64,000 bases of DNA from Microbotryomycetes sp. JL201 (taxonomy: Eukaryota > Basidiomycota > Microbotryomycetes): the NCBI GenBank assembly GCA_033819885.1, contig JAQYUZ010000014.1, forward strand, positions 62,001 through 126,000, given 5' to 3'. How positions within the stretch are numbered: position 1 is the stretch's first letter; each line of letters opens with the position of its first letter. The translations under genes were made by a program, and so were the position numbers. Under the pieces are notes generated by a model, which was not told the DNA's origin, did not search any database, and saw only the letters and a program-made list of their open reading frames with translations. Positions 1 through 64,000 of the stretch are shown in pieces.

Positions 1-648
1 CACCCGAGTCTAGTACTTTCAGGCAAGTTTTGTTGGTCAAGCTTGTGTTCATTGCGGCAGCACTTGCTTAATTTTGGTTGGATGTGCGACAGAAAGCGCG
101 CAAATGCTGTCAAGGCGGTCGAGGCGCGTGCACTGGCCGCCGAACGTCGACTTCAACAGGCTCAACGCGTCAAAGAGGAATTTGAATCTAAAGAGAAGAT
201 CAAAGCCGAGATCAAAGACGAAGAAGAGGCCGGCGAGCCCGTATCGTCTGCTGACGAACATGGAGAGGGCGGACAGGAAGATGACGAGGAGGAGGACTGG
301 ATCGAACGCGAAAGGCAAGAACCTTTGCGTTTGACGAAAGAAGAGCAAGAATGGCTGAACAAAGAGATGCAAGGATTTTGGGAGGACGAAGATTTGGTCG
401 TTCAGACGGGTGGAGGATCGTCTACTGTCGCGGGTGGTGGATCAAAGAAAAGTGCCGAGCACGAGTCTGGTCAAGCGAATGCAGGCAACACAAACGGCGA
501 GACAAACGGCAAGATAGAGGGCAAGATGAAGAACAACAGTCGTGTTCAAGGCAATCTCAGAGCGAGTTCATCTTCTTCTTGCAAACCGAAGGGAAGGGAT
601 AATGCAGAAGTTATCGTCTTGGACAACAGCAGTGACGGACACGATTGA
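1..648 (+). CDS. C-terminal part of an unrecognised acidic, coiled-coil protein (partial)
   Basis: The frame is open from the window edge and ends at a TGA at 646-648, so the start lies outside. A likely splice acceptor (GCGACAG) ends at 92, and coding after it looks genuine: an Ala/Arg/Glu-rich helix (KRANAVKAVEARALAAERRL), a long Glu/Asp-rich stretch, a motif around EEQEWLNKEMQGFWEDED, a Gly/Ser/Asn-rich linker, and a C-terminus ending VIVLDNSSDGHD. VIVLD followed by acidic and serine residues is the usual form of a SUMO-interacting motif. I do not recognise the family. A SprT/WLM-type protease tail is one possibility, because such proteins often end in a SUMO-interacting motif, but no catalytic part is visible. 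It converges on Ndc80, with 232 bp between the two stops. Confidence 0.5.
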   Translation, partial: HPSLVLSGKFCWSSLCSLRQHLLNFGWMCDRKRANAVKAVEARALAAERRLQQAQRVKEEFESKEKIKAEIKDEEEAGEPVSSADEHGEGGQEDDEEEDWIERERQEPLRLTKEEQEWLNKEMQGFWEDEDLVVQTGGGSSTVAGGGSKKSAEHESGQANAGNTNGETNGKIEGKMKNNSRVQGNLRASSSSSCKPKGRDNAEVIVLDNSSDGHD

Positions 649-880
649 TCTTTCGGGCATATCCCTGGCCGCTCTTTGTGTCTGACTCTGCTCTTCCGCC
701 TGACCACTTGTTGTTGATCCATTTTGCCAAGTCGTTCCTTTCGCCTCTTTTTCTTCCGTTGATCAGACCTTGAAATGCCCAGCGCGCGGTATTAGATGAA
801 GGTGAATTGCACGACAAGGAAACAACTGGAAAATAATTATACATACTCGAATGTATACAACTTTACGCAAACAGTCAAAT

Positions 881-3453
881 TTAAACCGAAGCCAAGTACT
901 CGTCTGCAAATTTTTCGAGTTTGAGAGTCTGCTCGACAATGTGCTCTTTATACGAGAATAGAGAATCCTGCCAAAGTCGTCGTCGAATACGTCAGCATTT
1001 TTCGAATCTTTCGCCTCTAGTACTACATCGAAAGACTGACGAGTGCCGTCTCGAGCGCTGCAGAATTTGCACGCTTCAACTCGTTCGTGTCTTCGATCAC
1101 TTGCATTTTCCTAAATATGCCAAACAAGGGCTTCGTCAACCCAGAATCGACGGCCAACACGAGATCAAGAGACTCACTCGAGCGACCTCTGATCGTATCG
1201 CCATTCGGCGATTGCGAGCGAGTGGCCCATCGTTTGCTGCAAGTGATTGACTTGAGTCTGCAACCTCTCGAGTTCCGCATTCATTGTAGCGAACTCTGAT
1301 GCGACAGTCTGGCGAATTGAAACCATTCGTCAGACATCTAGTGGAACACGTCTCGACGTCAAGCACGCTCACCTCTTTCAAGTCACCGTTGTCTCTTTCG
1401 GCATTGTCGAGGTCCAGCTCGTGTCCTTCGACTACTTCTTTCAATTCTGCGATCGCCTCGTTGACCCTCGTCACTTTCTCTTCCATGACGACGTCCTCGG
1501 AGTTGACTTTGAGCACCTCTGCCCTCGTCTTGCCCCTCAAAGAAACCAGAGCAGGTTTGACGTATGAAGTGCAGTCTGGTACAGGGTTGTCTGCTGCACC
1601 GTTGACCTCTTGACTAAAGTCGACTTGCTCAAAACCTTCAACGGGTCCAGGGATAACCCCGAGACTAGTCGCTTTTGACTCGTAAGTTGCGCACGCAGAC
1701 GCGGCAGAGTTCAACTGTTTTTGTAAATCGATTTCGAGGCCATAAGCTCGTTCGAGAACGACCCGGGATTTCTTGTTGACACTTTCAAGCTCGGCTTGCA
1801 ATCCGGCTCGTTCAGAATTCATGTGTTGGATCTCGACAGGCGTCATGCCTTGAGCAGCAATCAGGCGCTTGAGTTGTTCGACCTCGTTTTGCTTGCCGAC
1901 GCATTCCTTGGCTACAGGAGAGCCTCGCATTGTCAGCTGATCGCCTCTCTTCGATGTGTATGACATGGCGAAACCCACAAAAGTCTTCTCGCGCCTTGAC
2001 GGCCAATCCAAGTTGAGCCTTGTTGGCTTCGATCCTCTCGTTGACCTGCTTCGAATATGTCGAGAATTTGATTCGGTCGTTGTCGACTTTCTTGAGCGAT
2101 TCTTGCAATGCCAGTACTGGATCTGGTGTCGACGTCAACTCGGTCCACTCGGTTTGGAGCGCCGCAGCTTCTTCCTCAAGTGCCTCAATGCGCGCTCGTT
2201 GCTGTCGTCTCGATTCATCTGCGGCGACGGCAGATCTGTCAGACGAATTTTCGTCTTAGACTCGAATGCATGAGCTCACCAACGCGGCTGTAAAACTGAT
2301 CCAAGTCGCTCGCCCGATCCTCGTCACTCAACTCGTGTTGTAGGAAAACGGGATAGATCGCCCTGGCGTACTCAAGCCAAGCGTGACTGACAATCTCTTG
2401 ACCTTGCTCGTGTGCTAGCTCAAAAGCTGGCATTTGCAGTTCTGTCGCGTTGACGAACGCCTTTTCAGCGTTTTCGATCGCCATGACGAGCCAGTGCAGC
2501 ATGGCGAGCATGTTGGGCCAGCTCTGCTGACTGCCTGCCGCCTGCAGGTGACTCTTTGTAATGCTCGCGGCGAAAGGGTATCCGATGCCTTTGAGGATGG
2601 GAACCACGAGATCGTTGAATGTCTTGCCTTTGACGTCAAAGTTGATTGAAGGATCGTACTCGTTGACAATGAATTTGAACATGGCGATAAACTGACTTCC
2701 TGTCGGCGTCAACAGTGTTTTTTCATCTGCGCCGGGCAAGTAGTTGCGCGATGTGAGGAATTGGACAATGTCGGCCGCGTAGCGCTTGCGCGTGTCGAGC
2801 GAACGCGAGTTTCGCGGGTCCTTCTCGAAGGATGTGAGCGTTTGAGAGGCGAGACCACCTGGCGTCGAGGCGACTGGTGGCGCGTTCATTGTGCTTCTGC
2901 GGAATGTTGAGCTCCGTCGTTCGCTTGAGGAGGAGTCGCGCGCGCGCGCGCGCCAAAGTCAGCAACTACGTCGAGGGAGACGACCGTGCGAGAGAGAGAG
3001 AGAAGCAAAAACTGACCTCGGAGGTGCGTATGGCAGCTGTTGCTGTTGTTGTTGCTGCTGCTGTTGCTGCTGGAGGAGGATGCTGCTCTTGAACGCGCCC
3101 ATGCGCGAAACGCTCATCGGATTGCCGCTCGAGTACATGTGGCTACCCCTGCTCGCGGTCATGGGCACGTCCTTGTGAGCCATGCTGTTTGTTGGTGCAG
3201 CAGACGACTCTGCGAGACCTGGCCTGTTTGTCAGATCAGCGCCAAACGGCGCCAAACTCTGTCGCGCCGACCGGTGCATGGGCGCCAAGGACTGGCGACC
3301 TCCGTTACTATGCTGGAGCATGTTGATGTTGCCTCCGCCTGGCGCGAGTGAGTGCCTAAGGACGCTTCCGCCGCGCGTCGCCGATGCGGGCACGGGAATC
3401 CCGCTCTGTCCGGCACCAGACGATGCTAATGTGCGTCTGCGTGACTCTGCCAT
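881..3453 (-). CDS. NDC80: Kinetochore protein Ndc80 (Hec1)
   Basis: Ndc80 is the microtubule-binding subunit of the outer-kinetochore NDC80 complex. Exon 1 (3453-3017) encodes the basic, Ser-rich N-tail, with repeated RQSLAP motifs of the sort phosphorylated by Aurora B, then a run of 12 Gln. Intron 1 (3016-2897) joins PPR to STMNAPP in frame. Exon 2 holds the calponin-homology domain (KDPRNSRSLDTRKRYAADIV through the MLHWLVMAIENAE helix), typical of the family. After another intron, long heptad-rich segments form the coiled coil, and the protein ends KLEKFADEYLASV. Total length is near the family norm of 600-700 residues. There are at least three more short introns in the coiled-coil part. 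It is divergent from the Brc1-like gene. Confidence 0.93.
2937..2952. repeat. (CG)8 microsatellite in Ndc80 intron 1, with a nearby (AG)6 tract
   Basis: An uninterrupted CG alternation covers 2937-2952, and AG alternation covers 2991-3002. Both lie inside the 120 bp first intron of Ndc80, next to the CAG/CAA-rich polyglutamine codons at 3037-3072. Alternating CG can adopt Z-DNA, but no function is implied by the sequence. Confidence 0.85.
3037..3072 (-). repeat. Polyglutamine tract (12 codons) in the Ndc80 N-tail
   Basis: Twelve consecutive CAG/CAA codons on the minus strand encode the Gln run just before exon 1 ends. Codons are mixed (TTG and CTG on the plus strand), which suggests selection for the amino acid or old slippage rather than a fresh pure-repeat expansion. 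Confidence 0.9.
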
Positions 3454-3890
3454 TGCTGTGACAGCTGATTAGAAACAGTCGCGCGTATCGCACGTGACGA
3501 GATTTGCGTGGGCGCGTGAGGCGAAGTGTTTGTTTTGAGCCGACGAGAGTTGAATGACGCGCGGGAGGCGCACAAGGCAGCACCGGCTCTCGGCGAGGGC
3601 AGACACCAGGCTTGAATAGCTGCCCAGCAAGAACGTGAGCGCTGAGACGTGCTAGCGGACTGGCGTATGATGCGCGTGTATGCAGGCCAAAAACCAGCCG
3701 CGACAAATCACGCGCGGGCGCGCAACCTTGCATGTGACATCCCAATTTGGAGTGCACCAAGACTTGAATGTGATCTTCATATACACATAAACGCTAGACC
3801 TGAATCCGATTGGAGCGCGTGAGCGAAAATCATCAATTTGCCGGCCGCGTTGCGACGCGTGTCTCGTGCGTGAACCACGACCGGCCACTA
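3454..3890. promoter_or_regulatory. Divergent promoter between Ndc80 and the Brc1-like gene
   Basis: This 437 bp gap separates the two opposing start codons, so it must carry both promoters. It contains a CACGTGAC E-box at 3491-3498 about 40 bp from the Ndc80 start. I see no other convincing gene or structure here; the open frames in it are short and lack family features. The pairing of a kinetochore gene with a DNA-damage BRCT gene would allow shared cell-cycle control, but that is inference. Confidence 0.5.
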
Positions 3891-6800
3891 ATGGCAGCGG
3901 GGTTGGGTACCGTCGAGCCCAACGCTCAGCTGTTCAAGGACGTCGTGTACTACCTCAATGACTCGCTGGCTCCCGCTGTCAGGCAATCGGTGAGCCAACG
4001 CCTGTTCGACCCTCGTCCTCGCGTGTAGGGCAGTCAAAGCAACTCTGTAGACCGATCATAACTCGTTTCGACTCGTAATACTACGAGTCTCAGCTCGTTG
4101 ACTGCGCCTACTCGCTATGTGCTTGTCTACGGCTGCGCGCTGACTGTTTCTGTGCGTTGTCAACGACAATGCAGCTCGACAAGCTACTGTCTCTCAACGG
4201 AGGTACTCCGTGTCCACCAAACGCGCTGTCCGAGAGATTCGACATAGACAAGGTGACCCATGTCATTACCGACACGCTCGACTTTCCAGAGTACGCCGCG
4301 CTCCGACCAGACCGGCCTGCCGTTTCGAAATTTGGGGAAGCGATTGCAAGAACCAACAACAGCAAGGGCAAAGAGAAGGCCGCTGCGACTCATGAGCAGG
4401 ACGAGCGGGTCAAGATTGTTCTGGTGCGTTCGCCACAATCGCATCATGCCGGGCTTGGCGCTTACTCCTCGCTCGCTGCACAGCCAATCTGGGTCACGAG
4501 ATCGTTCGACCTTCAACGAATCAAAGAGTGTGACACCTTCTCTTAGCTGGATACACCTAGAACTCATACATTCTCTTCCAGGTGCAAATACTTTTCGCCT
4601 GACAAAGCAATGTTCTTTGCTAGTCTATGCTTCAGCACTTTGGATGTGAGCCCATACTCCATTTCTCCCACCCGAGGTTGCGCGAGCTGACACTTTCATC
4701 ATCGCTGCAGCTCGCACCTGAAGACAACGACGCTGTCAGGGCAGCAGTGACCACGCTGGGGGGTCAATACTTTTCTACCGTCACGCGCGAAGTGACCCAC
4801 GTATTGGCTGTGGCACCGCAAGGCGTATGCTCCATATTTCTGGCCGCACTGCTGCCTCGACTAACATCTGTGGAACAGGCTTCGTACGAGCGACTATTGA
4901 AATACGGTCCCCAGCTCGGTCTTTCTGTCGTTTTGCCACATTGGTAAATACCGGTCATGATGAGCTTGTTGTGACCGCCAGGAATGACCTTCCGTGTCAT
5001 CTCTAGGTTCGAAGAGTGCCTCAAGCTCGGCCAGCTCGTTCCCATCGACATTTATCAATTTCCTGACCCACCGTTGATGACATCGCTCCGAGACGGAGTC
5101 AAATCATTCGACCAGCGTCTTACCGAGTTCTGGACCAGCAAAAACCTTGACAAGCCGAAGCAAGGTCGTCCCACCGCTTCAGCCGAACTGCAGAATCTCT
5201 TGAACACGACCGCAGAGATCATCGGCGATGACAATGCAAACAGATTGTACAAAAACAAGAAGTACTTGGATAATCATGTTGCTGATCCGACGAGCTCAAA
5301 GGCGGACAACGTCGCACAGTGTACGCTTCAAATCTTCAAAGGCCGCACGGTGTACTTTGCGAGCAATCTGGGAGTGAGGCCTGGATTGGAAGCTGCACTG
5401 AAGGCGAGAATCGAAGAAGCAGGCGGCAAGTGCTGGAGCTGGGGCGTCGACACTTCTGATGAGGCGAACCAGGGCTTAAATCCTGAAGCGGAAGCTCGAA
5501 GGCGGCGGAAGGCGGCGTTGGGAATGCTCAAACAAGCAAACACCGTGATCACAAGGGCTCGTCAAGGATGGGAGTACTGGCAGGTGCGATTGCGCCAAGT
5601 TGATCCCGCCGCTGCCAGCTTTCTGACACGCCCAACCCATCGGCGCAGGCCTGGGATGATAACAAGACCATCGCAAACCTCGCTTGGCTGTACCACGTCC
5701 TCGCAACGAAGAAACTCGACGCGCCAACGGACCGATTGATGCATTACCCTTTGCCGACAACTGCAGGCCTGCCCGCCTTTACAGACAAAATCATTACCGT
5801 ATCAAATTATGCTGGATCTGCACGAGATTATGTCAGGACAATGATCGAAAGCCTCGGTGCCAAGTTTGATGGTACCTTGACTCGTACGACGAGCTATGTC
5901 GTTACGGCTAGGCAAGTCCCGTTGCGACGAATGGCGCAACCGAAGCTAATTACCCCTGCCCTGTTTGACATGTTGCAGCGAGTACGGTGAAAAGGTTCGA
6001 CATGCAAAAAGTTGGCATATTCCACTCGTGTCTCACTTGTGGCTCGAAGCGTGTATCCTTGACTGGTCCTTTATCGATCCGAGCTCTTCTTCGACATATC
6101 TTGCCGACGCAGCTTCGACTACGTTCTTCACTTCAATCCTCGGCAACACGCCCTTGCCTCGTGGTGCTCTGGAGAAATGGAGCGCAAAAGATGAGAATCT
6201 CGCTGCGAGGATAGAAGCTTTGAAGGATATCGCAGCGGAGAGCGAGGACGAAGACGACGGTTTGCTTCAGGTTCCACTTGAGGCGCCAGAAGAAGTGGAC
6301 GCGATTGACGAGGGCCCCGTTGCTCCGAAAGATGACGGAGACGACGATGACGACGAAGAGCCCGTGACGAGACCGAAATCGTCTCCTCGAAAGCGGACAA
6401 AACGGGTTCTCGTGTCGGATGACGAAGAGGCGAGTGAAACACGTAGCAAGAGCGGAAGCCGGCCGCCGCCGCCAAAGCGCAAAGTTTCCACGAAGGCTGA
6501 AAGCAAGTCGAAAGCCTCGGCAGCGCAGGAGCTATCACCTCCAACTACAGACCACAATGACAAGGGCGGCAGCAAAAGTCAAGTCAAGGTCGTGACTGTC
6601 CAAGTCACGACGACTACGAAATACGACAGTCAGCGCAGTGGCAACGGCCAGACCAAGACAAAGGCGCCCTCCTCAAACGGAGGCTCTAGTTCGCCTCTAT
6701 CGGAGCAAGGTTCTGACAACGAGTCTTCGGACAAACATGAAACAAAGCTGTCGGACGCTAGAAAAACAAAAGCCGCGGTGACGACGCCGCAAAAGAGATC

Positions 6801-8283
6801 TCGGATTCGAAAGGCCTCATCTTCGGATTCGTCGTCCTCGGACGAAGGCCCTCCTTCTTCGACCGCAATTACCCGAGCCTACACCATCATTGATGCCGAG
6901 AACATTGTTGTTCATGGATCGCGACGAGCCGCAGCTGTCCTTGGCGCCAAGAAGCTGGCCAACCTGATGCCCGACGCAAACAAGTTTGCGATGGAACAAA
7001 AGAGCTCGGCCGTCAAGAAGCGCAAACGAACTTCGACTGCTCATGCTGGCAAGCGAGCTCACCAGGACAGTGATGATGACGATGACGCAGCAACTGGAGA
7101 CGACGAGCCTGCAGGCACGACCAGAAAGGGTCGACCGCAGGCATTGGCCGACAAGAAGCGAAAGCCTGCTGAGGCGGATGACAGCGAAAACGAGTCTGTG
7201 CAAGACGGAGCAAAATCTATCAAGAAGCCTGTGAGCGCACCAGGCAAAGGTCGGATCGCTCAGGTTCAGCAGACTGGGACGACTCAGCACAGTGTTCAAG
7301 TCTCCTCGTTTGATAACCCTCCACGAGGCAAACCTCCGTACGTAACTCACTGCCAAATGAGTCTTGAAGGCTTGATGCCAATTCTTGGTTCACAGAGCCA
7401 AAGTCAGCAAAAAGGTCATGATCATGTCGACAGGCACTGGCCTTGATGCCAAGTCACCAGACATCAAAGTTGGTTTCATACTCAGCGACTTGGGTTAGTG
7501 CGAACATACTGAGGTGTTTTCGAATGCAGACTCTCAAAAGCTTGGGCGCTTCCTGGACCGACCAGCCTGGACAGGTCACTCATCTCGTCGTAAAGCAATT
7601 GTCGAGGACCGAGAAGCTGCTTTGTTGTGAGTCTGAACGCGACTTTGCGCCGCATTCTTTGTCTTTCAACTAATGCGTGGTTTCAAGGCCTTGCTGTGGC
7701 TCCCTTCATCGTGACAACAGAATGGGTCGACGCTTGCATAGCTGCCGGAAGACTCGTCAGTGCGTGCTTTACGTTCAAAAGACACATGTCCTGCGAGGGC
7801 TGATTCATGATCTCGCCCAGACGAAGCGCCCTACGTCCTGAAAGACGAGGCCAAAGAGAAGGGCCTTGGCGACACGCTCGAAAATATTCTGGCCAGAGCC
7901 AGGGCGAGACGACTGTTTGAAGGCAAGACTGTGTACGTGACAAAAGGTGTCGAGCCAGAAGTGTCCAAGATTCAAAAGATTCTACAATCTGGCAACGCTA
8001 CGGTAATGCTTTATTCCTGTGTTCTCGCTGGGGGCTTGCTTCTGACCTTGTTGCTTTGCAGGTCAACACGTCGAAAATTACTTCGGCAGCTCAGCAATCC
8101 ATCTTGCGCAACGAAGACACGTACGTCGTCTCTTGTCTTGGTGATCGTCAGCAATGGGAAACGCTCGCCGAAAAGGGCAAACCAATCTACTCTGTCGAAG
8201 CCGTCTTTCACAGCGTCATGCTCCAAAATATGAGCGGTTTTGATTTACCAAATGCACGTATTGATCAGCAACTCCATGGATAG
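3891..8283 (+). CDS. Multi-BRCT DNA-damage scaffold, Brc1/Rtt107-like
   Basis: BRCT scaffolds of the Brc1/Rtt107/PTIP type bind phosphorylated H2A and organise repair at stalled forks. The start MAAGLGTVEPNAQLFKDVVY matches the usual first BRCT strand. At least eight short introns split the gene. In order I see BRCT 1 (LDKLLSLNGG...THVITDTLDFPEYA), BRCT 2 (LGGQYFSTVTREVTHVLAV...PHWFEECLKLGQLV), BRCT 3 (FKGRTVYFASNLG...NTVITRARQGWEYW), BRCT 4 (VSNYAGSARDYVRTMIESLG...SHLWLEACI), then about 350 low-complexity Ser/Lys/Asp-rich residues, and two C-terminal BRCTs (SLGASWTDQPGQVTHLV and FEGKTVYVTKGVEP-like). Four N-terminal plus two C-terminal repeats is the Brc1/Rtt107 layout. It converges on the sirtuin gene with a 99 bp gap. 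Confidence 0.85.
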
Positions 8284-8382
8284 CGTACCGTTATTTTCTT
8301 CTTGTTTGCAACCTGAAAGAGACACTCTTCCTTGTCGGATAATTGCAGTTTACTTTGTAACCAGAGACGACTAAGCCAGTTG

Positions 8383-9922
8383 CTACGACGCTCCACTTCC
8401 TGCTGACACTTTCTTGACGATGCCTTTCGTCAACATGTCCCTGACTTGCGACTTTACCTCGTCTGAAACGTCGATACCTCTCGCCAACGATTCGACCGTC
8501 TCGGTTTCTGCAACGTGCAGCAATCGTTCGACGACCAAAGGTAAAACCTGACTGATCCCACCTTGCCAACCTATTCTCCAATCGACGACGCCATCTCCTC
8601 TACTTTGACCGACATTGACCAAACCTACCGATTTTTCTTGTTCTTTGGCAAGTTTGACGAGTCTGAATGCTGAAAATGTAGCCAAAGATGAACCGAGTAC
8701 GACGAGTGAAGTTGAAGAAGAAATGAATTGTGTGGCCAAATCCCGAACTTGAGGTTCTAAAGATTCACCGAAAAATGTCACTCGCTGAACAGAGTACAAA
8801 ACGGTTGTGGCAAACATCAGCAAACTGTTTGTGATCTCTTCTTGATCGTTTCTGGCGAAACATGACGCGAGGAGGAAAAAGGAGCTGGACTGACTGGTTT
8901 CATCGGTCCTCCACATTGATCGCAAGCTGGTACGTTAAACTCTTCGTATCTGACTCCTGGACCCAACTCTACGTCTCCGTCCGGGTTCAAGACTTCTTTG
9001 CGATGCTCGTGTCTCACTTGATCGCTGTATTGCTTCCATTTCGGATTCAGTTCAGACAACCTGTCTTGAAATGTGTCTCGTTGAACGAGATGTTGACAAG
9101 ACAAGCAACCTGCGTGACGCAATGTGCCATGCAATTCGAGAATAGGAGGGTCTGGAGTGACGGGAGGGTTTTGTGACCTTGTTGGGACGTTGGCTTGAGA
9201 ATGGTACGTCGTCAAGTCAGAGTCGTAAGCTTTGTGGTGAAGTCCGTCGACCTGCGCCGAAGCAATTCTCGAGAAATCAGAGCTAGCTTTCATCAGCTTG
9301 TTGCGGGCATGAACAGACATTTTGAGTGATGAGTCGCGAGACGTATCCCATTTTCATGAGCGCAGCAATAGCGTAGTGTCCCGGGTTTGGTTCAGCCTCT
9401 CTGACGGGAGGATAGCTTGTGTCATTGAAGGCGCGTCAGCGTTCAGGTCGATGACTTGAGTTCTTCCCACTCACCCAAGGTAACTTCTCGCTGAGCCGGA
9501 CGACCAATAATGTCGTTCAGCTGTCCTGTCCCCTGCTTCTTTCGCTCTAGAGAGACTCTAAGGCTCACCCCAGTATCTTCTTCTCTTGCTCTCTTCTTCG
9601 ACAAACTCTTGATAGAATATCGGTCTATGCTTCTTGTTTCTGTCAAATTTTCCGTCGATTTCCGTCAGTTTCTACGTTTCGCTCGCCACATGCGCCGTGA
9701 CAAAAAGGTGACTGACACTGTATAGCTTCCGCCTTCACCCCTATAAGCTCTGATGCCTGAGTCTACACTGAGACCTGCTCCAGTCAAAATGCAAGACCCC
9801 GGAAACTGCTTGAAATGGTCGACAAGTTGAGAGACGGATCGCTCGAGAGACCATGATGGAGCAGGTGGATACACGTGGCCGGTCAAGCCTGGTATCCGAA
9901 TCTTTTTAGAAAAGGCTGACAT
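8383..9922 (-). CDS. Class II (SIRT4-like) NAD-dependent sirtuin
   Basis: Sirtuins are NAD-dependent deacylases or ADP-ribosyltransferases; the class II type is usually mitochondrial. The start MSAFSKKIRIPGLTGHVYPP is followed by the NAD-binding motif ILTGAGLSVDSGIRAYRGEG (SIRT4 has TGAGISTESGIPDYR). Later exons give VDGLHHKAY (from QNVDGLH), the catalytic-His motif ELHGTLRHAGCLSCQH, a second zinc Cys pair CDQCGG, and the NAD-site block TFFGESLEP...LVVLGSSLATFSAFRLV. PDGDVELGPGVRYEEF matches the SIRT4 insert PDGDVFL. At least four introns are present. The C-terminal 50 residues (VSDEVKSQVRDMLTKGIVKK) extend past the core. The short N-terminus is weakly basic, so mitochondrial import is possible but not clear. 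Confidence 0.88.
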
Positions 9923-10259
9923 GCTGATGCCGGAGCTGGAACGCCCTCAGGGTTTGTGCATCGATGGGCGAACGAGCGGTGATGTAATGCTCAAAACACG
10001 GCCCGGACAAATGTACAGGCCGCGGTGCCGGTTAGAGTAGCTGTATAGATCCCAATCGAGCTGTTGAACGTGTAAAGAGTGGCGCACCCCGCCTGTGTGC
10101 TGGCCACGAACCAACAGCAACCCGCGAAACGCCGGACGATCGCGATGTCATTTCTCAAAATCAAAGACATTGAGCAAAAACAAGCACTTTCACAACAACA
10201 AATTGAATTGAACTACGCATACGAATGAGATCTCATGAAGATGCAGCACGACCCGTTGA
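9923..10259. other. Intergenic gap between the sirtuin start and the Sgf73 stop
   Basis: Both neighbours are on the minus strand, so these 337 bp contain the sirtuin promoter and the Sgf73 3' end. I find no coding frame, repeat or RNA gene with support. Confidence 0.5.
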
Positions 10260-11964
10260 TCACATCGGGGCCGGAGGTCGGAAAATGCCTCCGAGCCCTT
10301 CTCTTAGCTTTGCAAGCTTGAGGTTTCTTTGGTGAAACATTGACAATGTCGAAAAGCCCGCGCCGCCGCCCGGAAACATGGTCAGTGGTCTACCTCTGCC
10401 TCCGCCGACCGTCTTGGAGATGCCTCGAAGGACGGCTTCGACTTCCTCGTCAGAGTCGATCAAGTCGTCATCGATCGCTGTTGAGCCATCTGCACCTTGG
10501 TCATTGCTGTCATCGTATTCACCAACGATCAACAGTCCCTTTCTGCCACCAAGCCCATCTCCGCCGCCTCCTCTCGTACGCCTCTCTTTTGACAGCGGGC
10601 CGGACGAGCTGTTGGGTCCGCTGCCAGCTATTTGATCTGCTTTGCGTTTCTTGCGTTCCTTGCGATTGACGGCAGACACAGCGGTGGCTCCGCTTGCAAC
10701 GGCAGCCGCCTCTTCTGGCGTCATTTGGGCTATCGCAGCTTGCGATGTTGTTCCGCCGAGCTTGATCGAGTTGAATGACGAACCACCTGCGAACTGTTGC
10801 GATTGTTGAAGTTGCTGCTGTGCGAGCATTTGTTGTTGTTGTTGTTGTTGCTGCTGCTGCTGCTGCTGCTTCTCTCTGTTCAGGAGCTTGTGTGCGTTTG
10901 CTTTCTGCCACTCTGCCAGCAGGACGTCGAATGGTTGGCTGCGGTGCGGTACAGATCTTTTGGCGCCCATCGGATGCGTCTTGCACGTGAGCGAACGCAA
11001 GCACGGCACGCCCTTGTCTGTGATGACGCCGCATTGCCGATCGAGGTCGAGTTGGCCTGATTGGGGAAATGAGGAATGAATATTAGCAGATGCTTTCATG
11101 GTGTACGATACGTGCGTGCGCGTGTGTGTGTGCGTGCGCGCGCTCTTTTGTTTTGCGGGCGGGCGCGCGCCCCGTGCGCAGCGCGCGCGATTGGAATTGA
11201 GCGCACCTTTTTGAGGTTTCGGACCCGCGGCCGAGTCTTTCAGGGTCAGCTTTTTGCGGTTCGGGTCTGCGTTGGCGTCAGCCGCGGTCGTGGCCGACGA
11301 GGCCGCGTCGCCAAAGTGCAAGACGAGCTTGGGCGGCGGCTGCGGCTGACGTGCATCGGACGCGCTGCCCGAATCTTGCGATGCTGACATTCGACCGTCA
11401 GCAGGGATGGCACGAAGAAGCGCTGGGCAAGAGCGGCTTGTTTTGACTGACTGTCCGAGTCTGGGCGGCCTCTGCGCAGTCCGAGCGATGAGCCGTTCCT
11501 GATCAATCTGCAATTTTCTGCGAAAGCGGAGCGGAGCGCGCAGGTTTTCAGCAATGATATCGAGGTCACACAGCACTGACATGGCTCAAGTACTGACGCT
11601 CGTGTTTCGCCATTGCGCTCTCGAGGATCGGTTTCGAGCAGGATGGGCAGAGCAGGATGCGATCAGAGTCGAGGTGCTTGGCGTTCCTGACCCATTCGAA
11701 TTGGGGTTGATCGCCTGGGGGTGCTTGACTGTCTGTGACGTCTGGCGCGAGCGAGTTCATCACTTTTCGTGGCGTTGGCGAGCGAGAGCAAATTGCTGCG
11801 TCAGTTTTGTATGCCTGTGCGGACACGGCTGCCAGCCTCGAGCACTGACGGTGACAGAGCTTGATCCATCGTTCGTCGTCGGTGAGGGCGTCAAGCGAGC
11901 CAAAGTCAGTCGCATTGGAGCCGCTGCTGCTCGGCGCTGGCGGCAGCGGCTTGAGCTTGACCAT
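10260..11964 (-). CDS. SGF73: SAGA complex subunit Sgf73 (ataxin-7 family)
   Basis: Sgf73 anchors the Ubp8 deubiquitinase module to SAGA. Exon 1 (11964-11598) ends in CPSCSKPILESAMAKHE. Joining at GTCAGT/CGCAG (intron 11597-11518) gives CPSCSKPILESAMAKHEQNC, a complete C-x2-C...H-x3-C zinc finger, so this splice is well supported. A later exon carries the SCA7 domain: DLDRQCGVITDKGVPCLRSL followed by TCKTHPMGAKRSVPHRSQPF, almost the family consensus. After it come a Gln run, Asn/Ser-rich segments and an acidic patch. At least three introns are present. The ORF running into 10260 without a break contains some intron sequence at its 5' side. It is divergent from AP180 across 156 bp. Confidence 0.9.
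10830..10868 (-). repeat. Polyglutamine tract (13 codons) in Sgf73
   Basis: Seven TTG and six CTG triplets on the plus strand read as 13 Gln codons on the minus strand, directly after the SCA7 domain. Human ataxin-7 is also known for a polyglutamine tract, but at its N-terminus, so the position differs. Confidence 0.9.
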
Positions 11965-12120
11965 GCCAAGCCAGAGGCCGCTTTATCTCTCGAAAGACAC
12001 GCTTCTGTGGCGACTGGCGAAGGGTTGACTTGGGAGCTGTGGTGACTGAAGGGAGAACAGTCGGTTCTCGTGTCGCTGCGCACCTTGACTTGCTGCGCCG
12101 TTCGACGTCAGAACACGTCC
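11965..12120. promoter_or_regulatory. Bidirectional promoter, Sgf73 / AP180
   Basis: Only 156 bp lie between the two opposite start codons. The segment is GC-rich with no obvious TATA box. The unusually long first intron of AP180 (12178-12529) may carry extra control elements for this pair. Confidence 0.5.
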
Positions 12121-15100
12121 ATGTTCAAGACAGTCGAGCTCGCCACAAAGCCAAAGCGGGCACCACCCAAGGCGAAAGTGAGTGACGAACCAAAGCCAGC
12201 ACGTGACGAGCGCGTCAGCAGTCGCCTCGGCCCGTCCGACGTCAGCGCGCGCACTCGCCAACACCCGCGCCGCGCACACACGTGACGACTCGACGCACGA
12301 CGAAAACGGGCTGCGAGCTCGACAGGATCGTTTGCTTTTGCCCTGCAACGAGAATCGACCAGGCAGACAGCTTGCAACGAGGCCGATTAGAATTGACCGA
12401 ACGCGGCACCACATGCCCATTTGTCCACACTGCAGCCAACCAGCAACACGACAAATCCGACACATTCCGAGCTGTTAAAGTACATTCTAAGCTAACACGC
12501 TCTCCGTCCGGTCCGCCGACTCTGAACAGTACATTGACCCGATCATCCAAGCAACGTTCAACAATGATGGCTCACTGCAAGAGATTGTCAAGGCAATCTC
12601 GACCCGTCTCCGAGACACCAACACAACCGTGAGCCTGTTCACGTGATGCGCGCACGCGTGCAGACTCGTCATGCTCACCTCCCGTCTCGTCCGAATCAGG
12701 TCGTGTTCAAGGCGCTCATCGTCTGCCACCAAATCTTGCGCGCCGGCTCGCTCGAGAACACGTTTTCGTACCTTGCCTCCTCGTCCTTGCCCCAGCAGCT
12801 GATGCAGCAAGACGCGCCAAACTTGCACGCGTACGGCATGTACCTCGCTGCCCGCATAAAGTCTTATAACAACATCAAGCGAGACGTGATCAGAGACAAA
12901 TCCGACAGGAGAGCATCATCCAGACTCAGAAACCTGTCTGTTGAAAAGGGCCTGCTGAGAGAGACGCGCGAGGTGCAACGCATGATTGCAGCGCTCGTCG
13001 AGAGCAAGGTCAGACAGAGCGAACTTCGTGTCCGACCGCATCAGACGACATACGAGCTGACCGTTCGGTCAACAGTTTTACTCGGACGACGTGGATGATC
13101 AAGTCTCGATGACGGCGCTCCGGTTTCTCGTCAAAGACTTGCTCGTGCTGTTCACAGCCGTCAACGAAGGCGTGATCAATGTACTCGGTGCGGTACATCC
13201 CAGGTCGACGCCGTTCTCAACATCTGATCATACGTGGCCCTATAGAGCACTATTTCGAAATGTCACACGTGGACGCAACGACGGCACTCAAGATCTACAA
13301 GACTTTTTGTCGCGACACTGAAAAAGTTGTCGCGTATCTCGGTATCGCCAAGAAGCTACAGAACGTGACCAACATACCAATTCCAAACCTGAAGCATGTG
13401 AGCACCTACGTTCTTCGCCTTTAGACACTCGGTGACCCTCTCGACACCCACTCTCAGGCACCCGTCTCGCTCGCCAAATCTCTCGAAGAGTATCTTAATG
13501 ACCCGAACTTTGAAAAGAACCGAGAAGAATATCAGGAGAACAAGCGGATAGCCGATGGACTTCCACCGAAGGGTGATTCAAGCAATCGGAATGACCCTGT
13601 CCGGCTACTGCTGACAGTATACTTGCTACAGCCCGAAAAGAATCAGAGACCAAGTCACAAGAAACGACGACAGGCGGAACGGCTTCTTTGGTCAATGCCA
13701 ACGGTAACAGACAGGCTCCTCAATCGTTCACCGATTTCTTCGAGTCGATCGAGCAGTCGCAAACGAGCATGTTTGACCCCTCTACAAACGCGCCGACATT
13801 GTCGTACTTTCATCAGCAAGCGGCCTTCAACCCATTCTTGCCCGGACAAACGACCGGCCTTCCAATGGTCCCCCAAATCACAGGCATGCCGTCGTTTCCA
13901 GGACAGCCGAGTCCTTTTGGTCCGTTTCCAATCATGTCGCAACCGACGGGCTTCATGCCTCCGGTGTCGATGCCTGGTCCGAGTCCATTCCTGCAACCGC
14001 AGATGACGGGGACAGTTAATCCGTTCAGACAAAGCATGATGATGACGGGGATGCAACCGCCTTCGGCATCGCCGTTCAGCGTGCCTCCGATGCCTTCCGT
14101 GCCGCAACAGGCCTCGGGTGTATCAGTCGGCGGACCGTTCGGCCAAGGATCAGCGCCGATGCAGACCCAGCCGACAGGCGCATTTGCGAGCGCTCATCCC
14201 GGTTCTCCTTTTGCTCCACCGCAGCAGCAACTGAATGGGTCTAGTTCTGCGCCAATCGGTCAACATAGTGCCTCGCCATTCAGTACCGGCGTGAGCTCTG
14301 CCTTCGCGCCTCCTGGGCGAGTCACGTCCCCCTCGAACGCGTCTGTCCCACCTTCCACAGCTCCGGCCATGTCGGCACCGTTCTCTCAGCCTGCTACGAC
14401 CTCTGCGACTCAGTCTTTGGTCCCTCAAAAAACCGGCGCACGAAATCCATTCGCGCCCGCTCCCGGAACAGTATTGCCTCATACTGTGCCAGAGCAGCCG
14501 AAAGCTCCCTCTATGAACGCATTGGCGCAGCAAGCTTTCGGCCAACAACAACAACAGATGCAGGAGCAACAAGCTCAACAACAGCAACAGGCATCGCAGG
14601 ATCACTTTTCGTCAATCTTTGCGAGATCCGACGCGAACCAAGCTGCTCAGCCGCTTACTCAGACTAAGACGGGCATGATGGGTAACATTGCTAGCGAGTT
14701 TGCGCTCGGTTCAGGCACGAGCTCGTCAGCCCCGTCTGGATCCGTCTCTGCTGGCGGACCTGCCCAATCGCAGACCAGCTTGGGACCTTTCGGGCAGTCT
14801 ACTCCTTCACAGCCCGATATATCCCATCACTTTTCTAACCTTTCAATCTCGACAAATCCGTCCGGACCCTCGACAAATCCGTCCGGACCTTTCCCTTTCA
14901 GTTCTGCTCTTCTAGGAGGATCGACGAGTGGTGTCTCATCGCCGCTCACTCCTCAAAGAACAGGGTTTGCAGGCTCAAGCGTCAAGCCTTTCCAGCCTAC
15001 ATCGGACTTTGGTGCAAAGTTGGCCGGTGAATTCGACTCGAGCGACCTCGGCTCATCATCTGCGTTTGGTAACTCAGGCAGTCACGGATTTGGCCAACAA

Positions 15101-15535
15101 TTGTCGACAACATTCAACTCGTCATCAGCTGTTGCGAGCGGCGGCAGCACGACAGCTTCAGCCGGCAACGTTGCAGGATTCAATCCTTTCCGAGCTACGT
15201 CACCTACTCAACCCTTTTCGTCTCAAACACATCAACAACAACAACAACAAACGATGCCACCTCAACAAGTTCCGATGAGAACCGGTACCGTCTTGCCTCC
15301 GCTCAATGCCAGGCTTGGAGGCGGCACAAGATCAATGACGCCCGGATCGACCATTCAAAATATACAGTTCGGCGATGGGCCTAGTTCATCAGTGGTAGGT
15401 CCCAACACGAACTTTGGCCCCTCTACGACGAACCATGCTGGAGCGTCAAGCTCAGGAAATGGAATGGCGGGCTGGGCGACTTTTGGAGGACCGTCAAACA
15501 CGAATGATAATGCGAAATCAGCTAGTTTGATTTAG
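12121..15535 (+). CDS. Clathrin assembly protein AP180/CALM (ANTH domain)
   Basis: AP180 proteins link PIP2 membranes to clathrin during endocytosis. Exon 1 (12121-12177) encodes MFKTVELATKPKRAPPKAK; splicing over a 352 bp intron gives YIDPIIQATFNNDGSLQEIV, matching the ANTH start with its basic lipid-binding patch. Further exons give VVFKALIVCHQILRAGSLEN, NLHAYGMYLAARIKSYNNIK, and EHYFEMSHVDATTALKIYK, ending the ANTH at LEEYLNDPNFEKNREEY. The long last exon is a disordered Gln/Ser/Pro/Gly tail with at least four NPF motifs (FNPFLPGQ, VNPFRQS, RNPFAPA, FNPFRAT), which bind EH-domain proteins such as Ede1/Pan1. The protein ends ASLI. About eight introns precede the last exon. Length near 890 residues is long but normal for basidiomycetes. 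Confidence 0.93.
12178..12529 (+). other. Long first intron of the AP180 gene
   Basis: The donor GTGAGT follows codon 19 and the acceptor CTGAACAG precedes YIDPIIQ, so the intron is 352 bp, three to six times longer than most others here. It holds two copies of ACGTGACGA (about 12201 and 12285), each containing the CACGTG core. I find no C/D or H/ACA snoRNA boxes in it. Confidence 0.7.
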
Positions 15536-16244
15536 ACCACAACTGTCTTGATTTGCAAGTATATTCGATCCGTATTTTAATGAGCAAACGGCACACAGCA
15601 TCACCTTTGTGAATGCTTTTTCCTTTTTTTTTCTGTTTACTCTGAACGGCGAGCAGTGACTTCGTCAAGTCGATCTTGCGAGGAATCGAATATTCGTTGC
15701 TGTTCAGAAGAAATGTGTTTGCGGTGCCATCTTCTCGCTTTCTCTATCGCTTTACTGCAAAACATTGATCGCGGCCCATGAATCTTTCAGCGAAACCAGA
15801 ATGGCAGGTTGGTACGAGTGAGACTGACACGAGGTCGAGCATGGGTCTGATGCATAAAGCGAAAGCCAAGATAGTTGTAAAAGATAGAGCTTGCTCCTAC
15901 GATTGTGTGTGATCAGTCAGATTCGGCTGCTTTGCGACCCAAAAAGGGGTTAAAGCGAAGCAGAAGCATTACGTCGGTTGAGAGCAGAGACGATTCAGGA
16001 GACGCCGCTTGGCTGTAAGCCGTCCAAAGCAAAATCTGCCTGTTACTTGTCAAAGGGGAGTCAGACAAGACCGCATCACATGACCATACACGAGCTGACC
16101 ATAGAGAGAAAACGAGCAATGAGATTGTTCCAGGCACGATGCACTTTTGAAGTCGGGTTCCTTGACGTGAATAGATGAATGGCTTCATAGATCTGTTCCA
16201 ATGAAAGTTTCAGGCCTTCTGAGAATTTGGACCGATAGGTCTGC
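15536..16244. other. Intergenic region between convergent AP180 and the membrane-protein gene
   Basis: About 709 bp lie between the AP180 stop and the inferred stop of the opposite gene. It includes a T-rich stretch near 15609-15640. A 91-codon open frame on the minus strand (15913-16188) has one hydrophobic segment but no family match and no clear start context, so I do not call it. It may be 3' untranslated sequence. Confidence 0.4.
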
Positions 16245-18229
16245 TCACGTGTGAGACAGCCAGTGATTGTAGAAGCTGTGCTTGCAAAAGTCAGCCATGT
16301 GATCGTGCCAGCAGGGAGGGCGACTTTGGCATCCGACTCGCTTTGCCACGAACAACGAAAACACGATCAAGCCAATCGCCAGCAGAGTAATGTTTGCCGC
16401 CAAGAGTAACGTTGTGCCAGTCGGATCTTGGCAGTTTGTTTGACTGAAATGAAATAACCTGGTGCCACCAACATCGACGACATAGACTTTACCGACCGAC
16501 CCCGGTGGTCAGCCCTTCAGCTTGACCACCTGCTTCGGAACTCACGAAATGTACCGACCCATATGACCCATAGCGCCAAGAAGCTCGCAATATATCCTCT
16601 CCGTCGCCAGGCTTGGTCGTGAACGAGTCCTCGCACCAATTCTTCTTGCTCCTCGGTAAGTTGGAACTTTCCACTTTTCGATTTGCGGCCCGGATGTACT
16701 TTTGTCAGCTTTCGCCGCGGCTTATGATTCTGCCTCAAAAGCGGGGACGACGCTGAATGGGTCCCGCTGCCCGACCGACTCGGATGATCGTGAGGTCCAA
16801 ATTCTGGTGTATCTGGCCATTTAAATAAAGAACGTCTCTGAATCGGTAGACTGAGATCTGCGTCTGGTCCGAATGAGATCCTCAATAGACTATTGTCAGG
16901 CTGAGAACTCGGACGCAAGGTAGAACTTGGGGTGACTGTTGTCGAAGCAGAGTGAGCAATGTCCAAGGCTGCCTCCGACTCGTCAGATTCATATCTGGAG
17001 GTTTGCGTTCTGCTCGAAAGTCTGCTGTCTCGCTGATTACTGGGCTGAGACAGCTGTAATAAAGTTAGACTCCTCGTGCGCCGAGAGCGACAGGAAACTT
17101 ACCGCCAGCATTGGCTGCCCGAGGCTGAACACCTGGTCAGAACTTGAAGCTCCACTGGTGCCCTTTTCAACGTCGCTAGACCGCCGTCGCGTAGCATGCC
17201 AAGTTTTGACACTTTCTTGATTCAATCGCGCGATCACGGCCGCAACTGACAAGGGTCGAGGAACGTCTTCTTGAATATGTGAATGGATCGGAGGGTCTGA
17301 ATGAGTCAAAGATGATTGCTTGACCCTCTGCCTTTTCCTGACTCGAGCAATGTAGAGCACATGTCACTGTTATGGCTCTCAGGAGCCTGACGACAGGTTC
17401 AAACGAGCTTGCCTGAAGTGTCGCACTGCAGGGACCAGCACCTCATTCGGCTTTGCATAGTGTCTGCCGTCTGTCCGGATCTGGTCGGCGAGTGGACGAG
17501 GGACACTAGCGGCGCACTCACACATGAGCGCGTTCGGCGTCAACGCCACAGCACTGAGAGGCGCCAAGAAGCCTAAAGATCCTAGCAAAGCGTAATACGC
17601 ATGGACTGTAATGGTCGTCCTCGTCAGTGTGCTCAAATACAGATTGTCAGGATACTGACACTTGGAGAATAGATTGCCTCTGATACCCGCTTGAAGTACG
17701 GCAAGAAGATAAGCCAGCGCCTGTGCCAATATCGTCACCTTCAGGGTTGTAACGTAAGCTTGATTGCCTTCTTTGTTGTCCCAAGCAACATTCACAAAGT
17801 TGAATGGTGCTTCTTGTCTGTGACGATGACTACTTAGCACTCAAATTGCTCGACGCCATGTGATACCGCTAAGGCGTGCATGAGCTCACCCATCGAAGAC
17901 AACAACTGCTGTCGCGAAGAACACAACGGCTAAAGGACAAAGTACGGTCTGCCATTCGAGCCAGTCAACCGATTAATTTGACCCACCTGTCAATCCAGCT
18001 CTTGATCCGACAGTGGCCAGCTGGTTCGGACAGACGCCACAGCAGGTTCCGCTGACAGATGATGTGATTTCAGACTTACACCGCACAAGGTTACGGCCTG
18101 CGAGCTCACCTCTTGCGGACACACCACTCCTGCCAATCGCGAGACTTTTGACGTCAGCAGTCGTGCTTGCGCACGTGCGCATCCAGCTTGTACTTTAGCG
18201 CACCTGAACGTCATGCAAGCTCTTGCCAA
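16245..18229 (-). CDS. Multipass membrane protein of unknown function
   Basis: I do not recognise a named family. Several exons on the minus strand carry clear membrane segments: PLAVVFFATAVVVFDG, then VTILAQALAYLLAVLQAGI, ITVHAYYALLGSLGFLAPLS, YIASFLALWVIWVGTF, and TTLLLAANITLLAIGLIVFS. Upstream is a Cys-rich element TCCGVCPNQLATVGSRAGLTG. A Cys-rich CPN motif before the first helix recalls a widespread uncharacterised fungal multipass family, a resemblance from memory only. Between helices 3 and 4 is a Ser/Arg-rich cytoplasmic loop. The last frame ends SFYNHWLSHT at a TGA at 16245-16247. The splice joins and the start are not resolved, so both ends are approximate. Confidence 0.55.
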
Positions 18230-18955
18230 ACTGGGGGCATTTCTCTGCGAAATGAGCTAACCCCATGTCCTCAGCATCGAAGGGTCGATTAGAATGCTTG
18301 CCCTTTCTGCGAGGTGCAGTCATTCAAGTCGATTCCAGTGCCCGGCTCGTCGGCATTTGCGCCACTTCCATGGTTTGACAAGTCCGAGGAGATGCGCAGC
18401 AGACTCCTGTGGAAGAGTGGCGAATTGGCGCACGTGTGCTAGACTATGTCGGCGATGCAGACTGAAATGCTTGTCGGGCAGGAATCATCCGTGAAATATG
18501 CATCAAGAATCCCAAATAGACGCTTTGGGCTCCGGATGAAGTTTAGGTCACGTGATGCCGCCCCACGTCGTTTCGGCGCTCGCGATGCTCTCGCGTTTTG
18601 ACTGCTAGTCTTCCCCCAAGTTTGATCGCCAACTGTGTTGCGATAAGGATACTCGCTTAGGTGAGCTAGTCAGATAACATTGGCTCTGGTCTCACACACC
18701 ATACGCCTTTGCGCTAGCCGGTTCGCCGGTTCGGTGGCACCAATCTGCTTTTCGCTCCATTCAGACGGAATCGAGCAGAAGACGAGTCCAAAGGATACGG
18801 AACCTGATTCTTGATTGGAGACAAAGCATTAAGCTGACCCACCAGGCTATCGATCATCGCCAATGCTTGCAGTCGCGTCGTGCATTGTTCATCGACAAGC
18901 AATATGAGCATGAAAACGCCAGCTGATTCAAGTGAGGTCAGCTCCAAAATAGTCT
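18230..18955. promoter_or_regulatory. Divergent intergenic region upstream of the membrane-protein and RGG-tail genes
   Basis: About 725 bp separate two diverging genes. It holds a GGTCACGTGATGCC E-box around 18547-18560. The minus-strand open frame ending near 18714 has no recognisable protein features. I see no repeat or RNA gene. Confidence 0.4.
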
Positions 18956-21401
18956 TTGTTTTCCTCATGTCACAACCTGATCAAAAGTGTGATGCAGGCC
19001 ATCGGAACAGCGCCAGCGAGCCCGACTCTGAACGAATCGACATCAGAGATTGATGCGAGCAGCGGGTCCATTATCGCTCATGAAACACCAGAGGCTGTGC
19101 GCACGACTGATGCCGCACGCATCTCGGACGTACCGGAGTCGATCCTGGACACAGGCGTAGGCGGTTATCCATCAGCCGGTGGCAAATCGTCGCATGAAAT
19201 AGGTTCAGGCGCGGATCCGGCCTCGCGCGATTCAGAGAATGGAGAACCATCTCTGCCGAGTCCGTGTTCAGGAGCGCGAACTAAGCCAGACTTCTCGCAC
19301 CGAAAGTCATCTGGAAGCACACGAGGCCGAGGTTTAACAACGCCCTCAAAGTCGAGGTCCCGGGGCAAATCGCCAGTTACAGAAAGCCGACGCTCCACTT
19401 CAACGCCGATCGACGACAACGCACCGATGAAACCGCCGGAAGAGTCGTACTCTCCCGCGGTTCTCGATCCGAGCGCGAGCTCGTTCGAGCCTCAGGCGGA
19501 CGTTCCGGACAGGATCCTTCAAGGCATGAGTCTCATCGACATTCTCAAGCAAGGTAAAGGCGAGTTCGGCGAGCTCACCAAAGAAGCTCGTCAGGCGCTT
19601 TTCAGGCTGGGTCTCAAATCAATTCCTGCGATGCACGGACCTTTGACGCTGCCATACGCCCGCTGCCCTTCTGGGATTGATGCATTCGTGTTCTCCATCG
19701 ACAGGGACGAGGACCCATACACTGCGAGTCTAGCACCTGTTGATATGAACAGCATTATTTTTCTGATCCTTTCATGCTCGCAGTTTCTGATGACTGAGGA
19801 GCAAGCCGGACAGCCAAGGCAAACCTACCGCGTCAACAAAGTGCCTCTGCCCGGCAACGCACGCTACGCCAATGCCGCCACTGCTCGTAATCACCGAGTC
19901 GTCTCTGCTCCAGCAGCGATTCACCATCCGTCGCCCACCCACATGATCCCTGTCATGCCGGTACCAATCGTTGCGCCACCTCTGGCGCAGTCTTTCGCTG
20001 CACCAAACTCTCACCATCAAGCCGCATCCTCAAACTCAGATCGCCGCAGAAGGTCGAGCAGGACGCGCGCAAAGAAGAATAAAGATGCGATTGATCTGAT
20101 GATTGAGGAAGCCGAACAGAAGCATTCACGCATCCCGACACACCTGTTTAGCTCGCCACCGCTGCAATACGCGATGCCAGCGCCTTCCCTACAAGACGCC
20201 ATCTTGCGCGCAAGTCAATGGCCATCGGCCTCCTCATTGGGCAATTCGAGCAGCTTGGGTGTCTTGGATGTTCCGAGCTTGCCCGTGTCACTGTCAGCCG
20301 CCTTCTACCCTTTGCCACCGGTTTCTCAGTCGCTACTTTCTGGTTCGACGGTTCCAACCAAAACTACAAGTTTCACATTCCCCCAACATGTCTTCCAGGC
20401 GAACACGCCCGTCCTAGATTCGTACGCTGCAACAGCACAACATCCGTATGATTTGAACACGATCGGGGAACCCGACTTTAGCCACACGCACACCGCTGCT
20501 GATCTCGACTCATTGACCTACCAACCGCTGTACCAGGTTTTGAGTCCATCCGTTCCCGCCCTGCCTCAGACAAGCAAGGCCAAAGCTCATTCACGTGGCC
20601 CTTCGCTTCGCATCAGCGACGCTTCGAATTCCTTGGCAGGCCAAACTATCGAGAGACGCCGTTCAGCGGCCCCAATTGTGCCAATACTCGGTTCGACCAG
20701 CCTTGCACAGCTATCACCAGTCAGTAGCATTGGGTGGAGAGCTGCTTGCAAGAGGCTAACCTTTCCTTCGGTTGAAGAATCTCGTCCCACGCGCCAGGCG
20801 CTCTTCGTTCTCGTCTGCCCCATTCACTCAGTCGTTCGCTGAAGGCTTGCATCCTCAGACCTCTCTGATCTTGCCTCCTACGCCTACGACTCCCTTGCTT
20901 GCCGTCACACCCGCCGCTGAAAACACGCCACCCCTTCGAGAATGCTCACCTGCAAGATTTCAATCACGTCGCACACGCTCGCCGAATCAAGGAGAGTCCA
21001 ACGATGCAAGCGAAATGTTGGCTCCCGATCTCGCCATCAAACTGTCAGACCCACCCGCCGTTCGTTCTCGACAAAATCACAGTCGTCAAGCATCTGACAC
21101 CTCGGCGACGAGTTTCCACGCCAATTCTAGTCGTACGTCACGTACAAAGCAACAAGTCGTCAACGTTCCAGAGTCGATGGGTCGATCATACACTGCGGGA
21201 AGGTCAAAGAGCAAGAGTCCAATGCGCGAAATCGTACATGACAATCAGCAGAACCTGAGCGTCGCCAGTTCGATCATGAGGGAACCCGCCGGTGTTAAAA
21301 CTTCCCGCGGACGCGGTCAAGGTCAACGTCGTCCATTGCGTGGACGTGAACGCGGACGTGGACATGGCGCTGATCGCCGCAAATCTGTCAACGAGACTTG
21401 A
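18956..21401 (+). CDS. Unknown Ser/Pro-rich protein with a short conserved block and RGG-type tail
   Basis: I do not recognise this gene. The start is at 18956 (MFSSCHNLIKSVMQAIG) or the in-frame ATG at 18992. After about 170 low-complexity residues comes the only compact part: RILQGMSLIDILKQGKGEFG followed by LTKEARQALFRLGLKSIPAM and an ARCPSGIDAFVFSIDRDED segment. It looks like a small folded unit. The rest is rich in Ser, Pro, His and Ala, with a basic cluster SDRRRRSSRTRAKKNK. A short intron around 20721-20775 moves the frame and leads to the C-terminus, which ends in Arg/Gly repeats (RGRGQGQRRPLRGRERGRGH), typical of RNA-binding tails. RNA-related or nuclear roles are therefore possible, but this is inference. 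Confidence 0.65.
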
Positions 21402-21543
21402 TCGGTTGACTCGGACAGGTACGTATATTGGTCTTCTTTGAGTTTTGCAGTCTCCTTTCAATTTTTGCCTTTCGTCGCTTGGTTCAACATTCAACATTCG
21501 ATATCATTTCAGTATGCTTTTTGTGCAATCAAACTTCCTCTGA

Positions 21544-21559
21544 TTTTTTTTTTGGGGGG
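21544..21559. repeat. T10-G6 homopolymer junction
   Basis: Ten T are followed directly by six G in the 190 bp gap between two convergent genes. It is likely in 3' untranslated or terminator sequence. Such junctions are also prone to sequencing error. Confidence 0.6.
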
Positions 21560-21591
21560 TAGGGGCGGTCCAATGCGTTGCCAACTGCCGC

Positions 21592-23141
21592 TTACTCGCG
21601 TTTGCGGTTGTAGGTTGGCGGGGGCTGAGGCTTGTTGCCCAAGATATCTTCAATCTCTTTCATGATGTCGTCCGTCATTTTGGGCACAACGTCCAGAGCC
21701 TTCAAGTTTTCCTCAAGTTGGTGAGGTTTTGTGGCGCCGAGCAAGACAGTCGACACGTGAGGGTTCTTCATGGTCCAAGCGATCGCCAACGACGCCCTAT
21801 CTGTGCCCAACTTGTCTGCGACAGCTTTAAGTTTTCTGACTTTTTCGAGCTTGGCTTTGCCAGCTTCACTCTCAAGTTCTTTGACCGTGTTGGCAAAGAA
21901 TTCCTTGTTGGTGTTGAAGCGGGAATCTTCAGGAATACCGTTGTCGTACTTGCCTACAGAAAGAGCCGTCAGCTACGCTGCCTCGCATCATGGGCCACTA
22001 TGCAACTGACCGGTCAAAAGTCCAGATTCGAGAGGAGACCAGATCGTCGAGCCCATGCCAGCGGAGAACAAGTCGCGGTATTCATTCTCGAATCGCTCAC
22101 GATGGAGCATCGAGTAGTGTGCTTGTTCAGCGCATGGACCGACGAGTCCAAGACGCTTGGCAACCTCCTTAGCCTGTAAAGCGATTTTTCAGATCTCTTA
22201 ATCGAGCAGCGCTGCTTTCAGCCACTACAACGAACCTCGGTAATCTGAGCTGCTGACCATTCGCTCGTTCCCCAGTAGAATGCGAGTCCCTGATCAACTG
22301 ATGTATCGGATCGCATCTATGTCAGTATTTATCGTACCGGATTCACCGCAGGTCTCAGGCATGCTATTGTCAGACCGCCAATCTGGCGATTTGCGCGCAA
22401 ACATTTATGCCTTGCTGACAAAGACCCTTGCATTGCAGGACGTGAGACTCACTGAGGTGATTAAAGCCACGGACAATCTCCTCCATCGGAGTGGCGGCGT
22501 CGTGGCGATGGGCAAACACGACGTCGACGTGGTCGAGCTCGAGGCGCTTCAGGGACGCGCGCATACCCTCGACCAGATGCTTGCGCGACAAGCCGTTTTG
22601 GTTTGGGTGCTTCTTGCCGGTACCGAAGAACCTACGTTATCGTCGCGCGTTCCATCAGGGCAGGAAAACAGTAGAACAGACGGGAATGACTGTCAGTGTC
22701 TATTGGGGCCCGAAAAGGAGCACTTGAAGAAAGTGCGTACAGCTCTGCGAAACAAGAGTCAGATTGGCTCATTTGCTGCGCAAGTTTTACACCGGTCGAC
22801 TCACTCGTGATGACGACGATATCATCGCGGTTCCATCCGAGCTCTTTGATGGCCTTGCCCAGAGCTTTCTCACATTCTCCGTTCGCGTAGCTGTCGTGGC
22901 AATGTTAGCTTTGTGGGTCCCGGCTGCGGAGCTCGCCTACTGACATTTCGGCCGTGTCGAATGTGTTGATACCCGAGTTGAACGCAAGCTCAAAGATCTT
23001 GGTGGCAGGATCGTCTTTGACGGTGCCGCCGAGCGTCAACCAGTTGCCCAACGAGAGAGCAGACACCTTGAGACCGGTGTCGCCCAGGTTCTGCACGAAC
23101 AAGGTCTCAGCGGTGAAATCCGGTCGACTTGGCAGCTGCAT
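21592..23141 (-). CDS. Aldo-keto reductase, voltage-gated K+ channel beta-subunit type
   Basis: Kv-beta-like aldo-keto reductases bind NADPH and reduce carbonyl substrates. The start [20 protein letters not shown] leads into [18 protein letters not shown] and [12 protein letters not shown], the classic N-terminal strand and the catalytic Asp region. Further exons give [20 protein letters not shown] and [20 protein letters not shown], diagnostic of the Kv-beta branch. The C-terminus has [20 protein letters not shown] followed by [14 protein letters not shown] and [17 protein letters not shown]; Kv-beta ends similarly at ILGNKPYSKKDY. At least five introns are present. An upstream in-frame ATG at 23195 would add 18 residues. 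Fungi lack a matching Shaker channel, so a metabolic role is likely. Confidence 0.92.
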
Positions 23142-23195
23142 TCGAGTACCTTGAAGATCATGTTCTAGATTTGAGGACGGCAGAAGAGGCGACAA

Positions 23196-24953
23196 AAGTT
23201 GTCAGCGAGTGGATGACAGAAACATGCAATGACGTCGTTGAACCCGGGGCGAGGGTTTCATGTGCATTGGGCGAGTTGGGCTTGCAGTCGGTGGTACACG
23301 CAATGAAGCTTCTGTGTGCCTGTCCAGACTGCCAGTGCGGTGCTTGTCGGACCACGTGATCGGCTGGCGAGCTGACGCAACGCGCGCCTCGCAACCATGT
23401 GCACGGCCACCACTCTCGGGGGACAGTCGCACTGCAGATCTGCTGCACTCGAGCTGGTCTCAGAGCATCAGTTGTGTGAGCTTACTTTGGGGTCGTACTC
23501 GGGCATGATGGCAGTCGGGTGTGAGTTCAAGAGGCGAGCGAGCGAACGACCGATCTCAAAACCGCCTCGGCTTCATCATCAGAGTCCGGAAGGTGATCCA
23601 TGCACGGCCAAACTTTTCACTGTCTCAAAACATTCTCATCGTTGCAGCGTATCTCGAAATTGCGAACAAAGTGACCAAAAGAATGACATCGGCCAGCTCG
23701 CAGAAATGTGAGACACTAGACAGTGAAACGCGATGCATTGACTTATAGGCGCTCGTAATGAATGGAACGCGAAATGTTCCTGTGTCTTGACTGCTACTCC
23801 TGTGTCTTGACTGCTATGAAAGACAGAAAGGACAAAGGATTTCTACGAAACTGAAAAAGCCCGAATCCTCACAAGTCTTGCTTCGACCGTGAAGCACTGC
23901 TCGCCATTGTCACAGGCGTTCGAACGCCGCGAGCGCCATTGCCGCGTTCTACGGCCGCGTGTGGACATTTCGGCTGCGTGTCAGGCCTCGCTGGGTCTTG
24001 TCAATATGTATGACTGCAATTTGGAACGCACGGGAATGTAGACCAGTCGAATCTTCCATACTTTTTGGTCGAGCCTGCGAGGACTGTAGCCTGACAAGAG
24101 ATTGGACCGACGCCGAGACCGCATAAGTGAAAAGAGGTGAGGCCACACGATTGAGATGATGACGTGCGGCAAGCCAGAAAGACCTGATTGGAAAGCGTGG
24201 ATGACAAAATCACCAGCCTTTTCTTTTGATCCGAGGCACAACGGAGCAACACTCACCTGTACCGTGAGTTGCATGGCTTGGCTTGGCCGTTGCTGTTGTG
24301 GTCGGACAAGGTGGCGACTGAGAGAAAAGTGGTAAAGGCGTAAGCCGATGCAAAGTCGATGGTCAGAATACGGTGCAAGGCACAGCATCAAGTGACACAG
24401 GATCGTTTCACCTCGTGGCATTAATGGCATTTCGGAACAAGGCACAGAAGAAGGCGCAAAGTCTCTCAGATTGTCTCGGGCTGGATTCTCGAATATATTT
24501 TTGATCGTAGCTCGCCAAGGTCTTTTTACTTCACTCCACCACACTGCTATCGAAGTATCTGTACCGTGCTGAAGACTTGAAGCCTGAGTGGAGCGGGCAG
24601 CAAACCAATCTTCATCACATCTCGTCATCGACACCTTTTCACCACCACACTGTACTCGCTCGACGCGCGTACGCCTTGCGCATGGACCTCGTCCGTTCAC
24701 CCCGAGATGGTGCCGCACGAAGAGGCCACGGGCGCGCTCGACTTTGTTCAGAAAGCTCCTGCAGTCAACGGGTTACGCGGTCGCTCGGCCGACATGTGTG
24801 CTCACGCCACCTCGCCTCGCGCGGGTGGCGTGAGACGAAGGGCCCGCGCGTCACGGCACGATTGGCAATGCATCCGAGATGATGAGACCGTAGAATCATT
24901 GTTGCTTGACTGTGCACAGAGCTCACGCGGCGAGCGGCTGACATTGAATAAAG
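23196..24953. other. 1.76 kb with no supported gene
   Basis: Frames here lack family features and consistent splice structure. The longest is a 245-codon minus-strand frame (23981-24718), whose composition is Arg/Ser/Cys-rich like a chance ORF; part of it contains GTGAGT and CAG sites that could make a small spliced gene, but nothing recognisable results. A plus-strand frame from about 24706 (MVPHEEATGALDFVQKAPAV) and a short one at 24954-25069 (MRVLAYYNMNRNLHCIFDLS) look slightly more protein-like and might be exons of one small unrecognised gene. I cannot join them with confidence. Confidence 0.35.
23778..23817. repeat. Tandem duplication, 2 x 20 bp
   Basis: TCCTGTGTCTTGACTGCTA followed by C or T occurs twice head to tail, with one mismatch at the last base. 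It lies in the gene-poor stretch. The near-identity suggests a recent slippage or repair event. Confidence 0.9.
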
Positions 24954-25043
24954 ATGAGAGTGCTGGCGTATTACAACATGAACCGGAACCTGCACTGCAT
25001 CTTCGACCTATCGGCTGACGGCGAGGACCTGCGCTACCCAGAC

Positions 25044-25404
25044 TTATGCCTTGAAGCCGGGGAAGCATGACTCGAGCGTGCCACCTTTGTGCTTGTTGAC
25101 AGCGTGCTCAGTCAAACTACAAAAAATCTATGCGTCAGTCGACGCGGACCGTGATGTTACGTGCGTAACGAGCAAAAATCAAACTCACGCCGGCGCCTTT
25201 GTTGTTTGCAAAAACGTCTGCTTGCAGATGGCACACTGAATGTTGAGAGCAGCCGCGTTCTGATGAAGCGAGCTGAAGTCAGATTCGAGTACAACTCGGA
25301 TTGGCCTCCGAATGACTGACCGCTTTCAACTGCGAGCCTTGCGACTTGCCGCCTGCTGCGGCCTGTTTCTCCTTGCGCAAAGCAGCTTTGGCCCCGTTGC
25401 CCAT
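25044..25404 (-). CDS. Small zinc-finger protein, ZNF706/At2g23090 type (4F5 + C2H2)
   Basis: This is a 75-residue protein in three exons (25404-25321, 25259-25189, 25116-25044), totalling 228 nt including the stop. It begins MGNGAKAALRKEKQAAAGG, a basic 4F5/SERF-like N-terminus, followed by IQCAICKQTFLQTTKAPALT and EHAVNKHKGGTLESCFPGF. The single C-x2-C...H-x4-H zinc finger and the CFPGF ending are the hallmark of the ZNF706/At2g23090 family, found from plants to animals. Function is poorly known; human ZNF706 has been linked to pluripotency exit and RNA/protein aggregation. All splice sites are canonical and the frame is continuous. It diverges from SGF29 over 108 bp. Confidence 0.92.
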
Positions 25405-25512
25405 CTTGTTGGAATTGCGAGAGGTGCAGGCGTGTCCGCGTAGAGGCGCTGGCGCAGTAAAAAAAGATTCGACGCGGAACAAGCGCGGCTGGTTGGCTGT
25501 ACTGGCGCGCAG
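25405..25512. promoter_or_regulatory. Bidirectional promoter, ZNF706-like / SGF29
   Basis: The two start codons are 108 bp apart on opposite strands, leaving one shared promoter. No motif stands out by eye. Confidence 0.5.
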
Positions 25513-27073
25513 ATGTCTACGCCACGTGAGTATCGCCTCGTAAGTTCAACGAGTGTGTGCGAGGGCGGCGCCACCAAAGCGGATGAAAGTAAGGAAGAGC
25601 ACGTGCAGTTTGCTGCGGAATCTGCGAGAGCGTCGAATCGCTCACGGCACGCTCAGGCCCTGTCTGCCATCTACGCCCAAAAGGGGTTGCACATGTCGAG
25701 CTCCCGCAAAACGCGCCCAATTGAGCCAGCCGTATCCGGACCAGGTCGGTGCAAGGCTCGCGTAGCTCTCGTCTCGATCGCCTGCCTGTACACGATACAC
25801 TGACACCCGATGTGCGACAGACATCAACGCGCTGACGGCCCAAGTCAGGGCTCAACTAAAGCACTACATCTCGCACGCTGTGCTCGTCAACAATGCGCTC
25901 AAGGACGTCAACCAGATCCAAACCGAGCTCGACGTCGACCTTAAACCCATCAATCTCGTGAAAGGCAGACTAGACAGGGCGTATGACTTGGTTGGCACGC
26001 AGGCGTCAGAAGAACTGCAGTGAGGCGACGCCGCATTCCGGATCGACGAAATGTTCTCGCTCGAGCTGACAGATTTCATCGCCGTGTAGACGGATAGACA
26101 CGACAATCGAAGTGCTCGACTTGTTGCTGAAACATCCTGCGACGCTCGCTGCAACTCAGGCGCACGCGGCGCAGACACAGGCCGGTGGCGCATCCACACC
26201 AGGTCAGTCTATTTACGAGTAGCGCACCAAGAGCAACACTCATTGATAGATTTCATTTCATTATTCGAACAGGCGCAGCTGCCAAACGTGGACCATACAA
26301 AAAGCGCAAGACGGACACGGGTTCGCAAGCCGGCTCACCGGCAGCCTCCCGGGCTGGCTCGCCCAATTCTCTTGCCACCTCACCTGGCGCGTCGGGACCC
26401 CTCTCGGGTAAAGCATCCTCGACGTCCGGGAAATCAGGGCCGTCAGGCAAGATGGGCAAATCGACGGCCAAGAGCAGACGTGACGCCATCACGGCACAAT
26501 TGCCTCTCACTTCTGGCCGTCAAGTAGCTTTCAAGCAACCCGTCAAGGGCGGGGCTGCATCGGGACAAAAAGAAGAATGGATATTGGCTGTCATTGTCAA
26601 CAGCATCGACAAGAACAGGTAAGAGTCTCCCTAATCTTGTTTTGGTGGGGCAATCAAGTTCTGAAAGGCGGAAACTACTCGGCAGATACACGGTTCAGGA
26701 CATTGACTACGATCCGACGAGTCAAGCGCCAGATGGCGGCAAGTACAATACGACCCTCAAATCTATCATTCCTTTGCCCGACAAACGCATACCCAGTTCG
26801 TTTCCTGAATTCGACTTTCATCCGGGCACAAACGTCTTGGCACTGTATCCAGACACGACGTCGTTTTACCGAGCGGTGGTTCAGTCGGGTCCAGCACCGG
26901 CGACGGGTCAAGCAAAGGTGAGCTCGGATGCGATTCGTTAGTTCGTTGATCGAAAGCTAATTCGCGTGATGAATATTTAGAAAACAAAAGACAAGTATTA
27001 CAAGGTCAAGTTTGAGGACGATGACGACAATGTCCGAGAGATTGCTCAGGAGCTAGTCGTCGAAGTGCCTTAG
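25513..27073 (+). CDS. SGF29: SAGA-associated factor 29 (double Tudor, H3K4me reader)
   Basis: Sgf29 binds trimethylated H3K4 and guides the Gcn5 acetyltransferase module of SAGA. The start ATG at 25513 is followed within 13 nt by a GTGAGT donor, so exon 1 is very short. Middle exons give a helical N-terminal region (MSSSRKTRPIEPA, INALTAQVRAQLKHYISHAV, DLKPINLVKGRLDRAYDLV). After a Ser/Gly/Pro-rich linker, the tandem Tudor domain follows: GRQVAFKQPVKGG...EEWILAVIVNSIDKNRYTVQDIDYD, then SIIPLPD, NVLALYPDTTSFYRAVV, and YYKVKFEDDDDNVREIAQEL, ending VVEVP. The ALYPDTTSFYRA and KFEDDDD motifs are diagnostic. There are five or more introns. Confidence 0.93.
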
Positions 27074-27220
27074 CTTCTTGGTACAAAGATCAAAGAAAGA
27101 TGGATTTTGCAGAGTACTCTTTTACTTGTTTTGTTGTTACATGTACCAGTAGGCAACTCTTGTCATGAAATTGCGAAAACAAAAACTCGTCCAACAAATT
27201 GAAAGCCAAACCAGGAAACA

Positions 27221-30173
27221 CTAGACTTTTTTACCCGCCGCGGCGTCCTGCTTGAGCGGTGCGATCATATTCAACACGAGTCTGTCGCTCGAATGATCTC
27301 CATCGGCTTTGAATGATTCGCTTCTCCCTTCTTCTGTGACGCCATTCAACTTTGAGTCATAGTCGACAGTAAAGTAAGCGACCCTCATTCCTTGAAACCT
27401 GATCGCCTCCACTCCGTCTACCAAAGGTGGTGCTTCTGTACCATTCTCTTCTGCTTCCTTTTTCCTCTGTTCGACAACTTTTTTGACAGCGTCCAGAGAT
27501 TGTTCGACGACTTTCCAAATGCCAGTTTCAAGGAGCGCGCCTTTGACGACCGAAGCAGAGTTTGGATCAATATCTTTGATATAGTCGTCTCCCAATGATG
27601 CCGGATCGTCGCTCTTGAACAACCTCTTGAATATCCTGGCTTCGTCAATCCGAACGGGAGAGTTTGAGGCAGAGTGGTGGCCGACCCATTGGATCCAGCC
27701 TTTCGGCTTGATCGGCTTCCGAGATTCGTCGTTCTCGTAACGACAGACGATAGATGTGACTTTGCCCGTAGCCGAATCTTGCTCGTGGGAGACGTACGTG
27801 ATTGGGAAAGGCACATTCAGCAAACCGACAGTCGCTCCAGGACACAACCTGAAAAAGTCTTTGTCGGCTTCCGATCTAAAATCGTCGGCATCAATGTAGA
27901 CTATCTTTGTCAAAGGTACAACGTTCTTGCCAAGCGAAGGAACCTTTGGATGCAAAGGTTTTTCGACGGCGAGGTAGAAATCGTCGGGCAAGTTTTCGAT
28001 TGTGACCTTGATCGGGTTGAGGACCATCATCAAGCGTGGAGTCGTCATTTCGAGATTCTGACGAACTGTTTGCTCGAATCGAGACAGCTGAACGAGACTA
28101 GCGCTCGTCGAAACGCCGAGCTCTGACACGAACGTAATGATGGCTGATGGTGGCACACCACGCCGTTTGAGCGCGACGAGAGTGTACAAGCTGGAGGAGA
28201 TTTCGACGTCAGTCGCTTTACCCGGCTTCTAGAACGATGCGCGTACCGTGGGTCATCCCATCCTGAAACATGTCTCTCTTTGACAAGGCGCAAAAGCTTG
28301 CGTTTTGACGTGATTGTTCCTTCCAGCGACAGCCTGCCGTACTCGGACTGACGAGGTTTGTACACCTTCAAGGCATCACAGAGCCACTCGTAAGCTGTTC
28401 TTGCGTCAATGAATTCTGTCGTGCACAAGGAGTGTCTAGAGAACGGCCAGTCAACTCTCAGGAGCACGAATCTGCAATGAGTAGAGGAGAGACTGACGTG
28501 ATGTTCTCAAACGAATCGCACAAGCAGTGAGTAAAGTCGTACGTCGGGTAGATACACCACTCTGTTCCGGTACGGTGGTGAGGTTTGCTCAAAACTCGAT
28601 ACGCAATCATGTCCCACATTGTCGGGTTGCCCGACTTCATGTCTTGCTTCATTCTCAAAATCATCTCGCCGGGCTTGTACTTGCCCGCCTTCATGTCTGC
28701 GAATTCTTTGAGCGATTGCTCGACAGGCTTGTTACGGTCCTTGGATTCCCATCGTTCGCCGTGGTCCTTGCCCCCTCGTTGCGAGTGGATCTCTTCTGCC
28801 GTGTCGTTGGAGGTGTAGGCCAGCCCACTTTTGATCAACTCGCACGCCAAGTCGTACAACTCTTGGAAATGGTCACTCGAATGCGTTATCTTGTAAGGCT
28901 CGTAGCCGAGCCAGCGGACGACCTCTAGGATCTTGTCAAAGTAGATCTGCTCTTCGGCCTCCGGGTTCGTGTCATCGTACCGTAGGTAGCAGTGGCCCTT
29001 GTGATACTTTGCGAATCCAAAATTCACGGCGATGGCTTTCGAGTGACCAATCTGGTGCCAAGGAATGTATCGGCGGCGAACTGCTTGAACCCGGTTGTGT
29101 TCGTACTCACGTGAAGAAAACCGTTGGGCTCTGGCGGGAACCGCGTAAACACCTTGCCACCGGTTGCTCGCAGGTGCTCTGTCATGCGCTCAGGATAGAC
29201 CTGAGGGTTTCCGCCAGGTTTGTGCAGCTTTGACAGCCAGCCGTATGCGAACATGTCGTCCGAGGACTGGGCAGCACCACCGATGACGACCTTTTCCGGC
29301 TTTGTAGCTTCCGCCTGTCAGCAAAATGGTCATCAGCAAACAATCAAATGCAGTGCACCGTTGACCGAGGAAACGAACCTTCTTGGCCTTGTCTGCTGCC
29401 TTTGCTTTTGCTGCCGCCGCTTTCGGGTCTGGCTTTGGTCCGAACATATCGGTATAGACTTGTTCGATTGCCTGTTTGAGGTCAAGCATGCCGACCCATC
29501 GCAAGTCGTCTCTGGATGATTTGGCTTCTGCCGTAGCCCTGCCAATGCCGGCCCATTCCTTTTCGCCCAGTTCTTGCTTGTTTGTGGCTACAAAGTCTCG
29601 GACGCGTTCGAGGACCTGTTCAGCCGTTGCGGTAAAGCCTGTGAGATTGCTAGCCCTTTGAGTCTGTGTTTCTCGTTTGTCTTGACACCTGTGCGCGTGC
29701 TCACCGACTCCGCAAGCTCTGTTAAAGCTGTCCTCGTCGACCGGCAGCTGAGGGTTGGCCGATAGGTACTTGATGGCGGCTGTTTGCGGTCAAGTCCGAG
29801 CGACGATGGCGGATGATAAGCGTACAAGTGTGTCTGTCAGCATGACGAATCGTGGGAGCGCAGTCGGAGCGCAAGAGATTGACTTGCCCGCGACTTGATC
29901 TGGCGACTTGAGCTTGTCGGCGAGCACGCTGTCGACAATGTGACGCTGCAGGGCGTCTGGCTCGAGGTCGTGTCCGTCTTTGGCGAGCTGGACAATGAGC
30001 TGGGCCTGCTTTGAGCTCGGCTGGCGCGAGTCGAGCGCGTTGATGGAAAACACTCGCTCGACTTTGGACGCGTGCTTGGCTCTGGCTGTCTCTAGGGCGA
30101 TTGTCGGCGTGAGGCCGCACTTTTCAAAGTACTGAGCAAGCTGTTCGACCTCGGGCGTGAGCTTTGGCGGCAT
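27221..30173 (-). CDS. GLN4: Glutaminyl-tRNA synthetase, cytosolic
   Basis: GlnRS charges tRNA-Gln with glutamine. The start [20 protein letters not shown] opens the N-terminal YqeY-like appended domain seen in eukaryotic GlnRS, followed by a Lys/Ala-rich linker ([18 protein letters not shown]). The class I catalytic core has [11 protein letters not shown] then [14 protein letters not shown], so the HIGH motif is formed across an intron (29111-29052). [40 protein letters not shown] and the KMSKS equivalent [10 protein letters not shown] follow. The C-terminal anticodon-binding beta-barrels include [20 protein letters not shown] and [15 protein letters not shown]. It ends DAAAGKKV. At least six introns. 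It converges on SGF29 with 147 bp between stops. Confidence 0.96.
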
Positions 30174-30256
30174 CGCGGGTGTGTGGGCCGAGGTCGAAAG
30201 CGCGCCGCTCGGGCCTTCGCATCCGTCGCCCACACGCTGTGCGAGGCAGCGTTCGC
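30174..30256. promoter_or_regulatory. Very short divergent promoter, GlnRS / Mmc1-like
   Basis: The start codons are only 83 bp apart on opposite strands, the shortest divergent gap in the window. A tRNA synthetase and a mitochondrial protein sharing one promoter would fit growth-linked co-regulation, which is inference. Confidence 0.5.
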
Positions 30257-32426
30257 ATGGCACGGCGCTTGCTCGGCTCGCGCGTGCTGTCACGATGCAC
30301 ATGCACGCACGTGCAGCATCGCCCGAGCGCGCGCCCGCACTCGACCGCCTCAGCCGCGACCGTCGAGCTCGTTGTTGACGCCGACAGCGACCTCACGCAG
30401 GCAGACGTTCCCGCGCCGACCACGTCAGACCTCATCAAAGACTTGCAAACACTGCTCGCGAGGTATCCGCTCCTCGAGCACTCGCCATGGCTGCACAGGC
30501 TCGACACGGCCGCAGCCAGGCTCCGCTCGAGCTCTGCTACGCCAGCAACAATAGCCATCATCGGAGACAGGCACAGCGGCGTCCGCGAGCTCGTCACGGC
30601 CGCACTGGATGATCCGCTTGCGACAGACGGCGATACTTCAGTCAAACTCGCATCCCGCAGGCTCGACTCGGGCGCACCTGAAGCCATCTCTATCACGTCA
30701 GTATTCTCTGTGCAGTCAGCCCGACATCAAGCTCAGACTTGGCGTCCTTGATGTCGCTCCTTGGCAGGTTCGGCACTCGACCAAATCCGAACCCCCAACA
30801 GATCACAGTCGATGCAGCATGGTTGCGTAACAACAACGTCGAGGTCGTCGAGATTGTGCACGGTGGTGAGCCTCATAAAGCTTGTCGTAAGCTTTGCGGG
30901 TCGCTCACACAGGCGCGACTCCAGACGTGCCGCCACAGTCCTCATCAATCGACACGTTGTTCGCGTCTGACGCGGTCGTCCTCTTGTTGGCGGACTCGAG
31001 AGGATACTCGTCTGCCGCCGCACAAGCCTTGCTCGCAGAATTCGCTTCAAAGCCTGGCTTCATCATCGCCGCCAACTCGCCTCTCGAGCCGACGACTCCG
31101 AGCCTGTCATCCGTGAAGGCTCAGCTCGAACGATTCGGTCTTTCACAAAATACATTGCCCGAAATTGTATCCGTCTCGACTTGTAGGGCCATGAATGCGC
31201 TGGAAGCTTTGGCTCCGACGGAAGCCTCCCACAAGCCCTCATACGAACGCTTCTCGCAGGGCTTCATCACCTCGGGCGTACCTCAGCTAATGGAGAAGCT
31301 GGCACAGATTGCACATCTGCGCAACGCGCCTGCGAGCGAGTCACAAGTGCCGTCGCAATCGCGGCTGACTGCTGCACGGCACGTCCTCCGGAGAGGGATC
31401 GAAGCAGCTGCTTTGGAAGGTGGAAAGATTGCAGGGACTCTGCATCAGGCGTCTTCGGACGTTGCTGGCCTCGCGTTTGTCGCGGCAGAGTCTGGCGCGG
31501 CCGTCGCCACTGCCCTTGGAGTTCGAGACGGCTTGCTCAGAGTTCCAGAAGAAGAGCTCCGTGAGGCTGTCAGCGCCTTGTCTGAAGTCTTGACAGGTCG
31601 ATTGACCTGGTTCAAATTGCCCTGGCGTGTTGACGATATTGTGCCCGAGATAGCTGCTGTCGCATCGTCAACATACTTGACTTCCTACGAGACGTTGCTC
31701 GCCTACTCGACAGGTCGATTGACTTCACTTGCAACGACCTTGTCATCTAGAACGACCGAACTCGTCTCGACTTCCGCGTTCAGCGCAGACGGCAACGGCG
31801 TCTCGCCTCTTGCCTCCTTGTACTCGCCAGTGCTACTCAACAGACTCGCTCAAGCGTCGTTTGACTCGTTGGATATTCCATCGACTGCATTGTCATCGGC
31901 AGTCGTCAACAGGAGAAATCAAATCACCGCACCTGGTGGCCCTGCTGAAACTCTTCAACGACGAGCTCAAAAAGCCATAATGTCGAGCGCAACATTGTCG
32001 ACAGCGAGCGTTGGATTGGGCATGGGATTACAAATCATGCAAGTTGCAGAAGTGGCTACGAATGTGGGAGTCGGATTGTTTGGAACGACGTTGGCGGCAT
32101 GGTTGTTGCAGCATCGTTGGATCAAAGCCAAGGACCGGTTTTTGGTCGATGTTGAGAAACGAGTGACGGGAGGCTTAGAAGAGGACCTTGGCGTGAGTCC
32201 CTTTAACCGTTCTCTGCATGCCCGGAGCTTAAACTTATTTGGGATACTGTTGACGCCACTCGTTGACGCGCAGGTCGCTACAAAACGCTTGCTGGAACGT
32301 GCCACGTACAAAGCTAGAACGGCGGTAGCTCTCAGTGAACAAGTACTGAGGAGGAAACAAGCCGATTTTGACAAGTTTAGACGAATGTTGACCGAGCTGA
32401 ACGATAGGGTCAAGCAATTGCCCTAA
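30257..32426 (+). CDS. Mmc1-like mitochondrial dynamin-related protein
   Basis: The N-terminus MARRLLGSRVLSRCTCTHV is Arg/Ser-rich with no acidic residue for about 40 positions, like a mitochondrial presequence. Then LLARYPLLEHSPWLHRLDTA leads to ATIAIIGDRHSGVRELVTAA, which looks like a degenerate P-loop lacking the Gly-Lys-Ser/Thr. The G-domain-like part continues FASDAVVLLLADSRGYSS and PGFIIAANSPLE. A long helical section follows, with a hydrophobic stretch GMGLQIMQVAEVATNVGVGL and FGTTLAAWLLQHRWIKAKDR, and ends in a basic coiled coil (RRKQADFDKFRRMLTELNDR). This matches my memory of fungal Mmc1, a matrix dynamin-like protein. An intron is clear at 32193-32273, and two or three more lie near 30700-30920. 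Confidence 0.65.
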
Positions 32427-32644
32427 TAAAATTCCAACAATAGACAAATATTCGTGTGGCAAAGTCGCGCCGTGTTGTAACAAAACCTTGAAACAGGTGA
32501 CCCCTTGAGCAGAAGTTGAACGGAAAACTTGTGCGCATTGATGTGCACCAACACAAACAAGGATGCATGTAACCTAGATTGCAAGAGAAAGTAACAACAT
32601 CATACACGAGGAACAACGCAACGTTGCTAATGGTTCTGTGTCCC

Positions 32645-34486
32645 CTACCGACCGAAGTATTTAACTTCGAGTGTTCGGAAGATGAAAAAAGTGACAAACA
32701 TAAAGACGAAGCTGAATTCAAACCCGAGGTCGCCACCGTAAGGACGAGTGACCATTAGAGCGATAGGCGAAGTCCAATACACGGTGGCCATTGACGCTGC
32801 TGCACCTCCGGCTGCACAGCAAAACGCCAATGCGCAAGCTATTCCGGGAGGCAAAGCTTTCCAATCGTTGAAATCATCAGGATTGACTTTGCCCAAAGGT
32901 CCACCTCTTCTCCTGAACCAACCGAATTCGAGCAACAAGAGCGCAAACAGGATTGCCGTATAGTACGACAGCAACGCAGCGAAATTAGCCACGATTTCTG
33001 AGAAATGTTCTCGACCAGCAATGGCCGCGACGACGTAAATGATTGTGACGATCAAGACAAAGACGACGCGCGGAACTTTGAGCAGGATCGGGTGCAGCGA
33101 TTGAAGCGAAAGAGCGCCACTGTATGTATTCGGAATGTTGGCTGCGATTGTAGAGAATGCAAGAAGGACGAGCAGAATGTCTCCGAATTGCTTGGCTGGT
33201 TCGAGGACGGCGCCGAGGATACCGCCCAAACCGTCGGCCTCCCGAGCTGCGACATACTTGGGGTCGGTGATCGACCACAACGCGGCGCCAGAAATATTGA
33301 TGAAGCAGATGGGAATAAAGGTGCCCAACCACGTCGCCAGGAACACCTTGGTACGAGACGTATCGGCGGGCGCATAAGTGTTGTAATCTGCCGCGATCGA
33401 CGTCCAAGCTGAGGCGATCGAGAAGCAGATGCCCGCAAAAGACAAGACTCCGCCAATGAGTGCCGATCCGGTATCTTGCTCGGCTGCGCCTGCATTGACA
33501 TCGTACTTGCCTCGCGATCCCAAACCGAGGATAATCACGTAAATGACGAGGCAGACTGCCCAGCAGTAGCGTTCAAAATAGTGCGCCCAGCGAAGACCGA
33601 AAATACAAATGACAAAGACGACAGCCTGGACGAAACGGGCGAGAGTCAGACAAGAAAGCAACGCCAGTGGAACAAGCGCCCGAGCTGACCGAGATGATGA
33701 TGATGCCTGCAACAAGACTGAGACTATGGTTCACTGCACGAAGCACCTGTGCACCGGCGATGGCAGTCGTCACACCGTCTAAGACGGGGAGCCCTGGATT
33801 AGTTTTCTGATCGCAACGTGTCTACCGCCCAGTTCTCGGACGCACAACTAATCTGAATCAGAGCGTTGATGAGGCCAAGAACCATGGTGAATGGTCCTGC
33901 AGCAAACCTCGTCAAGGCGAGCGTGCGCAATCCGGTCGGCGGCCCGAGTGTGGCAACGTAAGCAGAACACAAACAACCAAGCGCAGTCATCGGGATGATC
34001 ACGGCAACCGAAGTCTTGAACGTCAGAGTATAGAATTGAATGCCGAGACTTCCGTTGACGAGTGATGAGACGGACATGTTGACGGACAGCCAGAACAACA
34101 GTTGTTTCCATGGCGAATCCTAGTTGACATGACCAGTCCATGTGAGTATGCATGCTCACGCGTAAAGGGAGCAACGTTTGGAGAGCGAAGCATGCCGTGG
34201 GCGGCATGCGTGGCGACAGGTGTCTCGGGAGATTTTAGGGGCCCAAGCTCACAGTAGTTCGGCGTTGCGATTCTGGGACCCTGTCCAGGCCTCTCGCTTC
34301 AGCGCCAATGCTTTCGAGCCATTTCGTCAATTTGGCAAAAGGTCCGGAGGCCGACGCGATGCCGACAGTTGTGGTCGCGCGTGGGTCCTTTGAGGCCTCA
34401 GACTCAGTAGACGCACTGCCCGTCTCGAGCGCCTTGTCATCTCTGATGCTTTTGTCTACGCTCTCAACGTCTTGAGAGAGTGACAT
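32645..34486 (-). CDS. Purine-cytosine permease (NCS1 family, Fcy2-like)
   Basis: NCS1 permeases import cytosine, adenine, guanine or hypoxanthine by proton symport across the plasma membrane. The start MSLSQDVESVDKSIRDDKAL gives a charged N-tail, then SGPFAKLTKWLESIGAEARG, matching Fcy2-type proteins. About 12 helices follow. Family motifs include SFAGICFSIASAWTSIAADY, YNTYAPADTSRTKVFLATW, NIPNTYSGALSLQSLHPILL and VVFVLIVTIIYVVAAIAGRE. It ends FFIFRTLEVKYFGR, which matches the usual Fcy2 end. Three or four introns are in the 5' half. A longer in-frame start at 34579 is possible. It lies downstream of Exo70 in the same orientation. Confidence 0.92.
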
Positions 34487-34849
34487 GGTGGAAAATGTAG
34501 CTGTGCTCGACCAGTCACCACGCCACTTGGGGTGCACAGGCGGGAGAAAACTGGATCGCCCGGCGTTGCGAGCGCTCAATTTTCCATTCGGCGCACGCGC
34601 TCAGGAGCTAAGATTAGCATATTGCACCCTCACACGACAGCGGGGCGCCGACACACGATAAGAGCTGCAAAGGACTAAAGCTTCACAAGTCGCAGCGCTC
34701 TGGCGCCTCAACTTTCTGCAGAGACCAATGCTGGACGCTCCGACATTGCCGCGGATGGCCGCGCCCACAAGTCACGTGACGTGGTTCTGGTGAGACGTCA
34801 CTGCAGATACAACAATGCGGATGATAAAGATACATATGTATAGAGACTG
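34487..34849. promoter_or_regulatory. Upstream region of the purine permease
   Basis: This 363 bp gap between the Exo70 stop and the permease start holds a perfect palindromic TCACGTGA at 34772-34779. I see no coding frame with support. Confidence 0.4.
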
Positions 34850-37410
34850 TCATTCAAATAGATTTGAAATCGCAGATTGTAGCTGCTCGGCGTCGAGCTT
34901 GAGGTACTTTGACGGGTCTGTCCATCCAGAGACAGAGGTCAGCCAAATTCGAGATGATCACGTTGCGTGTCAGAGTCATCCTGCTGCACTGACTTTTCGA
35001 AAACTCCCCGTTCCTGTGTTTGGCCAGGAATTTGGTATACGTTGGCAAAACCATCCTCTCGACCTCGCCTTTCAGTCTCTCTCTCAGTTCTGCCTCTCCC
35101 TCGTCTATCTTGGCCACGTTGTGCAGCGCCTCCACTTCGGCGAAAGCGTCATTGAACCTCAAGAATCTGTCTTTGAGCTCACGCTTCTCCGTTCCGACGC
35201 CTGTCACGGCACCGATTCCTGCTTTAATTGCACCGGCCGCACCGCTCTGGTCCAACCCGGCATCCAACATGGCCGACACGAGAGGGGACCATATCTCGAG
35301 GTAAGATGCTTTCGTAGACCGCATCTTTTTGTTCAGGTTATCCTCGCAAGATTCGCCCAAAATATCTCCAACGTGTGAAGACAATACTTCTCGCCTAATG
35401 TACGAGACGTTGTTGAGCAGAAATATGGCAGAGATGCCTTGCCTCGATCTCAGGAAGCGCGCGCGTGAATCTAACGCTGTCAAGAGTGTCGAAAGGACGT
35501 CATCTTGATGACAAGAGGTCAGACATGCGCTTCAAAAAACTTGTTTTTTTCCTGCACTCACTCAGGTACTGTGGTAGCAGCCCCGCATCTTCAGACTCTT
35601 GACGAGAGACGGGGGACTGTGAGGGAGGCCCGCCCCAGTTGCCAGGTCCGAGTACAGTCAGAAAGCTTTCGACAATCGATTGGTTGTCGCACAAGACGCG
35701 CATGAAGCTGACAACCTGCAAGCCCTCGAGATCAGTCAGCGGCATAGTCGGGCGCGGCACTGGGCAAAAATTGACGTGCGTCCACTGTGGTTTGGCTGAT
35801 CCCGGCCGAAGTCGCCTCAAATGACGGGGGCGGTTTGGCACCCCATTGCTAGCGGGCCAAGATTGTCAGTCAAGGCAGCGGAAAAAAGCTCGACGCTGGG
35901 TCAAACCTTTGTATCGTCGATAAATTCTGGCAAGCTCGTCAGACAACTGCCCCTGAACGCGTGCAGCAGCTCGCCAAGCTCATTGTCTTTGCGCCCAGCC
36001 TTTGTCCTGATCCATTCGTCAAACTCTGCTGTTCGCTCTTGGAGTTCCGAAAAGGTCGAGAACGCAATCGGTATCAGCGACCTCAAATTCTTCTTGATGG
36101 TCGCATTAAGCTGTTGTCCCGTGGCGAACATGAAGGTCAAAGACGCTGGAAGGATTTGAGCGTACATTTCGCGCTTGTTCGTGACTGGTACGTTGTGAAA
36201 GACTGTGCCGAGCAGTGACAATTCGCTCTGTCAAGTTTGACGTAGTTCATTAGTTTAGCTCTTGCTGTTCATTCAGGGACGACTGCGCACCTTGACCAAG
36301 GAGAAGAGTACATCTAAAAATCTGCCTAGTCCTCTTCTCTCATTCGACGCACTCAAAGATGGCACAGCGTCTTGTAACACATCCTTGCCACAGTTGCGCA
36401 AGGCGTCTTCTATGTATGCAGCTCGTGTGCTCGCGTAGGTCGTTTGCAGCTCTTTAAATACTGCAGGTCCGACTTCGGGCAGGCCGCGAAGATACGCAAT
36501 GAGCGGCAAGGCCTGCTCAACAAAGTCCTGCGACAACGTTGGAAAAGGTTTGGCTGCCAGCGAAAAGTGAGAACTCGAGCTGATTTGGTTTGTTCGCAAG
36601 CAGAAATTCACCTTGATCGTAAAGGGCGCCAGCGTCAAAGTGCGGACTCGTGCCTTTCGTCCATTTTGCAAACACCAGCAGCAGCTGACGAGATCCTTGC
36701 TCGATCAAGGATGCCTGAGCCGTGTCATCGTGTCAGTGATTCCTCGTGCGCTTTGCAAGCGTCACGATGCTGACCATCTGGGTCAGGGTGGCACTTTGTC
36801 CCTCTGCGCTAGTGTTCCGCAGCGCTTCTGCAGCTGAAGTCAGCCGGTCCAGCGAGGCAAAATAAGGCGTCAAGTCTGCGGCATTTGGTCTACCGAGAAA
36901 TCAAGCCGGTCAGATGAAAGGGATAAATGGCGCAGCAGCTCGGAGTGGCGTCTGACCCTGCTTTGATCATGCCTTGTTCACGTTCGACGAGGTCCTGGTG
37001 TCCGAGCAAGCCTTCAATTGAGCGCAATGTCAATTCGACGTCTGTGTATGGACAATCAGCTTCTGAGCACGCGCCGCTAGGTAGTGTGTGCGTACTCTTT
37101 GACACGCGCGTCAGCCGACCAGTCTGCTTGTGTATCGGGACGAGGCTCTGTTGAGGGGTAGTCAGAGATTGCTCCCGTTGAGACCAGTCACGAATGCATT
37201 GCCAACAAGCTCTATTGTAGCGAGGGAGGAGCTTGCGATGGGTGATCGCACCTTTTCGAGCCTGGCGAGCCTGTCGTCAAAGTCGGATAGTCGAGTCGTC
37301 ATCTGGTCAGTTATCTTGCGGGACTTTGCAAGCGACTGGGTCAACAGGGTCAGGTCGGCGTTTGACTGCTCGAGCGCGACCGTGTTGGCTGACGCCCTCG
37401 TGGAGAACAT
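34850..37410 (-). CDS. EXO70: Exocyst complex subunit Exo70
   Basis: Exo70 targets secretory vesicles to PIP2- and Rho-marked sites on the plasma membrane. The N-terminal coiled coil reads VALEQSNADLTLLTQSLAKS then RKITDQMTTRLSDFDDRLAR, as in other fungal Exo70. The rod follows (LPLIAYLRGLPEVGPAVFKE, SLPEFIDDTK), and the C-terminal Exo70 domain has ISAIFLLNNVSYIRREVLSS, ELKDRFLRFNDAFAEVEALH and ERMVLPTYTKFLAKHRNGEF, ending YLKLDAEQLQSAISNLFE. The last strand with the LFE end is nearly invariant in the family. At least eight introns are present. The start at 37410 (MFSTRASANTV) is my choice; an extra N-terminal exon up to about 37590 cannot be excluded. It is divergent from the MFS gene. Confidence 0.92.
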
Positions 37411-37682
37411 GTTTATACACGATGCGGGCACTCTTGCCGGGAGCGAGCGGCCCTGTTCTGAGTAACTCTCCCCGCCAGTCGAGCTGGTCCGCTGTGACGT
37501 GCGTTGAGCTGTTCGCCCTGGCAAGAAGCCGCTCGAGCCGAGACGCGAGTTTCGGCCTCCCGCAGCTCGCTCAAAATTGAGCTGGCGCATAACGCATCTG
37601 GGGCTTGCACGCTTCAGATACGTGAATTCGTCTGCTTAGCTGATTGCGGTAGACGGCAGCCAACCGATAGTCCCAGGCGCCC

Positions 37683-39561
37683 ATGTGGCGCCCGCCTCGG
37701 ATGCTGACCAAGCTCGTCCATGGACGCTTCGCCGTACTCGCAGCAGCGGGTATTGTCGGTCTCAGCTGTGGCACAAACTACGTTTACAGGTATGCCTGTC
37801 TTCCTGTCCCGAATTGACAGCACTATTGACGATCCGCATCCGACGGCCCAGCGCCTACGCTCCGCAGCTCGCTGCGCGGCTGCACCTGTCATCGGTACAG
37901 ACAAATATTGTTGGCGCAGCAGGCAATCTCGGAGTGTACCTCAGTGGTAAGAATCTTGGTTCACGCACGAGGTCCGTCATGCTCACGTGACCTCTTCGTG
38001 CAAGCAGGCCCGATCATAGGCAGAGTAGTAGACCACGATGGACCAAGACGCATGCTGCTGTTGGCAACAGTCCTGCTCTTCTCAGGATGTATGCTTGACT
38101 ACTTTATCGTTCGGTGTGAGGCGCATGCAGCTACTGACACTCTGCAAATACGCACAGACTTTGCGTTGAGGACACTGTACCTCGCCGGAGAAAGCAGAAG
38201 CCATGTCGTCACATTGGTCGCCTTTGCCGAGCTGCTGACAGGCATAGGCTCAACAGCCGGCTTGAGCGCCACCGGCAACACGATTGCAAAATCGTTTAAA
38301 AAGACGCGAGCGACTGCTCTATCCCTTGTCCTGTCGGCGTTCGGATTGTCTGCTTTTTTCTATTCAACAATCAGAAGAGCGCTGTTGGCCAAGTCGTCTG
38401 AACCGACGGCCGCTTTGCTCTTGACACTGGCTGTTGGAACCGCCTTGTCGATGCTGGTTGGAGTTTTTTTCGTAAGACCAGTCGCGCAAGATGACGATAG
38501 GTCGCCTGTTCCCGAAGGACCAAGCGTATCACCGAGCACGCCTCCGAACGAGCGAGATCCGTTGCTCGTCGTGACCGCCGAATCGAGCGGAGAGTCGGCC
38601 GAGCGCACGTCATCAACGCCTCAACGGCCTGTAACCATCAAGCGAGCCCAGTCTTCTGGTGTTGTGCCGATCAGCGTCTCTGGCTCTGCTCTTGTCCGCG
38701 AAATCGACTTTTGGTAAGACCATGCCTGCAGGCCAAAGTTTCCATGTCTAACTTGTCGCCTCTAGGTTGCTGTTTGCGTATAATGCTTGCAGCTCTGGCA
38801 TCGGGTTGTGCTTTATCAACAATGTCGGTCTCGTGACCAAAACCTTGGCTCCTTCGCAGATGAGTGAGGGTCGAATCGCGAGCTACCAGGCCGGCCTAGT
38901 GTCGCTTCTCTCTCTCGCGAACTGCCTCGGTCGTCTCGCCGTCGGCTTTCTCAGCGATGTGTCCGTCCATCGGTTGCCGCGGCGGTGGAGGTTCTCTCGC
39001 GTGTGGTGGAATGGTCAGGACGAACGATGTTGAACCCTCCTCAAAGCGCGGCAGCTGACATTCGTTTTATTTCAGTTTGGACCGCGTGTTTGTTTTTGCT
39101 TTCTCAATTGCTGGCTTCGAGGGCGAAGCATATTAATGGGAAGCATGGGCTCGTGTTGCCGACGATCGTAACAGGTCTCGCTCACGGCAGCCTTTTCGGC
39201 ACCTCTGGCATCCTCGTCCTGGAGAGGTTTGGCATGGAGCGCTTCAGCAGCAACAATGGCGTGCTCGCACTTGCGCCTGCGATAGCAGGACAGCTGACAA
39301 ATTACATGTTTGGAAGAATTTGTCAGTCTCTCGATGTGCTGCTTGAGTGCGAGCGGCAAGCCGTTGACACTTGTTCTCTGTGCTGCAGACGACTCACACG
39401 TACCAGCGCACTCGTCTGTTGCTACAAGCGATAGGCTGTGCACAGCCGGTCGAGATTGTTACGTCAGGGCGTTTCACATTACAACCGCCATGGCCTTGGG
39501 TGCAATTGCGTTAGCGTGCATCCTTGTCTCTCGTAAAAGCATGAAGCGTCGTGCAGCATAG
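37683..39561 (+). CDS. Major facilitator transporter (nodulin-like / Mch1-type)
   Basis: This MFS protein has about 12 helices. The N-terminus MWRPPRMLTKLVHGRFAVLA leads into AAGIVGLSCGTNYVY, as in Nodulin-like and Mch1 proteins. Next come YAPQLAARLHLSSVQTNIVG and GNLGVYLSGPIIGRVVDHDG, with PRRMLLLATVLLF (the MFS loop 2-3 motif). A Ser/Pro/Thr-rich central loop with ERDPLLV is typical of the family. The C-terminal half starts EIDFWLLFAYNACSSGIGLC and includes GLVSLLSLANCLGRLAVGFL and HGSLFGTSGILVLERFGM. The substrate is unknown; Mch1 is related to monocarboxylate carriers but does not carry them in yeast. At least five introns. The end at 39561 reads RKSMKRRAA. Confidence 0.85.
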
Positions 39562-40386
39562 ATTGTGGGACATCTCGATATAAAGTATTCGCTCGTCACT
39601 CTTGCTAGCACTGCGGACACTGTCGTTGTATTTGTTTGCGGTCTGGTAGCCATGTTGATGGACTGCGATTGACCTCCCTGCTGAATGCGTCCGAGCGTTG
39701 CTATCATCTCAGGTGCCGCAGTCGCGCCGGAGTCCGTTGTTGTCTGCAAAGTTAGTGACGTAGAGCTGACAGTGTTGAGAATGAGATGCTTTGACAAGAG
39801 TGTTTTATAGGTGTGTGCCATACATAACTTTTTCGAACCGACTCTCGTGAAGCAGGAAAAGCACGTCAAGCGCTCGGGCCTCGTCTTTTTGGTTCGTGCA
39901 CCCGCGCTGCCGACGTCACGGGCGCCGCTCTCCTGCATATACCAGGCGCATCGAACGATAGGATAAAAAGACACGTCTGCGGTCCGGCTCGGCACTGGAC
40001 GACAGAGTATTTGTGTCTGTCGACTCGGCAAGGCACGCGGACGCGCGGTGCGCAAACACAGACAACTTCGACAGCTGCCGCGCGACCAGTCTTGACCTGG
40101 AAGCGCGAAACCGAGTAAAAGGGTGAGTTGACTCAGACACGACCAGTCTGGCAGGCTCGGGCGGGCTTGGCAAGCAAACAATCGTTGAACAAGTCGGCGA
40201 GCGCACCGCTGCATCCCCCTGCACGCAATCGAACCCATCTACAGATGGTCGACATCGATGCCGGATTATATCTTCAAGTTGTTGGGCCACGTTGCATCCC
40301 TGCACACGTCCCTTTACGTGCAGGGCACTGACTGCTCGCTTCCCTCCCCGCGGTTGCAGGCATAGCCCAAGCGGCCCGGATTCGAT
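39562..40386. other. Intergenic region upstream of Rax2
   Basis: These 825 bp follow the MFS stop and precede the Rax2 start. A 254-codon minus-strand frame (39474-40238) overlaps the MFS 3' end; a part of it (MAHTYKTLLSKHLILNT, and PEMIATLGRIQQGGQ after a possible GTCAGC...TTGCAG intron) could be a very small gene, but I recognise nothing. No RNA gene seen. Confidence 0.35.
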
Positions 40387-43300
40387 ATGGCTCGCCGACC
40401 GAGGACTATGTCTCCGTCATCAGCAGCCGCAACGTGGCTTGCGTTCGCGGCAATTGCTCCATCGGTGACCCACGCCCAGACAAATTCGCTGCCAAAAGTC
40501 GACTTCAGCTCGCTTGGCTCTGTCGGCGTTGTCGGTTCATTCGCAGGGTTGTCGCTGTATGATGCCGAAACTGCGGCAATCAAGTATTCTCCAGCGGCAT
40601 CCACGTTGATCGCTCGCTCGTCAGACGGCAAACTGTCTTATGTCGCAGCGACAAACGACGGCGGATCGATCCATGCAATCTGTCAAACTCCACAAGGACA
40701 TGTTTACGTTGGAGGCAACTTTACAAGCATAAGAGATCAAGCAGCAGCCAATATCGCCCATTATGACCCAGTTGCAGACACGTTCGCCGCGGTTGGCGCT
40801 GGTCTGGACGGCCCAGTTCGCGCACTCTCGTGCAATGGCTCGATTGTGTACGCCGGTGGTTCGTTCAAGGGGCCTGTGGATGCATCTGGATTCGAAGGCA
40901 ACGTCGCTCAGTGGTCCATATCCGATCAGCAATGGTCTCCCATGCCATTCTCCGGCCTGAATGGCGCTGTCGAGTCCATCTCCCCTAGCCCTGATGGCAA
41001 AAGCATCTTTTTTGGCGGGTCCTTCTCGACCGCGTTCTCAAACTCGACGAATGCTACATTCGCACCGCAAGCAACGAGCGTGTCGTTTCCGTCACTCGGT
41101 TCTTCGCTGTTTCCCATCTCGCTCAATACGTCAGACTACGTGGCCAGCCCGACGACCTACACATCCGGATTTGGTCGACCGGAGTACATTTTTTGTCCGA
41201 GAAGACAGGACGGGCCAGGTGCAAGCTGGCTTCTCGTGGATGGTCAAGTCGGTAGCTTCATTGCTCGCACGTACCGCCCGCTGCGCGTCCGTGGAATCCG
41301 TCTCGGCAACACGTTCTGGCAAGGCAGAGGAACGCGCAATTTCTCGTGAGCACGCTGCAGACTCCATATCGTGTCTGCGCCTGCTGACGGGCGTGATGAA
41401 CAGTCTCACTTCGATCCCCGACAACACCGTGCTCGAGCTCACTTACGCCTCTGATCCTACCGATGCCACCTCGCCACTTGCCACATGCTCAAGCAATTGC
41501 GAGCTAGCCCACGATCCTGCCGTGCCGTACCAAGATTTTATTTTTCCCGATAACACGGTTATGACTGGCTTCGAACTGACCATATTCGGCTGGTATGGAG
41601 CTGGAGCTGGCTTGCACTTGATGCAGTTGTTGTCGGACGGCTCATATGCATATGGAGTCGAGCAACAGAATGTTCAGCCTTGCTCGCAAGGTCTTGGTGC
41701 TGTTCAAGCGTCTCGAACTGAGACGACCGGTCAATGGAACTCGACAGAGCTCGTCTCGTCAATAGCTGGTACATACTCACCCGTCAGGGTCGCCTACATT
41801 GAAGGTGGTTCGACTGCTGCTGATGCGCCGACCCTAACCTGGACGCCGTTCGTTGAGCAGACTGGTTCGTACAGTATATACCTCGTCACCCCAGGCTGTC
41901 AACCGCAAGGGACGTGCGGCGAGCGCACCTCAGTCGACTTGACTGTGACACCTTTCGGTCAGGGCAGTGGCGAGGCCACGACGACAACTGTCGACCAAAC
42001 CAACAAGCTTGAAGAATCTGTCTTGATCTACTCCGGACAGCTGACGTCGACCTCTCCGGATGGTTCAAGCGGCGTTACTGTTTCCATGAAGCTCGCAGAC
42101 GGTGCCGCCTCGAGTGTAGGGACGACGTACGAGATGGTGGCAGACGTTATAACGCTGGTCGCCGCCAGCACGAATGGCACGCTCAATTCAACCATGAACA
42201 GAGTAGTGCCTGGGTACGGATTGTTCGAGTTTGCACTGGATGGCGCAGGCACGTACGGCGATGCAGTGTCTATGGCGGCGACCATGAACGCAACAGCCAC
42301 AATCTCGAATGCGACCGCGGTTGATCAACTTTCGTTCAACATGAATGAAGGCGCAGTCGTCTACTCGATAGTCACTGTCGGTTCCGGACCAGAAACTCAG
42401 TTGTTTGTAGCTGGCAACTTCAACTATACACGAGAAGCAGTCACGTTGTCAAACGTGCTCAGGTATGCAACTAGCGCTTCCGTTGCCACACCCAGCGGCG
42501 GACTCGACGGACCGGTCCAGCAACTCGTAGAGCTCGATGGCTGGCTTTACGCTACTGGCGACTTTGACGCGACTGCCGACGGCCAAGTCAAATCGCTTGC
42601 CGGTTTTGCTCGGTGGCATTACACGGATCCAACTGCAACCTGGGTGACCGCAGACTCGACATTATTGTTGTCAAGCAACGCAGCGATGGGGCTAGTACGA
42701 TTGGGTCGCAACGATACCGCTCTTGTCATTGCAGGCCAGGGCGACTCGGCTCTAACGATCTACGAACCTGCGACGTCATCTTTCAATTCGACGACAGCCG
42801 GACTCGTCGTTGGAAATTTGACAACAGTCGGTTCTGCCAATGACATCGCGAACCAGACAGCGGCAACGTACTTTGCTGGCAACGTGCTGGCGATCTCAAG
42901 TCTGGTTGCGCCGGGCGGCGCCTTGATCTCTCGCAACGGCAACAGCGCTCCGAAGCTGTCGCCGTTCGGCTTTGAGATTGACATGCAATCGTCAGCCCGA
43001 CCTAGTAGACAATCAACGTCTCCATCGGCAATGAACGCGAAGTATAGACGAACTGGAATGAGCTTTGTTGCGCGTTCTCTGGCCAACGACCTCGTCTCTG
43101 CGTTAGGCTCTCGTAAACCTCGTCTCGAACGTCGTCAATCAACATCCGTCGATACTTCCCTGCCAACTGCTATCGCCAGCAACGGCCTAGGTCAAGTTGT
43201 CGTCGGCGCGTTTTGGAAGAACAGTTCTGACGATGACAGGGAATTGCTCGTGGTCGGTGGGGACTTCTCCGTGAATCGAGGACAAGTCCAGAACTTGAGA

Positions 43301-45025
43301 GTTTACGATCTGTCTTCTCGAAAGCTGCAAGCGTTGACTGGACTGGACGTGTCGGGATCCGTATCGGTTCTGACTATTGTTGACGATACGGTTTGGATCG
43401 GCGGCAACATGTCAACAAGTACTGGTAGACGAGGTCTAGCGTTGTATGATCTTGATGGACAGACTATCGACAATTCTGTGCCAGGCCTTGGCGGTGCGTT
43501 ACATAGAGACAGACGTAGATGCTCTGCTCACAAAGGCTGACTCGAGAATATATTCAAGGCTACGCCGGTCAAAACGCCACAGTCACTGCCATCGCTCAAC
43601 GACCTGATGTTAAGACTGAGATCATCGTAGCTGGAGCGTTCGGAAGTGCGGGATCGTTGCCTTGCCCGAGCATTTGTTTGTGGAAAAGCCAGGACCGACA
43701 ATGGGCGCAGCTGGGCGGTGGTTTGCAGGGTGTTGTCAGCTCGGTGGACATTGCTGGCGTGCGTGGCGAACTTCCGTTCTTCAGGAACAATGCTGATGCT
43801 CGAAATGCTGCAGACCAAGTCCGAGTACCTTGTCGTCGCAGGTCGATTTGGATTGCAAGGGCAAAGCGTACATGTCGCGCGATGGAATTTTGTGAACTCG
43901 ACTTGGTCCAACATTGGCGCACCCTCAGACCTTCCTGGCACTGCGACAGCCATCTCGAGCGACAATGGCGCGATCGACAAATTGTTCGTTGCAGGGGAGA
44001 CTGATGACAGCGGCGAGCCGTACCTGATGTATTGGAACGGCACAACCTGGTCCGATATCAACAACGGCATTCTCTCGGCCGGTTCAGTCGTACAACAGCT
44101 CGTGTTTGTTCCCATGTCGAGCTCGCACGCCTCAAATGATGTGATAGAGTCCAACAGGATGCTCATGGTGTCGGGTGACCTGCTCATCAACTCTACCAGT
44201 GTCTCGAGCGCGCTGTACGATGGCAAATCATGGTACCCGTACCTCGTGTCGACCACCAAGGCCGGCTCGGCCGGCGTCATTTCACAGTTCTTCTCTTCAG
44301 TCACAAACTTTAACCTTGCGTCTGCTAGTAAGCCCCGGGACGACTTCCTGCTCAAATCCTAGACGCTGACGGAATCGCTTTGTGTTAGGTCACCTCGCCG
44401 TTGGCATCGTCATTTTGATCTCGATTGCTATTGCTCTCGGAATCGTTTTTGCGCTCGTCTTGATTGGCTTGTTCATCGCGCTCGCGCGACGTCGAGAAGA
44501 GTCGCAATATCCAGGCCCGCCTGTCGCTTCTGACAGCCCTTCAATGGATGGAGACAGCTCTCGTGAGATGAAAACGTCAAACTTGCTCGCGACGGTGGGA
44601 GCGGCGACAGTGAGTGTCGACCATGTCAGACGGAGCGTCAAACGTTCTGACTGGTCGCATTGCAGGCTGTACTGTTGGATGGTCGTAACGAAAAGACTGT
44701 CGGAGGTACACGTAACGACGGCGTCAACATGTTTGCTGCAGGCGCCGTCACAGGTGGAGCAAGGAGCGCGCATGATGGCAGCGATTATGGCGACGAAGGT
44801 GACTTGAGCTATGACAGTCATGGCGACATTAGTGAACCACGTCACTTTGAAGGAGAAGACTCGAACGCTCGAGCGAGGTACTCGTTCTCGGCTGAACATC
44901 CGGGCGAACTATCGGTCAAAGCCGGTGAAGATTTGATTATCCTCGAAGGCAGTGATCCCGAATGGTTCTTGGTGGCAAACGCAAAGGGCGAAAGAGGTTT
45001 AATGCCAAGTTCATATTTGGCATAG
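40387..45025 (+). CDS. RAX2: Rax2-like polarity marker with a C-terminal SH3 domain
   Basis: Rax2 is a large type I membrane protein that marks cell poles and bud or growth sites. It begins with a signal peptide (TWLAFAAIAPSVTHA), then a beta-propeller ectodomain with repeated [YF]VGGNFT / YAGGSF / VAGNF motifs. TSGFGRPEYIFCPRRQDGPG and RPLRVRGIRLGNTFWQGRGT are diagnostic Rax2 blocks. An intron (41342-41395 region) joins RNFS to LTSIPDNTVLELTY in frame. One transmembrane helix (VGIVILISIAIALGIVFALV) precedes a cytoplasmic tail. A canonical GTGAGT...TTGCAG intron (44610-44665) joins LLATVGAAT to AVLLDGRN in frame. The tail ends in an SH3 domain (ARYSFSAEHPGELSVKAGED, then WFLVANAKGERGLMPSSYLA). 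Ascomycete Rax2 has no SH3, as far as I know. About 1,480 residues. Confidence 0.9.
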
Positions 45026-45265
45026 ACTCATTTCGGTCATTCTGGTTATCCCCCGTGTGCGAGTGCAGGACACTCCTCATTATTTTCAATTATACCCTCT
45101 CGGTAGTTCATTGGCCCCCCTTTTGTTTCCTAATTGCAAATCTTAAGTCTCGTTGCATTTTCTTTCGACCCTGAAACGAACGCGGGCCAAGAACCCCGAA
45201 ACTTTCAAGCTCACGAATCCTCATTCCATGACAACACTCGACCGACCACAATGAGAGATGACAGT

Positions 45266-46857
45266 CTAACCTTGTACGGCGGCTTGCTGAGCCTGACCAT
45301 CCAATGGTCCACTGTGTTGGTCCTGTTGCTGCAACCGTGGTGATTGCTGCTGCTGCTGCTGTACGAATTGCCCTTCACTCGGTTGTGATTGCTGCTGCTG
45401 CTGAACTCTGTCAGGCATTTGTTGTACGCCCAATTGCGCCTGCTGAGCTGGCATTTCTCTGGTGTCTTGTCTGTAGACAGTGATTTCTTGCTGTCTATAC
45501 AACGGATGAGGTGAGCGGATTAGCGGTCAACATTGTTGAGAAGTGTCTGAAAAACATGATGAGAGTCGAGAAAGACTGACTTGAAGTAGCGCCTGTTTTC
45601 TTCGTCAATCAGGACCAAGTTCAAGTAATAGCGCGTGCTGAATTTTTTGTTGACGTCTCGGAACGTTGGCGTGAGTTCAAAGCCACCGAGGAACAAGCGG
45701 ATGGGTATTGTTTCTCCTGCACAGCGAAACATGGTTTGAACGTGAGCGAAGTCATGCGTGGCGAGAGCCCATACAAAGCACGCCTACCTCGCACTGGTGC
45801 GCCGTCCATGATCTCGAACTTTGTTATTGTTTCAGACTCGTTATATTGATTCGGAGCTGGTGGTATTTATCGTTAGTCGTGTTGAACGCTGCAACAAATG
45901 AGCCCAACTCGCCTGCGCCTGTCGTCTCTCGTCGGATAATAGACAGCTCCATGTGCTTGATCTTTATTCGGACGAGCAGGAAGTAGATCTTGCCAACGAT
46001 GACATCCTTGAGATGGTACCTTGAAGCAATGTCGTGAGCACAAAAGGCCCGGAACAGTCACCTTTGCCACTCACTTTGACTTGTTGTATTCAAATTCGAT
46101 ATGCAGACAGTCTTCGATTCCCACCTCCATCTTGATGGAATTGTTCGTGTCAGGAGGCATGCGGAACGAATGGACCCACAGTTCCTTTTCTTTGACGACG
46201 TCGGCCATCCGTCTTGACACTGTCACCCGAACGAAATATCTACGGTTTGAGCAGGTAAGCAAACAAGAGCAAACGTTCTGTGTGTTTCCTTCGACAATGC
46301 AAGAGCGGACCTGAGCTTGACATTGATGCCGTGATAGCTTTCGTATTGCTTCTCCACGTTCTTGAACTCAAAGTTGAAAGCCTGTCCGGTGCGCAGTTCC
46401 CCGGGATTGGCGAGTTCTTGGACGAGCGAGAGAAACTCGTAATGGTTGCCTCGGTCGTAGAACAGTTCTGTTATCGAATCAGATGGATATAAGTTTTGGC
46501 CTGTTCGGTGCCGAGCCTGCTCTCGGCAGCGAGCTGACCGATTGAGCCGACAAACTCGATCTTGATGCCATCATGTTTGATACCTTTGCCGTCTTTCACT
46601 CTGACAATGGCCTACACGAAACGAGGTGAGCGATTCGGTCCTTCCCCCACATAGAACGGCAACGGCGTCCTTTGCGCGTACGAGGCCAGCGCCGTGTGTG
46701 GACTGACCTGTCCTCTGACACTCTCTCCGTCCAAGTAGACGGGGCACTTCTCCCTTCTGTCCTTGTCGAGCTTGACCTCGACTTGCTCGCGCTCGTCTTG
46801 GCCTTCGAGCCGCACGTCAACGTCCACAGGCGACGCAAACGTGAAGAAACTGGCCAT
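45266..46857 (-). CDS. VPS26: Retromer subunit Vps26 with Gln-rich C-terminal tail
   Basis: Vps26 is the arrestin-fold cargo-selective subunit of retromer, which recycles receptors from endosomes. The start MASFFTFASPVDVDVRLEGQ leads on to CPVYLDGESVRGQ. Further exons give GIKIEFVGSIGQLAAESRLG, LFYDRGNHYEFLSLVQELAN and PGELRTGQAFNFEFKNVEKQ, YHGINVKLRYFVRVTVSRRM, then [20 protein letters not shown] and HLKDVIVGKIYFLLVRIKIK. GETIPIRLFLGGFELTPTFR and FSTRYYLNLVLIDEENRRYF close the conserved core. All are near-consensus. After the core (KQQEITVYRQ) there is a tail of about 60 residues dominated by Gln, absent from yeast and human Vps26. About seven short introns. It converges on Rax2. Confidence 0.96.
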
Positions 46858-47267
46858 GCTGGCTCAAGTAGACTGTGATGAAAGACAACGTAGGATTGGC
46901 GAGGCGGGCGGGAGGACGGCTGCAGCTGGCCGGACGACTGCCGTATCACGACGATCAGGCTGACGCGCGGGCGTGCGCAGTATAGCTGACAGGCCTGCAG
47001 CGAGTCTGTCGTGTCAACCAAGGGGGCAGGCAATTGCAGTCTCTGCTGGAAAGAGGTAGCCGCTGTTGTAGAAGAGAGAGTCCCACTGACGTCGGCGGGT
47101 TGATGCTTGGAATGTTTGCTACACTTTCGGAGATGTACCTAGCTGAACATCGTGATGGGATTCTGAACTGTTTGGTAAATACCTCACAGCGTCATCGAGA
47201 CGCTGCCTGAGATTCCGCAAAACTCGAGACAGTCCATTGCGCCACCAATTAACAAGAATGCTACCCT
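46858..47267. promoter_or_regulatory. Upstream region of Vps26 and 3' end of OTC
   Basis: Both flanking genes are on the minus strand, so this 410 bp gap holds the Vps26 promoter. I see nothing else that can be supported. Confidence 0.4.
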
Positions 47268-48784
47268 TTACTGCGAGCCCACCTTCCACCGTCCGATGAA
47301 AGCGTCAAACACTGCCAAAATCGTCCATTTGCTGTGTATCCCGCTCAATTAGCATTGACAAACCAGGACATCAAACTCAGGGACCCATACACACGCACCG
47401 GTTTTCTGCTTCTTGGAAGACGACAGACTTGGGACCGTAAAACACTTCGTCATTAACCTCGTATTCGTGGCGTGGCAGACAATGCATGAACAAGGCGTCC
47501 TTGTTGGCACCACCTCGCTTCAGCAAGTCGTTCGTGACTTGGTACCCGGCGAAATCTTTTAATCGTTTGGCCGTCTCATCCTCTTGGCCCATAGAGATCC
47601 TGCAGCCCTCCCAAGGTGAGAACTTGAACTAGGGTTAAATGGACAAGACCAACAAACTGACCAAGTGTCGGTGACGATAACGTCTGCATTCTTGACCGCC
47701 TCGTCAGCTTTGGTCGTGTGTGTGATCTTGCCTTGACCGTTTTCTGCCTTGATACCCTGTTCTGCGCGCTCGAGCACTTCCTGATCGAGGTCGTAGCCTG
47801 ACGGTGTTGCGATCTGTAGGTTGATGCCTAGCCTGGGCATCGTCACCATCATCTCGTTCAAAATATTGTTGGAATCGCCGACCCAGGCGACAGTCAGACC
47901 AGACAGCGAACCGAGGTCGGTCGTGAAAGGTGACCGCACTTCGAGCAAAGTTTGCAAGTCTGCCAGGATCTGCGTCGGATGGTACAGGTGTGACAAGGCG
48001 TTGATGACAGGTACGGATGAGTTTGCGGCAAGGGTCTGAGCGAGCGCGAGGAGTGGCGCGGATCAGCTTTCTGACTCTGCGGGCCGAGGGATTCAGAGGA
48101 TACACCATACCTCGACCTCCGAATGGTGACCAACACGGGCCATGATACCGTCGACCATGCTGCTCACGACGCGCGAAGTGTCATATAGCGTCTCATTCAC
48201 TCCGAGCTGAATGTCGCCAGAGCCGAGGAACATAGCATGGCCGCCTGCGAGGGAAAAAGGGCCGGAATCAAACACAGTCAGATAAATCACGGCGTCCTGC
48301 AGGTTTTTTGTATGCAAAATAGCCCACCAAGCGCTTGAATTGCCGTCTCGCTAGCAACTCGAGTCCTCGTGCTCCTTTTCGAAAACATGAGCGCGACCGT
48401 CTTGCTGTCGAGCGTCTTTTCTGACACAGAAGCTTGTGCTGCGTCTGCCTCGTCTGGCTTGTATCCTGCCGGCAAAGCGTGACGAGGGACAGCGCGCGCC
48501 TTGTAGTATTTTTTGAACGCAATCGCACTCGAGATCAAATGTTGAATTTGAGGCACGGTCAAGTCTGCCAGTGTCAACAAGTGCGGCGGCTTCAAGCCCG
48601 ACTCTGAAGGATGCAGCGTCGGCCGCGGACCTGTCGTCGACGACGACATGCGCACAGACATGCGCACGGTGCATGTACATGACGCGAGAGATTGCTTGAC
48701 GAACGATGTCGTCAATTTCGGGGTCGCGAGCATGTTGGCGGCTGGTATCAGCAGAGACCCGATCGGTGAATGAGGACTTGACAA
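47268..48784 (-). CDS. ARG3: Ornithine carbamoyltransferase (arginine biosynthesis)
   Basis: OTC makes citrulline from ornithine and carbamoyl phosphate. The N-terminus ([20 protein letters not shown] from the in-frame Met at 48733, or MSSPHSPIG at 48784) is Ser/Thr/Lys-rich and acid-free, fitting mitochondrial import. The core shows the carbamoyl-phosphate motif [29 protein letters not shown], the HPTQ motif ([16 protein letters not shown]), [20 protein letters not shown], and the ornithine motif [16 protein letters not shown]. The short last exon gives [20 protein letters not shown]. An insert between the N-terminal helix and STRTR ([20 protein letters not shown]) is somewhat longer than usual. 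At least four introns. It diverges from the AA14-like gene, and shares the arginine pathway with CPA1 at 58-60 kb. Confidence 0.95.
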
Positions 48785-48991
48785 CCTTCGCAGCTCGGTT
48801 GACTCATTTGTTTGGCAAATTCAGTGTGAGTCTACTCGCTCCGATTTAAGCATGAGAAAAAGGATAAAGGAGAACGCTGCGCAACTCTCATCAATTTCGA
48901 GTCCATTGTTGTCGCTCAGGCCGCTTCGAGGCCCGAGCTCAAAGGTATGCGCGTCCACGCTCATTAGCGGCGCAACTCTACCTCATACGGC
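48785..48991. promoter_or_regulatory. Divergent promoter, OTC / AA14-like enzyme
   Basis: A 207 bp gap separates opposite start codons of a biosynthetic gene and a secreted-enzyme gene. No recognisable Gcn4-type TGACTCA core with flanks was confirmed, although GTTGACTCATT occurs at about 48797-48807, close to the OTC start. TGACTC is the Gcn4/Cpc1 core, which would fit general amino-acid control of OTC. Confidence 0.5.
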
Positions 48992-50894
48992 ATGCTCGGA
49001 ATCATCCTCATCTTGACGTTCCAAGCCGTGCGTGCTCACATGACCATTTGGCATCCGTAGGTCAATTCACATTCGTGAGAGTTCGAGCATGGCGAGTGGC
49101 TGAAGTTTCTTCAAAGGTCGATGCTGGCATTTGACGGTCCGGATGGCTGCAAGGAAGACGAATGCATGTCCCTGCCTGCTGTACCCGTTGGTCCAGACTG
49201 GAAGTTGGATGATTGGTGGTGCAAGTGGTCTCGAACTATTCATTGTCCTCGATGCTTACGTTTGTTTCATAGTTCGCGGACCTACTTATAGGTGTCCACT
49301 GTCATCAGTGGTTCATAGAGATCACTCCTGACATACTTCTTGCAGAGCTGCTCGCCCGAATGCATCTTCAATTGCTGTCCTGCCTGCAGGAGGCGCCTGG
49401 AGCGTGGATATCACGTGTCACAAAGCTTCCAGCAAGTACGGCTACGACACAACCAAATCAGACGAATCTTTCAGCGCTTGCTCAACTGGACCAGGTGAGA
49501 TTGAACCTGAACTAGCCTGGGGCTTCGACTTGACAATTATCGGAAGGGCCCTACCATGCGGACGTCGATGGTGGAATTCTGAATCAGACCATGGTGGCAG
49601 GGTGCGCGCTCGGTATCGCAGATGTGTCAGACTTTGACGACGTGTCCCTGGCGAGCTCAAGAGCACTTGTTTGAAAAGTGCAAACTGACCGAGGCTGCTC
49701 ACAGGACAACATGGTCATTTTCTCGACGCAACCGAATTGTGTTGAGCGTCGTGAGACCTACTTCGAGGTACGAACAGAGTTGCCTTGCGGTCATTTTCGC
49801 GTAAGCTGAGCCTCGCAAATAAGATCCCAGACGAGATGCCAGAGTGCACAGGCGAAAATTGCATATGGTGCGCCGTCCCCGTCTCGATACCGATTTTTGC
49901 TCACGACGAATTCCATAGCGCCTGGTTCTGGCTGCCTCACACTGTCAGTCACAGGCACACCACCAAGAAAAAACTGACATGTCTGACTGCGGCCAGGGGC
50001 AGGGCAATTTCTGTAAGTTCAAGTCCGCAAGCTAAGCGTTGGATATCTGACAATCTGTAGACATGACGGATTTCCAATGCAAAATTTCTCGAGAACGCTC
50101 GTCCACACCGTCGCGTCAACTGGCCAATCCCTCACCGCCACGAAACTGTGCGGATGACAAAACGGCGTGTGTCAAGGGAGCCAAAACCCCAATTTTTTAC
50201 TACAACGAACCTTCAAACGGTATGTTATTTCGTTTCGCCAGGTTCGACTAGCTGACACTTGACTTGGACTAGTTGAGTGGGACTCGAACGACAACAGAGT
50301 ACGTGGGTAGGACACTACCATCTCCAGATACTAAACAAATCTCACACAGCCAGCCTAGTACGCTTCGTCGGCTGTCTCCATATCGAGTGGACAACCTAGA
50401 TTGCAAATAGCACAAGGCTGATTGTGTCCATTACAGCAACTCCAAGTGGTCTTTTGATATCGCGGGTGCACAGACAGGTCAGGCTTAGCTGTACCGCCGT
50501 GCAGAGTCCTCTTCTGAGTTTAATTTCTGCAGACATTTTTGTCGAGGTGGAAGTGCCTGAGAAGTCTGTCAGTCCTTCTCAGCCACCGCTTGCGGTTCCG
50601 ACGACATCGAATAGAGTAGGAACGCCAGTCTCAAACTCGAATGAGAAAGCTTCGGTCGACACACAGACCGGTCTGCATCAAGCAGCCGCGCCGATAATGC
50701 CATCAAGCTCAACAAGCCGCTTCACCCAATCACATTCTTCACGCCCAACTCATCTAACCAGAACCGTACACTCAAGCCCAAGTCCCCGTCCAAATCACGT
50801 AATTAGCAAAGAAGCTGCTTCATTCGACAAGATCATGGCCAACATTCGCCAGCTATTCGCCACGTTTCATCAGCGTAACGGTGAGTCTGACTGA
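48992..50894 (+). CDS. AA14-like lytic polysaccharide monooxygenase, secreted, with Ser/Thr/Pro tail
   Basis: AA14 enzymes are copper oxidases that attack xylan on cellulose. Twelve exons joined by eye (48992-49056, 49117-49224, 49346-49494, 49547-49641, 49705-49767, 49824-49867, 49919-49943, 49997-50012, 50061-50219, 50273-50306, 50437-50477, 50533-50894) sum to 1161 nt, 386 codons plus stop, with no break. The signal peptide MLGIILILTFQAVRA ends before His16, which becomes the mature N-terminal histidine (HMTIWHPSM). His111 in GPYHADVDGG is the second brace His (mature 96) and Tyr189 in NFYMTDFQC the axial Tyr (mature 174), close to His99 and Tyr176 remembered for the founding enzyme. MPECTGENCICAWFW and KGAKTPIFYYN also fit the family. 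The catalytic part ends near GAQTDIFVEVEV. A tail of about 105 residues follows. Confidence 0.8.
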
Positions 50895-51431
50895 GCTCTG
50901 GAGTTGGATCCCGAAATGACTTCGCAAACAGTTGCGATTGAGGGCGCGATCTATGAGGCGAACGCATCGAGAAGCAACCACGTCTTCCAGGTATGTCGAA
51001 TCCAAAGCCAGGCATAATGATATAGCGACGCTAGGGCTGAACGATATTGATCGCAGGAAGGACACCTTAGCAAACGGAGCTGGTCCTCTCGAAATCACAT
51101 GTGACGAGATTTAACGCAGACGAGCAAAGGGTCCGGTCTCGCCATATTTGACTTGGCTCGCCGTTAAACCTTCACACGCGGAATAGTCAACTTGGCAGAT
51201 AACCACGCCCATCAAGAAGGTTGATCATGCTAGGCTGATTTGAAAGCTCGCTGTTGTCCTCATTGCTCACATCGCATTTTGAGATTTGAATGCAAAGCGG
51301 AAGAACTTGCAAATTACCCTCTGCTCTTCTTGAATCAAGACCTTTTTCATATAGTACGTAGACTACACACGCCTCGATTCACACTTTTCCGGAGTATGGG
51401 AGCCATGCTCTTGAGGGCGAGGTGGTCCACT
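50895..51431. other. Intergenic region between convergent AA14-like and FKBP12 genes
   Basis: Frames here are short. A donor-like GGTGAGTCTG at 50880 could splice the AA14-like gene into further exons (frame at about 50932-51114), so its 3' end is not certain. Nothing else is supported. Confidence 0.35.
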
Positions 51432-52134
51432 TAGTTGATGGCGAGCAACTCGACGTCGAAGATCTACAATCGAACGCAAGAGTGAGGTCCTGGGCTTGGA
51501 AAATGCAATGCCTTTCTCGCAAGAAGGCCCGGGTATTGTTTCCCCCCGCTTCGAATGGATGGCTCACCAAAGTCGAGTTGGCCGGAATCAAATCTCCTCC
51601 GACAGCTTGGTTGCCGTACGCAAAGTCAGGCGAGCAAGTCAACTTGGCGCGCTGACCAAGAGAGAGCTGGGGAACACCTTGGTCCCAGCCCCTGGGGAAT
51701 ACAGCGTGTCAGCGGAGATCGTGTCAAATCGAGCGAGCAGATGCAAACCATATCGCTACAGTGAGAGCAGCGCAAGGCCCACGCAGATGTCAGACGCAGC
51801 AAAGCTTACTTGATGACTTGTCCGACGCCGATCCTGGTCTTGAAAGGCTGACCACGATCGCGCGACGAGTCGACTAGGGATCCCAGCTTTGTCAGACCGA
51901 ACTTGGAGCGACCGAATCGTGAAAGAAAACTCACACTTCTTGCCGTTGAGCAAAGTGCCTGTGTAGTGGATTGAGACAGTGTCGCCCTTCTGCAGGACAG
52001 CAAGCGATGACGTTGAGCCCGAGACGTGCGAAAAGCGTCCGAAGCGCGCACGGCTCCTGCGTGCACGGACACAGGCGTACCTTGGGGAAAGTCTTGCCGT
52101 CGCCGGGAGTGATGGTCTCAATGTCGACGCCCAT
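51432..52134 (-). CDS. FPR1: FKBP12 peptidyl-prolyl isomerase (FK506/rapamycin-binding)
   Basis: FKBP12 catalyses proline isomerisation and is the receptor for FK506 and rapamycin. Start [18 protein letters not shown]; then [77 protein letters not shown] and the last exon [10 protein letters not shown]. The ligand-pocket residues can be matched: Tyr in HYTG, Asp in FDSS, Phe in PFKTRIG, Val-Ile in GQVIK, Trp in GWD, Tyr in FAYG and Phe in FDVELL. So drug binding should be intact. Length is about 108 residues, as usual. Four introns. The pocket loop GNQAVGG is slightly divergent from the usual GATGHPG. Confidence 0.95.
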
Positions 52135-52349
52135 GGTGAAATGTGTGAGATAGAAAAGAGATCTAAAGTCCGCGACACGTTGCGCCTTTTCCGGATTAGA
52201 GAAAATATATAACATGGCTCTTTCCGGCTTGGACGCCCAGAATGACTATGCAAGTGTATTGAAGCTTCTCTTACAGGGGCTCGCTAGCATCGTTTAATGA
52301 TATATTTGCTAGCCGCATTTGCCGACACCTTTGTTTCCGCTAAACAACC
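52135..52349. promoter_or_regulatory. Divergent promoter, FKBP12 / TRIR-like gene
   Basis: A 215 bp gap between two opposite start codons. It includes AT-rich elements (GAAAATATATAACATGG at about 52201; ATGATATATTTGC at about 52298) that could serve as TATA-like sites for either gene. Confidence 0.4.
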
Positions 52350-53046
52350 ATGTCGACGGGTCAAGATGGGCCGAATCATGTACAGGAACAAGCTCAGACA
52401 AAACAGGATAGCACACAAGCAGACGGGACAAGTGCAGCGACATCTGCGAGCTCTGGCGTAGTCCCGCCCCGAAAGGCAGCACCACCACCTCCGAAGCCAA
52501 GTAAGTGCAAGAGCATATGATCACAACGGGACAGGATACCCGCTCGTTGGTTCATGAAGCTGGCATAGGCGCGGACTCAAGCCTCGATCTCTTTCGACTG
52601 CCAGACTGACCGTTATCACCTGCAGCCAACGTGTTTTCGAATGACGGATCATTCCTAGAGAGGTTCAAAAAGCAACAAGCGGCCGAAACCGAAGAGAAAA
52701 AGAAGCAGGAAGAAGCTTTGGCAAGGTAGGCTGTCCGGAACGTTGGCGCAATCGTCTCACTAGCTCATTTGCTGATGCACTCTGCATCACGCGACATGGC
52801 TCGTCTTTGTCATGGTTCCCGTACCCCTTCAATGCTGAATTGTGGTGTAGGAAAAAGGCCGCAGAAGATAGAATCAAGAACCGAGGTCGCAAACGGCAAA
52901 GCACGGACAGTACTCAGTCGGATCCAAAGAAACATAAGGACGATTCTTCAGCCGCCAGTGCATACACCCGGTACCTGTCCCAAGCTTCCGAATCTCAGTC
53001 GGGGTTGAGAGACGATGGCTACGGCATGCGCCCCGTCCTCAAGTGA
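52350..53046 (+). CDS. TRIR-like protein (telomerase-RNA-interacting RNase family)
   Basis: The protein begins MSTGQDGPNHVQEQAQTKQD with a disordered Pro-rich segment (VPPRKAAPPPPKP). After a short intron comes TNVFSNDGSFLERFKKQQAA, very close to my memory of human TRIR (C19orf43), NLFANDGSFLELFKRKMEEE. The C-terminus YTRYLSQASESQSGLRDDGY then GMRPVLK again parallels the TRIR end, KYMAEVKKYKAH...RPLVK. The centre is Lys/Arg-rich (RIKNRGRKRQ), with a nuclear-signal look (DPKKHKD). Human TRIR was reported as an exoribonuclease acting on telomerase RNA. Whether the fungal protein has that activity is unknown. Two introns (about 52500-52625 and 52727-52850), with about 145 residues in total. Confidence 0.7.
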
Positions 53047-53313
53047 ATCTCGTCCCGGTAGAACAAGCGCTACAGTAGTACGCACGCGCCTTTATAGTTG
53101 TTGTCATCACTACATATGCACGCCCGCCCGCTTCTGAGTACTTGTTGAGCCGTCGAGAGAACGGAACGGCAAAGCCCTGGTGGGCTGAGCAGAGAGATGA
53201 GGAAATGCAGAGCGATTACAAACCTGGCTGCAAGCTCCTGGTAGATTGAAAGGGTAATACACAAAAGGTGGTGAAAGCGTTTCTAAACTAGACGTGCGCT
53301 TTGCGAAGGTTGT
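53047..53313. other. Convergent 3' intergenic gap
   Basis: 267 bp between stops of the TRIR-like and complex I genes. No feature seen. Confidence 0.4.
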
Positions 53314-54002
53314 CTACTCTTGATCGGGCTTGGCAAAGTCGTCCTTTTCATGCTTGATGACGAGGTCCGTTAGATCAGCTTGTGATCCGACGGGGATCAA
53401 GTTGGGAGATGCTTGGTCGAATGACCTGCGTTGATATCATGGCGAGCGCCAGTGCGTCAGTGGGCGTGGCCGGGGAAACAAGACACGCGGCGCAGAAACT
53501 GACCCGAGGTACCTCAACCGTCTGATCTTTGGCTGCTCTGCCTCTTGAATAAGCAGCTTGTCGTTTGCGGCTTCGATAGCGAGCTCCAAGTGTCGCTCGT
53601 TGCGCTTCTTCCAAAGGTCTGTCGCTGGCGTCAAGTTGTGGGTGATGTACCTCGTGATCCAAGGTGCGCCTGTTCCAGCTTGACTGTCTTCGCCCGTGGC
53701 CTCTGGTGGCGCGGGTGCGAGGCGCAAGACGAGCGCGACGGCCAAACCAGCAACGGCTAGCTTTGACCAGAATGGCGCGTTGAAGCCTGCAGCAGGCACG
53801 ACAGGTCAGAAGAATGAACAGTATTGTAGTGTGTGCCGACGCGGGGAGCCGCGCTCGTACCTTCTTCCGGGTAAACTTCGCCAGCGTCGGATGCGCTCGT
53901 CGTCGAGCCAAAGCGCACGCGCTGACGCGCACACGGTGCGATAGGCTGCAGCCGGCGAGTTGCCTGCAGCAGCCTGGCACCTGACCTGACAGCGCGCGAC
54001 AT
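53314..54002 (-). CDS. Mitochondrial complex I accessory subunit, fungal 17.8 kDa (NUXM-type)
   Basis: Start MSRAVRSGARLLQATRRLQP, an Arg/Ala/Leu-rich presequence with a clear mitochondrial look. Intron 1 joins PEEG to FNAPFWSKLAVAGLAVALVL, a single membrane helix. The matrix- or intermembrane-side part is PWITRYITHNLTPATDLWKK then RNERHLELAIEAANDKLLIQ. Intron 2 joins YLG to SFDQASPNLIPVGSQADLTD, and the end is KHEKDDFAKPDQE. The order FF/ITRLI..W..RN.LH....AA.D..L followed by GSP.N.P.G..A.L matches my memory of ascomycete 17.8 kDa complex I subunits. All splice sites are canonical and keep frame. About 155 residues. Confidence 0.75.
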
Positions 54003-54431
54003 GCTCGGGTGTGCGGGTTGAATGTGGAGAGCCGAGAAGGGGGGCAAACGCTCAGAGCTACGAGCGCACAGGGGCTCTCTCGCACCTGCCTCGATGCACC
54101 AGGGCCGAGACACGAGCTCGAGCAGGTGGGCTCACTCCCAAACGAGACCACATCCGACGCCAGCAAGCGCAGGGCACGCACGCGCCCACGAAACTCGCCC
54201 AGTCGGCCCGAGCTCCTCGCGCCGTTCCGTCTCGTCGTCTGCCTTGAGCATCACAGCTCAGGGCGGCCTCAGGAGAGCACGAGATGACATTGGCCGCAAG
54301 CCTGAACAGCTAGACATGCTCTTGTCGCCGTCTCGCGGCATCACCGACGTAGGATCGAGGCGAGCCATACTGCGTTGAAACAGCATAGCGTGGCCAAACA
54401 CTCTTGCTGATAGGCATACACGCTGTCACAG
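54003..54431. promoter_or_regulatory. Divergent region with unresolved first exon of the CSN8-like gene
   Basis: The first exon and start of the downstream gene must lie here or close by. Start codons at 54094, 54282 and 54317 were tried. Only 54094 leaves the two-base phase the next exon needs, and its protein segment is not convincing. No other feature is visible. Confidence 0.35.
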
Positions 54432-55438
54432 CCTACTCAATCCGCAAGTGCAAGAGCAATTCAGGCACCATATCCAAACAAAACTCGACAAAGTTGAAAA
54501 GCAGTGGCCAACTCAGCTTCTTGAGCCGCCGTCAGACAAGCGCAAACAAGAACTCGGCATCGTCTTGCTCGACTTTCGTAAGCAATATTAGTCATGGCCC
54601 TGCAGACGACCTGCTCACTCCTTCCGAATCCTCCGCTGCAGGCAAATTGCGCGAAGGACTAACAGCCGCCCGACGCCAAGACACTTTTGCAGTCGAAGGT
54701 ACGTAAGCCTCAGCGCTCGTAAGCATCACGAAACTCACGTTGACCCACATGATCTCTGTAGTTTATGAGAGCTCTGCATTGTGCGCCATCAAAGCTGAAA
54801 ATTGGCAGCAACTGGCTTCGTGCTTGCCGCATCTAGTGCACGTCCTGCACCCGTTGCAAGCAACGCACGAACGCGCCTACATTAAGCAAGACATGTCTGA
54901 CGTGTCATCCTTGACGCAATCGCTCGCGTCCGTCCAAATTGACTCCTCTAGCCGACAACCGGATCGAGACCGACAACTCTACTTTGTCTCGCTCTACTTG
55001 CTCAACATTATTCTGCATGACCCTTTGCCTTTTCCTGCTTACCACGATGCGCGACAAGCATTGTCGCACGTGCTGGACGGCCCAGCTCACCAATCTCTGC
55101 ACTTCAAACTCGTCGATTACGTTTACCAGGCTTTGCTCGAGCTCAACTATGTCAGGATAAGCAGATTACTCAAGCTTTCAGACAATCAAGTCGCCGACGA
55201 GTGGGATCAACGAGATGATAGCGAACTACCACAACCGGACGAATATCAGAGCCGACTCTTGATGTCGTGTCTTTTAACGATCCGTTCACACGTCGTCAAG
55301 GTACTCAGCAAGGCTTATAAGATGAAGAATGACTTTGCGGCTGACTCGAATTGGCTGGAGAGGTCGCTAGTATTGAGTGGCACGACGGATGCCAAAGACA
55401 AGCAAGATTGGTTGAACAAGGTCTTACGGGCGCCATGA
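54432..55438 (+). CDS. CSN8/PSMD8/eIF3k-like helical-repeat protein (5' end unresolved)
   Basis: The family covers the COP9, proteasome-lid and eIF3 subunits with a winged-helix/PCI-like fold. Exon from 54432: LLNPQVQEQFRHHIQTKLDK, VEKQWPTQLLEPPSDKRKQE, LGIVLLDF. Then, after a short intron, DDLLTPSESSAAGKLREGLT and FAVE joined to VYESSALCAIKAENWQQLAS, CLPHLVHVLHPLQAT. RQLYFVSLYLLNIILHD, SLHFKLVDYVYQALLELNYV and a final helix (LLTIRSHVVKVLSKAYKMKN) follow the order seen in Rpn12/PSMD8. It is not close enough to decide between CSN8, Rpn12, or a SAC3/GANP relative. It ends WLNKVLRAP. The start codon lies upstream and was not resolved. Confidence 0.6.
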
Positions 55439-55649
55439 ATCAGGTCGATGGTGTAAGAAGAATATGTTGTTGTAGCAATCAAAGAAGACAGTGTTGCATG
55501 AATGTACAATTTTCTTTCCGCGAGCATATAGTTGAACATTTTTATAAACGCGCACAACAAATAAAGCGGATCACGTGCGATATCGATATCAGAACAAAAC
55601 ATTGTCAGTCGTGCCATGCCTTTGGCCAAAACTCTGCCGGGTGCTTTTT

Positions 55650-58232
55650 CTAAACCGGATCTTGACGTTTCGCGGACGAGAAGGTTTTCGGATGAGTAGC
55701 GAACGTTGTTTGCTGGTTCGTCTCGAGGGTCGAAGAATTGCTAACCGTGTCATTTGCTCGTGTCGCGCCTCCAACGACAGATTGTTGCTGCTCTGGTTCC
55801 GCGATTCCATCTGATGAGGATTTGGGTGAAAGTGTCTTGATCTTGCGACCGTACCACGTCCGTCGAGTAGGCTTGTAGTCCGGTTTGCGGAAAATGTACA
55901 AAACGCAGTCGACGAGGTCAATCAACACCAAGATAAACAAGAACACGACAACGACAGCTTCAACGACAGCTATCACAGCTCCAATAGCCGTCCTGATGAT
56001 TTCGTTCAGGCCGATCGACGCGTTGAATGGAATCAAGGCGGCCGATATGATGCATCTCAAAATCTGTATAATGATCTGCATGCCGTTTGAGGATTTGTCG
56101 CTGAAGGGCGTAAAGATGCACATTGCGGCAAGCACAAGCACTTCGATCGCGACGAGTCCAATTGACTCGACCCATCCGTAGCCCTATTGTTACACGGCGG
56201 GTCATTGAGCTGTCATCAGAATGTGGCTCCACCAAACATGCGCACCTGTGCAAACGAAATGAATGCAGCTCGGGCGAACGTGGCAAAAACGGTCGGCGCT
56301 ACGAACCACCACCTTGACGACTTGAACGCGTTCGTGAATGGCGCATTTGGTCCCAAGCGGTCGCTGAAAAGACGAGCACGCTGCTCCCGACGTCGCCCGC
56401 CGTGAACCAGAGTCGTCCCTAGCAGAACAAGGACAGCTGCAGTTGTCAACAGAAACGTGAATACCGACAGCACGATCGGCGCCCATGCCTACAGATACAC
56501 AGAGCAGGAACTCAGATACTGCATACTGGATATCTCCTATCACATCTGCTCACATCTGATTGTCCGAGTCGCCACTGATAGAAGGAGAAGATCAGCAGCG
56601 GGTACCACGTGATAAGCAGCTGGTAGCCGCAGGGACGTCAGTAATGCTATGTGCGACGGGTGCACTCTTGCATTTCCTTACGAGTCGAAGCGCATTGGCT
56701 CGCAATACGTCTGTGACGAGACGATGGGCCGTCACCGGCTCCGTTACGATCTGTTGTTGCTGTTTCTCATCGAACTCCTTTTCGCCAATCCTCCGCCTTC
56801 GCCGAGCTAACAACCACATTGGTCCAATGACCAGCAAAGCGATTGCCAAGAAGGCGCACAACAGCAACAAAAAGTTGAAAAAGACAGTCGAGAAAGCGTT
56901 GAATGGTGAAATGTTGAGCTCGACGGCGTACCGAGAGATACCGGTCGGTACCCTGTTGACGACATCTTGTTCTTGAACGTCCGGAACAGGCACCTCCCTA
57001 GCCGCCTCGACAGCTCCGTCCATCATCGGCCCAGATTGTCTTTTCACGATTCCAACGGCCTTTCTCCTGACGTCTGCGAGGTTGACGAGCAGATTGGTCG
57101 CAACATCTTTGACAAACTGACTTGCCGGTGGCGAAATGACGTTCAGGCCTGACAATATGGTCCTCGTCTGAGCTTCTGTGCCACCGACAATTGTGCCAGC
57201 CAATTGCGTCAAATTTCCGCCTGTCCTGTTGCGCATGTCATAGATCTCGTCCTGAATGATTCCGATCCGAGGTTCGAGCATTAGGGCCCAAGCAAAGTTT
57301 GCCGTCCATGATTGGTACAATCGAGGATAGTCTAGGGATAACAACCCTGAGCTCGCGCAAAACTGCATCCATGCCATGATTTCAATGACTCGCTCCTTTT
57401 GTCGACCTCGTTCCAGTCCGATGGCGTCTCTCTTGACCAGAGCGATCAGCCCACGCAAGAGACCGAGAGCCACAGCTCCGATCGTGATACCTGCAAGAGC
57501 CCAGCTGACCCCCGTCAATCTCACTGTTTTGCCGTTGCTGAGATTGACGGTGAGACAGACTGCCTCAGAGTTGTCTTCGACTCGCAACAGGCGAACTGTC
57601 GTTTGAGCTTCGAGGTCGGGCACGATGAAGCCAATTCCTGGTATGTCGATGTCTTGGGTAACGGCTGACGGCAGAGGTAGAGTCGCACTGGCGACAAAGT
57701 TGTACACTGGGCTGTTGCACGGGTTTGGTCGGTCAGACCCTTTGGCTCCCTGTCAGGTGATATCAATGCTGACTCACAGTGGACACAACACTCCGAACAA
57801 AGTTTCGCACAAGTTGATTGTCGTGTTGATGGCGTTGATCCCATAAGCCGTAAGCTCAATTTGCAGCGACGCTCTCAGATTTGAATCGACTTGGCCCGCG
57901 TCCACATCAAAAGTGATGGTTTGTTGATCCGCTGATCAACATCAACGACGTATAGAACATGTCAATTCAATGTGTGAACATGTGGCATGTGGCTCGATCG
58001 TTCATTGTCGGAGCGAATTCAACGACTGACCATTGTACGAGAACAAAAACTTGTCAACCTGTTGAGCAAGATCAGCAATTGTCAAAATGCTAGTATGCTG
58101 CTGACTAACCTCGATCGCCCGCGCCGAAGAGCAGTATGCCACAGACCGTGCAAAGAATACTCGGTCGGCCGCCGCCGTTGTGCACGCGAACAAGATCGTC
58201 CAAAGCAGTGCAGCCGCGTTGAATCGCCGCAT
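55650..58232 (-). CDS. Flc/Pkd2-family TRP-like membrane channel
   Basis: Fungal Flc/Pkd2 proteins have an ML-like lumenal domain and a TRP-like membrane domain, and act in calcium signalling, cell-wall upkeep and haem/FAD transport in the ER or plasma membrane. The signal peptide MRRFNAAALLWTILFACTTA (start 58232) precedes a Cys-bearing lumenal domain (NLCELCSECCVHCE, VYNFVASATLPLPSAVTQDI, DIPGIGFIVPDLEAQTTVRL). The first helix is VSWALAGITIGAVALGLLRG. Several helices follow: FFNFLLLLCAFLAIALLVIG, IVLSVFTFLLTTAAVLVLLG, SIGLVAIEVLVLAAMCIFTP and VVEAVVVVFLFILVLIDLVD. The C-terminal tail is Ser/Thr-rich and ends SSAKRQDPV. At least five introns. About 760 residues, a normal length. Confidence 0.85.
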
Positions 58233-58448
58233 AGCGCTCTCTTGATGCGGTCGAGCTGAGATCGGCGGACGACGCGGCACAACGGACAACGTACAAGCTC
58301 TTGGGATACGCCGAGCTGCTTTTTGAGCGTTGCACGACGCAATGACGTAATGGACACACGAACGATTCGGACAGAGGTTGTGAAAAGCAGTCTTAGATAC
58401 AAGGAGATCACAAACAATTATCAAAATTGACGACGTCTGTTTGGCGCC

Positions 58449-59878
58449 CTACAACAAAGCTTCGTCGTGCAAAAGACCACGCTCTTGCATCAAAGCAGAC
58501 GGAGCGCTGCCCGACTTTGCCAAGTACCTGCACTCGTCGATGAACGAAGTAAACATGTGAATCGTGTCGAGAGGTCCGCCAGCAGACTCGGGGTGGAATT
58601 GGACACCCCAGACCCGCTTGCCACTCGCTTCGGTCGACTTGATGCCTTCCACGGACGCATCACTGAAACATAACCACACGATAAGCGATGCGCAGAAAAA
58701 AGGTCTCCTGGCTACACCACTCACTTGGCATTAATGAAAAACGGCTCCCATCCTTTCGGGAAGGGGTCCACGAGCTCGAGAGCATATTGGTCTGCAACAC
58801 GTCACAACGTAAGCGGACACCCAAAATTCACGCATAACAGCGGCCTACGGTTCTGCGACGTCACATAGACGCGTCCAGCCTTGATCAAACCCGAGTTGGC
58901 GAGTGCGAGAACGGGCTGGTTGTGGCCGCGGTTGCCGAACCTCATGCGGTACGCCTCGAGGCCGGCCGCAAGACCGATAACTTGATGACCCATGCAGATA
59001 CCGAACACGGGCTTGTTCCATTCGTTGATCGTCTTGCGAACGTTGACAGCGGCCTCCATGCAATGCTTCGGATCGCCAGGGCCGTTCGACAGGAACAAGC
59101 CGTCGAAATCATCACGGACTTTGTTGAAGTCGTAGTTCCATGGGAAAACCGTAACGGCGGCGCCACGGCGAGTCAGCGAGCGGATAATGTTGGCTTTTGC
59201 GCCAAAGTCGAGCAAAGCGATCTTGATGTCACCATCCGGGTTGAGAGTATAAATCTCCTTTGTCGACACTTGGTCGACCAAGTTTTCCGTTGCGGGATCC
59301 CAATACTCCGATGCGGCCGGTGCAACGTCATGACCGTCGCCTGTCGCAAGCTTGGACAGAGTTGAGCCCTTATTGCGCAAAATTTGCGTGATGGCGCGTG
59401 TGTCGACACCCGTGATACCAGGCACGTTGTGTCGGGCGCACCATTCGTGGAGCGACTCAATCGCCTGGTAGTGCGAGTACTTTTCGGCAAGGTCGCTGAC
59501 AACGACGCCGGCGCACTGAACTCCGTTTGACTCGAGTACGACGGGTGGTCCGTTTTGTTCGACAACTGCAGCGTTGTCGGGCACGCCGTAATTACCAATC
59601 ATGGGCGTCGTGAACACAATAAATTGGGAGCGGTACGAGGGGTCCGTCATTGACTCTGTGTAAGACGTGATTGAAGTGGAAAAGACGGATTCGCCAAAGC
59701 GCGAGATGGGCGCGCCAAATGCCTTGCCAGTGAAGCTCTCGCCTGTCTTGAGATGGAGAGTTGCTGGCCTGCTGGGGTCGAACGGCGCGGCGGGGTGTGT
59801 GCCTGCGACGGTCGCGAGTGAGCGCGCGCGCAGGCTTGCTCGAGCGAGCGGTGCCCAGCGGGAGTGCAATGCGAGCAT
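58449..59878 (-). CDS. CPA1: Carbamoyl-phosphate synthetase, arginine-specific small subunit (glutaminase)
   Basis: CPA1 releases ammonia from glutamine and passes it to the large subunit to make carbamoyl phosphate for arginine. Start MLALHSRWAPLARASLRARS is an Arg/Ala/Leu-rich mitochondrial presequence, as in filamentous fungi. The N-terminal CPS domain is HLKTGESFTGKAFGAPISRF, QFIVFTTPMIGNYGVPDNAA, then HNVPGITGVDTRAITQILRN. The class I glutaminase domain has LFLSNGPGDPKHCMEAAVNV, the nucleophile Cys in VFGICMGHQVIGLAAG, and the His-Glu of VWGVQFHPESAGGPLDT. All catalytic residues are present. Two short introns near the 3' end. The first 1.0 kb is one exon. The leader carries a candidate arginine attenuator peptide (see that entry). 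Its product feeds OTC at 47-49 kb. Confidence 0.97.
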
Positions 59879-59936
59879 AGCTTTGAAGAGGGTTATAGAG
59901 TTGATTAGAGTTGATTCGATAAAGGTGGCGACGCGT

Positions 59937-60042
59937 CTAGACGTGCTTGACAGACTTGAAAATTACCGTGTCCAGGTAATCAATGCGGGTCTGTTGGATG
60001 GTCACGTCAGCGTCAAGGCGCACGACGACAAGACGCAACCAT
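59937..60042 (-). promoter_or_regulatory. Candidate arginine attenuator peptide uORF in the CPA1 leader
   Basis: Fungal CPA1/arg-2 mRNAs carry an upstream peptide that stalls ribosomes when arginine is high; known ones contain TSQDYLSDHLWRALNA (Neurospora) or TCQDYISDHIWKTSSH (yeast). Here the minus strand at 59990-59937 reads TRIDYLDTVIFKSVKHV then stop, 58 nt before the CPA1 start. It shares T-x-x-D-Y-L, and the rest changes conservatively (L/I, W/F, R/K, A/S, L/V), with nearly the same distance to the stop. The frame has no ATG of its own, but a CAACAG acceptor sits just before it, and an ATG at 60042 could be joined through a 49 bp intron (60039-59991, CTGAC branch site). The donor GTTGCG is poor, and the usually critical Trp is Phe. 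Confidence 0.5.
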
Positions 60043-60535
60043 CTGGACGCAGACAGACAAAAACGAGAAACGCACCTCTGAGCCGTTGTATCCGGCCAGC
60101 CTGCGTGTGCGCGTGTTGCCCGTTAGCTTGTGTTCGTCACGGCGATGAGAAAAAGCGCGCTCGCGCCGGCGACTCACATCCAAAAAAGCTGACGGGTGGC
60201 AAGTGAAGGTTATACGAAAGCTGTGAGCAGTCTCCGGGTGCGCGAGCGGGGCCCTGGCGAACGCTGAGAGGTCTGATCGTTAGGAAGAAAAAGGGCCAGG
60301 CGGGCGGTTGAGTCAATCGGCGGCACGCGCCCCGAAATATCACTGCTGTCGACTTCCAAAATCGCGCAATCTATGATAGATAGGAACAAGAAGCTTGACG
60401 TTTGAATCTTGAATTTATCGTGATGTGATACCCATCGTTGCGGCCGGGAAACCGACTCGATTCTGGCATTCCGCGCTACACCGGCAACAGCGGATGGCAA
60501 GCGAGCGAGCTCATGACGTTTAACACGTACTGACA
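60043..60535. promoter_or_regulatory. Divergent promoter, CPA1 / 5MP
   Basis: About 490 bp between the CPA1 leader and the 5MP start. The CPA1 leader probably extends into it (acceptor-like CGTCCAG just before the ATG at 60042 and GTGAGT at about 60174-60179 suggest a leader intron). ATG-TGA at about 60177 would be a minimal uORF if unspliced. Confidence 0.4.
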
Positions 60536-62390
60536 ATGTCTGTCCTGCCAGAACACACCTCCATTGTCGGCGAACGGCCAGAAAGATTTGAAGCCCAGTC
60601 TCGGTGAGCACACTTGTGCATCATTGACATGCGACGGTATGTGTGCACGACTGACGACTGAGCTGGTCATGCTTCGCAGTCGGCGTCCGCAACAAGCAGG
60701 TCAGCAGGCTCGCGCGCACGGACGCGCCTGCGCTCGTCGTCACGCGACCCTGACACAACTCGCGTGCAGCGCAAAGGCGTTCAGAAAGCTCAGGCAAAGT
60801 TTGAACCGCAAGCATTCCGAGACCAACTGCTCAAGCACCTCGAGTCGACGCCGCAAGACTTTGATGCCATCGCAGCTAAATTAGAATCGTTGGGCAATCA
60901 AGTCCGTCACCTCGCAACTGCACTCGCGTTTCGAGTCGCAGATATTGACTTTCGCTTCAATGTTATTCCTTCAGCTCGACTACCACAAATATGACCAACA
61001 ATTGTTCGAGCTCTTGCTCGTCGGAGGCTTGCTCGCACCCGGTGGCGGTCTCGTCGACGATGACGCTCCGAAGAGCACGTTCTCAGTCATTGACTCGGCC
61101 TCGTCACCGGTTGATATGGCCGAGATGAAAAAAATCGTCGAGGTGTTCAACAAACTGATCCGCAGGCAAGCATGGAAGTGTTTCCGTCGTCCGGCACCCC
61201 TGCTAACGTTGCGCGCGCGGCTGCACGTTGCAGGTATAAGTATCTTCAGAAACCATTTGAAGAGTCTGCCTTGCGCGACCTCCTGCAATTTGCCAACAAA
61301 TTCGCTCTGCCAGACCAGGAAAAGCTTGCCGCGGCGACGGCCTTGTTCGTCTCGACCGGTCTGATCACCTCGAGCGTACTGCTCGGCCTCAAAAAGGACC
61401 ACCTCACGAAGGATGGTGCGTCGATCAGGAAACGCGCTCTGGCTCATCAGCTCGCTTACATTTGACGACCGTCCTGCAAAGGCACGTCTTCGACTTTCAT
61501 CACGAATTATTGCAAAGCTTACCTTCAATCCGAGTCTGTTGAGCATTTGTCGACGACATTGCGCAAGGGCGGCGTCACCGACTTCGAGGCATTCTTCCCG
61601 GGTTCCAAACAGAACGCTGCAGACCTGTCAGCTCACTTCCGTGCGGCCGGCTTGTCGCCCGTCGTCGACGTGTACCTCAAGCAGAAAGGTGCTCAAGCAA
61701 AAGACGATTTGCTGGCGAGGCTGAAAGAGTTTGTGGCGGAAGAAGCCGATTTCGACGAGGCAAGGCGCCGTGCTGTACAATGTCGAGCACGAGGTCCTTA
61801 CAATCATTATTCGGATGCAGATTTTGTCGTACCTCAAGATTGTTTTCAAACGTGGACTGATCGCTGAACCTGACTTTGTGTCGATCACGTGGACGGGATT
61901 GATGTCGAGCTTGGACATGACGGCCAGACCGGATCAGCTGCCGGACATGGCCGTCAAAGAGGTGCAAACGATCAGCCCGCTTCTCGAACCCTTTTGTACA
62001 AAGCCAGCCACCGAAGTGGCTCTGATGTAGGCGCTAGATCTCCCGGCCGTTTGCCTGTTCAAAGTTGACATGCCCTGCACAAACAGCAACACGATTCAAA
62101 TCTGGTCGTACGAAAACACGAAAGTCATGCCCGCATTCGTCAAGATTCTCAAAGTAAGTTGCCCTCGCCCGATGCAGCGCCTTTGACGCTCATGTCTCTG
62201 ATCCCCGCTGACTACTCTGCCTGTCCAGGTCTTGTATTCGAAGGACGTCTTGTCTGATCAAGCTATCATTTACTGGCATGGCAAAGGCGCAAAGCCTCAG
62301 GCCAAGCAGCATTTCTTGACGGCAGCATTGCCTTTGGTCAATTTCCTGAGAGCGCAAGAGGATGACAGTGACGACGATGATGATGAATAA
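60536..62390 (+). CDS. eIF5-mimic protein 5MP (BZW1/2, W2 domain)
   Basis: 5MP proteins resemble the C-terminal half of eIF5, bind eIF2 and eIF3, and tighten start-codon selection. Exon 1 reads MSVLPEHTSIVGERPERFEA, close to the usual P..RFDP..F start. Next come AKFEPQAFRDQLLKHLESTP, FELLLVGGLLAPGGGLVDDD, LRDLLQFANKFALPDQEKLA, and FFPGSKQNAADLSAHFRAAG with VDVYLKQKGAQAKDDLLARL. The W2 domain follows, with NTIQIWSYENTKVMPAFVKI and LSDQAIIYWHGKGAKPQAKQ, then HFLTAALPLVNFLRAQEDDS and an acidic end DDDDDE. IIYWHGKGAKPQGKQ and the closing acidic AA-box are diagnostic. At least nine introns. The gene is missing from budding and fission yeast but kept in basidiomycetes. Confidence 0.93.
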
Positions 62391-62484
62391 CTCTACGTTC
62401 CTTTGTACGCTTGATGCATTTTCTAGAGGGACTTTTCCCGTTGCATAATCATGCTTGGCATTTCATCGTCGGCCCTTTTGGGAC

Positions 62485-64000
62485 ATGGGCGCGGAGGGCA
62501 CGTCCGGCGAGACGGACGTGTTGAGCTCGCCGCCGCGCCCAGCGATCGATGCAAGGCCGACTGGCTCGTCGACGTCGTCACCCGTTTCTCCACGTCGTCC
62601 GCGCCTGTCCCTCGGCACGCGCTTTGACGCTCCCCCACTTGAACCTCCTTCCGCCGCACAACACGGCGCATCACCACGACCATCGTCCCGGTCCACTTCA
62701 GGGGGTGGTTCGAACAGACATCGCCATTCCGACGCCATCACGAGCGCACTCGAACTATTGAAAGTGCTCGCGGGCGAAACGAGCGCGCCGGCCGGTCCTG
62801 TACCCGTCCAGGTTGGAATTGTCAAATGCCTAGAAGCCGCAGGATGGCAACATCAGTCAACCACAGATGGAGTGCGCATCTTTACGAAAGCGCCAGACCA
62901 CGAACTGCAGCATCAACATCAAGGCGGTGGCGCAAACGGCGGACGATCAGACAAGGCCATGACGGTACGAACGACAACGACGACAGATGCGCTTACTCAG
63001 GGCGTCGGAAGGCAAGCCGGCATCCGGAAAGATGAAGATTTGCCTTGGATCAGGGGAGAGGCGTTCGTTCAAGGGTCCTGGGATCCGCATGACGTCGCAC
63101 ACACGATTCTGAACCAGAGCGCAAGGGCTTTGTGGGATCCGAGGTTTGATGCGATTGGTTCAGACACTGTCGAGTTTCTGTCAGAGACCGACATCTTGTG
63201 GTCGATGCTCGTTCGAGGCGAGCTCGGTTCCGATAGAGAAGGCGCGCTCGTGTCGACGATCGACCTCGACAAACGAAACAAGACGGCGTACGTTGCGAGC
63301 GTGTCTGTCGACGATCCGTTACTCATCAGACAGGCACCTCGCACGACTATTCACTTGAACGGATGGTGCTTGAGAAGCTTGCCGCGCGCGCCAGCATTCG
63401 AGCAACCGCCACCGACAGCAAACGAAGAAGATTCGCCAGCGACGCCGTCGAGGCCGGGTCACCGCCGACTGAAATCAAGTTTGAGCATCAAAAACACTGG
63501 TCTCATGTCACCTTCGTACCTCCCCCCACCGTTGCCTGCAATGGACGGCCTGTCCTACTTTCCGACGACGACGACAACCAACCTGGTCCGTCAAAACTCG
63601 ACAGGAGCAGACTCGGCCCATCAAGACGAGAACAAGTACAAGGACATCGATCCACTTGACTTTCCTCAATTTGCAGTGCCAAAGACACGCGCGTCACTGC
63701 CAAACTCGAACCCACCGGCAAGGATTGGGGGGCCTGATGATGGGCCTGGACTGCACGTCAGTTTCGTCACGCACGTCAGTCCAGGTTTTAACTTGTCTCA
63801 GACGATGGTCAACCACTTGTCTATGCATTTGCCGCTGTTGATCGCTTCGATTGGACGATATCTTGGCGTGAGAGGCTTTGCACCTTGGGTTCAGAGACTG
63901 CCGAAACGAGACGGTCTCGTCGTGTTGGACGAACAGTACGAGCCTCTTGAAGGGACATACCGACTCGTTTTTCGAGTTGACGGAGCCGATGACGGACCAG
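62485..64000 (+). CDS. START-like lipid-binding domain protein (partial, cut by window end)
   Basis: One uninterrupted frame of 505 codons from the ATG at 62485 runs off the window. After a Ser/Pro-rich N-terminal region comes SDAITSALELLKVLAGETSA, then a START-like part: VGIVKCLEAAGWQHQSTTDG VRIFTKAP, DEDLPWIRGEAFVQGSWDPH, DVAHTILNQSARALWDPRFD (the WD.RFD motif of START domains), DTVEFLSETDILWSMLVRGE, and DGPGLHVSFVTHVSPGFNLS with MVNHLSMHLPLLIASIGRYL. A second START-like or related segment may follow (FAPWVQRLPKRDGLVVLDEQ). START domains carry sterols or phospholipids between membranes; the ligand here is unknown. It lies 94 bp after the 5MP stop on the same strand. No intron in 1.5 kb is unusual for this window. 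Confidence 0.75.
   Translation, partial: MGAEGTSGETDVLSSPPRPAIDARPTGSSTSSPVSPRRPRLSLGTRFDAPPLEPPSAAQHGASPRPSSRSTSGGGSNRHRHSDAITSALELLKVLAGETSAPAGPVPVQVGIVKCLEAAGWQHQSTTDGVRIFTKAPDHELQHQHQGGGANGGRSDKAMTVRTTTTTDALTQGVGRQAGIRKDEDLPWIRGEAFVQGSWDPHDVAHTILNQSARALWDPRFDAIGSDTVEFLSETDILWSMLVRGELGSDREGALVSTIDLDKRNKTAYVASVSVDDPLLIRQAPRTTIHLNGWCLRSLPRAPAFEQPPPTANEEDSPATPSRPGHRRLKSSLSIKNTGLMSPSYLPPPLPAMDGLSYFPTTTTTNLVRQNSTGADSAHQDENKYKDIDPLDFPQFAVPKTRASLPNSNPPARIGGPDDGPGLHVSFVTHVSPGFNLSQTMVNHLSMHLPLLIASIGRYLGVRGFAPWVQRLPKRDGLVVLDEQYEPLEGTYRLVFRVDGADDGP

Follow-up and report, generated by a model that had tools for sequence, protein, structure and literature searches.

In Neurospora crassa, the nascent arginine attenuator peptide (AAP) stalls the ribosome at the stop codon of its upstream open reading frame (uORF) when arginine is high, and Asp12, Tyr13, position 14 and Trp19 are named as critical residues, according to the passages of the review PMC3130931 that concern this peptide; position 14 is printed there as Lys, but it is Leu in PDB entry 2xl1. 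In Cryptococcus, the CPA1 homologue CND01050 carries an AAP uORF that ribosomes occupy strongly and that is sensitive to nonsense-mediated decay (NMD), and its mRNA rises 5-fold without Upf1, as stated in the relevant excerpts of Wallace 2020 (PMC7049704). The uORF of Toxoplasma gondii ApiAT1 encodes an AAP-like peptide that responds to arginine and has an essential Asp, and in the excerpts of that study the likeness to the AAP is presented by the authors as possible convergence (PMC8370653). No intron-split AAP uORF and no Phe variant was met in the titles, abstract openings and passages searched, and literal AAP strings used as a literature query retrieved no paper.

The locus compared here with these systems lies in a 64,000-nt stretch of DNA, called the window below. 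CPA1, assigned through Pfam as the small subunit of arginine-specific carbamoyl-phosphate synthase, occupies 58449-59878 on the minus strand and starts at ATG 59878; it has three exons (59878-58849, 58791-58725 and 58662-58449), and the spliced protein of 436 aa matches CPSase_sm_chain (143.6 bits) and GATase (150.1 bits, profile positions 2-189 of 190). A BZW/5MP gene lies next to it in divergent orientation (Pfam HEAT_5MP1_2, 270 bits; W2, 63 bits). Other genes of the window carry the Pfam domains TRP, Rax2, Mmc1 and SCA7, a set that agrees with a fungal source, Rax2, Mmc1 and the TRP family found here being fungal families. The abundance of short introns, together with the BZW gene, would point to a basidiomycete. 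A prokaryote collection yielded at least 582 relatives of CPA1; the 80 kept were bacterial or archaeal records and none was used, and no relatives were found among viral contigs. On the plus strand, a 180-residue stop-to-stop frame (59664-60206) runs antisense to the CPA1 start and leader and is probably a shadow frame. Between BZW and CPA1, upstream of the leader introns predicted below, there is a TGACTCA on the minus strand (60309-60315), presumably a Gcn4/Cpc1-type site; its presence alone is weak evidence, because chance would give 12.4 TGASTCA in the window, which has six.

A first-pass annotation of this DNA had placed an AAP-like frame just before CPA1 on the correct strand, and this was borne out: CPA1 is confirmed by Pfam, and TRIDYLDTVIFKSVKHV, followed by TAG (59939-59937), lies at 59990-59937 on the minus strand and ends 58 nt upstream of the CPA1 ATG. 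The spacer between the uORF stop and the CPA1 AUG (59879-59936, minus strand) is G-poor, with 5 G in 58 nt. Read without splicing, the core frame has no start codon, since its upstream reading meets a TAA at 60125 with no ATG between. Two leader introns are predicted on the minus strand: intron 1 at 60101-60177 (77 nt, GAT/GTGAGT..CTAAC..ACGCAG/GCT), with the donor hexamer of a CPA1 coding intron, and intron 2 at 59991-60075 (85 nt, GAG/GTGCGT..CTGAC..CAACAG/ACC), with consensus at all three signals and the donor hexamer of an intron in the neighbouring BZW gene. Their removal would join the AT that ends leader exon 1 (60178-60179, minus strand) to the first G of a predicted 25-nt micro-exon (60076-60100, minus strand; spliced translation LAGYNGSE), giving the uORF AUG, and the micro-exon in turn to the third uORF exon (59937-59990, minus strand), which holds the AAP-like core and the stop. 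The spliced leader would then read ..TTTTTTGGAT/G CTG GCC.. and encode a 26-codon uORF, MLAGYNGSETRIDYLDTVIFKSVKHV followed by the stop. By this predicted splicing the AUG context is TTTTGGAUGC, with T at -3, a weak context of the leaky-scanning type. With both introns removed, this AUG is the only upstream AUG from 60330 down to CPA1; further up, ATGs lie at 60435 and 60469. In the unspliced RNA, the future uORF AUG is directly followed by UGA (60179-60174, minus strand), so that the pair forms a minimal start-stop element, AUG-UGA.

It is proposed, with a probability of roughly 0.7 as judged from sequence, that MLAGYNGSETRIDYLDTVIFKSVKHV is a divergent AAP-type arrest peptide, encoded by a spliced 26-codon uORF and lowering CPA1 translation at high arginine. 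Transcription would begin upstream of about 60180, the two leader introns would be removed, and AT and G would be joined into the uORF AUG. The weak context would let many scanning ribosomes reach the CPA1 AUG, while the ribosomes that initiate at the uORF would make the peptide and, at high arginine, stall once the stop codon occupies the A site. As in the known AAP mechanism, the stalled ribosome would block those that follow and expose the mRNA to NMD; at low arginine the stall would be relieved and CPA1 made. The same action as in the AAP and AAP-like cases of N. crassa, Cryptococcus and Toxoplasma is presumed at this locus.

For the comparison of whole peptides, the letters of the N. crassa AAP were taken from 2xl1, and the sequence used for the S. 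cerevisiae AAP matches 2xl1 at E=0.001 (phmmer). Against this yeast AAP, MLAGYNGSETRIDYLDTVIFKSVKHV aligns Met to Met with no internal gap and with 8 of 25 residues identical (M1, N6, T10, D13, Y14, I19, K21 and H25); in the same layout it shares 5 residues with the N. crassa AAP, and the N. crassa and yeast AAPs share 10. The alignment scores are 23 against the yeast AAP and 13, with gaps needed, against that of N. crassa, and among 20,000 shuffled peptides these scores were matched by 0.1% (yeast), 1.6% (N. crassa) and 0.175% (better of the two). Among controls from the window, 264 ATG ORFs (18-35 codons) gave one with a score of at least 23 and 2,091 pre-stop tails gave two. Without the spliced N-terminus, the tail of the core frame reaches only 17, a score attained by 13 of the 2,091 tails when it is counted among them, so that the whole-peptide signal owes much to the splice model. 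A phmmer search of the 26-mer against PDB at E<=10 returned no match, AAP entry 2xl1 included.

At the level of residues, Asp-Tyr-Leu is kept as D13-Y14-L15 in register with the yeast AAP, the critical Trp is not kept, with Phe at the aligned position, and the Gln before Asp and the Ser-Asp-His after Leu are absent, I standing before D and D-T-V after L. By predicted splicing the uORF has 26 codons, against 24-25 in known AAPs, and its peptide is one residue longer than the yeast AAP, with 5 residues after the core against 4. Under the two-intron splice model, the earlier view of this peptide as AAP-like gains from its registering with the yeast AAP all the way from Met to H25, and the claim that T-x-x-D-Y-L is kept stands, but other parts hold only partly or are not supported. 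The distance to the stop was said to equal that of known AAPs, and it is 5 residues after the core against 4 in both N. crassa and S. cerevisiae; the later changes were said to be conservative, which is true of L to I, W to F and R to K and not of Q to I, D to T, H to V and S to R; and the ATG was supplied by a different intron from those favoured here.

These differences bear on a reading given a small chance, in which a genuine, translated spliced uORF has lost its arginine sensing and works only as a constitutive uORF whose sequence does not matter, or is an AAP in decay. The Phe at the position of Trp19, named as critical in the passages cited from PMC3130931, and the lack of Gln before Asp and of S-D-H after Leu speak for it, and MLAGYNGSETRIDYLDTVIFKSVKHV does not recover the known AAP with phmmer. 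Against it, T, D, Y, I and K and the AUG all stand in the exact register of the yeast AAP, with the stop within one codon, and such selective keeping is not expected of a decayed peptide. What is kept in MLAGYNGSETRIDYLDTVIFKSVKHV amounts to Asp, Tyr, the following Leu, an aromatic residue at the Trp position and a basic residue next to it. The peptide appears AAP-like in design and is filed as a candidate of a divergent AAP type and not as a canonical AAP, because the Trp, Gln and Ser-Asp-His common to the two known AAPs are absent.

Reading the whole window in all six frames gives a single instance of the pattern T-x-x-D-Y-[LI]-x4-[WFY]-[KR]. The 12-residue core scores 19 (BLOSUM62) against the N. 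crassa AAP and 20 against that of S. cerevisiae, and no better AAP core exists elsewhere in the CPA1 leader, where the runner-up scores 12 against 20. The core alone is not remarkable, because a score of 20 with no condition on the stop is reached when the 322-nt leader is shuffled by dinucleotides, in 216 of 4,000 shuffles, and in 60 of 792 real 322-nt segments of the window. When an in-frame stop 3-7 codons later is added, 24 of the 4,000 shuffles remain, and so do 9 of the 792 real segments, which overlap and hold five distinct peptides, TRIDYLDTVIFKSVKHV among them. With the intron places fixed and the exons shuffled 200,000 times, an in-frame ATG arises in 22.7% of cases and an ATG 5-13 codons before the Thr in 6.2%. 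A reading in which the two leader introns are present for another role, and the frame and its D-Y-L are coincidental, could draw on those 24 shuffles, on the four other window peptides and on the 6.2% of shuffles with an AUG in range. It is nonetheless judged unlikely: the two rates combined come to about 4 in 10,000 if they are independent, and CPA1 is the gene where an AAP-type peptide is expected in fungi, an expectation that is in part general background and in part that of the papers cited at the outset.

The introns of the leader were judged against nine reference introns, two in CPA1 and seven in BZW, placed by eye through the protein that their removal restores; eight of the nine lie inside a Pfam match of the joined protein, one of these eight, the BZW intron at 60700-60769, being at its very edge. 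They measure 57-76 nt, have G at donor position +5 in 9 of 9 cases, and include both GTGAGT and GTGCGT among their donors. The BZW intron at 60604-60679 and one edge of a 20-nt micro-exon rest on the expected form of BZW N-termini, and the placement covers BZW outside its first exon and the region near 61760. This probable micro-exon (60680-60699, plus strand) lies between the introns at 60604-60679 and 60700-60769 and, given its presence, micro-exons may be common in this genome. BZW also has a GC-AG intron at 61166-61233 (plus strand; CAG/GCAAGC..CTAAC..CAG), and its frame breaks at about 61755-61775 (plus strand), where the frame changes with no evident intron, by an assembly error or a real frameshift. 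Two other approaches to the splice signals were set aside: an EM self-trained splice model, which picked 9 introns with no usable donor consensus, was abandoned, and a looser scan for introns joining ORFs, whose 168 candidates were only slightly enriched at the donor (6 had GTRNGT, or 3.6%, the background being 2.3%, and 60 had G at +5), was replaced by the introns placed through protein homology.

The leader donors had been noticed by eye ahead of scoring. Between 60500 and 59876 there are 108 candidate GT-AG introns of 42-120 nt, and three of them share the top consensus score of 9.1, namely 60177-60101, 60075-59991 and 60177-60078, the last of which would reduce the exon ahead of the next donor to 2 nt. 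A single long intron, 60177-59991, was dropped because no upstream AUG remains. With a consensus intron defined as GTRNGT, CTRAC and YAG over 45-110 nt, the two strands of the window together have 23 donor-acceptor pairs, and the leader introns are an adjacent two of them. Two non-overlapping consensus introns within the 322-nt leader were seen in 0 of 20,000 shuffles, and at least one in 410 of 20,000; among 792 real 322-nt segments of the window, 26 have at least one and a single segment, that covering the CPA1 leader, has two.

This pair also weighs on the idea that CPA1 transcription starts downstream of 59990, which would put the uORF and the leader introns outside the mRNA. Leaders are often G-poor, as are the 58 nt before the CPA1 ATG. 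Cryptococcus leaders, moreover, have a median of 105 nt in the excerpts of PMC7049704. Such a start would leave the consensus intron pair, absent from all 20,000 shuffles, unexplained, and it is considered very improbable. The intron of the first-pass annotation (49 nt, 60039-59991, ATG/GTTGCG), which would join ATG 60042 to the core as MTRIDYLDTVIFKSVKHV and which differs on splicing only and not on the arrest mechanism, is in frame and shares its branch and acceptor with leader intron 2, but it was rejected on donor and length and is scarcely credible, since its poor donor has C at +5, where all 9 placed introns have G, its 49 nt compare with 57-76 nt in those introns, it scores 4.8 against 9.1 for the best leader introns, ATG 60042 sits inside the better-scoring intron 60075-59991, and the AUG-UGA at 60179 would come before it. 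On these sequence features the pair 60177-60101 and 60075-59991 fits better. The odds behind the wording for the preferred reading and its four rivals are rounded, and the 49-nt model overlaps the preferred reading on mechanism.

The AAP-type reading with a spliced uORF has a further, doubtful extension, in which the uORF AUG exists only after splicing, so that arginine feedback on CPA1 would be gated by splicing of the leader, and arrest would tolerate Phe at the position of the critical Trp. Among the predicted isoforms, retention of intron 1 turns the start into AUG-UGA, an unrelated peptide, MLAGYNGSEVRFSFLSVCVQMVASCRRAP, results when intron 2 is retained, and skipping of the 25-nt micro-exon leaves no uORF, from which constitutive CPA1 would follow. 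If the AAP-type reading is right, the peptide would be a natural variant, with the critical Trp and S-D-H replaced, of a eukaryotic arrest peptide that senses a metabolite and has been studied well, in which the residues needed by the ribosome, T..DY[LI]....[LI]-aromatic-basic, could be told apart from those merely inherited. A start codon assembled by splicing would put arginine feedback under splicing control, and such uORFs would escape scans of unspliced leaders.

Known AAPs have a weak AUG context, and the predicted context of the candidate is weak like those of N. crassa and S. cerevisiae. As with the N. crassa arg-2 AAP (PDB 2xl1) and the S. cerevisiae CPA1 AAP, the candidate belongs to the same gene, in a short uORF ending a few codons past the core; the three have T-x-x-D-Y-[LI]-x-x-x-[LI]-aromatic-basic in common, and the candidate has 9 residues before the Thr, as in the yeast AAP. 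The AAPs of N. crassa and yeast share a Gln before Asp and a Ser-Asp-His after Leu/Ile, whereas the candidate lacks that Gln, has D-T-V for S-D-H and Phe for Trp, and carries one more residue after the core. Unlike both, its AUG and peptide are predicted to be joined from three exons. The T. gondii ApiAT1 peptide differs in having 33 residues and in standing before an arginine transporter of an apicomplexan, as given in the excerpts of PMC8370653. The uORF of Cryptococcus CND01050, likened here by its description in excerpts of PMC7049704 and not by peptide letters, is similarly of AAP type and lies in the CPA1 leader of a fungus that is likewise a basidiomycete.
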